Assembly (NCBI RefSeq): GCF_963675165.1
Contig: NC_087388.1
Location: 4,469,047-4,533,046 of the forward strand
Reading direction: 5' to 3'
DNA length: 64,000 nucleotides
From: Halichondria panicea
Lineage: Eukaryota > Porifera > Demospongiae > Suberitida > Halichondriidae
In this document: in pieces, positions 1-64,000 of the stretch
How the letters are laid out: every line of letters begins with the position of its first letter
How positions within the stretch are numbered: the first letter of the stretch is position 1
Position numbers and translations under genes: made by a program
Notes under the pieces: generated by a model
Database searches by the model: none
The model's input: only the letters and a program-made list of their open reading frames with translations
Told to the model about the DNA's origin: nothing

Positions 1-216
1 CTCCGATAGACATACATACTGCAATGTGTTGCTTTCATATTCCTTATACTGTAAACAAACTATAACAGTATTTCAATAGTGTTTGATACACATTGAAGTA
101 CAAGTTAAGCAGGTGAAGTTAAGCAACTTTGAATAGAGGAATAATAAATTGAATGTTTAGCTATCTACAACAAAACAATCGCACACAATTGACTAATTAT
201 AAAGTATTTATGTTAC

Positions 217-499
217 CTTTTATCCCATCTTCTGGCAGAGGTGTATTGGCACGGCATTCTGGGCAGATTATGGAGGTTTTATCATTGGATGACTTGAGTA
301 AACATTCGATGCAATTCTCGCAATAAGAGTGGAGACATTGGAGAGATTTCGGTGTATTGAATACACCAATGCACATGGGACATATTATTTCTTCTTTAGC
401 GAGATCGACATTGCTTGGCCTACGGCTGTGAAGTGGTTTTTGTCTGCTAATCGGCTGTGAGCCATCACTGGAGCTGGAGTCATTTTCAGAGTCAGCCAT
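217..499 (-). CDS. RING exon of a TRIM-type gene (partial, first exon)
   Basis: Encodes about 94 residues: a Ser-rich N-terminus, then a C3HC4 RING starting CPMCIGVF, with CLHSYCENC and CPEC pairs. This is the E3 ubiquitin ligase module of TRIM proteins. The exon ends at a GT donor at 216/215 in phase 1, the same position and phase as the RING exon of the complete TRIM-NHL gene next door (6058..6259), so the rest of the gene lies beyond the left edge. The two RINGs are close paralogues (EEIICPMC versus EEIICPLC; LQCLHSYCE shared). C-terminal domains are unseen; NHL is likely only by analogy with the neighbour. The start is the ATG at 499. Confidence 0.8.
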
Positions 500-868
500 A
501 GTGAGTCCTTGTTCAGGTAAAATCCAAAAATAAAGAAATAGATCTATATGACTAGATCTAGATACTTGACTACTATTTTCAGCTTTGATTATATCTACTA
601 GTACTAATAACTAATAATCTAAACTCTATTCAGCATTATTGTAAACAGACTAGCTTAAAATTTGTTTCCCAAAACTTTAGGAACGCATCAGTGTATCAAG
701 GCTGTAAGTTGATACTGCACTACTTGTACTGCTACCATTCCATGCATGCAAGTAGAATCCATAATGTTGTGCAATAACGATGTAAGCAATTACTGCGCAT
801 GCGCTTATAAAAAGTTTCAATCATGGAAAAAATCAGAATAGCATAACGGACTGCATAAGCAGTTGAAA
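500..868. other. Intergenic spacer between two TRIM genes
   Basis: Holds the upstream region of the partial TRIM gene and the 3' flank of the TRIM-NHL gene. It is AT-rich. I see no coding exon or repeat structure in it. Confidence 0.5.
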
Positions 869-3800
869 TCAGTCAAATTTATCAGCTATATCAAATATCT
901 GAAGTCTGTGGTTTTGTTCATCAGCTACTACCAATCGTCCCTGAGAGTCCACACAAAGGTGACGAGGGTACAGGAACATCCCTGGCTCAGATCCCTTCTT
1001 GCCAAAGCAACACACGAACTTGCCTCCCGGTTTAAACATCGAGATTCGATGATTTCCGCTCTCAGAAACAAAAATATTTCCCTTCTTGTCAATGGCGACT
1101 CCGTACGGGTAATTTAGTTCTCCAGGAGCACTGCCATGTTTCCCAGTCTTTGAGACATATTGTCCACCGCAGGTGTAGATCCAGATACAGTGGTTGCCTC
1201 GGTCAGCAATGAAGACATTGCCTCTACTGTCTATAGCCATTCCTGCACACAGGGAAGACACAATTGAAGCTGAATAACCTTCATACACGATAAAATGTAT
1301 TATTATTATGTACATCATGCTTTAGGGTATACCCACATACCTACCGTATAGCGTGTAATTTTCGTGGGGCAAAATATTCGTGGTTTTCGTGGTTGGAGGT
1401 CTGACCACGAATATTTTACCCACGAATGAAGCGACCTTGCCTACCTTTACCTGCAGTGCAAGCTGCAACCACGAAAATATTACCCACGAAATGTCTCAAT
1501 ATTGCTGATCCACGAATATTTTGTCCCCCGAAAATTACCCGCTATACGGTATATAGTCTAACTGTTTTGGGAGTGACTGTAATTAAGCCCAAGGGTATTC
1601 AAATGTCTGGGGGACAACATAACCAATTAATTAGCTATTGATCAGAATGCTACATGTTTACAAGGATGGCTGATGCTATAAGACAAATAAGACAACAGAA
1701 GCCATTGAAACTGACCTTTAAATGGTCGTACAGATTGCAATAGATGATTGTGATCTAGATCACATCTTACACGAGGATATTACTATAATTTTTGGCAGTA
1801 TCGGTCTAAGCAGATGTGACTTGCTCATTCATCTCTGTCATGCTAGAGGTCGGGAGTCACGTGGCTGCGATTAGGTTTTAAGGGAGTACTTCGCAATCCA
1901 CGAATTAAAAAACGTTACTAGAAGCGTATAGAAACTCTTATATATATTTGCACTTCATTTATCACTGAGCAGCTGTAGCACTCTACATGCACACTATCGT
2001 ATACCTCGCTTGTGCATGCGCACATGCATAATTAAAGGCTATTACTGTGGCCAAAAGGGAAGCTGCTATAGCTAGAATAGTAGTCCAATAGACTTGTGAT
2101 TGAGCTCTTAGTTTTCTTTACAGTGGCCATTGCACGTAAATCACTGCTGATTTAATGAAAGCACCGCGGGTGCTGATGCCTCGGTGGAGGTGCCAAAGCT
2201 ACATATCATAAAACTACTAATAGCTTTTATACACACATTATATTATCATGATGAACATTAATGCAATTTTGCTGCATGTAAACTCGAAGAGTGGGTAATG
2301 ATCGACAATGATTGTTGTTAAAAATGATTGTTGTTAAAAACGATCGATGCCAAATCTAAAATTAATGGCTGCATCAGCAGAACCTTGCAGCTACCAATAG
2401 TTATAGTGCAGAGCTAACTACTAAGTAGAGTAGTAACACTCAGTGAACAAGTTTTGCTATGCACTCTTTTAAGGCTGCAATGGCATAACAAGTAAGCAAA
2501 GCTAGGCATAACTCGAGAACCATGGCAAATCCACGAAATAAAATCCAAGAAGACATGACTAGAAGCCTTTAGAAACTCTTACTTGCACTTATTGATCCTT
2601 GAGCAGCTACAGACACACAGACAGACAACACACACAGACACACAGACAGACAACACACAAACACACTACCATATACCTCGCTTGCGCATACGCACCAAGG
2701 CATAATTAGCAAGAGTACGCATGTGCAGTAGTCTATTCTACTGACATGCCCCTCTTTTTTATTTTACCATTTTGTTCGGATTTGCGAGGTTTCGGACTAA
2801 AGGGGTCCGAATTAGCGAGGGTCTACTGTAGCAGCAACAATCAGGGGCCTATGAGATGACCTAACAACTGCTATCACACCTCATAGCCATCAATATTGTA
2901 CAACTTACCAGCCGGTTGCTTGGTTTTGACCTCAGAGTCGCCGAACTTCCCCTGATACTTGCCATCTTCGTCGTAGATGTGGACACATGACTTCTCACTG
3001 TCCGAAATCAGCACCGTCCGGTCGTCAAGGGCAACCAGCCCTAGGGGCTCCCCTAGGTGGCAGGAAAACGAGAGACTTTTGACTTTAAATTTCGATAGAA
3101 AAGTACCTGTGTAAAGGAGAGAATATTAATTTTGTGCAGAGGTTACAAAGATTAAGTCGATGAATAAATTATGAACAATTTAATTCAATAAAAGGTCAAA
3201 GTTAGTCACCGCTGATGATTTGTCAAAACAGGGTACAATCATAAACATTACAATCTTTGTAGTTATGAATATCCGTTAATCGCAAGTAAACAAATAAAGT
3301 TAATAAAACTAAACAACATCTATAATTATTAGGCGTTTACACCCATTTTTCACAATATTGTACCCTCCTCCCTTCACTCACCACTGTCGGAGAACATCTG
3401 CACCCTGGGAGGCTGTCCCTTGTCCACGACCAGTATCTTCCCATGGATGTTACAGGCCACAGCGGTAGGCTCCAACAGCTGTCCATCTCTGCTTCCCTCT
3501 GTATGCATGGAATTTAGAAACTTGCCTGTGGGCGTGAGAATGCTAAATGAGTGGTGCTTTGAATCTGTTACAACTAGGGTGCTTGAATTTCCCACACAGA
3601 CTCCGCAAGGATGTGCATCATTTTGCGTGTGATGGGTTGGTCCCAGAATGCCTCCCGAGGTTACTATAACACTAGGAGTGATGATTGTTGCACCATCCAC
3701 TTCTTGGCTGAAGCTCAAATCCGAAAGATTACCAATGAACCTTTTATGCTCGAAATGGCTCAAGTCTGGTGAACTTTCGAGGCTCTTGCTGACGTCAACT

Positions 3801-6259
3801 CTATCAAATCTCTCTTTAGTAGCATTAGATCGTGTTCTACTAGGTGTAAAAGAGCCAACAAAAGTGTGTCTTGCTGTCAATGATGTGTTCGTTTCTGTTT
3901 GCAGCCCGACAATTTTACATCGAGCTTCGAAATCAGGATCAGGTACAAACGGTGATCTGTAAGTAGTCCGTAGCTTCTCCTTGGATTTATCTATTAATAA
4001 AGTTAGGTGCTGCATTTGAGTGTCAAGCTTTTGAGTGAATTGCCCCTCCTCAACAAGGACCTTCACATCGTTGCTTCTCTTCTCAATCGCATGTTCGATT
4101 GTGGCCCTCGATCTTTGCACATCAGTGATGGAACTTTGCATGACTTTTTTCTGTTTGTCAATCCTGGCTTGATATGTTGTAGCGCGTGCTTCGATGCTTT
4201 TACACGCTTCCATTTCTCGTTCATCTAACAAAGTCCTAATCTTTTTAAAGTATGCTTGTGCATTGAATACATCCGTTTCGACAGATCTCCACAAGGCATC
4301 TTTTTCCAATTGCATGTTTCTCAACACAGCATCACCTTTGGATAGTAAGCTTTCTGTAAGCGGAATACTTGATTTGAGCGAAAATATTTTTTCCTTGAGT
4401 GCATCTTGCGCTGAAATCGGGTCTCTGTGAAATCGATGCGAGTCTAACATACATTGAGAGCAGATGAGCACTCGACACTGGGTGCAGTAGTACTCCAGCT
4501 GTTTGTTAGGGTGTTGTTCACAGTTAGGGCTGGACGATGTCTGTGGACGAGGGAGAGTGCGGGGAGCAGGGACAGGACGAAAGGATAAGCGACGGGCAAT
4601 ATCTCGTTTCTCCTCGGCCGACAAGATTTCCACAATACGCTTCAACTTGAAGTTAACTTTCAGGCCTGTAACAAAATAAACAAGTTGACAAATCAATGCG
4701 TAGAAGTAAGTTAACTTTGTGATATTGAAATTTGCTTCAGCATACATGTACATATATAGTGAAAAGGGTGAGAAATCTTCACATAATAGTGTGGAGCCTC
4801 AACCAGCAGAATGTAATGACATACAGTGGAACACTTTTAACGGACATAATCAGGAAATGAAATCCATTGCCACTGTATACGGTGGTGGCCTCTGCTGAGG
4901 GATTTTTGTGCACAAACTACGGACATGAGTGCCAGGCCTCTATATTTATTGCACAGCAGCTGGCTTTCCTTTTGGAGTGACCGTTAGCAAGGATTCCACT
5001 GTTCGTAATAATAAAGTGCTACGGGCTTGTAATACATAATTAGGTCAGGTGGCCCTGAATAAACTCTACATGTTTACGCTAGCTACCTCTAAAGCAAACT
5101 GTGTGTGGTATGACACAAATGAAATTCACATGCAGTTACGCAAAGCGCAGTTTCAGAATTTCAGCAATTACATCAATTGAAACACCCCCAATTTTAAGTG
5201 CTCCCACCTGGACTGGACCCACCACGTACCCTATTTGTAGCATTTTTGCTTATCAAAACTTTACTACCGCGATGGTATGTAAAGTGCTTTGCACGGAACC
5301 ACGTACGTTTGTTTAATAGGATCAATACGTTCAATACATGTAGGTATATACAGTGCTGATCATTCAAAGTTGAATGTTGAAAGGAGTACTCCAATGACAA
5401 GCCAGTAAACCACAAAGCTGAGTCTAGATGTCGGTGGCTGTACATGTCACAGCTTTGTGGTTTAGTGGCTTGTTATTGTGAGTATTCATTTCAACGTTCA
5501 ACTTTGGATCTACTTGAAAAGCACTGTAGTGTTCCTTCTATAGAAATAACAAGTTGTTTGATAATGGCAGTAGCTCTGAACTCAACGAGCTGTTGCTCAT
5601 ACAATTGCAGTTTCAACGGCTGTTATGCGATACCTTCATGTCAACAAAAATGGTGATCACATGTCAAACAGGAGGCCTTATGCATAGCTAAATAGTTTTG
5701 CCTAATCAGTTTTAGGTAAACTGTCGCATGCTTAGTTACGTGCTTAGTTACGTGTAGATGAAAATATTCGTTAGCTATAATGTTTAATTAGCCAACTAGA
5801 CCAAGCCTAAATACAGATAACCCAGAAATGCACATTCCAGTCAGATGACATTCTAACTTAGTATCATCATAATTAATGATACACATACAATGTGTATAGC
5901 ACACTAAATGCACAGTAACGTACTTATGAATGATATACATACGAATGGTTTTATATACTGGCAATAATTTACGAATATGAAATTGTTTTATGCACGGCAT
6001 CTCAGCCCCATGAGGGAGCATAGTTGTATTCCCAGGTTACGGCAAGCCTCAACTCACCATGAATCCCCTCCTCCTCCAAGTGAGTCACTGCCCTACACTC
6101 GGGGCAATCAAGAGTGTCCGCAAATTGCCTGCTCTGATGCAGACGATAAAGGCAGTCCTCGCAATAAGAGTGGAGGCATTGGAGAGTGCGAGGGTTGTTG
6201 AATACACTGTAACACAGCGGGCAAATGATCTCTTCCTTCAAAGCTGTAGGATTCTCCAT
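869..6259 (-). CDS. TRIM-NHL protein (RING, B-box, coiled coil, NHL repeats)
   Basis: Four exons on the minus strand: 6058..6259, 3382..4665, 2909..3106 and 869..1242, all joined in phase, giving 685 residues. Exon 1 holds a C3HC4 RING (CPLCYSVF, LHSYCEDC, CPEC). Exon 2 begins with a B-box 2 (CEQHPNKQLEYYCTQC, then CSQC and DSHRFH), followed by a long charged coiled coil and the start of the beta-propeller. Exons 3 and 4 continue the NHL repeats (NVFIADRGNHCIWIY, NIFVSESGNHRISMF, RLVVADEQNHRLQIF). There is no filamin domain, so the order is that of TRIM2/3/32/71-like proteins without the Ig-filamin unit. Expected role: cytosolic E3 ligase and/or RNA or protein scaffold. The start is ambiguous: an in-frame ATG at 6337 would add 26 residues. 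Confidence 0.88.
1342..1551. mobile_element. MITE with TACCGTATAGCG ends
   Basis: About 210 bp in the last intron of the TRIM-NHL gene. The ends are inverted copies of TACCGTATAGCGGGTAATTT, and the inside repeats CCACGAA/TTCGTGG words. If the outer TA is the target duplication, this fits a Tc1/mariner-type non-autonomous element. Relatives sit at 25553, 36695, 37023 and 51552. Confidence 0.7.
1880..2740. repeat. Dispersed repeat R1 (rearranged copy)
   Basis: Much of this intron segment matches 60737..61590: shared words include GAGTGGGTAATGATCGACAA, AAAACGATCGATGCCAAA and GGCATAACTCGAGAA. The outer part (about 1890-2040) repeats the end that also occurs near 2530-2710 (ACTAGAAGC, GAAACTCTTA, CCTCGCTTG). 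An inverted, shorter relative lies near 30930-31215. No coding potential seen. Confidence 0.6.
4824..5001. mobile_element. Short inverted-repeat MITE, pogo/Tc1-like ends
   Basis: The left end CAGTGGAACACTTTTAACGG and the right end (reverse complement CAGTGGAATCCTTGCTAACG) are imperfect inverted repeats around a 180 bp body, inside the first intron of the TRIM-NHL gene. TA precedes the left end. A pogo-like origin is inference from the end sequence. Confidence 0.5.
5362..5509. repeat. Imperfect inverted repeat (foldback)
   Basis: Arms of about 60 bp: the left contains GACAAGCCAGTAAACCACAA and the right its near reverse complement (TTGTGGTTTAGTGGCTTGTT). The outer parts TTCAAAGTTGAATGTTGAAA and TTTCAACGTTCAACTTTG also pair. 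Probably a foldback MITE in the TRIM-NHL intron. Confidence 0.6.
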
Positions 6260-6614
6260 GCTTAGTCTTGTTGGACAATCGATATCGACCAAACTGAAAT
6301 TTTTATATGGTAAACAATGTGACTCAGAGCTAGACAAAGCTATTTAGATCTACTAGGTGGAAAGTCTACTGTTTTACTTGAGTAGCTTCTAATATGTAAC
6401 AAGTTACCTGGAAAGCAATGTGTAGAAGGTCTTTAGTGTACAGTGCAGACGAAACTGAACCTTCACGATTTGACTGCACTGTTGTGGTTTTCAATGCAAT
6501 GATTCTTGTTATGTTGGATGTGTTACGCAACTGAGAAGCTCACTCCACGTGAAAGGGGTTGTTGACCTTTTCCACAAATCCTGCTTTTTCTGGTTTGAGT
6601 TAAGGATTAGAGCG

Positions 6615-11883
<5,269 letters not shown>

Positions 11884-12320
11884 AGTTCAGCTGTGAAGTT
11901 CAATATACTTTTGTACGGACTTTGTGCATAATTATAGTTAGTACATAATTATGTATTGCTATACATATTGACGTGCCATCAACTATTATTTTATTGTTAG
12001 AATGGGACAGAATGTATAGATCTACAAGAATTGAATTTCCGCCGGGGGAGGCATAATTATATGTACCTATCGGCATAATTATTATAGTCTAATGGTTTTG
12101 GAATGATAATTATAGATTGGCTGTGTCACCATGCAGACTTGCATGTGAAACCTGTGTGTTTGTTGTCACATGTCTGGAATAATGTGCCGACATGCATGAA
12201 TTGTGTTGCAATAACAATGATGTAAGCTTTTACATGCATGTCAGCAGATTCTGTAAAGTACATATTGTGCACGCATACATGGTTGCCTGTATTCCTACTC
12301 TCAATATCTAAGAAGTTCAG
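11884..12320. other. Spacer between catalase and death-fold gene 1
   Basis: Holds the catalase 3' flank and the upstream region of the next gene. AT-rich, without visible exons or structured repeats. Confidence 0.4.
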
Positions 12321-15129
12321 ATGTCGGAAAGAGTTGACATACAGTCTGTTCTCCAAAGGCTCGATGACGCCTCAAGTAGAACTCAATTTGAGCAGTTTAA
12401 GCTAGGAGTGGAGTGCTCGGGTGTTCCCAGAAAGATTGTTAAAACAGCTGAAAGCTTCTCCGATGTTTGCCGTCAGCTAAACAACCATGTAGCAAAGGGA
12501 GATGGATGTACTTGGTCGTATGCATTACTGAATGTCATTGGTGTGGTACATGAAGAACTGAGAGCCTTGGTTCCGTGTATCAATGAAGAATCTTTGCAAA
12601 GGTGTGAGAGGAATGAAAAATTTCACTTTGCAGTGATGATTATACGCGTGTGTAATTTTTTGGGGGAAGATGATTACAAGAAATTCTTTGGTCTCTGTCA
12701 AACTAACCTTCAGCAAACGCTGAACTTTGAAAAGTTTCCTATCATCGAATTGTTTCTGAGGGAGTTGATTAAACGAAAGATTATTTCGGTCATGAATGTG
12801 AAGGTTCTTGACGATAAGCTGGAAATAATGGGGCATATCCAGGCCAAAGAGGTTGTCCAGAAGTACAGAGAGGTGATTGGGAAACTGGGCCAAGAAACCC
12901 AGCAAGGTATATATATATATACATGCACTTGAATTGTCATCAATTGTGCTCGTAGATTTTATCGAATTGTTATTATTTGGTGATGTGTTTGATGACGTAC
13001 TGTGTTATTGTATTATTTAGGAGCACCACAAGCAGAAGCAGAACATCTAACCGAGTGTATAATAGGTAAATAAAACACAACAGTGTCAATTTTGTTATAA
13101 CTCTTGCATGGGCCATGCAATGAGTATTCAATTTACAATTACTTCAGCTGTACAAGAACAAGGAGAGTCAAAACAAGAAGCAGGTACGTGTGTGTGTGTT
13201 CATGGGACCACCATCAGTTGCTCTATGCTTTGATGATTTCATCATGTATACCTGTCAGCAAATCACTGGTGCTGATATGCTTTGATGATCTCGTCATGTA
13301 TACCTGTCAGCAAATCACTGGCGCTAACAAGGCAATTTTGCTAAATAAGGATAATTATTGTTAGCTCAGCATTATTATGTTATAATAGCATATTGTTGTC
13401 TTGTGATGTATAGATCTAGTTACAATGTATATAGAAGTAAAATTAATGTGGACCTTGGCCATAACATGCAAGGTCTGCTTTTGTATGGCCAGGTATATAA
13501 GAGGACACATGCATACAGAGCATCTCTAATATATGTACCTCTTCTATTCCTTTGAAGGATACGTGTATGTGTCCTCGTATATATACATACATGCATGCAT
13601 ATAATTATATCTTTAGTGTACGTACAGTACCTTAACCTCAAGCAGTTTTCGCTTTCACTATTAAATTATTGTCACCCTATACACCCCTGTAAACACTCAC
13701 TCTACCTTGTTACTATAATTATTATAAACGGGTACTAATTATAGCGAATTTGTAATTAACACTAAAATAAGTCCGCGCTAATATTAAATGCATAAAAAAC
13801 TTTTCTCTTTTCTTTTTTCTAATGAATGTGGCAAACTATAGCCCTTTTTTCCTCCGTATTTGTGCTTAATATTGTGCTAATGAATTTCCTACAAATCTGC
13901 CAAAATTATTACCATAAAAACAGAGGAAAATTTGAAAATGCTACACGTTTATAATAGTAGGGTATGCTCGTTAACCACAATTATTCCATACTAAAGCAAC
14001 CCTCTCTCCACACACTCTCAAACATGCAGGTTCTCCTGATCAGGACCTCTCCGACATTGAAAAAGACGGACCATCACGCATTTCTAAGAAATACAATGAG
14101 AAAACCCCTCTTCTTGTGGATAATCAGGACTCCAGCCCAGTTTTTTGTGTACAATATCAAGTAAAGAAAACGTCGTGTGGACTTTGCTGTACCTCTTTAT
14201 TTGTCGTTCTTGCACTTGCACTTGCATTTGCTTTGACTGGAGGATTTGGTTGGAATTCTGTGTCGATTAATATCAGCCAGAACCAAGTAGATGTGACGAA
14301 GTTTGCTGTACGAAATGAGACTCTATTTCTGGGAAAAGTCGATGCGAGTTGGGTATCAAATGCAACGGTCTCAGAGTGTACTCAGTATGGCGATTCGTCT
14401 CATATAAGTTACGTATATGTCGTTGATCAAGAAGATCTCAAAATGTACACCGTGTCAAAAGAAGACAGATTACACACTCGCCACGAATTACACCCGTCGA
14501 AAACTACTTACTTCCTCAGAGATTACTTTTGGGACGGTTCTTCTTTCAATCTGAGTTTCTACGCTATGAATCCGGCTGGAAGTACGGGCATCGGATATGT
14601 ACATATTTTCAATGATGAGGCGCAATTTGAGAACTACAAAAAGGGAGAACCAGCACTTCCTATTATATCGAAAAAACTAAACATTGGAACTTTGAACATC
14701 AGTGAGCCTACACTGTTTCAGTACAAGGTGGACCAACCCTCCTTCTATTTTGTTGCTGTTGAAACTCCTGCAGATGTCTACTACAGTTATTTGTTTCGTT
14801 CGAAAAAAGTTTATCTAGATTATACGGACTATGAGAAAAGCTGTGAACAAGTGTATGACGGTTCTCCTTGCTTTTTGAAGTTTACTAAAGCCGGAAGATA
14901 CTTTGTGTTGGCCTACGTTAAGCCTCTGGTAGAGGAAGGTTCATTCACTACACATTTACGTCTCAAAACTGGCATCGTACAAAATACCCAGCAACAAATC
15001 ATCAGGTACAAGTGTTTGACCTTCGGAGGATTGATTGTTATCGGGTTATTCCTACTAACACTTTTCATATGTATAACTTATCATAGCCGTAGGCACAAAG
15101 GAGAAAAAAATGTAGTAAATGCTGTGTAA
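12321..15129 (+). CDS. Death-fold (DED-like) two-TM receptor-like protein 1
   Basis: Four exons: 12321..12906, 13021..13065, 13148..13183, 14030..15129, all with phase 1 junctions; 588 residues. Exon 1 encodes two helical death-fold domains (about 8-95 and 105-190). The second reads like a DED: CNFLGEDDYKKFFGLC, then a LFLREL...KLEIMGH pattern. Two tiny exons encode an acidic linker. The last exon has a cytosolic stretch with acidic dileucine EKTPLL (246-251), TM1 about 274-295, an ectodomain of about 255 residues with N-glycosylation sequons, TM2 about 551-572, and a short basic tail. Both termini should be cytosolic. I do not recognise the ectodomain; it is shared with the genes at 23158 and 46828. 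Tail-to-tail with a five-TM gene. DED is assigned by eye and needs a profile search. Confidence 0.8.
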
Positions 15130-15265
15130 TGCTTCAGTTCATACTAATTATTGTTTTTAAGTAAACTGCTTATAATTATTATTATCAGTATACGAGTCTT
15201 CTCTAGATAAAGTGTCGGTGTTGTATACTAATAGGGGGTGCAATGCTATGATGCACGTAGCACTA

Positions 15266-16597
15266 TTAATTGTCCTCAAATGTGATTTCAATCTCCTGTC
15301 CACCTTTGGCATAAACCGCCTCATCGTTTGCTATGATGACTTCTACAGATTCGAAGTTTTCTCTAACACTGCTAACCATCTCAATGGCTTGTCTGCCGTT
15401 AACATTCATCTCATGGTTGTCATAGTTACTAATCTCCGGATCAATCTCTTGTTTTTCATTCATATACATATCAACATCAATGTCTTCATACACATTGTAG
15501 CCTTGTATGAATATCCCTACAAATAGAGGTACCATGAATAGAAGACTGACTGTATATATATACAAACCCAATTGTAGCTTTCGCTGAGGAGTACGCAACG
15601 TTGTTTGAAAATCAGTTCTCAAAACCACAAACCATATCGGAATTACAATGAGCATTACAACGTAAGATGCTTGTACAATCAAAATTGCCAGAAGCTTAGC
15701 AAAAATAGAAACACAGATTACCTTGTTCTTCATTTGTTTGTTTGTTGGGTCAGAGCTGCATTTGTAAATTAGGATCTTGGCGATCTTTAAAATAGTTCGA
15801 ATAGTCCTAACCACAATGTAGATGAAGATGTTTGTTATTGCTTGCATGGAGAACAAGAATCCACCAGCTTCGCCCAATCCTTTGGAGTATCTGTAAACCA
15901 CTTCAAAACACACGACTGTATTCGTTTCATCAATTTCAAAATCAGTGCAGTTTTCGATTGGCTGCACCCGGATTAGATGTCCTGTGGCTCTGTTTATAGG
16001 GAAGCAATCAGCTGTAGGATTGCACTGATCTAAAGTAGCTTCAGATAAAAAAGTATTCCAGAACGAAATCATACAAACGAAGATGATACTCACGAGCAGG
16101 ATAAAAAGAAAATAGAGTGCGTGGACACTGACTCTCACCCCATAGAGGGTATAGATATGCTCTCCACTGCTACTTTTCGTGTGCTCAAACTCAAACAAGA
16201 GAAAGTTCGTCATGCGGAGCATAACATCTCTCAAGCCGTCGCGAATGAATTGAAATCCACAGCATGTCTTACTAGTAGTGCACGTGCAGCACAAACAAGT
16301 ACCTACACACGTGAGGATCACTAGCACAATACCAATAGTAAGTGCTACCACCAATATCGCTACTGGGAGCTCAAAAGACACACTCTGATGATAATAAAAA
16401 TTGTTTCGTGTTGCTTCATTTGGTTGATAGATGCCGTAGTAGTCCTCGAAGCCGTAACCATCAGGGAGCGCCGTTGGATAGGTGCCGTAGGGCATCGTCA
16501 CCTCCTCGAAGCCGTAACCATCAGGGAGCGCCGTTGGATAGGTTTCATCATTTAAACGATCGTACTCTGTATACACTTCGCTGCCACTTCCAGTCAT
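15266..16597 (-). CDS. Five-TM protein of unrecognised family, copy 1
   Basis: Single exon, 443 residues. The N-terminus is Tyr/Pro-rich with a 20-residue tandem repeat (core YPTALPDGYGFE). About five hydrophobic segments follow: LPVAILVVALTIGIVLVILT, one around YFLFILLVSIIFVCM, one after GLGEAGGFLFSMQ, one around KLLAILIVQASYVVMLIV, and one around LLFMVPLFVGIF. A Cys-bearing loop lies between the second and third. The C-terminus is acidic. A clear paralogue is at 35499..36533, sharing GLGEAGGFLFSMQ, the segment after LIVQA, and the YEDV-type motif after the last TM. The function is unknown; I recognise no channel or transporter signature. It lies 137 bp tail-to-tail from death-fold gene 1, so the pair may be functionally linked, which is inference. 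Confidence 0.8.
   Translation of the reverse strand: MTGSGSEVYTEYDRLNDETYPTALPDGYGFEEVTMPYGTYPTALPDGYGFEDYYGIYQPNEATRNNFYYHQSVSFELPVAILVVALTIGIVLVILTCVGTCLCCTCTTSKTCCGFQFIRDGLRDVMLRMTNFLLFEFEHTKSSSGEHIYTLYGVRVSVHALYFLFILLVSIIFVCMISFWNTFLSEATLDQCNPTADCFPINRATGHLIRVQPIENCTDFEIDETNTVVCFEVVYRYSKGLGEAGGFLFSMQAITNIFIYIVVRTIRTILKIAKILIYKCSSDPTNKQMKNKVICVSIFAKLLAILIVQASYVVMLIVIPIWFVVLRTDFQTTLRTPQRKLQLGLYIYTVSLLFMVPLFVGIFIQGYNVYEDIDVDMYMNEKQEIDPEISNYDNHEMNVNGRQAIEMVSSVRENFESVEVIIANDEAVYAKGGQEIEITFEDN
16443..16543 (-). repeat. In-frame tandem repeat, 60-bp period
   Basis: The 41 bases at 16443-16483 recur identically at 16503-16543. The 60-bp period keeps frame and doubles a 20-residue unit in the N-terminus of the five-TM protein. 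The identity of the two copies suggests a recent duplication. Confidence 0.85.
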
Positions 16598-18037
16598 TTT
16601 GGCTCTTAAAATTGCAACCTTGGGATGATAAAATTGTTACTTCACAGATGTGATGTGTCTAACAGCTAGTGTATACTGGTGCATGTCCTGTAGTATTTAT
16701 ATAGTGAATGATTTAACTTTTTACATTTCCGTAAATTAACTTCCAAAACAAATAGACAACCCACTTTCCTTTGTTATATCAATATCTGTGGCACTGAGGG
16801 AGATTCAAAGGTAACACATCGATTCACTTTATCTGGTGTTTGCCATCAAGACTTCCGTGCACTAACTTGCTTCCATTACCTTTGGTTTCTCTTTGACTAC
16901 ATAGTCCAACCTGCATGCATGTATACGTGATAGCACAAATCCTTAACTCTGTTTTAACTATATTCAGCCTGTCACCAACTACATTGCTCACGGCAACAAG
17001 ATCACCCATGCATGCATTGAAGATCTGTGGTATTAATTAGTAGAAGATGTCTGCGTTATGAGTACTAGTAAGAGGGTATTACGGGTCACTTTGACACAAT
17101 GCTTCCATTAAGACAGCATAATGCACTACCTGCAACTGATATGAAACACTACAATCATGATTGTATTTAACACGGATCATCGATATCGGTGTACTTTAGC
17201 TTTAATAATTGTGCGCAAGTCGTTCATACAAACTCAAGACTCAAGCACTTCAATTGACACACACGTGAAAACCTGCTTCCATAATTATACTTGTGGTCAT
17301 GAAAATTAAGTACATACTTGGCTATATCTTGGTATAAAAAGTTAAAATTCATGAATAATTATAATAAACCTCTCAATTATTATTATGAGAGGGTATTAGT
17401 ATAATTATCCAAAAGTACAAAATTATTCTCGCAATATAGGTTTAAACGTTACTATCCTGAGCTGTAAGAATATAGAATGCGAAATATTTATTAATAATTG
17501 AGCAGTTTGAATTCATATGAAATTTGCACTAACGAAAAGTACTTGCTATAATTATTATGGTATCTCCGTGCATTTTAGCTGTTGAGTTGCATATTATTTT
17601 TTGTGATCAATTTGTGGTGAGTTCAACTTTTGCTTGTACATTGTACTTCCTACGCTACTTCCATGTATCTACGTTCTGCACCTCTTTCGAACAAGTTGAC
17701 ACCTCTCTGCTCACTTATTATACATGTACATTAGGAGGAGGAGCCACATGCAATTGCTCATCATAACACCACCATGTATTATATTGTCTCCCAATATTAG
17801 TATTTTGCACACACACATGCAGTTGCAAAATTTAAAATATACAGGGATTTTGGAGATATCAAGAGTCCATAATAAAAGAGAGACGTAGTGTACCCTTGTA
17901 TCAGATGTATCAAAAAATGATTTCTATTTGGTAACTGACCAATGCCTCAGGCCGCATTCATTATGTCAATTGCAATTTTAAGGTGGTGGCTTATATTATC
18001 CTGGTGCAGTCTGCAGCGCTATAGCCAAGGGCATCAC
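16598..18037. other. Spacer upstream of the five-TM gene
   Basis: AT-rich sequence holding the upstream region of the five-TM gene. No convincing exon or repeat end seen. Confidence 0.4.
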
Positions 18038-18046
18038 TATGAAATC

Positions 18047-18133
18047 TAGCCTCGATCCCAGGCCGAGTTTTCGCTTTTATAACGGTTAGGCAAACCGTTA
18101 TAAAAGCGAAAACTCGGCCTGGGATCGAGGCTA
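18047..18133. mobile_element. Hairpin MITE, TAGCCTCG ends, 9-bp target duplication
   Basis: An 87-bp near-perfect palindrome: TAGCCTCGATCCCAGGCC on the left and its complement on the right, with GCTTTTATAACGG arms inside. TATGAAATC flanks both ends (18038-18046, 18134-18142). The 9-bp duplication points to Mutator-like transposition. A decayed sister is at about 50104-50211. Confidence 0.8.
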
Positions 18134-18159
18134 TATGAAATCATAATCAAAAACCTATA

Positions 18160-18210
18160 GCCTCGATTCAAGGCCGATTAAAATAATTATGGCCTTGAAT
18201 CGAGGCTAGC
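18160..18210. mobile_element. Hairpin MITE, TAGCCTCG family
   Basis: Short palindrome, TAGCCTCGATTCAAGGCC to GGCCTTGAATCGAGGCTA. CAAAAACC occurs on both sides but slightly offset, so the target duplication is not clean. Confidence 0.65.
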
Positions 18211-18587
18211 AAAAACCATGCCCCCCCCCAAAAAGTTCCCAGATAGAATTTTCTCTAAACGAACGGCAGGGAGAAAAATACGGAAGTTGGTGACCTAGAT
18301 CTAGCGTTATTTTTTTGTTGTTGTACAGGACAGTCTCTTTATGAGCAAAAGGTAGAAGTGTAAACATATTAAGCAAAGTTAAAAATTCAAAGTGCATAGG
18401 TGAGAATGAGCAGATTTGATTCTTGGGCTACTAGGTCCATGGCAGCACGTCCAATTTAATAGGTGACCTCGAGACGATCTTGCACCCCTAATGCACACAA
18501 TTGAGGAACGTAGTAGGGAGAAAGGGAGCCAGCATCTTAACCAACTCATGGTTGTGTTGTAGTGTTGGTCCCGTTTTACCGAGAGTA

Positions 18588-19684
18588 TAGCCTCGACTCC
18601 AGCCCCTTGAATAGTGGGCCTGGTATTTACTGTTGGCGCGTGGGTGGACAATTAATTTATTATTTACCGTATTTATCTCATTGAACGTTAAAACAGTATT
18701 TTATCTTATTGTGATAAAAAAAAGAAAAAGAAGAGGCTACCTCTCTGCATATACTGTAGACAGAGACAGCTAGATAAAACATCAGCTCTGTAGATTTATT
18801 CATTAACTTGAGGCTTGGATCGGATACACACTCAGGCGACAAGTTAATCTCATAAGAAATTAGTTAAACCTGTGGGTAAAAAATAAATGTGGATAAGTAC
18901 AGTGGCTGTGACGTAACATAATGTGAGGACTACTTATTGATTTACACAATAGATTTACCATTGAAAGCACTATCCATTAATACACACTCAAGCAACAAGT
19001 CCGAATACACACTCAAGCAACAAGTCCCTCGGATCGGATACACACAAGTCCCTCGGATTGTAACAGGCCACACAGTTCTCGGATCAGATACCACGTACTT
19101 ACTCTGTGACCAATTTTCGGCAAATGTCACAACAATACTTCCTTCCAGAGAGAATGGCACTGAACGTCGAACAGACACACCAACACTTTGAAGATGGCTT
19201 CACTCAGAGAAACAAGAGGAGAAATCACCATCACAACACTTCTTTCAGAGAGAGGTGCACTGGTCCTGTCAAGCTTCACATCAATCAAGAAAGGGAGTGT
19301 CTGGAAAGCAGATGGACTTGCTCTGGGACTAGGACGTACTTGCCATAGCCGGTCGGTACGGTACCCACATAAACACCAGCGTACAGACACTTCAACGCCT
19401 CCAGCTGCTTGTCTTTCAAGACTAGACCTGGTATTCCAACACAGGATAACGCGTACACAAGAGCAGAAGAGAAGGTAGCAGCCATTACACAACTTGGACT
19501 AGATTTCTTTTTTCAATGACATCATTATAAATGAAACGGATATCAATGTTTTACAAACTAATGCGGAATAAGAATACTGATAAATATACTGCAATTTACG
19601 ATTACCAAGATTCTTGGTAATTCTGGCGCATGTGTAAACAGTGTATACCAGGCCGCCTTTCTCAGCGGCTTGGAATCGAGGCTA
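18588..19684. mobile_element. 1.1-kb Mutator-like element carrying a helicase fragment
   Basis: The ends are TAGCCTCGACTCCAGCCCC and (right) GGCTTGGAATCGAGGCTA. Each terminal region also folds on itself (CCAGGCCGCC...AGCGGC). CCGAGAGTA flanks both sides (18579-18587, 19685-19693), a 9-bp duplication. No transposase is visible. On the minus strand, about 19330-19485 encodes a RecQ-like helicase start (KDKQLEALKCLYAG then PTGYGK, a Walker A region). It may be a captured host fragment or part of the element's own cargo. Confidence 0.75.
19330..19485 (-). pseudogene. RecQ-like helicase N-terminal fragment
   Basis: An open stretch of about 52 residues has the RecQ-type motif 0/I pattern: Gln in KDKQLEAL, then VGTVPTGYGK, resembling the LPTGYGKS Walker A of superfamily 2 helicases (here GYGKY, so the Ser/Thr after Lys is lost). 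No DEVH or later motif follows. It lies wholly inside the Mutator-like element, so a captured exon fragment is the likeliest reading. Confidence 0.5.
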
Positions 19685-20330
19685 CCGAGAGTAGTGATGC
19701 CAGTCTTTTGTAGCAAGTGAAGGCAGCATTGCCCAGGCCTCCAGTGAGTGACAGAACGATTGGGGTAAAGGAGCTGTGCTCCACTTCTCGTACTCTTTGT
19801 TCGTAAGCTCTTTTTTTGATATTTTCATGCTTTCTATACGTGGCAGATAGTGAGGACATTCGATTTGAAGGAGCGTATGGATTAAACACTTGAACATCAA
19901 AGTATGTTTTCTCAAAGCGGCTTCCCCAAAAGCCGTTCGCAGTGATGTCAAGACGAGCTCCATCAGTTGTTATGGCAGAGGCGGCACCAGAGGATGGTTC
20001 ACCAGTGATGGGTTGTAAGTCGGGTTCGATCGAGACATTGTAGCACACTTCTGACATCAATTGGGTGGACACATCCCGAATCTCATTGTGTCGGATTGAG
20101 GGGAATCCGCCTTTTGCGCATGATAGAATGTGTTCCACGGTAACTCCTTTCCGCAGGCACATGTCAATGGTATGTTTGCTGGTTGCCTTCCATATCTTAA
20201 CGCTACGGCGTCCCTAAATGCACTTTTGTGGAGTGTGAAGCCAAATTCCTCTATTGGCAGAGCATGCAGTTGGGTAGCCTCGAACCAAGCCCAACCAATT
20301 TACGTTGGGCTTGGTTCGAGGCTAGCAGTT
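19685..20330 (-). pseudogene. LINE fragment: RT C-terminal zinc knuckle and endonuclease-like tail
   Basis: The minus strand reads, in two frames, LRYGRQP then CACGKE, and after a frame change VEHILSCAKGGFPSIRHNEI, SIEPDLQPITGE, GARLDITANGFWG, TYFDVQVFNP and FTPIVLSLTGG. This is the conserved tail found in many invertebrate retroelement polyproteins: a zinc knuckle followed by what looks like a restriction-like endonuclease (RLDI...FDVQV). It is 5'-truncated with no reverse transcriptase core, has at least one frameshift near 20160, and is interrupted by a hairpin MITE at 20275-20324. Confidence 0.65.
20275..20324. mobile_element. Hairpin MITE inserted next to another repeat end
   Basis: 50-bp palindrome, TAGCCTCGAACCAAGCCCAA to its complement, flanked by GCAGTTGGG on both sides (20266-20274, 20325-20333). 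The right flank continues as the GGGCGGAGCCCGACCG end seen in the 27642 element. Confidence 0.8.
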
Positions 20331-20655
20331 GGGCGGAGCCCGACCGTCCCTGACGGGAGGTCGGGTTTTAAGCCTATGTCAGGATTTGTCTTGCTCGCTG
20401 ATAAGCAGCAATGAATAATCATTATTTTTATTCTACGAATATTATTATTCTAAAGTGGGTGTTAACCAATTTTATCTTGCTTGAGGTTGCGCAACAGGAC
20501 GACACAGACCACAGTAGAAATGCTGCAATCTGATTGGGCTGCAACTATAGTTGCAGCAAACCACTGGATGCCTTTTTCTTGGGCCAGGGTCACAGGGTTG
20601 GGGGTAGTCTCGCGGGCCATACTCCGCGAGACTAGGTTGGGGGAAGGCTATTGGG

Positions 20656-21385
20656 TAGCCTCGATTCCAGGCCGCTTGAAAAAGGCGGCCTGGTATACCT
20701 TGTATGCGCATGCGTGTACATTACCCCAAAAAGGGGGTAATCCGTGTATTTGTATTCTGATTTTACAGTCCGTTACATAGAAGTATTGTGCAAAGATGAC
20801 TGAGTTCTTACGCCCTTTATTGTATCAAGCCAAGTCTCTACTTAATGACACCCTACACTGTAAGGCTACAGATGTTATAGGAAAGGCATGATGTGTTCCT
20901 GTGGGTCCCCTGATGAGGCTGTGGTAATATAGACCAGGCAAGTGTTCTGCTACTAAATCTTGCCTTTATGTTCGACAAGAAGTCATTGCTGAAGATAAAG
21001 AAGCTAATGATTACTCCTGAAAGCTTTTAATAAGCTTTAACTCGACACTCAGGAAGTTATTCACTCAAGATCTACTGATGTATTAAAGAGTCCACCACTC
21101 TTCCTGGACCTAGCTGGCAGCTCTAGCTGTCTGAGAGGCTTTCTTGAACTGTCTCTTTGATAAACAGAGCTATAAGAAGCAACGCTGCTGCAGCATAATT
21201 ATTCTACTTTGATTAGTGTCTCTGAAAGCTGCCATTGTGGTCACATTGTCATACGTATTATTCCCTTTTGTAACTTTGTCCGTTTTTTTACAATTTGTAT
21301 GATGAAATTGTTGTCAATTATTTCGCACATGCGCATACAAGGTATATACCAGGCCGCCTTTTCAAGCGGCCTGGAATCGAGGCTA
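20656..21385. mobile_element. 730-bp Mutator-like element
   Basis: About 60-bp terminal inverted repeats: TAGCCTCGATTCCAGGCCGC at the left and its complement at the right, running inward to TATGCGCATGCG. Each terminus also forms a local hairpin. GCTATTGGG flanks both ends (20647-20655, 21386-21394), a 9-bp duplication. The body shows no transposase reading frame. Confidence 0.85.
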
Positions 21386-21399
21386 GCTATTGGGGGAGG

Positions 21400-22555
21400 T
21401 GCATATACGGCCACCGGATGTAATTTTGAAGGGGTTCGGGGTTCGGGTTAGCTTTGGAAAATAACCAAAATTAGGGCGTGTTCATGTGCTGATCTGGCTA
21501 ACAAAAATTAGGGCGTGTCCACATCCGGTGCCGTATATCCCTTTCCTTGCCATTCGTGAAATCTGGAACAGGAGCGTCTTTAGGTCGATCAATTAGTGTG
21601 GATCCGGCCTCACCACGCCTCCAAGTCATTCTATTAGTCTAGATCCGGCTAGCAATTCTAGCTGGGACTCCCAGTTCTAGCTCCTTTTGTTTAGCGTGTC
21701 AGAGACTGGGAGAAGATGATTGGCACTCCCTGGCTCCTTTGGATGTACAGCTGTCCAGATCCCTAGAACATACCCTCCATTCTGACGAGTTATCAGTGCA
21801 TAGGGTGCTTACTAGATTCTTGCCAGCCAGTACAGTTCAAGCTACACACAGCACCGCTCAACTATTCTCTACCCCATTATCTAGCTAAATCTGGTCCAAC
21901 TAGACAGCAGACACAGCTAGTTAATTCAGTAAAGCCAGGGGTAGCCCTACTTCTACGGTTGTTCAGTACCCACGGTAACAATTCCTCTGGGCTGGGCTAA
22001 CTAGTTGAGCCACGCCTCCCAATTCTCAAGGCTAGGTACATGTCTCTGTCTAGCTGCTTCTTCAGCTTCTTGCTCAGTTTTGTGGCTTAGAGAAAGGCCA
22101 GCTACTCAGGGGGAAGAGTCCAGATGAAAGTCTGGCAGCCAGGTGACGTCCAAACGGTCAGTTATTCTTTCCACCAACTTTTTAATCTAGTCTAGTCCTG
22201 CTTGCACTGCTACTACTACTACTGCTACTCCTACTACTACTGCTGCTACTCTTCCTAGCTAGTCAAAGGTTTCTTTTTTTTTTTTTTTTTTTTTTATAAC
22301 TACATATGCACAAAGAGACATCAAAGCTTACATCAAAGGACACAGATTTTTAGCCTACTTGACTGATAAGGCGGTTACCTAGACTACAGTTTGTTTGTCA
22401 GGGAGGAGCTCACATACAACTTCATCTAATTCATCATAACGATTCCTTACCCATTGTTGTAATTTCTACAACAGATTGCCAAGGAAAGAGATATGCCTGA
22501 TCTGGCTAACAAAAATTAGGGCGTGTCCACATCCGGTACCATATATGCCTGATCC
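21400..22555. repeat. Repeat-rich spacer with GGGCGTGTCCACATCCGG words and a CTA microsatellite
   Basis: The phrase CTGGCTAACAAAAATTAGGG followed by CGTGTCCACATCCGG occurs at about 21494, 22500 and 22995. A CTACTACTA-type microsatellite (22205-22255) and a poly-T run (22271-22296) are also present. No exon seen. Confidence 0.55.
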
Positions 22556-22985
22556 AGAGGAGGCTGGAACCACTTAACCTTAGCTAATTAAGGTCACTAA
22601 TTGGATTTATCCAAACTTCTCTTGCAGACTACTTCAAGCCTAATTTTTAGTGTCTATCAGTTTAAAACGTTATTTTTCAGGGGGGGTCAAATTTTATTTT
22701 CGCCAATTTTGCTCAGAAGCAGAGATACAAGTCTCAAAGCCAGCAATGCAGTGACCTCGAGAACAAGCCGCTCATGATATCGAGGCTAGTACAAGAGCAA
22801 GACTTTTGATTGTATCTCTGCTTCTGAGCAAAATTGGCGAAAATAAAATTTGACCCCCCCCTGAAAAATAACGTTTTAAACTGATAGACACTAAAAACTA
22901 GGCTTGAAGTAGTCTGCAAGAGAAGTTTGGATAAATCCAATTAGTGACCTTAATTAGCTAAGGTTAAGTGGTTCCAGCCTCCTCT
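22556..22985. repeat. Long near-perfect inverted repeat (175-bp arms)
   Basis: Arms 22556-22730 and 22810-22985 are reverse complements with very few differences, around an 80-bp loop holding a fragment of the TAGCCTCG family (ATCGAGGCTAG). A transcript would form a long hairpin. It lies about 170 bp upstream of the start codon of death-fold gene 2. Confidence 0.85.
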
Positions 22986-23157
22986 GTGCCTGATCTGGCT
23001 AACAAAAATTAGGGCGTGTCCACATCCGTATATGCCTGATCTGGCTATTGATCAAAAATGGAGAACGGAACCAGATGAAATTCGAACCAACAAGTTCAAT
23101 GTGGCTGATTCTAGCGTTATTTTAGAAACAACTCGGTCTGGGAAAATATACATCAAG

Positions 23158-26100
23158 ATGTCTTCTAGTTCTAATTCTAGCTCTATAGATATGTCAACGG
23201 TTCTCTATCATCTTAACGAAGCTTGTGAGGGTGCCCAATTAGAGCAGTTGAAGCTAGCGCTTGAATGCTTGGGGATCGGTCAAGGAAAAGTTAACAAAGT
23301 AAAGAAAGTACATGATGCTTACAATTGTTTCTGCTGTGAAAAATCAACTGCCAATGAGGCCATCCCACTACTTTATGCTATCCTCGAGGAGATTGCTGTG
23401 CCAGTCAGAGTTCTTCGGGGATTAAAAAAATGGACAACTACTGAAAAGCTCAAGGAATGTCGTAAAAGAAAAGACTTCAGTTTCGCCAAGATGATCATTA
23501 AGCTGTGTAATGAATTCACTCAAGAAGACTTTGCGAAGTTTTGCCAACTTTGTCTAGTTCACCTTGACCACATGGTTAATTCAGATCATTGTGATACAAT
23601 TGTGAAGCTGTTCCAGAAGCTTATTCGAGCCAGGAAAGTGGTTTATCCTGGCAGTGTGCAAGTCCTGAGTGAGATTCTGACAGAAATGCAGAAAGAGAGC
23701 AGTCTGGAGTATGTGCAAGAGTACAACAGAGTGATTGGATATTTTAGTGAGGCAACACAGGAAGGTGAGGTCTCTTTTATAGTTAATATTATACCTTAAT
23801 TAATATGTACAGGTTCTTTAGAAGATGCGCTACCTCTCCCTGGTACTAGTGAGCAGCAAGATGTGATGACTGATGTGGACAGCACTATTACGTTTGAAGC
23901 AGGTATAATTTAGTCATTAAATGTGCTTAATTGCATGTTGTCTGTTGTAGGTTTCCTTATTTCAATGGGGTAATCCCTTCCTGTCTTCATGTATAAAATC
24001 AATGTTTACACAGCTATATCCATTGAGCAACAAAGTAGAGGTCAACAATCCTTGGTAGTTGGTAACTCAACACCCATGGTGTACAGTACTCCACAAAGAC
24101 AGTCATGTACAGGTGAATTGTGTACATTATATAGTCTGCATGTGTATCAGGGGTTCATAAAGATTTATGACCTACTGCCTATATAGCAACAAAGTGTTCA
24201 TAGAATTGTGTATGGATTTTGCAATACAAATTTATATTTGAAGTGTGTGTATATTTAAGTGTATTTTCTTTCCGTGTGTAGATATCCGTAATGGTTATGG
24301 AACTGAGGAAGCACAAAGACCTGGTCATATCGGTCAATCTCCAGTGAAGGCATTCACTATTCCTAACAGTCCCACTGGTGAGCTCATAGCTAAGGAATGT
24401 TGTGTACCTTAATAATCTGGGTGATTTCCCTGGGACTGACCCTAACAATTCATTTTCTATTGTTACACATATTTAATTATTCATAGCCTACCAATTAAGG
24501 CTAATGCTGTATATGGGGGGTTTCAATGTGTTCTTTCTTCAATTGCTAATTGCCGAGTTTTCGCAACGCAAACGAAGGACGCACAAAAAGTAATCTGCTT
24601 GCATGTAATAATAGCTAAGAGTATCATTTGCAACAATTATTTACTATACGCACAATCAAAAACCCGATATGCGGTGTGCATGTTATATAAATATTATGTT
24701 TTTCTGTGTGTTGAGCAGGCATATCTAACCATAGCCTCCTTCACAAGGCCTCAACAAGGAGGCCTGCTAGCGCATGCGCAAAATTATTGGACAATTTCCC
24801 CGTAAAGTTTCCCATTAAACATAAATTTTACCAGAAAAAATATCCTGAATAAGTATACAGACAAAGAATACAAATTAAAGTCATACACAGAGCTACATAG
24901 CTACATAGCTAGCTAGCTAGAGACAGAGCTGTACGTTTGGTTGCAGCAGCTATTTCTTTCTGATAGAGTCTACATGTAGACTTTCACCAAGATTAGTAGC
25001 AGATGGGCGTGGCCTGTCCGTATAGGCTATTGTCAGCCTTCACTCCGTTCAGACGATTGTCATCCACACTGTTACAAGCTGTGAGTCTTTTGTTAACATA
25101 GCAGGCTAAGGCTAGCTATTAGAAATGCTATCAGATAGGCTAGAAACCTTCACAATCGAACTTTTATCTACTTTCTTCAATCCACTTCCGTTCGTTGTGA
25201 CGTCATTGTTTTACTGAGCATATACGATGTTATCCAAATTACCCAGTTTCTGGGTAATAGGTAGCGCATGCGCAAACAGTCGATACCAGGCCCATCTTCA
25301 GTGCGGCCTGGAATCAAGGCTAATCTAACCATAGATAGAACAGTAACAGGGATTGGAAACAAACCCGTGAAACATTCTGCGTTATAGGGCGTAGCTAAAA
25401 CTGCTCATTACCTGTCTTGACTACCATACAATGTGCTGTACATAGCTCGACTAAGCCACTCAGCCACTATCACCAAGCAAATAAATGCTATACAAGAAGG
25501 AATAACCCTTAATGGAAGTCAGAGAGGTTAAGGCTCGTGATGTGTTTTAAAGTACCGTATAGCGGGTAATTTTCGTGGGATAAAAAATTCGTTTATCTGG
25601 AAAACGGTGATTTTCGTGAGTATAATTAGTCTCGTTGCCTGCACTGCATTCATACGTTACAGCAAGCCACGCCTACATTAAAATTTCGTGGAGGTCAGCT
25701 TGACCATGAAAATAACAAAATTTTTTACTCCACGAAAATTACCCGCTATACGGTATACTAAAGCAGTTCGAAGGACTATACTGCAAATGTTTATGAACAC
25801 TGAAAAGTGAATGCGTAACTATACGCACTGATCTGATAATCAGAGTAAAAAAAGAACCTAACCTACCTAAAAGGGCAAGTTGCATGGGTCGTCACCCTGT
25901 TTCCATGAAACTTAAGTTTCACAGCCGAAAACCAGGCGATGCCCCAACTTGATTATGTACTTCAAGTACAGCTTATTCATAGCATGAAGCTATTGTATAT
26001 GTAGCGCTTAGATACATGTCCGTTTGCTATTTTGGCTTTACAACAGGGAAAGACATAGTGACAAACTAAACTCCACAAAAAATTTTGAAAACAGAGTAAA

Positions 26101-27542
26101 TAAAACGGACTAGTCAGTGGTGTAACTTACTTCTCTAGAGTACCTCCCTGAGTTTTCGCTAGTGAATCGATAGGAGAGCTAGAAACAGTAAAAATACAAC
26201 GAAAGAATGAAAATATCCGCGATAACGCAGAGTGTTTTACTTTTTTACACAGGGAGTCCCAATCCCTGTCGATGATCTAATATTCAAGCCTCTATGTATT
26301 CATGCAGGTTCTACTCCACAAGTTGATAGCTCACCAACAGACAGTGAGCCATTTCAAACTGACTCGGGTATCTCACCTCAGCAAAACTCTAGTGTCGAAA
26401 TCTTCGTCAATGATACAGATGTTTTTGATAGCAGTCAAGATATTGAGGTGGATGGAGGAAACGATAAGAAAAAGGAGGAATCAAAACCGCTCATTGGTGA
26501 GATGCGCACGGATTCCCCAAAACTATTCAACAAAAAGAACAAAATGTTGTTGATTGGATGCATAGCTATTGCTGTTTTAACAGTACTCTTTGCTGGCTCT
26601 GTTGCCATGGTTAAAATAGGCATACAAATATATCTCAAAAATTTGGCCATTGTCGATAAGAGCACCCGGAATAATACACTATTTGCAGTCGAAGGTGACA
26701 CTATTGTGCTAGCGGGAATGGTGGATACTGGTGTTGTTTCCAAGGTAACGGTGGAAGAGACGACAGAACGTGGCGATTCATCACATGTGAGCAGCGTGTT
26801 CCTTGTACGTCAGAATGACCTCAAAAAGCACAGTGTGAGTATCAGCAAACATTTTAGCGGGTTCTACTCTAAAATACCGTGGAGGACAACTGGACTTATC
26901 GATCACACCTACATTTTAGGCGGTGGACTCATTAACTATTCATTCTGTGCTACCCATCCCTCTGAAGGCACGGGTGACGGATATATATACATTTTCGATA
27001 GTGAGAAGCATTATTCTGACTATTCAGCCCAACTTCCTGGCTCTCAATCGCTTTTTAGCGTTTACAAAGAAAAGCTTAATATCGGAACTTTTAACCAGTT
27101 GGAGTGTAGGTCGCTTGAGTTCCCGATAGCCGATCCAGGTTATTATTTTGTAGTTGTCGATACACCTGGAGATCTCTACTACAATTATTCATATGAAATC
27201 CGAGATATTCATTTGGATCACATGGACTATGATTCAGTTTGCGAACAAGTGTACGAGGGTCAGGCCTGCTCATTCGATCTGCCTACAGAAGTTGGATGCT
27301 ACTCTGTTCTAGCGTACGTGACCCCTCATGTTGACCTTGAATCCCACACTACACATCTCCGCCTGATGACCAGTGGTGTCACTAAAACTGTTAAATATGA
27401 ACTGACGATGTCTGTGGTTTTGTTTTGTGTTGGTGGAGGCGTTCTATTGCTGTGTTTTGTATTTCTTGCTGTTTTTGTGATTGTATGTGTACTTAGGCAA
27501 AAAAAACTGTATCGTCGTCGGTTGCTTTTCTTGTCAGTATAA
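23158..27542 (+). CDS. Death-fold (DED-like) two-TM receptor-like protein 2
   Basis: Five exons: 23158..23764, 23813..23902, 24014..24112, 24282..24377, 26308..27542, all phase 1 junctions, giving 708 residues. Exon 1 encodes two death-fold domains; the second (FAKMIIKLCNEFTQEDF, LCLVHLDH, LFQKLIRA) is DED-like. Three linker exons of 90, 99 and 96 nt encode a polar cytosolic stretch. The last exon has ESKPLI (355-360), TM1 about 377-399, an ectodomain homologous to gene 1 (EKLNIGT, CEQVYEG, TTHLRLMT shared), TM2 about 666-690, and a basic tail. An RGD in the ectodomain is probably incidental. The start ATG at 23158 was chosen because the family begins near SMSTVLY; the frame stays open upstream but that stretch is repeat-derived. 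The last intron holds several MITEs. Confidence 0.8.
24732..25322. mobile_element. 590-bp Mutator-like element in death-fold gene 2 intron
   Basis: The left end is TAGCCTCCTTCACAAGGCC and the right end GGCCTGGAATCAAGGCTA; GCGCATGCGCAAA lies inward of both. ATCTAACCA flanks both sides (24723-24731, 25323-25331). The left and right terminal hairpins differ, so the ends have exchanged or diverged. No transposase seen. Confidence 0.8.
25553..25755. mobile_element. MITE with TACCGTATAGCG ends
   Basis: Inverted ends TACCGTATAGCGGGTAATTT, with TTCGTGGGA inward, in the same intron as the 24732 element. Its body resembles the right half of the 37023-37360 compound copy (GCACTGCATT, TTTCGTGGAGGT). Confidence 0.8.
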
Positions 27543-27641
27543 TTATGTTTATTACTGAATTGCTGCTTATCTACATGTATTTGTTTCTTACGAATTTTAC
27601 TTGTCTATAAATTGAAATGCACTTCTGATATGGTGTAGATC

Positions 27642-27958
27642 TAGTTGGGCGGAGCCCGACCGTCCCTGACGGGAGGTCGGGTTGCAAGCCTATCTGGGAT
27701 TTGTTCTAGCGCCACTATAGTGGCGCCCTATCAGATTGCAGCATTTTTCACGTGGCTTGGTTACACTTCCGCTTGCATCTAGTTGCAAAACCACATGCAG
27801 TATTGCTGTGCCATCCTGTGGTTTACACGTCATCAAGTCGGTTAACACCCACTTGAGAATAATAATATTCATAGCAGTACTACATAATGCGCAGAACAAA
27901 TTCCAGATAGGCTTGCAACCCGACCTCCCGTCAGGGACGGTCGGGCTCCGCCCAACTA
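27642..27958. mobile_element. 317-bp inverted-repeat element, TAGTTGGGCGG ends
   Basis: TIRs of about 65 bp beginning TAGTTGGGCGGAGCCCGACC, with an internal hairpin (CCGTCCCTGACGGGAGG). GTGTAGATC flanks both sides (27633-27641, 27959-27967), a 9-bp duplication as in the TAGCCTCG family. Partial ends occur at about 20330 and 28066. Confidence 0.85.
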
Positions 27959-27983
27959 GTGTAGATCCACATGCGAACTCTTT

Positions 27984-28043
27984 TAGCCTCGATCCCAGGC
28001 CGCTCTTCCTTTGTTAATTGTTTAGGCCTTGTGAAGGAGCCTA
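27984..28043. mobile_element. 60-bp TAGCCTCG hairpin element
   Basis: TAGCCTCGATCCCAGGCC to GGCCTTGTGAAGGAGCCTA, flanked by GAACTCTTT on both sides (27975-27983, 28044-28052). Confidence 0.75.
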
Positions 28044-28166
28044 GAACTCTTTATATAACTGCTATCTCTGGCTCCGCCCAACTAGGTTAACACACCCGTA
28101 CCCCTTCTCTGTCTCTTCAGCGTATCAGGCAGGAGCACAGATCCACGGATATAATTATATCTAGAG

Positions 28167-31100
28167 ATGGCAGAGAAAATTGATCCCTCTATGTCAATGG
28201 TCCTATATCGCATTCATCGAGCTTGTGAATATGCCCAGTTCGAGCAGTTGAAGCTAGCCGTTGAATGCTTGGGCATTAGTCAAAGACAAATTGACAGAAT
28301 GAAACAAGTCTATGAAGCTTACAATTTTCTCGATAGTCAACAGTCAACTACCAGTGAAGCTATCCCTCTACTTTATGCTGTTCTAGAGGAGATGGATGTG
28401 CAGGCTCTAGAGCTTTCTGCATTAAAGAAGTTTACAACGTCAAAACAACTCGAGGCATGTCGTAAACGAAAAGATTTCGGTTTTGCCAAGATGATCATCA
28501 AGCTGTGCAACGAATTCGGTGAAGAAGACTTTAGGGACTTTCGCCAACTTTGTCTAGTTCACCTTGACCACACGGTTAATTCAGATCATTGTGATACAAT
28601 TGTGAAGCTGTTCCAGAAGCTTATTCGAGCCAAGAAAGTGGTTCATCCTGGCAGTGTGCAAGTCCTGAGTGAGATTCTGACAGGAATGCAGAAAGAGAGC
28701 AGTCTGGAATATGTGCAAGAGTACAACAGAGTGATTGGAAATTTTAGTCAGGCAACACAGGAAGGTGAGGTCTCTTTCATTGTCACATTCTGGATGCAAC
28801 TATAGCTATAATTATGTTTAAAAAGAGGAACCGGTACATCTGTAGCTATGAGATTCTTGTATTTGTGAAGCTATATATACCCCATCATTATTATTTACTA
28901 GAAGGTCTACCCAACCCTCGTAACAGTGAGGAAGCTAGGATTGATAAAGATGGTCTCGAAACGGCTAGAACAGGTGACCTAACAATTATTAGAAAACAAT
29001 GTGTATCTAGGTGGCACAAACTTCACATGTCTTGCACCACATCATTATTATTTACTTATTGTTATAGAAGATCTACCCAACCATCATAACAATGAGGAAG
29101 CTAGGATTGATAAAGATGGTATCGAAACGGCTAGAACAGGTGACCTAAGAAAACAATGTGCATTTTAGTTTAGTTACACAAACTTCACATGTCTTGCACT
29201 GCCATGCTAATTAAGAGCCATTGTACAAGGAGATCGATCTATACTAATAATGGATGTTCTTTGTATTTATACACAATGCAGCTACAAACCCAGCGAGGTA
29301 TCCCATACTTGAATCGGCTAAGGTGAGTTATGCATGTTTGAGCTCATGACAGCTACCGGGTTCATAGTATGTGTATAGCGTGGTGCTATATGTTTTAGGA
29401 ACACATAAGGAATTAGTTTTATATGGAATCTTTAATTGTCTGTACGTACATTAAAAACCAGTCTGCATGTGGTTTTAAAGAAGGCTTCTTTCGATAGCCA
29501 TGTGACTCATAAATTCTTTCCATTGATAATATAAGTTCAACGTTGCATTTTCCAGTCTTATTGTGTGCTAACAGAGCAACACTATTTGGCCCCTCATCCT
29601 GCGGTTTCACCACATGGGACTCAAGCTGGTTGTATTCGTACTGATCGTGTATGGGATACATCACGCATTTGTGAGCTGAAGGTACATTTTATGAACCCTG
29701 AACTGCTTCGAGCTCCCGGTAAAGCCTGGAGAGTTGGTAATGAGCAGCTCACGACTGAGACTGTTCTTGCTTGGGCCACTAGAGGTTGGAATAAATCTCA
29801 ATCTAACTATCCACAAATTTCCGAACACCCTGCTCTCAACGTGGATGAATCTCAAATAAGAGTGACCTTTGGTAGTAAGTGTATATATTTGGTATGTGTA
29901 AAGTGATAACTTTTTTCCTGCAGCAACTGGAGTGTGTTGGTCGTGTGTTGGCCGAGATGCTGAATACAATCAGGGTAAATGTACGATGTACCTCAACGTC
30001 TACAACATGACCCAACAAGACCAATTAAGCCTTATTCTTCACGAATTTGGGCATGCCCTTGGCTTAGAGCACGAGCATCAGCGATCTGACTTTTGGGCAG
30101 TTCTACAAAATCTTTTGGCATATAAACCGAAGAAATTACCTCACGCTTGTGATGAACACTTGAGGTTCCCGTTTGAAGAGGGCGTGACTAGATTTCAAAC
30201 TGAGTATGATCCAAATAGCATCATGCACTACTGGTAAGGTATTTTCCCTGCTGCTTTTGCATGTATCTTATTTAACTGAGAGATTAGAGTGATGCTGCAT
30301 TGGCATTAATTGGCCCACACACACTTTTCTCATTGGATATGACCCTCGTTTTCCCCATCATGCAGCTTTACAACTGAGAGGTTGAAGTATGATTATAGGC
30401 CATTCCAAACAACAAGTTATTAGTTTTAAATGTGGCAGATTTCGATGTTAGAGCTTCGTTGTCGTATAAAAGCGAGCAAAAGCTAAGAAACTAGCTAGCT
30501 ACACGCGGCCTTTATTCGAGGTACCCTACGTATTTACAGCTAAAGTGATCCCGTACCAAGAACAATGGAAAAGGGTCACTACAATAGAAAGCTAGAATTG
30601 TGACTGGTTTTTTGTCTCTGTTTAGCTGACTCTAGGATCATACTTCTCTGAGACTCCAGGCTTCTTTGCTGTGATCCTAGTCCACAGCGCACATCATGAG
30701 ACATCAACCCATATATCTATATGTACCACTAAAACTCTGTTCTCAAATTTCAGCATGCCTCCAGTCTGGTTTTAGTTTTATTGCTCCTGAGTTGCTGTGC
30801 TTAGACAGCTCAGTCATACCATCACTATACATGCACTGCTCTTCTGGTTTCTTTAAAATAAATGTATGTCACCAGCTACTGCCTAGCCAAGGGTTTGAAC
30901 TTTAGTGCTCTAGCTGGAATGTCATTGCAGCCTTTTCAGAGTGCGTAGCAAAGCTTGTCCATGGAGTGTTGCTACTCTACTTAGTATAGTTAGCTCTGCA
31001 CTAGAATGCTAGCTATTGCAGCTGTAAGAGCGGGAAAAGAGCTGCGAAGCTGCACCTACCTGTTGTATGCGCTTAATTGTATGGACTCTGAACTTTTGGC

Positions 31101-31473
31101 ATCCTTTTTAGCAACGATCATGTTCAACTTTTGCACCAATGTAAATTTAATTGGTAGCTTCATGTTTGGTGCCTCCACCAAGGCATCAGCACCCACGGTG
31201 CTTTCATTTTTAAAGTAGTACAGTAACACAGTTGAATTGCTGTATCAATTTGTGTGTAGGTTCAGGATTGATTGGCTGCTGCCTCAATACCATAATCTTG
31301 AAAAAGTGAGAGCTATGACTGTTCAGGAACTACCAGAATTGGAAAGAAAGGTGATTGAAGGTGTTCACCTGAGGGACTATAACAAAGGCCGAATGGCAAA
31401 AGGACCATCACAAAGGGACTATGATACTCTTGAAGGAATCTACAAACATTTAAAGCTGGCAAAAAAACTTTAA
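28167..31473 (+). CDS. Death-fold (DED-like) domains fused to an astacin-like zinc metalloprotease
   Basis: Seven exons: 28167..28764, 28902..28973, 29068..29139, 29282..29322, 29556..29871, 29924..30233, 31260..31473; all phases match, 540 residues. Exon 1 encodes the same two death-fold domains as genes 1 and 2 (FAKMIIKLCNEFGEEDF, LFQKLIRAKK). Exons 2 and 3 are a tandem duplicate. The C-terminal half is a zincin: WDTSRICELKVHF start, zinc site HEFGHALGLEHEHQR (HExxHxxGxxHE, with the His/Glu ligand pattern of astacins), and a Met-turn SIMHYW. No signal peptide or TM is visible, so a cytosolic protease is implied, which is unusual because astacins are normally secreted. Fusion of the halves rests on splice phase; a missed boundary between two genes is the main alternative. 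Confidence 0.72.
30405..31215. repeat. Dispersed repeat R2 joined to an inverted R1 fragment
   Basis: Fills most of the last intron of the DED-protease gene. The stretch with GAGACTCCAGGCTTCTTTGC and CAGCATGCCTCCAGTCTGGT recurs at about 58425-58530. The right part (about 30930-31215) resembles R1 in reverse orientation. Confidence 0.6.
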
Positions 31474-32611
31474 TGAATTTATTAGGTAAAAGTGTACTTG
31501 CAGTGGTTGCATGCATGCACTGAACGTGGCTGTTTTTTGTCTTCATTGCTTTGCTATTTATACATGTATGTATATAATTAAACGTCTCGTGGATCTGTTT
31601 ATACTGCTGTGTCTATAAAAATTATTAGCCTGGCCCTGTGTTTTCAATTATCTATAATTATGATCACTGACACAAATAGTATGTACATGAATCCCTCTGA
31701 ACTGCATGCATGCATGCATGGCCACCCCTGCCAACGATACAATGTCCAGGCAAAATGAAATGAACAGTATAGTTCGTACAAAATAATGATAATGCAGGCA
31801 TGGCCAATTTTAAAACATTAATCCCCAAAGGTGTCTATTTGTAGAGGGTTATACTGTACAGCATCTATAACCAGTTCCAATATGCCATTGTGCCATTGTG
31901 CACGCATGTATATACGAACAACGAGAAACAAATGGTTGAAGGTGAATATTCTGGATCAGTTCAAGCATAGATTGAATTAAGAGTTATTATGGTTCAAGTC
32001 AGTAAAATAATACTGAGAGTAGCATGGCCTAATTATTAACTTTATGTCGGGAATTTTATGGCACATTTTTCAAGGATTGCATAACGCGAACTTATACAAT
32101 AGTTTTTGAAGCGACTATAGTTGCTGACGGTGTGATGTATAATATAATATAGAGACAATAATTATTTATCACGCATATACTATATCTATATAGTTCACAT
32201 CAGGTTATACCACCATGCACAGCATGAAGGGGGTGGTTGTGAGGACCAAGTTGTACGTACACATGCACATTCACTGATTAAAGCAGAGGCTAAGTGCAGA
32301 TCAACACGTACCGCTATCCTCCAGTGTTGTCTGCTGAAACAGGATAAATAACTTTGAAGGTCTGTGTCAGAATGTGGAAAAGTGTGAAATTCGTCTACCG
32401 TGGTTGGGAGTGGTGCTACATGTATTATCCTGTGTTCATGCACTGTAGTGACTGCATGATGTGTTTTGTTTTGGCCACTGAGGTGTAATTACCTCTGTTA
32501 ATTTTACTGTGGTTGACACCCCCCAGCACACATTCCTTTATAGCTATACACACAAAGTATAAAGTGGTGCTGATGGTTGTCTGTTGTGGCTACTGCATGA
32601 AGTGTTAGTAA
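31474..32611. other. Spacer after the DED-protease gene
   Basis: AT-rich, with ATGCATGC-type words. I looked here for the missing 5' exon of the M20 peptidase relic and found no donor that joins in frame. Confidence 0.4.
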
Positions 32612-33825
32612 ACAGACGAGTTGAAAGCAGCCGCCACAAAGGCTGTGGATGATCACAAGCATGACTTGAATGAAGTAGGTAGCAAAATATGGGCTACACC
32701 TGAGCTCGGTTTCAAGGAAACGTATGCTCATGAAGTGCTCACTGATTTCCTGGAGAAGCATGGATTCAACGTGGACCGTGGTTACGCTCAATTACCTACA
32801 GCCTTCAGAGCCACTTTTGGTTCCGGGAAACCCAATTTGTGTATATATGTGAGTATGACGCCTTGCCACAGATAGATCATGCTTGTGGGCACAATCTTAT
32901 CGCAGAAGCTGGTGTTGCTGCAGGCCTGGGCGTGAAGGCTGCGTTGCAGCTTCCAGGTGCCCCTACAGGCACGATCACTGTTATGGGGACACCGGCTGAA
33001 GAAGGATTAATGGGAAAGGTTAAGATGATCAGAAATGGAGCTTTTGATCCTGACGACATTGACGTCACCATGATAGTGCATCCTGGACCAGCTAATCTCC
33101 TCAGAGGAGGCTACAATGCCAGGGGAGGTGTGACAGCTGAATTCATAGGTCAGGTAGCGCATGCAGCTGGTGCTCCGTGGGAAGGTCGTAATGCCTTGGA
33201 TGCACTAAATGTAGCGTATACTTCAGTGGCTGTCCTACGACAGCAAATGATGCCAACTTGGCGTGTGCACAGTATCATCACTGAAGGTGGAACCGTACCC
33301 AACATCATCCCAGACAAAGCAGTGATAGAGACATGGATCCGAGCACTCAATTTGACGGAGTACGTAACACTTTGAGATAAGGTGGTTGCATGCTACGAAG
33401 CTGCAGCTAAAGCCACTGGCTGCGGTGTAAACTTGAAAATTCTGGGCCCAGATGAGGCTGGCGAGCTTATTGAAGATCCTGAGAAAGATATGGCTTATGA
33501 TATCAAACATAACGAAGTGCTTGCCCATCTCTTCGGAGAGAATTGGAAAAAGCTTGGGATGAAGTATGAAGACATATTCGATGTAGGTGGTTCTTCTGAC
33601 ATGGGGAATGTGTCCTATGAAGTTCCGTCTATCCATCCCGGCTATAAGATAGGATCTGGCGCTGAGAGCAACCACACCCTAGAATTCACAGCCAAGGCCA
33701 ACGAACAAGGTGCACATGACAATACTTTGATTGCTGCAAAGGCTTTGGCTCACGCAGCCATTGACTTGCTAGCAACAGACGGTCTCATGGAGGAAGTGAA
33801 ACAAGCATTTCATGCCACAAAGTGA
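32612..33825 (+). pseudogene. M20 peptidase (PM20D2-like) relic
   Basis: Intronless for 1.2 kb and colinear with PM20D2-type amidohydrolases: LNEVGSKIWATPELGFKE, EYDALPQIDHACGHN (metal-site His), GTPAEEGLMGKVK, YNARGGVTAEFIG, RQQMMPTWRVHSIITEGG, PNIIPDKAVIETWIRA, DVGGSSDMGNVS, IHPGYKIGSGAESNHT. Two breaks: near 32845 a TA-repeat is two bases too long (one TA fewer would read LCICEYDALP), and an in-frame TGA at 33373 sits where L-R-D-K would be expected (CGA to TGA). No initiator ATG precedes the conserved region; it begins just after an AG. The intronless form in an intron-rich locus suggests a retrocopy. Assembly error is the alternative. Confidence 0.65.
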
Positions 33826-34196
33826 ACTGGACAAGAACAATTGAACCAAAGTGACATTGACCCAATTTAGATATGCAGTATAGATATATATGTGATATGC
33901 AGCACTATAATTATTATATCTGCATGCATGCAAGTATATAATTATAGTAGGTAGCTTGTTTTTGATAATGCATGATGGTATAGCTAGACCTTTTCAGATT
34001 TTCAATTAAAGCAACATCAGCTCCGAGAAGGCAAAGCGGACAATGTCGTAAAACAGACAGTTGACTGCATGCATGGACTGGTCATGCACAAACGTAAACT
34101 CAGCTATATAGAAAGCACTATTCAAACTACACTCCTTTGTAAAACTCTGACCGTAACTTTTAAATGATGTACATGTAATAATGACATAACAGGGTG

Positions 34197-34341
34197 CATG
34201 CTGCCTCATTACTATTATCTTGGAGCATGACTGTTCAGAAACTGCCAAAACAGAAGAGAAATCTGAGGGACTGTAGAAACAATTGGCAGAAAAGGGCCAT
34301 CACAAAAGGACTGAGACTCCTGAATATAATTATTTACAAAC
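34197..34341 (+). pseudogene. Decayed copy of the DED-protease terminal exon
   Basis: Aligns base by base, with gaps, to the start of the last exon of the zinc protease gene (31270-31450): shared ATGACTGTTCAG, CTGAGGGACT, GGCAAAAG/GGCAGAAAAG and CCATCACAAA words. The reading frame is not kept. It implies an old duplication of that gene downstream. Confidence 0.6.
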
Positions 34342-34389
34342 TGTAGAATTATTATAGTCTATTATTATGTGCAGTGTAAGCTTATAATT

Positions 34390-34930
34390 TACATACTTGC
34401 GTGGTTGCTTGCACTGAATGTGACTGTTCTCCTGAAAATCCGCCAAGGCACCTACAAGTAAAGGATGCTCCAATGTGGTAAGGCAAGTCCCCCACCATTC
34501 CTGGGCGTGCAATAATCGATCAATCTCACACAGATCACCATGCAGTAAAGCCTGCAAAACAATTACATGAGATAGTACTGCCAAATTTTCCTCTCATTGT
34601 TTTGACACGAGTTTGACAAGCAGAATAGCTCAGAGCTGTCATCGTCCTCACACCGAGTACCAGTGTAACCTCTGGTGCACGTACATGATATGGACACACC
34701 AATACCCTCAACACAACATTAAAGCAAGTATCTGTACAATGAACCATGCAGGTCCACTTCACAGCGATATCCAGAAAAACCGTCCATGCACTGACGAGTT
34801 GTGAGATTGAATGATTGCTGATTCTTCCGTACAAGTACCATTATCATACACATAATTATCTGCACGTAGTACAGAATTCCAGATAGGTGGCCCGTATATA
34901 GGAGTCCAGTAAAACCCGATGGGCACATAC
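34390..34930 (-). pseudogene. EGF-like repeat remnants
   Basis: Minus-strand pieces in different frames read as EGF-like C-terminal halves: MCPSGFTG, CMDGFSGYRCEVD, CTRGYTGTRCEDD, and CRCLGGFSGE. GT/AG-like borders occur (after CEVDLHG; before GFTA), but at least one unit has lost its Cys pattern (CEIDRLLHAQEWWGTC). Probably a decayed extracellular EGF gene; a real gene with missed exons is possible. Confidence 0.45.
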
Positions 34931-35498
34931 AGGGGATCTCCTATAAGGTTTTACTGCATGGAAGGTGTGGGAATCCACACCTTCTATAAATACAGTTACC
35001 ACCATTCCAGGCAGGGACTTGCGGTCGCAAACAAATTCAAATTGACATGCACATACACTAATCCCAGCGCTTTCTCTTCAGACAACAATTATAATGTGTA
35101 CAAGTGTATAACCAGCTTGCTTTACTTATACTGACAATGTAGAGTCTTTCTGCATGCAGAGTCAGTTTTGTCTACTTAATATTTAACCAATAACAATTTT
35201 CACCTCACTATAACTTCCCCTCACTACATGTTTGCAAGCATATGAAGCCTTTCCCATGAGCAAGTGAAGAGTTTCACCCTTTAAAGAAGGGCATGAATGT
35301 TTGCATGTGTATCCTAAATGGAAGCTGTGAAATATACCAAACCCAGTTTAGTAAGCCAAACATTAAAAACACACCAAAGAGCCTGTTCTATTACAGTAAC
35401 TAGTTGTAAGACTGTTCAGTAGAAAATTTCAACAAAGTATAATTATATATATAGTGCTGCAGCAGGTGAAATCTGTCAACAAGTATATCAGAGGAAAG
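34931..35498. other. Spacer before five-TM gene copy 2
   Basis: Upstream region of the five-TM gene. A small palindrome, AAGGTGTGGGAATCCACACC, lies at about 34961-34980. No exon seen. Confidence 0.4.
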
Positions 35499-36533
35499 AT
35501 GAATGTTGTCAATGAAACAGTGAGAGATTTCGCTTATTATCGTATGGTGTCGTTCAATCTCCCTTTAGCGGTGATAGTAATATCGCTTCTTGTTGGTATT
35601 GCTCTTGTGATTCTAACTTGTGTGGGAAGATGCTTGTGCTGTCTTGAATCTTGTTGTGCGGTTCGATTCCTTCTCGATGGATTGAGGGATATCATGCTTC
35701 GTATAATTAGCTTTTCGCTGTTTGAGTTCAAGCATAAGAAAAGGGGAAAAGAGCACATCTACCTACTTTACGGTGTGAGGGTGAGCGTTTATGCACTGAA
35801 TTTTCTCTTCATTTTACTTTTAGGTATAATGTTTGCAAGCTTGATTTCATTCTGGAATACTTTTCTAACTGAATCTACTATAGACGAGTGTGATTCTAGA
35901 GCCGATTGCTTCCAAATCTTCAGGAGTGCTGGAATTTTGTCGCGAGGGTCTGAACGTATCACAGACTGTAACAACATTGTAATGAATGATGAGCGAAGAA
36001 CAACCGTGTGTTTCCGAATGGCCTACAGATACTCCGAAGGATTGGGTGAAGCTGGTGGATTCTTGTTCTCCATGCAAGTGATAACAAATATCTTCATCTA
36101 CATTGTTGTAAGGATTGTAAGAGTTGTTCTGAAAGTCACTAAGATATTGATCCACAAAAATGTTGCTGATCCTGACAGCACACAGTTTAAATACAGGATA
36201 AAATGTGTCACCTTTTTTGCTAAGCTTGTGGCTATGTTACTGGTGCAAGCAGTATACGCAGGAATTCTTATTGTACTTCCGCTGCAGCTCGTAGTTCTGA
36301 GATCCGACTTTAGACAGACGTTGGTTACACCTCAGCGACTACTGCAACTTATACTGTATTCGTACACTATCTGTCTTCTTTTTTTGGTGCCTCTCTTCGT
36401 GGGGATATTCGTGCAAGGCTATGATGTGTATGAAGATGTGAGTATTGACTCTTATGTGAAAGGCAAACACTCTGCTTCTAAAACGGACGATCTGGAGGCT
36501 GGACAAAGTGAAGATCTAGAATTGAATACATAA
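35499..36533 (+). CDS. Five-TM protein of unrecognised family, copy 2
   Basis: Single exon, 344 residues, paralogous to 15266..16597. Shared landmarks: LPLAVIVISLLVGIALVILT (TM1), RFLLDGLRDIMLR, GVRVSVYALNFLFILLLGIM (TM2), WNTFLTEST then two Cys in the following loop, YRYSEGLGEAGGFLFSMQ, and GYDVYEDVSIDSY after the last TM. It lacks the repeat-bearing N-terminal extension of copy 1, so TM1 starts near residue 20. The C-terminal tail is acidic (DDLEAGQSEDLELNT). The start ATG at 35499 is the first in frame. Function unknown. Confidence 0.8.
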   Translation: MNVVNETVRDFAYYRMVSFNLPLAVIVISLLVGIALVILTCVGRCLCCLESCCAVRFLLDGLRDIMLRIISFSLFEFKHKKRGKEHIYLLYGVRVSVYALNFLFILLLGIMFASLISFWNTFLTESTIDECDSRADCFQIFRSAGILSRGSERITDCNNIVMNDERRTTVCFRMAYRYSEGLGEAGGFLFSMQVITNIFIYIVVRIVRVVLKVTKILIHKNVADPDSTQFKYRIKCVTFFAKLVAMLLVQAVYAGILIVLPLQLVVLRSDFRQTLVTPQRLLQLILYSYTICLLFLVPLFVGIFVQGYDVYEDVSIDSYVKGKHSASKTDDLEAGQSEDLELNT

Positions 36534-36694
36534 AGACAGTGTATAAGCCGTTATGTACACTTTATTGATTGGCACATTATCTGATTCTACATGAATCTAC
36601 AGCAATTACATTCTTACAAGTTAAACCATCATTTAATTATATGCATCATTTAATTGTGACTATAGAACATTGATTGTAACTGTGAAGTATTAAC

Positions 36695-36902
36695 TACCGT
36701 ATAGCTATAGCGGGTATAATTATTTCAAGTGTATAAACATTCGCGGATTGACTGTGCGAAAGGTTTTCGTGAAATAGCAGCTTTTCTAGATCTGCAGCAT
36801 GCATGCGATTTTGGGTATAAAATACCATAAAAATGTTTGCGGTATACATGCTTATCAGCGAAAACCGCGAACATACACTCGAAATATACCTGCTATACGG
36901 TA
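36695..36902. mobile_element. MITE with TACCGTATAGC ends
   Basis: Inverted ends TACCGTATAGC / GCTATACGGTA, with AACATTCGCGG and CCGCGAACAT inward. Lies 160 bp past the five-TM gene. Confidence 0.7.
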
Positions 36903-37022
36903 TTAATTTTAGGGATTTATGGCAACATAAACCATGCAATTAACCTCTTTATATTTTATTCAAGTGTTCACTATAATTATTAAATAGTATGAGCAAAGCT
37001 TGACATGCAGATACACCAATCT

Positions 37023-37365
37023 ACCGTGTATAGTGGGTATAATTATTTCGAGGGTATAAAATTCATGTTCGTGGTTTTCGCTGATCAAGCATTAACCGCG
37101 AACTTTATACCCCATGAATTTAATATTGCTATTCCGCGAAAACATCATTCTGCGAAAAATATACCCGCTATACAGTGGGTAATTTTCCTGGGAATTCGTT
37201 TAACCAGCTCGAACAAGGTGATGTCAAATTTCGTTTGACTTCATTTCCTGCACTGCATTGTATGTGTTCTGGTAAACCATGCCCACATTTCGTGGAGGTT
37301 AGCTTGCCCACAAAATATAACAAATTATTTTACCTCATGAAAATTACCCGCTATATATAATATAC
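37023..37365. mobile_element. Compound pair of TACCGTATAGCG-family MITEs
   Basis: The first unit (about 37023-37178) has TACCGTGTATAGTGGGTATA and ATATACCCGCTATACAG ends. The second (about 37175-37360), sharing that junction, resembles the 25553 copy and ends AAAATTACCCGCTATA. Confidence 0.6.
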
Positions 37366-37491
37366 TGTACTGCAACATGTTTCCTACTTGTAGCGCAACA
37401 CGGAAGTCCGTACGTCAACGCAACATTCAAACGCAACTGAAATGCGATTATACTGTATCATAATGGAAATGAACTACAAAGTTATTAAAGT

Positions 37492-37943
37492 TCAGTACTT
37501 TTTCTTGAACTTGTCTTTGTCTTGTGTACACCTGGTACAGTACCTGCAAGGAAAATGGAGTTATCGTACACCTCACAATTGCAACAACCAGAGCACTTAC
37601 CATTTCCCTTTTGGCTTGGCTGTGAGTCCCACACATTGAAAGTGAAACCACTCAATAGGACACTGCAGGAGACAATAAATTAATCAACAAGATGCTCATA
37701 TAGAGCATTTACCCCGTACATTGACTTTACGGCAAAACAGATACATTGTGTACGACAACTTTTTACCGTACATTTATGGGGAATGATCGTGAATTGTAAA
37801 TCTATAAAGCAACGATTATCTGTTTTCTGTCGCCTTCGAAGAGCACCTACAAGTTTCAACTATAAGCAGCCTATTAATTTTCAACCACTGTCTCATTAGC
37901 AGTCCATGAAAGTGTCTAGTGCTTTGTGACATCATTTTTAATG

Positions 37944-37980
<37 letters not shown>

Positions 37981-40494
37981 CGTGCGTGCGCGGTCACAAA
38001 GCAAGCAGGGGCTAGAACAAAGTAATTGTGAGGTGGAATTTCAACCCTCACATAATAGAGGACTAGAAACCACACAGTAACATGAACATGCAACCACGAT
38101 GATTGTAACATACCCCCCTATTGTATATAGCACTCACGTCAGCATTATCACATCCTATCATCTCTCCGAATGACACCTGGTGACAGAGGCAGTAGGTCGG
38201 CTCATTGGGATCCACCGGCATATCCAGCACATCAGTGGGGTTGGTCGAGGGGAGGATAGCCCCGATAGCCCCAGCAGAAAGGGGTGTGGTCGGAGGGCCT
38301 GGCCTGTGTGTGTGTGTGTAGAGACTGTACATGTATGACTATACAACGACTATATATACCACAATTATTAGTCTGACAGGATAGCCACACAAATCCTAAG
38401 AGATACATAACTAATGGACACTCTACTTGTATGAAAAATGCATCCACAGCCGCAAATTTAGTTTCGTTACAAAAAAATTAAAGCTCATAATACTATATTC
38501 TATCATTAGTGTAATTTCCAGGAGAGAAATCAAAGGTACATGGTACACGTGTGATGTGTGATGCTGGTCACTCACTCTGGGTCGTCCACTGATACTGAGA
38601 GTGCCTTCTTCTTCCTAACCCCTCCACTGCTCTCACTGCCTCCAGTACGCTTCCGTCCCTCTGTACAAAACAATTAAGGGGTGCATTGTATTCAACAGTA
38701 GATTTTCCTTAACAACGACTGGAGCAATCAATGTAAAAGAAGGATTGAACTATCCATGCTGCCTTGAAAATTAATATAGGTGCCGCCAGATCTTGTACCC
38801 TTGCTTCAATGCTTACTTCACTGTAACACTGTAATCCAGAAGCTTTTAAGCAGGTTGTGATATACATTTATAAATGTAGCTTCTAGCAGTCAGTGGACCC
38901 ACACTGTAAATTAGTAACATACTATGTTGCATCTGCAGGTCTACCACAGAACCAGTAGACGTCCTCCTATGGTGGGGGTCTTTCAACTGGAGCTCATGCT
39001 CAAACCGAGACAACTCACTATCCAGATGACGAATGTGCTTGTCCACCTGCAATTGGGGGGGGGGGGGGGGACGAGGGGGCAGGGGGATTACTGGCCTGAT
39101 CTTTAAATAATTATTCCCTGTAATACAGTGATTTTCCATACCTTTGCAGGCTATACTCCAAGAGCACTGCAACCACAATGTACCTGTCTGTGTTATTTTA
39201 GTCCACCCACACATCACAAAAATCAATGATGGGTAAAATACTGGCTATTGCAGACTTTTCACACAACTCAAGGGGTTACTACTCTACTTTCACAGCACTC
39301 CTTCTATAATTATAATGCTTGAGGTCAACAAGCTGCTTTCGGAAATATCCAATTTTGAGCCTAGTAAATACAGGCCCTCCGCTCCCTATAGCTATACATA
39401 CAAGTTTTAGCTCATATCATTTTGCCACAATGAACCAAGCAACAAGTTAGCTGAGCTACCATCAGAGCAAAATATGAGACACCTGGAACATTTAGCGGCT
39501 ATATAATTATTTGGCGAGTGAGCTATTAGAATTTGGCGATTTTTAATTTGACATCTTAGGCTACTACAGCAATTAGGTCCACTAATTTGGCAGTTTTGAA
39601 ATTGCCAAATTAAAACCATGCAGTTACAGTTTGCATTTTGCAGGCCATAGCAAGTAATTTTGTTGGCTTGTTACTAACAATCTCATAACAGAAGCCAACC
39701 AAAATACTATATTTACTACATTGTGGTTGCAGTGCTTGCAGTATAGCCTGCAAAGGTAAGGAAAACCACTGTAGAGAATTTTCAAACAACGAAACCACCC
39801 AATTAGATTCTATGAGGGAGTTAGTGGGGAATCCTGAGGCCATGCTGCTATGAAGCCTCAGGGTAAACAGACGCCAAAGACCAAACAGCACCAGAGACCA
39901 AACAGAAAACCTCAAATTAAAGGAAGCTATATACTATTAAAACCTAGAGGGACTATTACTTGATATTCTGTCATGATGCAATACTGCTGACGAGATTTCA
40001 ACATTCCTGTAAACTATACACAATATCGGTCGCTCACCATCTCGTACATCTGCATGGCCATCTGTACTTTGTTATCGCTGTTCTCAATGGCCTTCTTAAA
40101 CATATCCTGTATTGCACTTAACTCCTTCCCTCTCTCAGTTTCGTTTAACCCTTCTACCTCCAAACGATACTTCTGTGAAGATTGATCGATCTCAGACTTG
40201 ATGTCTTCTGTCTTCTGGTCCAGGGTCCGTAACACAGTGAAGTTTCTCTGTAACTCCTGGGGGAGTGTCTCAATACCTGGGGTGGGATATGTATTATTAT
40301 TTGGTAGAGAATCTGTGTATGAAAGAGATTTTTGTTTACTTTTAAAGGGTAAAAAATGGGGGTGTGGTTAAAGTAATATTTTGAAGTGTTGAAACAATAC
40401 TATACTAGTCTATACACACTCTATACCTTATACCATGTACCAAGATCTTAAACTTACTTTCTAAAAAGTTCTCTAGGTACAAAGCTGACGCCAT
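37492..40494 (-). CDS. ING4/5-like: ING4/5-like inhibitor of growth protein (PHD finger)
   Basis: Seven exons on the minus strand: 40458..40494, 40038..40276, 38923..39046, 38576..38660, 38138..38303, 37601..37662, 37492..37543, giving 254 residues (human ING4 has 249). The N-terminal ING helix begins [20 protein letters not shown], with [16 protein letters not shown] as in ING4/5. The middle holds a basic nuclear localisation stretch (GRKRT, VRKKKA). The C-terminal PHD finger ([20 protein letters not shown], then [22 protein letters not shown]) keeps the C4HC3 ligands and the Tyr, Ser, Met and Trp that read H3K4me3 in ING proteins. The protein ends in a basic tail (KDKFKKKY). Expected role: histone-mark reader in a HAT complex. 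Head-to-head with the RhoGEF gene, 162 bp apart. Confidence 0.93.
37945..37990. repeat. (TG)n microsatellite
   Basis: A TG dinucleotide run, then GCGTGCGTGCGTGCGCG, downstream of the ING PHD exon. Confidence 0.9.
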
Positions 40495-40656
40495 CTGATA
40501 TTCTGTGTGTGATTCTCGAGTGTAGAGATTGCAGGTTTGGATCTGATCGTCCAACAAACAAGTGTTACACAAACTGACTTCTAGACTAATGCGCGTGCGC
40601 AATAGGTACATCATTATTTGAAAAGAGGATTGTCAACACCCTTCACAAGTTACAAA
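40495..40656. promoter_or_regulatory. Bidirectional promoter region between ING and RhoGEF genes
   Basis: Only 162 bp separate the two divergent start codons, so both 5' UTRs and core promoters must lie here or overlap the genes. The GCGCGTGCGC-like stretch near 40588-40600 is the most CpG-rich part. No TATA box is obvious. Confidence 0.55.
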
Positions 40657-43600
40657 ATGGAGTCTCCTCCTCTACCCATGGATGTGGGAGATATCAACGT
40701 GTGTCTTCTGTCAGCTAAGAAGAAGCGTAGTGCCTCATCTCCTTCTCTGAGAGAGCTGGATCAAATGAGTTTATGGTAAGTTCTGGAGAGTCTAGTAGAT
40801 CTACGTGCATACATTTTGTGCACATAAATTCGTATGGTTTTACTAGAGCTATAGATTTGTTAGCGTTAATACAGTAGTCAGAAGGTGATAATATGGAACA
40901 TGTTTGGTGTAACTTTGTTACGGTATTCTTAACCTAGGCTAGCTTGATTGATGTATGCACGTAAATATCTCTCCATGGCTTTGTTCTCAATTCCACAGTT
41001 CGTTTCCAAGCAGTATGTCTGTGGCTGATGAGTTATCGTCACTTGGAGAGAGGCCGTCAAGTTCGGTAGGTTACTACATTGTAATATAATCGTACGTCCT
41101 TACATGCACCCTTTAATTCCACTTATTGACCTTACCCTAGTACTGTATAGCGTAGATCCCAGTATCACCATTAAAGAGCATATCATCCATTACAGAGTCG
41201 TAAGAGGAAGCTCGATGATGACTATGACACTCAGAGTGTGCTGGACTTCAGCATGAAGGTGAGTCACAGTCGCTATACCTTGACAACAAATAGCACTCGT
41301 CTAGCTGTAATCAACTCCTAAACATTGTGTGTATCACTGTAATTGTGTGTATCATTGGCAATCGCTGAGCTACAGCTACGTTACTTGTCCCCATGCCATC
41401 TTGTGTGCCCCCTGTAAGCTGCTAGGTATACTTACCTTACACCTGCTATTGCTGTCTGCTCCACTGTAGGAGCCTTCCTCCAAGAGGGCCAGACGTCCAC
41501 TGTCCAAGGTGTCCCTGTTTGGGAACAGGTTCAAGGACTCTCCACTCATGCAAGCCAAGAAGTCTCTCAAGGTACAGCTGTGGTTAGCATGTGCCTGTGT
41601 GTACCTGTACAGTATTAGTGGTATCATGTGTGTACCTGTACAGTATTAGTGGTATCATGTGCCTGTGTGTACCTGTACAGTATGTGCCTGCAGTTTGGGG
41701 TATTTATGGCTAGAAAATCTATAGACAACCCTGCAAATGCTTCAAAGGTTATCTTCCTAGCTTATGGTTTGATGATCGTTACCTACAGTATCTGCTCCCA
41801 TGTTACTGTACTGCACTCGCTTGTAGTGTAATGTGCATGTCTCGCAGTACACAATACTGCTGCATGTTACTACCCGGACCCCCTTCACACACAGAGGTCA
41901 TTCAGCTTCTCTAGGGAAAACCCCTCCCCTGCTCGCAAGTATAGGATACCAGGAACACCTAAAGAGAAGAGTATTGTTCGTAGACGGAGCTCCAAGAGGT
42001 CAAAGGTTGAGAAGCAGCACCTCCCCAGCAACTGGGTGGATGTGATTGGTCCAGATGTGGGAGAGAAGTTCAGCAAGGAGCAGATCAAGAGGCAGGAGGT
42101 GAGTCACTAATGTAGCTCTACTGTAGGTACAGGAACCAGACATCTTACAGTTTAGGCTATTATACAGAAGTGGCCTTTTTTGAGGGGTGGTTTTATATAG
42201 GATATGTAACCATGGTAGCGGAGGATATATGGGGTGCATATCCTCCGAGTAGGTGTGGCATATCTGACTTGTACCACTTGACCGCAGCACTATAAAAGGA
42301 CCTCCCCCTAGCAACAATTCAATCCACGATGCAGACTGCAAAAAAGAACAAGACTATGCCGAATTTTGCAGCCATCAAAGAGCTAGTTGAGCAACACGTC
42401 GACTCCTTACAGATGCTCAAGAGCTTCCTTGGTCCAAGTGTTGACCATTCAACGTTCCTTACTGGAGTTGCAAGCTCTTCTTAGATAAAATGTATCTAAA
42501 CCACGCCCATGGACCCATGGAAGCTTAGCCATCTTGTTGGAGAACGCCTTCCGTGTTTCTGCCGTCACTTTGAGTCTTAGTACCGTCAAGCATGGCTCTT
42601 TTCTCTTTGCTTACTATCTTGAACAAATGAAAAACAACTTTAAAACCGTGCATGCCTGGGGCTGTATGCTAAATCTATAATTATATCCTACAGCTGTTGA
42701 CCAATGAGATCAATTAGTGATACATTTACTTTTACAGTAATATTTATGTTCAGAGTAATTTATTCACTGTGTAGGCCATCTACTCGATAATCCGCACTGA
42801 GAGTGAGTTGGTGGAGGACCTCAAAATGATCATCAATGTAAGCCCCACTGTGACATACTTTTATGTACATCAGCTGTTGGTACCAGAAGCCCATACATTA
42901 TTTATGAGCTCCTGTCGGTACATGTACATGTATGTTAGATACATGCACTCTTGTACTACTATTGAGACCCTCAACTGTATCATGGTATACAAGCTGTCAT
43001 CAATTGTAGTTTGTCAGATAAACACTGTGTTTGCTCTCAATGTCAGCGCCCCCACCCTCCGCAGATATTCTACCACCCCCTGCTGAGACTGCGTCTGATA
43101 ACAGAGGAGGAGCACTGTAAGATATTCGGCAACATACAGACCATCCTAGCACTGCACGAAGGTGAGTGCATGGCTTCCATGAAAAGAGGCGTTAAACCGT
43201 TGAAGCCTATATACATGTACGTTAATACTGTACATGTATGTGCTAGTCTATATACATGTAGCAGCAGGGTGTCATACAGGATTTTGAAGTACATGTAGAG
43301 AGGGGAATAAGAAAAGTACCTAGAAAAATTTACTAAAAAAATGTTATTTCAATACCCTGTTAGTATGTAAAATTGCCAGCTATGGACCCCAACTACTACC
43401 TGAATGCAAATTTTAGGGGGGGGAATATCCCCCTTTCCTTCCCCTGTATGACACCCTGAGCAGCCACCCTTCTAACCTTAATCCTAATTCTTGGCCTCAT
43501 CATTTGCTCTACTGTACAATTTAGCTCAAGGCAGCACATACACTGTATGTTATAGGGTAACCGTTGTTTTACTTGCTTGCTCTGTTAGCCATGATAACGA

Positions 43601-46420
43601 TTATCTTCCTGTGTACACAGAAATGTTCTCCAAGTTTGAGGAGTTGCGATCACAGAGTGATAGTGTGGACTCCATCGGACAACTGCTCCTGGACTGGGTT
43701 AGCCTCTTTACTAAACATGTGTACAGCACAGCTTCATTAATATTTTACGTGATTGTCTTCCTTAACACATGTTTTAACCCCCTATTTTAACCCCTCCAGT
43801 CCTTAACTCTGTCGGGGCCGTACTCCCAGTACTGTGCCAACCTGGTGGTGGCCAAGCAAACACTGGAGACCAAGAGACAAGAGCCGGCCTTCGAGGATTT
43901 CCTACAGAGGTGTCTGCAGTCAGACTTCTCACGGAAGATTGACCTCTGGACCTTTCTAGGTACAGTCTATAAAGATGGTAGTCTTTTCCATTTTGACTGT
44001 GTTTTGTGTGCGTGCTTCTATGTATACTATTCAGTCTAACCCCTCTACACATTTATGTACTTACATGTATATACATGGTTGGCTTGCGATCAAACTGCCC
44101 CCTTTATGATTGTGTGTGTCTGTGCAGACTCTCCCCGCACAAGGATAATGAAGTACCCCATTCTACTCAAGGAGGTCAAGAAAAAGGTACATGTACTGTA
44201 CACGTGCACTTGGGTGTGGTAAAATAAAGGTCATGTGGTAAACGGATGTACTAGCTACATTAATGTAGTCCAAGTCTAGGACACATAGTTGACAGGCCAG
44301 CAGAATGGGGTTAAACAAAATATTTTCAGGGCAATTAAAGTAACAAGATTCATGTACATCAGTACACAATCAGTACCGTATTACTTGCCGGCATTAATCA
44401 TATCATGTAATTTTTGATCACTTCGCAAAAATAAAAACTAAAGGTTAGATCGCGAAGTTTGTCGACATGGCAAAGTTTTTTCACCGCCAAAATGTTCGTA
44501 CTACATAATAGTAACTGGTGTGTCTTGTGTCTACAATGCAGACTGCCAGAGACCACCAAGACCAGGAGCTACTGGAGCAAGCCGTGAGTACTGTACATAC
44601 ACATTCTGTTGTACTGTGCACCTATATACATGTATATATATATATATTATACCACAAGCAATGAATGACCAGTGTTATTGTACATGTTTTCGACCCAACC
44701 CTACTATTAGCACTACCGTGCTAATGATTACACACTGTATCCGTACGGCAGGTGTCCAGTTTTGATGGGGTGATTAAGAACATCGACCATTGCGCCGGAG
44801 TGGCCAAGTGTAGAGACATCATCAACAGACTCGACTATCTCCATGATGACCAGGTGACTTTTAAAAACCGCATGACTTCAGTAAATGTAAATTCAACTCC
44901 TTTTGTAAGTAGTACTGTCTACAAAGCACCCACCTCTATATTGACTACCCCCCCCCCTCTCTTAGAGATGCCCGGCCATTGATGAGTCCCAGTTCATCTT
45001 GTGCAGTGGAGTTCTCAAGAACAAGAACAACTCGGTTAGTGCTGAGCGCTAGAGTATATTATATTGTGATACACGTGCTGTTAGTAACGATGTCAAGTGT
45101 GGGTTGGTAGCTTTGAATCCCCTACCTTGTAACATTGTACGTCTTGCTAGTTATACTAACTAGTACAGAGCTCTGTGTACCTCGAGTGGTGTGGTGTGTA
45201 CATGTGCAGTGTACGTAGATCATTTACTAGACTGTATAAATTATATATGCATACTGTGTTTTATATGTAGCCTATATGCACACGTCCCTACCACAGCCTG
45301 ATGTAGATTGAAATATCTCTTTGGCTAGTTTGTACTGTGTTGATCATGCCCCTCCCCCCTCCTCATACAGAAGCTCCACGTGTTCCTGCTGGACAAGGCC
45401 TTGGTTTTGACACGCCCCTCCAGTAGAACAGGCACTCTATTATACCAGGTACATGTACTGTATCTAGGTCTTTTGTGGCTTACGTCTACACACCTCGTGT
45501 ACTGTCATGTACTGTGTATGTATATACATTAGGCTAGCACATAATATTATTATGCCTCTACACTGACCCTCCCTGTGCTGTGTGTAGGTGTGGCGTCAGC
45601 CCATCCCTATGAGTAGTCTCCTGGTTGAGAGTCTTGCTGACGGTGACGGGAGAGTCGGGGGATCATTTCGAGGAACAAGGGGACTCAAGACCACCGCCAA
45701 CACCGGTGAGTTCAGGCTGTACATGTATATAATGTAGACATATACATGTACATGTAGAGGTACATGTACGTATAGTGATTGTTCTCAGTTTGTAGATCCA
45801 TACTATACGTCTTGTTGGCCTCCCAATGGGCTCTGGCTAGTGTTTTTATGCCACCTGCAGTAATGTCCATTCCTCCTCACCATTGTACATGTACATAATG
45901 CACCTATCAATGACAAGCCCCACCTCCCCCAGTACGAGCATAGGTGGGGATTTGAAACATACGTAATTCAACTGCACCACATCTGGGGGCAACCTCGATG
46001 TCAAATCCCCTTGTATAAGTGCAATGATCAGCACATGGCTGTGTAGTTAATGCGCATGCACAATTATATTGCCCTGCCTCTGGGACAAAATTCAAGATCA
46101 AATCCCGACCTATGCCCATACTGGGGGAGGTGGAGCTTGCTGCTAGGTGCATAATTTATGAATTTTCTGGCGTGCCTTAGTTTTCCCGTTGTGTGTTTAA
46201 ATTTTTGTCAGGTTTGTATGCACCTTTACCTTTACCCACCCCTCCCTGTGTATGTGTAGGTGGTAAGCACCAGTTCAAGGTCTCCTGTTCTGACCCCACG
46301 GTGACCTCTCACGCCCACACACTGCAAGCTAATGGCGACTATGACAAGAAAGCGTGGTTGGACGCTTTCAAAACTGTCGTTACCGTCACTTGTAACTCTT
46401 CCCATGTGACTGTCGTGTGA
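40657..46420 (+). CDS. ARHGEF3/NET1-like: NET1/ARHGEF3-like Rho guanine nucleotide exchange factor
   Basis: Sixteen exons: 40657..40775, 40999..41065, 41196..41258, 41470..41571, 41895..42098, 42775..42837, 43065..43161, 43621..43697, 43800..43959, 44128..44186, 44542..44583, 44752..44853, 44966..45034, 45371..45448, 45588..45705, 46260..46420; in frame throughout, 526 residues. The DH domain runs from EQIKRQEAIYSIIRTESELV through FLQRCLQSDFSRKIDLWTFL and RTRIMKYPILLKEV; the PH domain follows (KLHVFLLDKALVLTR, YQVWRQPIPMSSLLVE). The N-terminus keeps NLS-like clusters (AKKKR, SRKRKL, KRARR), as in NET1, which is held in the nucleus. The C-terminus ends TVV, a class I PDZ ligand, as in the vertebrate relatives. 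Expected to activate RhoA-type GTPases. Donors at 43698 and 45035 are GTTAG variants. Confidence 0.93.
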
Positions 46421-46827
46421 TGACATGTTACAGGAGCATAGGAGCTTTCAAATGCATTTTTATCGTATCGTTAATGTAATTTTTGTATTCACTGTGGTCA
46501 TTCTTGGTCACTAATGTTTATTACAATGGACCCTCTCTACTTCTAATTCTTGGTGCACTATTATAATTATACGATTATTGTGAATCATGGATTATCAAGT
46601 CATGCATGCATATAATTATACATGCATGTTGCTGGACAAAAAATTAGCTATACATGTACATCACATCAAAATAATCTATGGTCACTTGTATATATGCATT
46701 CGATAAATTAACAATGCATGAAAAGGAGGTAAAAAAATAACAATTACAAAAAAAATTACAATAATATAATTAACATAATTATAATACATGAAATCATATC
46801 CAAAGAAACACGACTAGATCGATCGAT
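46421..46827. other. Tail-to-tail spacer
   Basis: AT-rich 3' flanks of the RhoGEF gene and of death-fold gene 4. No other feature seen. Confidence 0.4.
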
Positions 46828-49800
46828 CTACACGTGCACTATCGTTTGCTGTCGACAATATCTGCACAGACACAAGACACAAAACACCATTGCTAAAAGA
46901 GAGCATGCAACACAAATGCCTCCTAAGCTAGCCACTATCGCTGTTAAAAAATGTGTCCATCTCGTCACTAGACACAAATGAGTTGAGAACGAATTATCAA
47001 AGTCGCCTTTATTCACATATACAGCCAGATAAACGGGACTCCTAGAAATTCCTCCGAGATCGCACTGATTATCTCCACTGTAACCAAACGTACAAGCAGG
47101 AGGCTCGGAGAAGTCGGTTGCATCGAGGTAATACTGTAAGTAGTCATAGCGATAGTAAAACTGGATATTTCCCGGAGTATCGGCAATGATGTAATGGTAG
47201 CCATTGACTAGAGAAGTGTATGTCAAATTTGTACACTCGAAATTGCCGGGACTGCCTATACGAAGATTGTGACTTTGAGCTCCTTTTCTGCTTAGACAGT
47301 TGTCCTCTTGGAGGTACTGAGTATGTGCATCATTGTTGTCGAATATCAACAAAGTTCCTGAAAGCCCAGGATCTTCAATTGCCATTAGACAAATGCTGAA
47401 ATCGATTTTCGAGCCAGAAAGTAAATAGAAGTGATCACCTAGAACGTTTAAAGTGCACTGAGAATTAGGCTGATTGAGGATACCATTCGAGGTTTTAGTG
47501 TTGTTTCGAGTTCTACGTAGCAACTGGTTGTTGGGCACGACATAAAGGTTGTTGGTGTGTGAGAACTCGTCTGAAGATGGGCACTCATGTATTGAACTAG
47601 TGGAGAGTTTAAAAGGGTCGCTAAAATCAGCCACAATCACCACTTGCTGTACAGTCGCGTACACCTTCAGGTTAGAGTTAGAGTGAGGAGCATTGTACAC
47701 ACCTATCCCAATACAGCCTAGAGAAGTTAGTATTCCTAATAGAATGCATACTATGACGGTAAGTGTCAATGGGATGTTACATTTTCGGTTGGGAAGTTGT
47801 CGTCGGTGGTTGTGGGTATTAAATTGAATAGGTAGTCCATTGTCATTGTCAGTATCCAGTATAAGTTTAGACTCTTCATTGATGAGTAACTCGTCGGAAA
47901 TGGTAGAAGTTGTAGAGTCTTGAGTGGTGAATGATGGCGGCTGTTCTGCATCTTGCACTTTTGTGAAGCTTGTGATTTTGACCATCTGACTTGATCCAGG
48001 AGGCATCAGGTGATTTCCTACAGTGCATGGTACATGTATCAGGCACTGAAAGAGTCATAACAAAAATTGTGATCAAATTAGAATGCTATTTCTATTTCGT
48101 ACAATAATAACAATTCTACAATTCCCTCGACTATTCTGTATAAATCTTTGCGATTATTCAAGTATAGAAGATTTTTCATATGGTAAACATTTTCAGTATT
48201 GAAGAGCATCATACAAAAGTTAAAATAATGATACTATTCTACCACAATATAAATCCAACGTCAATATCCTGAGCGGTGAGTATTTAAAATACGAAAATTA
48301 TCTGCTGTACGTGTATCTCAATCACTATTGCTCCTATTTGAAAGTATAAGAGACAAACAAACTTCTCGATCTGAATAATTATGATCTCTGTTGCTCTGAC
48401 AGTGATAAAGAATAACCTTTCTGACTTGCATTTCAAGAGCTGGACTTATAGAGCTGGCAGGTAGAAAAAGAGACTTAGTTTCATAAAAGAGTGTAACTTC
48501 GAGGCAAACACCTGGTTGGATTTAATTAATATTTTGAGACAAAACTACTGTTTTCGAAATTAACCCATCCCATCAGTAGTTCCTTTATATCATGCAATTA
48601 GGGTGGGCGTAATCTCGGTAGAATACAGTGACGTACGTACAATTCTAGAATAATGGCTATGATATCACACCTGATGAGCTGTCCTCCTCTTGATTAGCAG
48701 GGGCATCCCTTTCAACAGCCGTGTCCCCAGTGGCACCTGTAGAATAGTTACAGACAAATTAATGACAACATTATAATGTTGATACAATTGCATGGATCGA
48801 GGCTTTTAGTCTTATCAAAGTAGTGTGGTCAATGTGGCATTAATTGATTATGAGCATACACAGTGTATGGTACTGTATTACAACAATGTGCTCACCTGCG
48901 ATACTGAAAGTACCAATGTTACCACCACTTTGGCCATTCTCACCACCTGCAACAGGATAAAGACTCTAATCGCACATTTTTCACTTCAGTTAATTGACAT
49001 AGTATTAAGGTATTGTTCAATGTGGCATTTTGATTAGGCGCATGAGCATAATATAATAATTATGGTACAACAATGTTATTGTATTCACCTGTGATACTGA
49101 AAGTACTAATGTTATTACCACCTCGGCCGTTCTCACCACCTGCTATAGGAAAGAACAAGAACAAACAGTAAAGACTCTAATGCATTGTTTTCAACACACT
49201 AAAACTGTCAATAATTAATATTATACGGATGTGCTTTGCTAAAAATAGTTCGCTTAAATTATCACAGCTTTATCTTAACCTTATAAAGATTATTGTACCT
49301 CCGTCTGAAGCTTGAATGGGTTGTGTAGGGAAACTCCCGTCACTACTTATCACCGGATCATTGTACTGCCCAGTTCTGGTGTAATCTTCCAATCTCTTAG
49401 CCAATTCAGAGCGTCCAATCGTTTCCAACCACTGAGCAAGCAAGGAGACATCACCACTCGATATCAAAGTCTTACGATGCAGTAGTAAACACAGTTTCTC
49501 TATAGATTCAATTTTTCCGGAGTCACATTCGAGAATGTCTCCCCCGAGAGATTGAAGTTGAACAAAATTTTCCCTCGAGACTTGATTACACACTCCGATT
49601 ACAGCAGAAGGATACACCAAAGCATGTTTGCAATACTCCAAAGCTTGCTGATCGAGGTCGATAATATTCGACTCTTGTACACCCACAAAAGTTAGTATGT
49701 ATTGGGTCATCTCCAATGCTCTGCGCTTGTACTCGGGGTGAGCTGATAGAAATGAGTAGAACTTTCGTAAGTTGATCACCTTCCCCACATCTCCTCCCCC

Positions 49801-49929
49801 CAGCCCCAATAGTTGGAAGAAGAGCCTGATCTTGGGTAAGTGGAACTGATGATTGATGTATTGATCAATGCTGGAGAATCTTTGGTTGAGCTCACGACTC
49901 CTCCTGGCTGCTTCTCTGCTTGAGTCCAT
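46828..49929 (-). CDS. Death-fold (DED-like) two-TM receptor-like protein 3 (fourth family member)
   Basis: Five exons on the minus strand: 49299..49929, 49089..49142, 48896..48946, 48671..48736, 46828..48017, all phase 1 junctions, giving 663 residues. Exon 1 holds two helical domains; the second ends in a DED-like pattern (IEKLCLLLHRKTLISSGDVS, LLAQWLETIGRSELAKRLED). Exons 2 and 3 are a diverged tandem duplicate (GGENG then ...TFSI). The last exon carries EESKLI (315-320), TM1 about 349-371, a Cys-bearing ectodomain matching genes 1 and 2 (DTPGNIQFYYRYDY, STHLCLVTRW), TM2 and a short tail. It is the most diverged member and on the opposite strand. The domain call is by eye; the shared gene layout is the stronger argument for homology. 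Confidence 0.78.
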
Positions 49930-50412
49930 TGTGGAGCTAGATATACTTTTAATGCAGAAACAGTAGATCTATCTCTAGGCACTGGGCTAGCTAGAGCGAG
50001 AGCGGGGGGCTACCCTATAGAGTTCTTTCCTGATATACTACATGTAGTACTAATGTAATGATGATCGCTTCCTTTTCCTTCCTGCAGTGAAAAAGTGGGC
50101 GTGTTTGCTGAGCCGATCCCAGGCTGAGATTTCGCTTTTATAACGGTAGGCAAAAAAACTGTTTGCCTAACCGTTATAAAAGCGAAAACTCGGCATGGGA
50201 TAGAGGCTAGTTAATAATACAGTGTAGCTATATAGACTGTAGAAGCAAGAATCAGTAATCTAGACAAGAACATAATTATATGCACTTATGCCCTAGCTAG
50301 CTTGTTATAATAGCCGCATAATTAGATAATTATAATAGACGTAAATCGAGAGAAATTATCATTTCAATAATAGAACGACTCGACTCTGATGAGAAAGAAG
50401 TCACAATAGAAG
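49930..50412. other. Spacer with a decayed TAGCCTCG hairpin
   Basis: About 50104-50211 is a palindrome matching the 18047 element (TTTCGCTTTTATAACGG arms, ATAGAGGCTAG end), with a damaged left end. The remainder is AT-rich and featureless. Confidence 0.55.
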
Positions 50413-50772
50413 TTACGTCGTAGCAGTTTTGTTATAGCTATAAAAATCGATGGAAACCTTGATAGGTCCAAATCCATGCGCTTCAGTTTTTTCATACAAT
50501 GTAAAGTTACGATCGGCACATGGTGTATTATTGGTGGCCCTTGTCAGATTGTGTTCGAAAATCTTGAACTTCCAATAATCCGACGGCTTGATGCACGATT
50601 CCCCACACATCTTGTTCCAAGCGACAACACTGAAGTACTTTGCATATCCGTTTTCTTCATCACACTTTATGCAGCAAGGGGTATCACTGGCAGAGAGATG
50701 GGTGGTGGGTGTGGTAAGGTTCACACAGAGAGCTGAGGCCAGTAGGAGCAACACTGTCAGAGATGAGGCCAT
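50413..50772 (-). CDS. Small secreted Cys-containing protein, 119 residues
   Basis: Single exon. An N-terminal signal peptide (MASSLTVLLLLASALCVNLT) is followed by a mature part with a Cys pattern CCIKC, then CGESC and a later single Cys, and N-glycosylation sequons (HNLTR, RNFTL, YNKTA). The motif around KYFSVV...MCGESCIKPSDYWKFKIFE then TEAHGFGPIKVSIDFY looks like a conserved small secreted family, but I cannot name it. It is probably exported or lumenal. The complete ORF from a good start and the strong signal peptide support a real gene. Confidence 0.65.
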   Translation of the reverse strand: MASSLTVLLLLASALCVNLTTPTTHLSASDTPCCIKCDEENGYAKYFSVVAWNKMCGESCIKPSDYWKFKIFEHNLTRATNNTPCADRNFTLYEKTEAHGFGPIKVSIDFYSYNKTATT

Positions 50773-51359
50773 GACGCTGCAGAATGAAATTCACCACATC
50801 AATTCTACATTCAACCAACATTTGTAAGTCTTAATTGGTAGTTCTGGTTCTACATATTAAATTATTATAGCTAGACGTATTAAATAGTTCACCATCCTAT
50901 ATAACGCACCAAAAGCTGGCGACATGCATGAGATTTATATGAATGTAGCTATAGAGTCTAAGACATAGACTTTTGTGTCACAGCTGATCATGGCTAGATC
51001 TATATAAAATATATTCTACGGTGTTAACAGTTTTCAATACTGCATATACCTACTTACCTGGAATGTGTAGCTATAGTAAGTGTTCAGTGTTCAGTCAAAT
51101 TCAGGAGAGGACATGCATGTGTTTTAATGGTTTTAATGTGCATGTGACCTATTATGTAAGCCACCCAAACAATGATTATAACCACAATCAAATCACAGCA
51201 TAGTAAACATAATTATTAACAAAGGTGGTCACAAAATCCTTTTGGATACGTGTTCTTGATGTTTAATTAAAGCTAAACACTTAACACTTTTGAATGAATA
51301 TCTATATACCGTACTGCCCCCCCCACACACACACACACACACACTATGACTGCCCCCCC

Positions 51360-51400
<41 letters not shown>

Positions 51401-52733
51401 GCACACTACAGCGGGAAATTTTCGTGAGGTGTAAAATTTTGCGTTTTTCAAGGGCAGACAGAAGACGTGAAAATTAATACTGGGATAAACTCCCATGCAC
51501 CGGTATTTTACATGCAAAGCTATTGGTGGGTGTGGTTTTTTGAAACGCGAATACCGTATAGCACGAAAATTTCGAGGCACATTTCGTTGCACAAGGTTGT
51601 TAAGCCACAAGAATTTCTGCTGAGAGCTCTGGAGCCTAATAGCGAAAATTTCACCAGCGAAAATTTCCCACTCTATATACGGTAGTTGATACTAAAGGGC
51701 ATCTATACCTAGATCTATACTGTTCATTATAACTACGTGAAAATTATAGGGAAAGTGGACACAGTGGTACACAGATCCAGTATATATTTATATATAGCCT
51801 GGTCAGTCAGAGGTTTTAGAGCTTCTGGGAGATTCCCTTCTCTCACTTTATCAACTGTTACAGCTGAGTATCCTTAAACTCACGAACTATTGTGTACCAG
51901 CTGGGTGGTGGGGACTCAAGAGGATTGTTGTGAACCGCAACGGTATATATGTAATATAGTTGTACCATGGATATCAAGGGTGTATTGGATTTGTAACCCG
52001 AGGGCAGTTCTATGTATTCCCCGAGGGTGCATGCAATGTCTGGTGCAGTGCCGGTGTTGTGAACCGCAAAGCTGGGTGGGGACTCAAGAGGGGCAGTACC
52101 GATGTTGCCAACTACAACGGATATAAAATTATACTTGCATGTATATACTGGTGGTGAAACTCAAGAGGGGGACGTTGATTTCCCACCACAAATGGGCTTA
52201 CTAGCTAATAATTGTACGGTATAAACTTACTGTCCAGCATGTATAGTTTGTACCAAACATCATATACCCAAGTCGGAACAGAATGTGCAATTCGGCTCAT
52301 CGTTTCCTGGTGGTAGAGTGTCATCTCCTTCATCTTCGAATCGCCGTATGGAAACAACAGAGAATCCTTAGTCTTTATCTATATATATACCCTATGTAAC
52401 CACTAAATTGAACCACTCGCCTTATAATTGTTTAATGTATAATGTTGCATTGGAAATAGATTGACTTCTTTAACAAGTGCGTAATATTAAATAGTATCTG
52501 ACTAATCACTGATTAAATCAGGTGGTGATAAAAATAATAGTGAATGCAGAGGCTAAAATAATTTACGTAATTGTTCTTGTGTGTGGGCTTAATTGAACTG
52601 AACTCCTAATTAATGAACACGCAATATTTTCATTCATCATAAATACCCTACATTACAAAACTGTTTTCCATACTGGATATATACGAGCATATAATATACT
52701 GAAAACAGAGGGTTTGGTGTGTTACGTATGTAC
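50773..52733. other. Intergenic stretch with CA microsatellites, a MITE and short repeated phrases
   Basis: (CA)n runs at about 51324-51344 and 51363-51400. A TACCGTATAGC-type MITE lies at 51552-51684. At 51900-52180 the phrase GGGGACTCAAGAGG (or a near match) recurs about three times and GTTGTGAACCGCAA twice, without a sustained convincing protein. No gene called. Confidence 0.5.
51552..51684. mobile_element. Small TACCGTATAGC-family MITE
   Basis: Ends TACCGTATAGCACGAAAAT and (right) GAAAATTTCCCACTC...TATACGGTA are imperfect inverted repeats. Confidence 0.55.
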
Positions 52734-55178
52734 TCAGAGAAGACTAGCTAGTGCAATGAAGAGCAACACAATCACAGTGCTCAGTCCAGCCATCAGCTTG
52801 GGAGAGGATGCTACAAGGAGAAGGGACAAAAGTGATATATGAATAGTGATACTTCAGGCAATAACATACTATGATATCAATGCAACAACATTCATCTTGA
52901 ACCGCAATACATTACTTTGATTACACACTCTTACTAGAGTTAAAATACCTTCATCCAGATTGTAATTGTGTATATAAAATGATTAAAGTACTAATTAAAA
53001 GTGCACGTACATGTATTCCCGAAGGTAGTCAACATCGTGAAGACATTTCGGTCCTCCAGTCCTTGCACTGTCACATATAGAGTTGTGTCGGTGAATTCAG
53101 AGGCACCCAATTCACCAACGAGTCTCTTTCTTCTTTCACCACCTCCCAAAATATCAGCACTAATAAACAGCCCACCAGCATCCTCCTGAGAGTCATAGCG
53201 AAACTCGTAGAAAGCCGAATTTGGATTTCGTATATTGCTTGAGGCATACATGACAGAGCGACCTGATTGGCCCTCTAATCGCAGGGTCATCCCCATAACC
53301 GGTAGTTGAAACTCGAAGAATGACGAGTCTCCTAGAAACAGAATGCCCTCAATCTCCTCTGAAATGTCAATAGGTGCCGGAACTGTATATAGAAAAGGAA
53401 TCGTTATAGTGAACATTGATTTTGGTATACATGAAAAGGCGAATATATAGAAGCAATCTTCTACAATTCATCATGTGCTGTTAACAATACTGTTAGCATT
53501 CTGAACTTGATAGCGGTGTGCAAACACCACATGCACCTTATAATAATAATTATGCAACTACTCTTTTGGCAGTATTACAGCGAAGCATCTGGCCCACTAC
53601 CATAAGCAGAAAATAGTATACCCCAGTCCCGTAATAGCATTGCATGCATCATACCCCAGTCCCATAATACCATTGCAGCATGCATATACTACCATACACA
53701 GGCATTCACAACAAGGGAAATGTTCATACACGGTGGTATACACTAATTAGTGCAGTGGATTGCGCCGCCACTAATTAGTCTGTCACCGCTCCATTAGAAT
53801 ACTATAATAGGGTCTACAGTTGTATGTTTTCTGTGTTCAAAATGGTAACAAGGCAACAGAAGTCATAACAACTCACCAATGCAGGCTTCAGCACTTATGG
53901 TCCTCTGTAGAGTAGCAAACTCAATAGCATCGAAGGATTTCAACAGCACCATGTATTGGGGAGCAGATGCAATTGCTTGCAATTCATCCATGTTGATTCT
54001 ATTCCCCACACCAACGCCGAACACGATTACACTGTCGTTATGGAGACGCTGAGCAGACGGGATGGTCTCACTTCGATTGACATTAGATCGGCCATCGGTA
54101 ATCACAACAGCAACTCGAGGGATACCAAATCTTCCCTCTCTAGCGCCTCTTTCTTCAGTAAACACTTCGTTTCTGAGCCTAGTCAAAGCATCGGCTGTAT
54201 TTGTACCACGCCTGCTACCAGGCGGCACTTCAATATTGAAATATTCCACTTGCCTGAGAGCATCCGTCACAGTTGAGCGATTTGCAAACGTGTCCAAGAA
54301 AAATGATATCCTTGCGAATCCGCTGTAAGCAATGTTTGCTATTCTGGTTTGTTCAGGTCCTATGTTGAAGGTGTTTGTAACTTGAATGGCAAACTGCCTT
54401 TCCAGTTCAAAATTTGTCCTTCCCACACTGCCCGAGGAATCGAACACGAATGCCAGGTCGATGCCTCGAATAGGACACTCTGTAAAGGGAAACAGACTGA
54501 CACAGTAAAAATTGGTCAAAAGGATACCCCACTGCATTCTGTACTTGGCTATAAACATACTATCTAACACTGCAAAAACCTTGAAATGCATGCATGCAAG
54601 TGCACATAATGCAATCACTAACCTTCTAGCTCAAACTCATTCACACCGTCAATATAGAGTTGCACAGTGTCAGTGGGAACATCAGAATAATGGTCCAACC
54701 AGTACTGTCCCTGGGCCTCCAAGTCTCCTGTCTCAGGTATAGAAGCACTGATAGTGGTGAGATATATACGAGCTGCAAGGGCAGAGAAAAATGGTGCCAG
54801 CAAATCTTGCCATGTTACTTGGGTCCAGTCAATTCCAAACTCCAAAAGTATGTCTCTGTAAAAAATTGAGAGTTCTGGGTTTGAGTTCAGGTTTTGTGTT
54901 TCGTTGAAAACCGCTTCATCTACTTGCCAAATTCCTCCGAAGTAGCCAGGCCTGTATGTGTTGATGTCTACTCCATCACGACTCTCTACATAAGCCAGTC
55001 TCCGCAAAAAGCGATTGTCATTGACAAAAATTATTGAGTCTCGAATGATTGATATGGATGCAAAAACAACATCAGTCCCTGCTGCCTCTGGTTCTCTTGT
55101 CCTATCAACCCCTGACTGCCCATTAGCCAAGCTCTGCAAGAGAGCAGCAGTGAATGCTAGAAATAGAATAATCTTCAT
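52734..55178 (-). CDS. Secreted or GPI-anchored lysozyme-like plus von Willebrand A protein
   Basis: Four exons on the minus strand: 54623..55178, 53877..54479, 53011..53382, 52734..52810, all phase 1 junctions; 535 residues. The start at 55178 gives a clean signal peptide (MKIILFLAFTAALLQSLANG); an in-frame ATG at 55232 would bury it. Residues about 35-180 resemble a lysozyme/transglycosylase-like fold, with Glu65 in RRLAYVESRDG and GGIWQVD. Residues 186-386 are a vWA domain with an intact MIDAS (D199-S-S-G-S203; later GTNTAD and VITDGRSN). A beta-rich region of about 125 residues follows, then a Ser-rich site and a hydrophobic C-terminus with no cytosolic tail (STVIVLLFIALASLL), as in GPI signals. 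Likely surface adhesion or microbe binding; enzyme activity is unproven. Confidence 0.8.
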
Positions 55179-55707
55179 CTCAATAACCGTCGTTAGCTCT
55201 CCCGTTAGCTGTTTAAGTTTAAATCTTAACAATTAACTGAATTTGCAGGCTTAGAGCAGCTTGATTTATAGGCTGAACATGCAAGCCCTTATAAATATGG
55301 ACAGTCATAACTTAATACTCTATTTGGTCATGATTGCATGCACACATTACTTTCCAACAAAACATTAACATAAATAGACCCTATACATATGTGCAATGAG
55401 ATCATTCTCAATAATAAAAAAGCCAATTTGGCAAGCTCATCCTGGTTTGGTCAGAACAGAGCTATAACTCTCTGCCTGTCTCTGGTCAGAATTGGAATGG
55501 AGTATTGGTAAAGATCCCTAAGGAAACAAATAATAAGTGACATCACCTTTTGATTAGTAGAAGCATTCCATTACCGACCACAGTAGTTTAGCTTGTGTTA
55601 AAAAATGCTGATCTGTACGTACATCCTGTGTACCCAGCTTCCGGGTTCTTTGTTGTGTCCATTGACTTCTTTTGCCTAGTACCTGTACGTACGTTGCTGC
55701 AATTACA
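55179..55707. other. Divergent spacer between vWA protein and sulfurtransferase
   Basis: The two genes are divergent, so both upstream regions lie here. No repeat ends or other exons seen. Confidence 0.45.
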
Positions 55708-58700
55708 ATGTGTTCTCCCCTTGTCTCTTGTGAATGGCTGAAGGAGCAGCTTGAAAACAAGAATCCCAACATTAGGATTCTGGATGGTAAACATAACCTT
55801 TAATATTATCGTATGTTTGGAGTGCTGAGCTGCGTACGTATCTGTGACTTCGTATAACGCTTTGAGTACATATGTACATGCTCATGGGTGATTGAGTGCC
55901 ACAAACGCTTTAATAGCTGAGCACCACACACGGATCATTGTAATTTACCGTATAAGCTCTTAAGGCGCCACATAAAAATATTTTCGCTGGTATAGGTGGC
56001 TGTATTCAGAGGTGGAAAATTAGTTTTGAGGCTGAGGAAAATTAGTTTAGAGGGCTGCCTTCTAATTAGAGATAAAAAAAGACTTTTCCAACCCATAATA
56101 CGGCAATATTTTTATGTGGCGCCAAGCTTATACGGTAACAGCTATAGCCGAGGATTTGCCTTACATGTATATAGACATCTATATACATGCCCATAATATA
56201 TACAGCAGGGGCTTGTTGTTCTTGTAAAAAATGTACCTGGCCCCTAGCCCCTTGTCGAATTTAACTCTGCATGTAGTAGAAAATCCCCAACCCTGTCTTG
56301 TAGTCCAGCTCTTGTGATGGGAAAACCCCTGTATTGGAGATTACTATAGCTTTGTAACCAGGCCGCTATGTCGAATTAGACTTGGGAAATATTGTATTTG
56401 GGCGTGGTCGGAATTCTCTCTTCTAGTAAAACTAATCGTATATTAATGTACATGTAGGTCCGTAAAAGCTACCGTAGTCACAAAAATAGCTTCGTGTTAA
56501 AGTAGTCTATGACGAAAGCTATTTAGCTAGCTCAATTGTAGCTAGACCAGTTAAGTTTACATTTCCATGCATGCACTGACTGTGTTGTGTTATACAGGAA
56601 GGCCTCACTCTCAATGAGCATAAAGTCCAAGCTGTCAAACTCTTGTTGTAAAGGGGAAGAGACGGTTTTGCGTGGTTCCGCGCGTACAGTACAGTGTTTA
56701 GAGTCTCTGAACATGTATACTGCCCATTGCTGTCCATTGTGATTGACTACAATTAAGCTCTATACATCTAGCACCTGCATGCATGAATTAAATATTAGTA
56801 TTAATCTTTCCGTGTCATTTTATACTTTAAATTTTCGGCATGTTTTACAATTAGTTTATATGATTTTTATATAAACACGCCCTGATACAATCTATATCCC
56901 AGGCTTATTTTTATCCCTTCCATTTATTACAGACAAATCGTGATACTATAGAAAACCCTGTCTTGTAGAGTCTTGTAACTCCCCTATAGCATAGTTTTTC
57001 TAGCTTGCACTATAGTGGTACAAGAAATCCCTATATAGTGGTAAAATGATTGGTTGTAATGCTCCAGGAACATGGAACCAGCCGGCCTGGAAGAGGAATG
57101 CTCAACAGGAGTACTTGGATGGTCACATTGAGGGAGCTGTGAGGTTTGACATTGCCACCGTGTGTGACAAGGACTCCCCCCTCCCACTCACATTGCCCAC
57201 AGCTGCCCAGTTCACTGAGCACGTACAAAAGGTAGGCTTGTAGTACAGCATGTGATATACGTACAATAGAACTTCCGAATTAAGGGGACACTTGGGGGAG
57301 GGGGAGGGGGGATTGTAAAAATTAAGGTAAAATTGGGAGGGCGGAAGCACTGTCCTTTGTAGAGAGTATTAAATTACAGAACTTATTAAACACTGAGTAA
57401 TGCAGTACATGTTTGTATATAATTATAGCATGTATAATAGTGCATGTTGTATGTGCCAGTGCAGTAAAGTCATGAGGAAATAAGGATGGAAGCGTAACGG
57501 CAACTATATCAAGGAAACTATGGATGCTTTGAGAACGACATTTCAGCAGTTGTATAGGTCATAATTAGGTACTAGGATCACAACAGAGCCATGCAGCAAA
57601 GACTGACCTCTTTGTTTGATGAGTGCATGTCTTGTTTAAAGATTAGCTTTGACGTTAATAATAATTATACGTAGCTTCTTGCATGAAGTAAACTATGAAT
57701 TTAGTGTGTTGCATATACCGCGATCATTTCTAGAAATATCTGCCACTGCATGCATGGGTGCCAAATTATACATTAAGGCTACACCATTAAAAGTTGCAGT
57801 CAATAATAAGTATACACTCATCAGTCACTTTGCTCATTACCCGAGGCGCGCGTGGGCGGCCACGAGTATAGTAGTCTGTTGGTTTGTTTGTCTGTTTGTT
57901 TGTTTGTTTGTTTGTTTGTTTGTTTGTAATGAGTATCTCTACTCACCTGGATGCCACAGCGCTGCGTTTACAGCATGGATAGCCTTCACACAACAATATC
58001 TTGGTTTAAGTAGTGGCAAATTTTGATGCTAAAGCTTCTTTGTCGAGCAAAAGCTAAGAAGCTTGAACAAGCTTGTGACTGGGTCTGCTTACCTGGATGT
58101 TATAGCACTGCGTTTACAGCATGAGTAGCCTCCACACAACAAGTTATAGTGCTTTTGATAGTGGCAGCTTTCGGTGTTAAATCTTTGTTGTCTAATAAAA
58201 GCTAGCAAAATGTAGCTTGAACAGAACTTGCCATGCGTTACTTATAACTTTAGTGATCCTGTACCAAGAACGATGGAACAAGGTCACTAAAGTAGAAAGC
58301 TTTATTTATAGCTCCTGCTACTTTCCATGCTAGCCTCCTTCACCGGCCTTCTTCCCTAAGTGAAGTGGGAGGTGCGGTCTGGGATCGAAGCTAACTCCAT
58401 GCAGGACCTGGAGCCATACTTCTCTGAGACTCCAGGCTTCTTTGCTGTGATCCTACACAGTGCATATATCTATAGTACCACTACCTGTTCTCAAATGTTT
58501 CAGCATGCCTCCAGTCTGGTTTAGTTTTAATTGCTCCTTAGTTGCTGTGCAAGTCATACGTGATAACAACATCACTGCATTATAATTATTTCTGGTTTCT
58601 TTATAATCATGTCACCAGCCGAGGGTTTGCACTTTAGTGCTCTAAGTTGTTTTGATGAATTTCATTGGCTGTGGGTGACATGATCAACAGATCGAGGACC

Positions 58701-61700
58701 CTCTGAGAACGGCATACATAATTATCCCATGCAATGCCCATAATTATGCCGTATAATTATATAGCACGAAATGTTCATTTTTTCGTGGGTTAGCAATCTT
58801 ACGTGGGAAATAGAATTATCTTGAAAGATTAAAGGTATGGCCTGGGAGTGCTTCCAGGTAAACAGTCAACCCACGAAATTTATTATGATTGAAGGCCATT
58901 CCAGGAAATTTAAGTGTCTGGAATAGCTGGTATAATAATACAGTAGACTTCGTTAATCCAGCCATCCTTGGGACAGTGCAGCTTGGCTGGAATAGCTAGC
59001 ATTTCAGAAAATGGCTGCTGGTTAAAAACGACCTTACCTCAAGTCTAATGGCAAATTTTACGGTTCTGTTTCGAGGATAATATTCATATGCTTTCTATTT
59101 AAGTGTTTATCCCCCAAACCACATCCAAAACGGCATATCCGGCCGTAATATTGAAAACCTGTAGTTTAGGGCAGCCATGCAGCACTGGCCAGTATACGGA
59201 ATAGCGAGTGGCTACATGCATTTCAAGACGAGTTTTGTTCAGTAAATTACATCTAGCTAGCAATCCGTGCCCAAAAAAATGGCTGGTATGTCGAGGTGGC
59301 CGTATTTCAGAGAGCCGGAATAGCGAGAGTCTATACTGCATGCATCTGTAACATTTATCTGTAAAGCAATATTTTCAACATTTCAACATAATTTATAATA
59401 GTCATAATTATAACCGAAATTATTGTTTGTAAAATGAATACATAATTATAAACATAATTTTTTTTGTTTAACTTAATTGGTGCACTCCAACCATTGTCCA
59501 ATGTCCAAAATTAATGTGTAAATGAATACATATACAGTAAATTACTAGTTACTGCACTCCAGCCACGGCTTATGTTCGGGCACGTCAACTGACACTCGAA
59601 ATATCAGAGTATCGTCCATGAGGTATTGGCAGTTTTTTCCGGGCACATAGTCAAGATTTGAGTGAGCAATATATTTTCTCTGACTGACGTATCGGTCTGT
59701 TGGGAACAGCATGTTCATTTGATAATGGTTCTTATCTTCTAGTTGATTGAGTAGCTCAATCGTAATTGTTCCAGGAAATGGCCATACGAGGGAATCGTCA
59801 TACCTTCCTTCTTTGAGATGTGCATATACTGAGGCATATGAGACTTTACCGTCACTATCATCATTAGCTTTGACACTTATGCTCATGTTGTAGCCTTTAG
59901 CATAGAACGATGGAGTGTGATAACTTGAGCCTCTTGTCTTTTTTATTCTAAAGGATAGCACCATAAATGTGTATCCTTTATTTCTTGTCATGTCTTGCGT
60001 GCTTCTTGTAAGTGCATTCACATATTGCGTGTTCTTGGTCACATTTTGTGTCAATTTAGCCACATCTTGGGTGGTTTTTGTTACATATTTAACCATATCT
60101 CGCCTGTTTCTTATCAGTATAGCAACATCTTCCATGTTTTTTGTCACATTTCGTGTTATTTCAGCCATATCTTGTGCATTTTTTGTTATGATATCTTGAT
60201 TGTTTCTTGTCAATTTAGCCACGTCTTGGTGTAGTTTCCGGACAGTATCAATGGCTATTTTCAGATGAAGTCGATTACTTTCTTCGTGTGTCTTGAGATC
60301 TTTACGAAGAATTTTCTCGTCACACCCAATGTCAGCGTATATGCAGGGAACCACTTCATACTCACAGACGTCAGAATGGCTAGAGGCATTGCTACGTGGA
60401 AATTGCTTGTGACAATCTTCGTGAGGGCAATCAACGCTCACCCCAGGACAAGTATCAAGATGTTTACCAACTCTCTCTTCATATTCACCTGATTCCGAAC
60501 AGTATGGGCACTCGAATATTCGTCGGCAGCATTTGCTAGTGAGGTGGTCTTCAAGCATTTGACGAGGAATGTTGGTTATTTTTTCCCCTTCAATACATCC
60601 ATTGGGACATTGTACTAGCTTGTAGTCACATGACTGGAGGTGCTCTTCCATTAACTGAAGCTCATCGATCCACTGGCAACCACTGTCCACGTTTGTGCAT
60701 TTTATATTCAAAGCTTTGATCTCTCGAGTACCTACAGTATAGTTGACACTGATAAAATGAAAGCACCACCACGGGGGAGTCAAAGCTTCATAACATAAAG
60801 CTACTAATAGCTAGCCTTTATACACACATCGATTATAATTATCATGATGAACATTTTTAATTTTGCTGCATGCGGGGAACTCAAAGAGTGGGTAATGATC
60901 GACAATGATTATTGTTAAAACGATCGATGCCAAAAGTTCAAGTCTAAAAATTAATGGCTGCAAGTCAGCAGAGCCTTGCGGCTTTCTTCTCACTCTTGCA
61001 GCTACCAATAGCTAGTGTTCTAGTGCAGAGCTACATGTAACTACTAAGTAGAGTTTTAGCGTGAACAAGTTTTGCTACGGACTCTTCTGGAAAAGACTGC
61101 AATGCTGCAATGGCATTCCAAGTAAGCAAAACTAGGCATAACTCGAGAATGAAGCATTAGTTTGCAAATCCACAAATTAAAATCCATGACTAGAAGCCTT
61201 TAGATCATGTTTGCCATAAATACTGCAATCTGATTGTGCTATCCATGAAAATCATGCATGTACTTAGAAAATCATGTAGCAAAGATTAGATAAGAACATT
61301 CAAATCTGATTGGCTGAATACTCATGGTACGATCTAGACACTGTTAGTTAGGAAGTTTCCACATGATTTAGAAACCCTCAGGGCTAGTAGAACCCTCACT
61401 ACGTTCGGGATACTACAACCAGCCCTTTGGGCTTCTAGAAACTTCCTAAACAGTGTCTAACTATTATATAGAAACTCTTACTTGCACTTCATTAATTCTT
61501 GAGCAGCTGTAGCGGTCTACACACACACACACACACACAGACACACTACCGTACCTCGCTTGCGCATGCGCACCGAGGCATAATTATGTGTAGATAGATC
61601 TAGTCATGCAGATATGTATGCATTGCTTACTCTTTTTGTCATTGAAGCTATTCCCAGCTATCCTGCATTGAGGGCACTTGTCAGGTCTTTTCTTGTGCTC

Positions 61701-63917
61701 AGAGAGACAGAGTGTGCAGTAGACTCTCCCACAGCAGTCCATTTGTTGAGGGTCCTTGGCCACAAATGTGCAGATCAGACAGATCAGAGAATCTGGAATC
61801 TCATTCAAAAACTGGAGATCATGGCCACCTAATTCAGGAGTAGAGGCCATGGCGTTTCCACTTTATATCTCTGATCTAGCTCTAGCTCTAAAATGTGATA
61901 TAACTTGCAGCTGCTTATAAAGTCCACATTGCTCGATTTTGTAGAGTTTATAAACGACCTTTACCAAATTCAAAAAATGTCTGCAGAACGAGCCCCGCCC
62001 CCCCTCCCACCTTCGGGCTGTTGTGTGAGTAGAGAAAAAAGTTGACCCCCCTAGGACCTGCTTAACGTTAGTCTGCAAGTAGAGAAGGGCAATTAATGAC
62101 CTTATTACTGTGGTTCTAGCCAGGCTACATAGATAGAGGATTGGAACTGGAAGTAAATCCTCCAAGTACCATCCTGTTTCCTACATGAATAAGTCATGAG
62201 AATTGTTTTGCTTTCTGTAAAAAGTTCGTGAGCAGTTCTGTTGCTCATAAATTTTCATCTCATACTTACGGCCATTTGGATCAACAAAGCACTTAGTTAT
62301 ACAGCCTTAGCTATATCATATAATAAGGACACTGCAAGCATGCGGCATAAAGAAGCGCTCTGTGTACTCACCACATAGCCTCGACACCAGCCGTTCGTTA
62401 TCTGAAAGAACGCCTGGTCAAGTTCCAATGTAGCACTCGTCCAGCTGAGTCAGCGTTTTATAGCATCATAATGATATTCATGGGTAATACACCTTGGGCG
62501 GACCTTGTGCAGGCAATTACCGGTCCAAGAAATTCCTTTCATTGGGGTAGCTTTTAGATGTGTATATGCAGTTTTGCGGGACTTACAAATTAGACACGTG
62601 AATCGCTTCCGTTTCCAATCCCTCTTCCTCTTCTGTACTATGTGGTTAGAATGTCAACTGTGGTCAATTCCACTGGGGCAATAAACTCGTCCACTAGGAC
62701 ACTCGTATATAGGCAATTGTCTGATCCCTTTCTGGCTCAATGTTTGGGGATGCCGTGGGCGAGTTTAAACCATACACCTAGTGTAGTACGTACCGTTTGT
62801 CTGTCCATTTCTCTCTCTATTGTGGGCACATATGACTGTATATAGGGAGTACATTAAATTCACTTTGCATGGCTCTACGATAATTAAAGTCCCTCCCCCC
62901 CCATGCACATGTCACACATGTTCTCAGATGGGCATCAGTAACGACACTCATGTGGTCGTCTATGACAACCATGCCAAGTTTGGATTCTACTCTGCCGGCC
63001 GAGTCTGGTGGATTTTCAAGGTGAGTATCATGGGTCAGTGTATAGTTATGCATCGATCTATAGCCCCTTTTTTTTTCTGTGTACAAATGCCTAATCATTC
63101 TTTATCACCCCTTAGACCTATGGCCATGTTAACGTGTCGATCCTGGATGGAGGTATCCCCAAGTGGAAGTCCAACGGGTATCCCACAGTCTCTGGACCAG
63201 AGCCTCAGTACACGCCCACCACCTACAAGTCGATCTTTCACCCCGAGCTTGTACGAGACTATGAGGCAATGATGAAGAGTAGGGAGTCTAACACTGAGCA
63301 GGTCAGTGTATGTAGGTGTGTGCATGTGTGTAATTTGCACTTCTCTGTTGTATATAATAGGCTAACTGTTTTCTGTGTTGACTTATGGTCTTATTTCTAT
63401 AAAAAGGCTGTTTTATTGATTTTTAAAGATGTCATAAACCATGCAGTCAGCGTATGAAATCAAGATTTGCAAATTTGTTACCAGCAGTTTCAACCACCAA
63501 TGCACACTTTTCTAATTCAATACAGGTTGTTGATGGCAGGCCTAAGGGACGTTATGATGGCACTGCCCCCGAGCCAAACCCTCGTATTAATAGTGGTCAC
63601 ATGATCGGAAGCACCAACCTTCCCTTCATGGAGCTGACCAACAAGGAAACCATGACCTTGAAGAGTCCAGCTGACATTAGGAAGGGTAAGTGGATTTTAG
63701 TTTCCTAATTTGCTCTGAAGACGTTTGTTTTGTTGATGTTTTATAAATTGCTGCATTGTCGTAAGTTTTGAGTTCTGAAACGACCTGTGCAGTCTTTGAG
63801 TCCTACAAGATTGATATGGACAAGCCGATGGTGTTGACTTGTGGTGGAGCTGTGGTAGCTCCTTTTGTGAGTTTTGCCGCTTCTCTCGTTACTGGAAACA
63901 TCACACCTGTTTACGAC
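55708..63917 (+). CDS. MPST-like: 3-mercaptopyruvate/thiosulfate sulfurtransferase (partial, 3' end beyond window)
   Basis: Exons seen: 55708..55786, 57068..57231, 62928..63020, 63116..63301, 63526..63685, 63793..63917 (269 residues); the 63917 donor is in phase 0 and the last part lies past the right edge. The N-terminal rhodanese domain reads VSCEWLKEQL, RILDGTWNQPAW, YLDGHIEGAVRFDI, VVVYDNHAKFGFYSAGRVWW and VSILDGGIPKWKSNGYP. The C-terminal catalytic rhodanese domain has RYDGTAPEPNPRINSGHMIG and the active Cys in LTCGGAVVAP. MPST/TST enzymes usually have CGSGVTA or CRKGVTA, so this loop is unusual. Expected reaction: sulfur transfer from mercaptopyruvate or thiosulfate, in mitochondria or cytosol. 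Intron 2 is 5.7 kb and contains a TRAF gene on the other strand. Confidence 0.9.
55945..56138. mobile_element. MITE with TTACCGTATAAGCT ends
   Basis: Inverted ends TTACCGTATAAGCT and AGCTTATACGGTAA, then GGCGCCACATAAAAATATT on both arms, inside the first sulfurtransferase intron. Different from the TACCGTATAGCG family despite the similar tip. Confidence 0.8.
57885..57928. repeat. (GTTT)n microsatellite
   Basis: About ten GTTT units with one GTCT interruption. Confidence 0.9.
57930..58690. repeat. Dispersed repeat R2 with an internal duplication
   Basis: Matches 30405-30925 (AGACTCCAGGCTTCTTTGCT, CATGCCTCCAGTCTGG). A block around CACCTGGATGCCACAGCGCT at 57951 recurs diverged at about 58090. 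At 58332-58391 a TAGCCTCC...GAAGCTA hairpin of the Mutator-like family is inserted. Confidence 0.6.
58941..59338. mobile_element. Pogo/Tigger-like non-autonomous element
   Basis: The left end CAGTAGACTTCGTTAATCC and the right end (complement CAGTATAGACTCTCGCTATTCC) form an imperfect TIR of the CAGTAGACTC type I associate with pogo-like elements. The inside repeats GGCTGG/CCAGCC words. A similar right end (GCGAGGGTCTACTG) lies near 2817. Confidence 0.55.
59545..61850 (-). CDS. TRAF-like protein (RING, TRAF zinc fingers, coiled coil, MATH)
   Basis: Two exons on the minus strand: 61631..61850 and 59545..60731, joined in phase 1, giving 468 residues. Exon 1 is a RING (CLICTFVAKDP, CCGRVYCTLC, CPQC). 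Exon 2 begins with TRAF-type zinc fingers (CTNVDSGCQWI, EEHLQSC, CPNGC, CPYC, CPHEDC, HSDVCEYEVVPC), then a long helix built from degenerate 10-14-residue units (QDVAKLTRN, QDMAEITRN, EDVAILIRN, QDVAKLTQN), and ends in a MATH/TRAF-C domain (YTFMVLSFRI, YNMSISVKAND, WPFPGTITIELLNQ, LIFRVSVDV). Expected role: cytosolic adaptor/E3 ligase trimer downstream of TNFR/TLR-type receptors. The gene lies wholly inside intron 2 of the sulfurtransferase gene, antisense to it. Confidence 0.9.
60737..61590. repeat. Dispersed repeat R1 with a foldback insertion
   Basis: Fills the single TRAF intron. Matches 2125-2740 over most of its length (GAGTGGGTAATGATCGACAA, GGCATAACTCGAGAA, GAAACTCTTACTTGCACTT). At about 61336-61460 a foldback (GACACTGTTAGTTAGGAAGTTT and its near-complement AAACTTCCTAAACAGTGTC) interrupts it. 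Confidence 0.65.
61863..62927. other. Sulfurtransferase intron between TRAF gene and exon 3
   Basis: Holds the TRAF upstream region. A TAGCCTCGACACCAGCCG end with a partial hairpin lies at about 62385-62420. No other exon found. Confidence 0.45.
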
Positions 63918-64000
63918 GTGAGTGTTTAATGTGATTGCTTTCATATTTCATTCAAGATCGTGATATTGCATGCATGCACGAAGCTACACATGGTAAACGA

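Follow-up and report, generated by a model that had tools for sequence, protein, structure and literature searches.

Initiator caspases of the caspase-8/10 type carry an N-terminal tandem death effector domain (DED), a linker and a C-terminal protease, and the recruitment of a latent protease through death folds is known from caspases. A locus in the sponge Halichondria panicea raises the question of whether the same logic has been applied to a metalloprotease. The window analysed here, a stretch of 64,000 nucleotides (NC_087388.1, positions 4,469,047 to 4,533,046), was described in a first-pass annotation as containing, at 28167-31473, a DED-like exon spliced in phase to an astacin-type zincin. 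We asked whether these parts belong to one gene, what kind of protease it encodes and how such an enzyme might be controlled.

Gene model and probable tandem-DED exon

A splice model made from the DNA resolves 28167-31473 into seven exons with AG/GT borders, which join in phase to encode 541 aa plus stop (Table 1), in agreement with the interval and the in-phase fusion first proposed. The units of exons 2 and 3 share 81% DNA identity over 173 bp and are evidently a tandem duplication. Hydropathy of the predicted protein peaks at 0.99 over 19 aa anywhere in the chain and at 0.69 over 12 aa near the N-terminus, compared with 3.34 over 19 aa in the membrane-protein ORF at 26226-27542, the one ORF for which this was computed; no signal peptide was seen by hydropathy. 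We call the protein cytosolic because it has no hydrophobic stretch, and the earlier statement that it has neither signal peptide nor transmembrane segment holds.

Table 1 Features of the window, and death folds beside zincin loci of the same genome (Pfam E-values)
Feature	Position or locus	Strand	Evidence or remark
Exon 1, tandem death effector domain (supported)	28167..28764	+	ATG at 28167; donor phase 1; Pfam DED 1.6e-6
Exon 2, 72-nt linker, phase 1-1	28902..28973	+	splice model
Exon 3, 72-nt linker, phase 1-1	29068..29139	+	splice model
Exon 4, 41-nt linker, phase 1 to 0	29282..29322	+	splice model
Exon 5, N-terminal zincin part preceded by pro-segment with switch-like Cys	29556..29874	+	phase-0 acceptor recurs in paralogues
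Candidate cysteine-switch residue, third of exon 5 (S-Y-C)	29562..29564	+	counterpart of myroilysin pro-segment Cys
Candidate mature N-terminus, Gly 8 residues before conserved Trp	29628..29630	+	G-x7-W spacing as in myroilysin 5zjk
Exon 6, catalytic exon	29924..30233	+	Pfam Astacin 9e-12, over cut-off
Zinc-binding motif HEFGHALGLEHE with family-specific Glu	30040..30075	+	read from sequence
Met-turn SIMHY	30217..30231	+	read from sequence
Exon 7, conserved C-terminal exon; stop 31471-31473	31260..31473	+	homologous exons in paralogues
DED exon homologue (12312-12932), then membrane-protein-like ORF (13975-15129)	12312..15129	+	Pfam DED 0.019
ORFs with close DED exon copy (23190-23770), then membrane-protein ORF (26226-27542)	22954..27542	+	candidate receptor partner
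DED-containing ORF (49270-49968), then membrane-protein-like ORF (46828-48054)	46828..49968	-	DED match
CARD	C1:5339		4e-5
CARD	C1:5334		0.0054
Death	C1:5411		0.00074
Death	C1:5327		0.038
Death, upstream exon	C8:5382		0.0052
Death, before and after zincin	C1:5370		0.049 before, 0.0023 after
Death	C7:4932		0.0077
Death	C7:4956		0.013
Death	C3:1428		1.6e-5
Death	C3:1443		4.5e-5
Death	C3:1437		1.8e-11
Death	C3:1440		1.4e-9
Death	C3:1420		0.015
Death, downstream	C1:7740		0.0017

Exon 1 alone scores 28.7 bits against Pfam DED, below the curated cut-off of 35.9, and the best stretch (residues 106-188) is the second copy of its pair. Its relatives in the window reach 32.9, 35.1 and 15.6 bits against the same cut-off, and the three aligned window copies of exon 1 give DED matches at E ≤ 1, the best at 1.5e-8. 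An AlphaFold2 model built from these three copies has 12 helices (pLDDT 71.8, pTM 0.70). Its top four Foldseek matches in the PDB are all tandem-DED structures (CASP8 7lvj, probability 0.99; FADD/CASP8/cFLIP, 0.98; MC159, 0.84 and 0.69), with E-values of 0.038 or worse, TM-scores of 0.35-0.41 and an rmsd above 10 Å across the pair; no Foldseek match had E ≤ 0.001. Compared with single FADD DEDs, the model gave target-normalised TM-scores of 0.57-0.64 at E above 2. Searches of PDB sequences, by sequence and by profile, returned no DED for exon 1, the profile matches having E-values of 0.26 or worse. The best sequence match was an SMC protein (0.0012), with chance matches besides. The death-fold character claimed for the N-terminal half is suggested by Pfam and by fold comparison but not by the Pfam cut-off or the PDB sequence searches, and we consider a tandem DED supported for exon 1, with a sub-threshold Pfam score and weak structural E-values.

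Neighbouring DED exons

The first-pass annotation had also held that exon 1 is common to membrane proteins, and this is confirmed: copies at 23190-23770 (83.7% DNA identity over 583 bp) and 12321-12905 (33% protein identity) each lie upstream of an ORF whose translation looks like that of a membrane protein with two membrane helices. The ORF at 49270-49968 scores 35.1 bits against the DED cut-off of 35.9, and 37.0 bits in the genome search. DNA homology to the 23190-23770 copy runs from 23 nt into the coding sequence to position 28770, the query end, just past the donor; the open frames remain similar over some six codons beyond it, and a second query with 28764-29560 gave no further match in the region of that copy. 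Since homology stops near the donor and 28764-29560 has no further match, the shared unit is essentially the exon itself. Between the two copies dS is 0.094 in the second half as against 0.82 in the first, for which reason the second DED reads as recently gene-converted. One neighbouring DED membrane protein has a second DED nearly identical to that of exon 1.

The zincin domain and its pro-segment

Exons 5-7 encode an M12A zincin above the Pfam cut-off. Pfam Astacin, with its cut-off of 22.5 bits, scores 44.6 and 45.5 bits here, the latter for exon 6 alone, and the match ends at profile position 143 of 189. The HExxHxxGxxHE site, the Met-turn with its Tyr and the family-specific Glu are all present, as the claim of an intact zinc site and Met-turn required. 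Among PDB sequences the zincin comes closest to myroilysin, at 3.8e-6, with animal astacins at 0.0036 or worse. The label 'astacin-type' is right for the Pfam family, and the domain is closer by sequence to the bacterial enzyme than to animal astacins. Because of this proximity, descent from an animal astacin by loss of disulphides may not be the true history, and by sequence the catalytic domain is filed as M12A of the myroilysin type, not as an animal secreted astacin. The window protein gave no match to a C14 caspase domain. The aspartate-switch motif FxGD is absent from it on reading, a weakly controlled result in that, among eight secreted astacin loci, the motif lay in the same open frame at L006 alone, L003 having yielded no frame. 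A Cys eight residues before HExxH, as in the C64-C84-type disulphide, is present in all seven secreted astacins read (L003 was not captured); by reading, no counterpart is conserved in the death-fold zincin family.

Where animal astacins use an aspartate switch, myroilysin is described as owing its latency to a Cys of the pro-segment seated on the zinc, and its mature N-terminal Gly as binding the family-specific Glu (PMC9848320, PMC9629494). Two Myroides sequences have a single Cys in the segment that separates the signal region from the catalytic site; it sits 20 residues before the conserved Trp, and the mature chain (5zjk) starts, by offset, at the Gly eight residues before that Trp. In the death-fold zincins the Cys-to-Trp distance is 25-41 residues, compared with 20 in Myroides; we judge the Cys homologous by the order of elements, and we infer the blockage of the zinc. 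Of the 37 copies with HEFGH, the window's included, 33 have a Cys among the first eight residues of the zincin exon, as do 2 of the 6 with HQFGH, which have no catalytic Glu (Fisher p 0.007). The four HEFGH exceptions have a Cys nearby (L038, L048), a shortened segment (L043) or an incomplete one (L032). A looser rule, tried first, did not separate the two types (35/37 versus 5/6, p 0.37). The enrichment is suggestive, because the stricter rule was framed post hoc, after that result, and because the HQFGH copies are not independent (L017 and L022 are sisters in the tree; the two L049 copies are adjacent and alike by eye). From the Cys at residue 3 of exon 5, the Gly eight residues before Trp and the family pattern, we infer that the death-fold zincins are latent cysteine-switch zymogens, with the death-fold region where the bacterial enzyme has its signal peptide.

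A zincin family in the genome and its neighbouring death folds

The window's own genome (131 Mb, 39 contigs) served as the search space for paralogues. The zincin part yielded 93 exon matches, from which 48 catalytic-exon loci were listed, with one secreted astacin set aside; 43 of the 48 catalytic exons were read, including the window's. Loci are named by contig and kilobase position of the catalytic exon (for example C1:5339). The fusion implied earlier to be a lone case is therefore one of about 48 loci and no one-off, while the fusion itself stands. HEFGH is kept in 37 of the 43 catalytic exons and replaced by HQFGH in six, and the Met-turn reads S-I/V-M-H in 41.

Fifteen of the 43 read loci have a same-strand neighbouring Death, CARD or DED match at Pfam E ≤ 0.05 (Table 1), five of them over the curated cut-off (CARD at C1:5339; Death at C3:1428, C3:1443, C3:1437 and C3:1440). 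Three more (C1:5318, C1:5381, C1:5468) are added by homology, their upstream exon being 42-55% identical to that of C1:5327, with Pfam Death at 0.095 or none. In the other 25 read loci, where the flank was often short, no death fold was counted beside the zincin; two of these have weaker candidates, C8:4828 by our own HMM only and C2:7141 with a Death match over the cut-off 4.1 kb downstream. Death-fold exons precede or follow the zincin on its own strand, at distances of up to about 4 kb. At C3:1440 a Death exon and the zincin C-terminal exon share one open frame of 222 aa; where loci are clustered in tandem, a 'C-terminal' Death exon downstream of one zincin could also be the first exon of the gene that follows. 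Compared with solved Death domains, a profile of eight N-terminal-side Death exons matches ankyrin-2 (1.1e-5) and RIPK1 (1.9e-4), and one of seven C-terminal-side exons matches FADD (8.9e-6). For the CARD profile the closest solved structure is the ICEBERG CARD (0.011); in two C7 genes and C8:4828 there is no Pfam CARD match, and the call rests on likeness to other copies. Genome-wide Pfam death-fold matches near zincins, taken with a hand-picked part of the Death list, were considered as a statistic and dropped as too few, also because 150 of 503 Death candidates had been scored.

By sequence, the family layout combines an N-side death fold and/or a C-side Death domain with a zincin of the myroilysin type whose pro-segment carries a recurring Cys. 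A clear donor for the death-fold exon was found in 4 of the 12 gene stretches scanned, always in phase 1 (window, C1:5381, C1:5334, C1:5339), and none or several candidates in the other eight; several paralogue exon borders were read by eye. A common exon layout carrying DED, Death or CARD is what swapping of the N-terminal module would leave. The beta-grasp-looking N-terminal domain of other paralogues gave no convincing match. Downstream of some paralogues a SAM-like domain can be made out by our own reading and our own HMM, L047 having no Pfam match; own-HMM hits include their seed sequences.

Origin and selection

A tree of 40 of the 43 family exons, 40 of 80 prokaryotic loci and 7 of 8 secreted astacins (120 columns) recovers the death-fold zincins as one group (90/34). 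Within it, the window's catalytic exon joins those at C12:2369, C8:5382 and C1:7740 (96/78). Because the partners at C8:5382 (upstream) and C1:7740 (downstream) carry Death rather than DED, the window gene may have swapped its module for a local DED exon. The tree does not decide between a bacterial and an animal origin of the zincin, long branches confounding it, and we make no claim of horizontal transfer; the prokaryotic scan was seeded with the query motifs, which biases the list. Bacterial astacins have been argued to derive from holozoans (PMC9848320). Point values of catalytic-exon dN/dS are 0.20-0.60 in 10 of 12 pairs; the others are L015/L036 (0.92) and the HQFGH pair L017/L022 (1.57).

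Proposed mechanism and alternative explanations

We favour, with a probability of roughly 0.55, the reading that the window gene belongs to a large family of intracellular death-fold-coupled M12A metalloproteases, latent zymogens that are activated by clustering. The enzyme would be made latent in the cytosol, its zinc blocked by the pro-segment Cys. It would be clustered by death-fold partners, the simplest candidates for the window gene being the putative DED membrane proteins encoded nearby, and clustering would allow cleavage before the conserved Gly, so that the zinc is freed and the new N-terminus is seated on the family-specific Glu. The active protease would then cut immune or cell-death substrates. 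HQFGH paralogues may be inactive decoys, as c-FLIP is for caspase-8. We advance tentatively, at somewhat less than even odds, a wider proposal, that death folds in this animal lineage serve a second protease arm independent of caspases, made up of about 48 loci of cytosolic cysteine-switch enzymes recruited through DED, CARD or Death. One of these would use a DED exon that is almost the same as the exon of an adjacent membrane receptor gene, and E-to-Q pseudoproteases would be decoys in the manner of c-FLIP. If true, the recruitment logic would be separable from the caspase fold, several death folds being coupled to an unrelated zinc protease in one family; an enzyme class described as extracellular would have a cytosolic role; and the zymogen mechanism, a Cys switch with an N-terminal Gly, would be testable and searchable in other animal proteomes.

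The locus could instead hold two neighbouring genes, one for a DED adaptor (exon 1, with or without the linkers) and one for a zincin that starts near 29556. In the C1 cluster the zincin exons could in principle start alone, since in-frame Mets occur close to where they begin, but in the window the first in-frame Met of the zincin exon falls inside the domain, with none upstream, and no in-frame Met was found in the linker exons. Scored mechanically, with AAG also allowed, 32 of 42 zincin exons begin at a phase-0 acceptor that is followed by a Cys, and Death or CARD exons sit on the same side in paralogues. The lack of a usable start, the recurring acceptor and the same-side exons together weaken a second start between 29322 and 29556, which we regard as very improbable; one in-phase gene joining a tandem DED to an intact metzincin is supported by the splice model.

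Granted a single gene, the death fold might act as an autoinhibitor or sensor, the enzyme being set free through cleavage of the linker by a protease of host or pathogen, in a guard or decoy logic. The placement of the pro-segment and candidate cleavage site between death fold and catalytic domain would suit this, as would an arms race in a large, diverging family; C-terminal-side Death domains, if part of the same gene, fit recruitment better than N-terminal masking, and we think this explanation rather unlikely. Alternatively, most of the family could be scaffolds or regulators whose zincin fold serves for binding rather than catalysis. The six HQFGH exons and the dN/dS of the L017/L022 pair point that way, but retention of HEFGH in the large majority, window included, and of the Met-turn in nearly all makes it improbable for the family as a whole. 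Clustering-activated zymogens remain our preferred reading.

Comparison with known systems

The window protein shares with tandem-DED initiator caspases the order of N-terminal tandem DED, linker and C-terminal protease without a signal peptide, but its protease is a zinc metzincin whereas that of caspases is a C14 cysteine protease; it would work like an initiator caspase without being one. With myroilysin, the Myroides M12A enzyme (PDB 5gwd, 5czw, 5zjk), it has in common the HEFGHALG zinc site, the pro-segment Cys and the Gly eight residues before Trp, yet myroilysin is a secreted bacterial enzyme with no death folds. Animal astacins (crayfish astacin, meprins, BMP1/tolloid) share the Pfam Astacin core, HExxHxxGxxHE and Met-turn; they are described as extracellular and disulphide-bonded, with an aspartate-switch pro-peptide (PMC9848320), features none of which is seen in the window protein.

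In another sponge, Amphimedon, death-like/TRADD-N proteins combine N-terminal death-like domains with caspase, PNPase or HD effectors (Kaur et al. 2021, PMC8195603). These families resemble the present one in being expanded and shuffled, with a death-like N-terminus and variable C-terminal effectors including caspase, but the section devoted to them names no metalloprotease among the effectors. The same paper describes a bacterial death-like-domain system whose effectors include inactive zincin-like metalloprotease domains, and metallopeptidases are given as rare effectors in related bacterial conflict systems (PMC8195603, PMC7159879). As described there, these are a precedent, at system level, for pairing death-like signalling with a zincin; the zincin, however, is inactive and accompanied by PUA and a STAND NTPase, rather than an intact M12A domain fused to a metazoan DED, CARD or Death. 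Among titles and abstract openings of open-licence PMC articles, no death-fold metalloprotease fusion was found.

DED caspases are apparently also present in this genome. Pairs of DED matches at C10:859830-862894 and C10:2923384-2921362 each have a same-strand caspase domain at a distance of 0.8-1.9 kb, and in view of these two places the metalloprotease seems not to replace DED caspases here.

Probable sequence exchange, and a tandem duplication, around the protease gene

The second-DED halves of the protease gene and of the neighbouring receptor-like gene differ by a dS of 0.094, whereas the first halves of the same two DED exons are far less alike (dS = 0.82). Given this difference in synonymous divergence, the second-DED half has likely undergone gene conversion between the two genes. 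Within the protease gene, linker exons 2 and 3 arose by tandem duplication: the two units, each counted with its intron sequence, are 81% identical over 173 bp. Long terminal inverted repeats, recognized by eye, lie immediately 5' of the gene and suggest a small DNA transposon.

Coordinates of features in the window and elsewhere in the same genome
Feature	Location	Remark
Second-DED half, protease gene	window 28482-28763
Second-DED half, receptor-like gene	window about 23479-23763
Linker exons 2 + 3	window 28902-29139
Terminal inverted repeats	window about 27640-27960	putative transposon
Open frame with LLQLAGDVETNPGPG	L038 1-50 (G000:C7:4930649 on)
Downstream open frame	L048 6591-7499
Paired DED matches near caspase domain	G000:C10:859830-862894	same strand; domain matches
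Paired DED matches near caspase domain	G000:C10:2921362-2923384	same strand; domain matches

Zincin paralogues

Six zincin copies at paralogue loci of this genome (L017, L022, L041, two in L049, and L056 on the minus strand) carry HQFGH in place of HEFGH and lack the catalytic Glu; they read as pseudoprotease or decaying copies. A beta-grasp-looking domain of ~80 aa lies N-terminal of the zincin in L015, L028, L032, L042, L047 and L049, for which neither a Pfam scan of two paralogues nor a search of PDB with a six-sequence profile returned a convincing match. In L038, LLQLAGDVETNPGPG occurs in an open frame preceding the CARD-like, Death and zincin exons, and reads as a 2A-type ribosome-skipping motif. 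The open frame downstream of the Death/zincin gene in L048 looks, from its motifs, like that of a GTPase.
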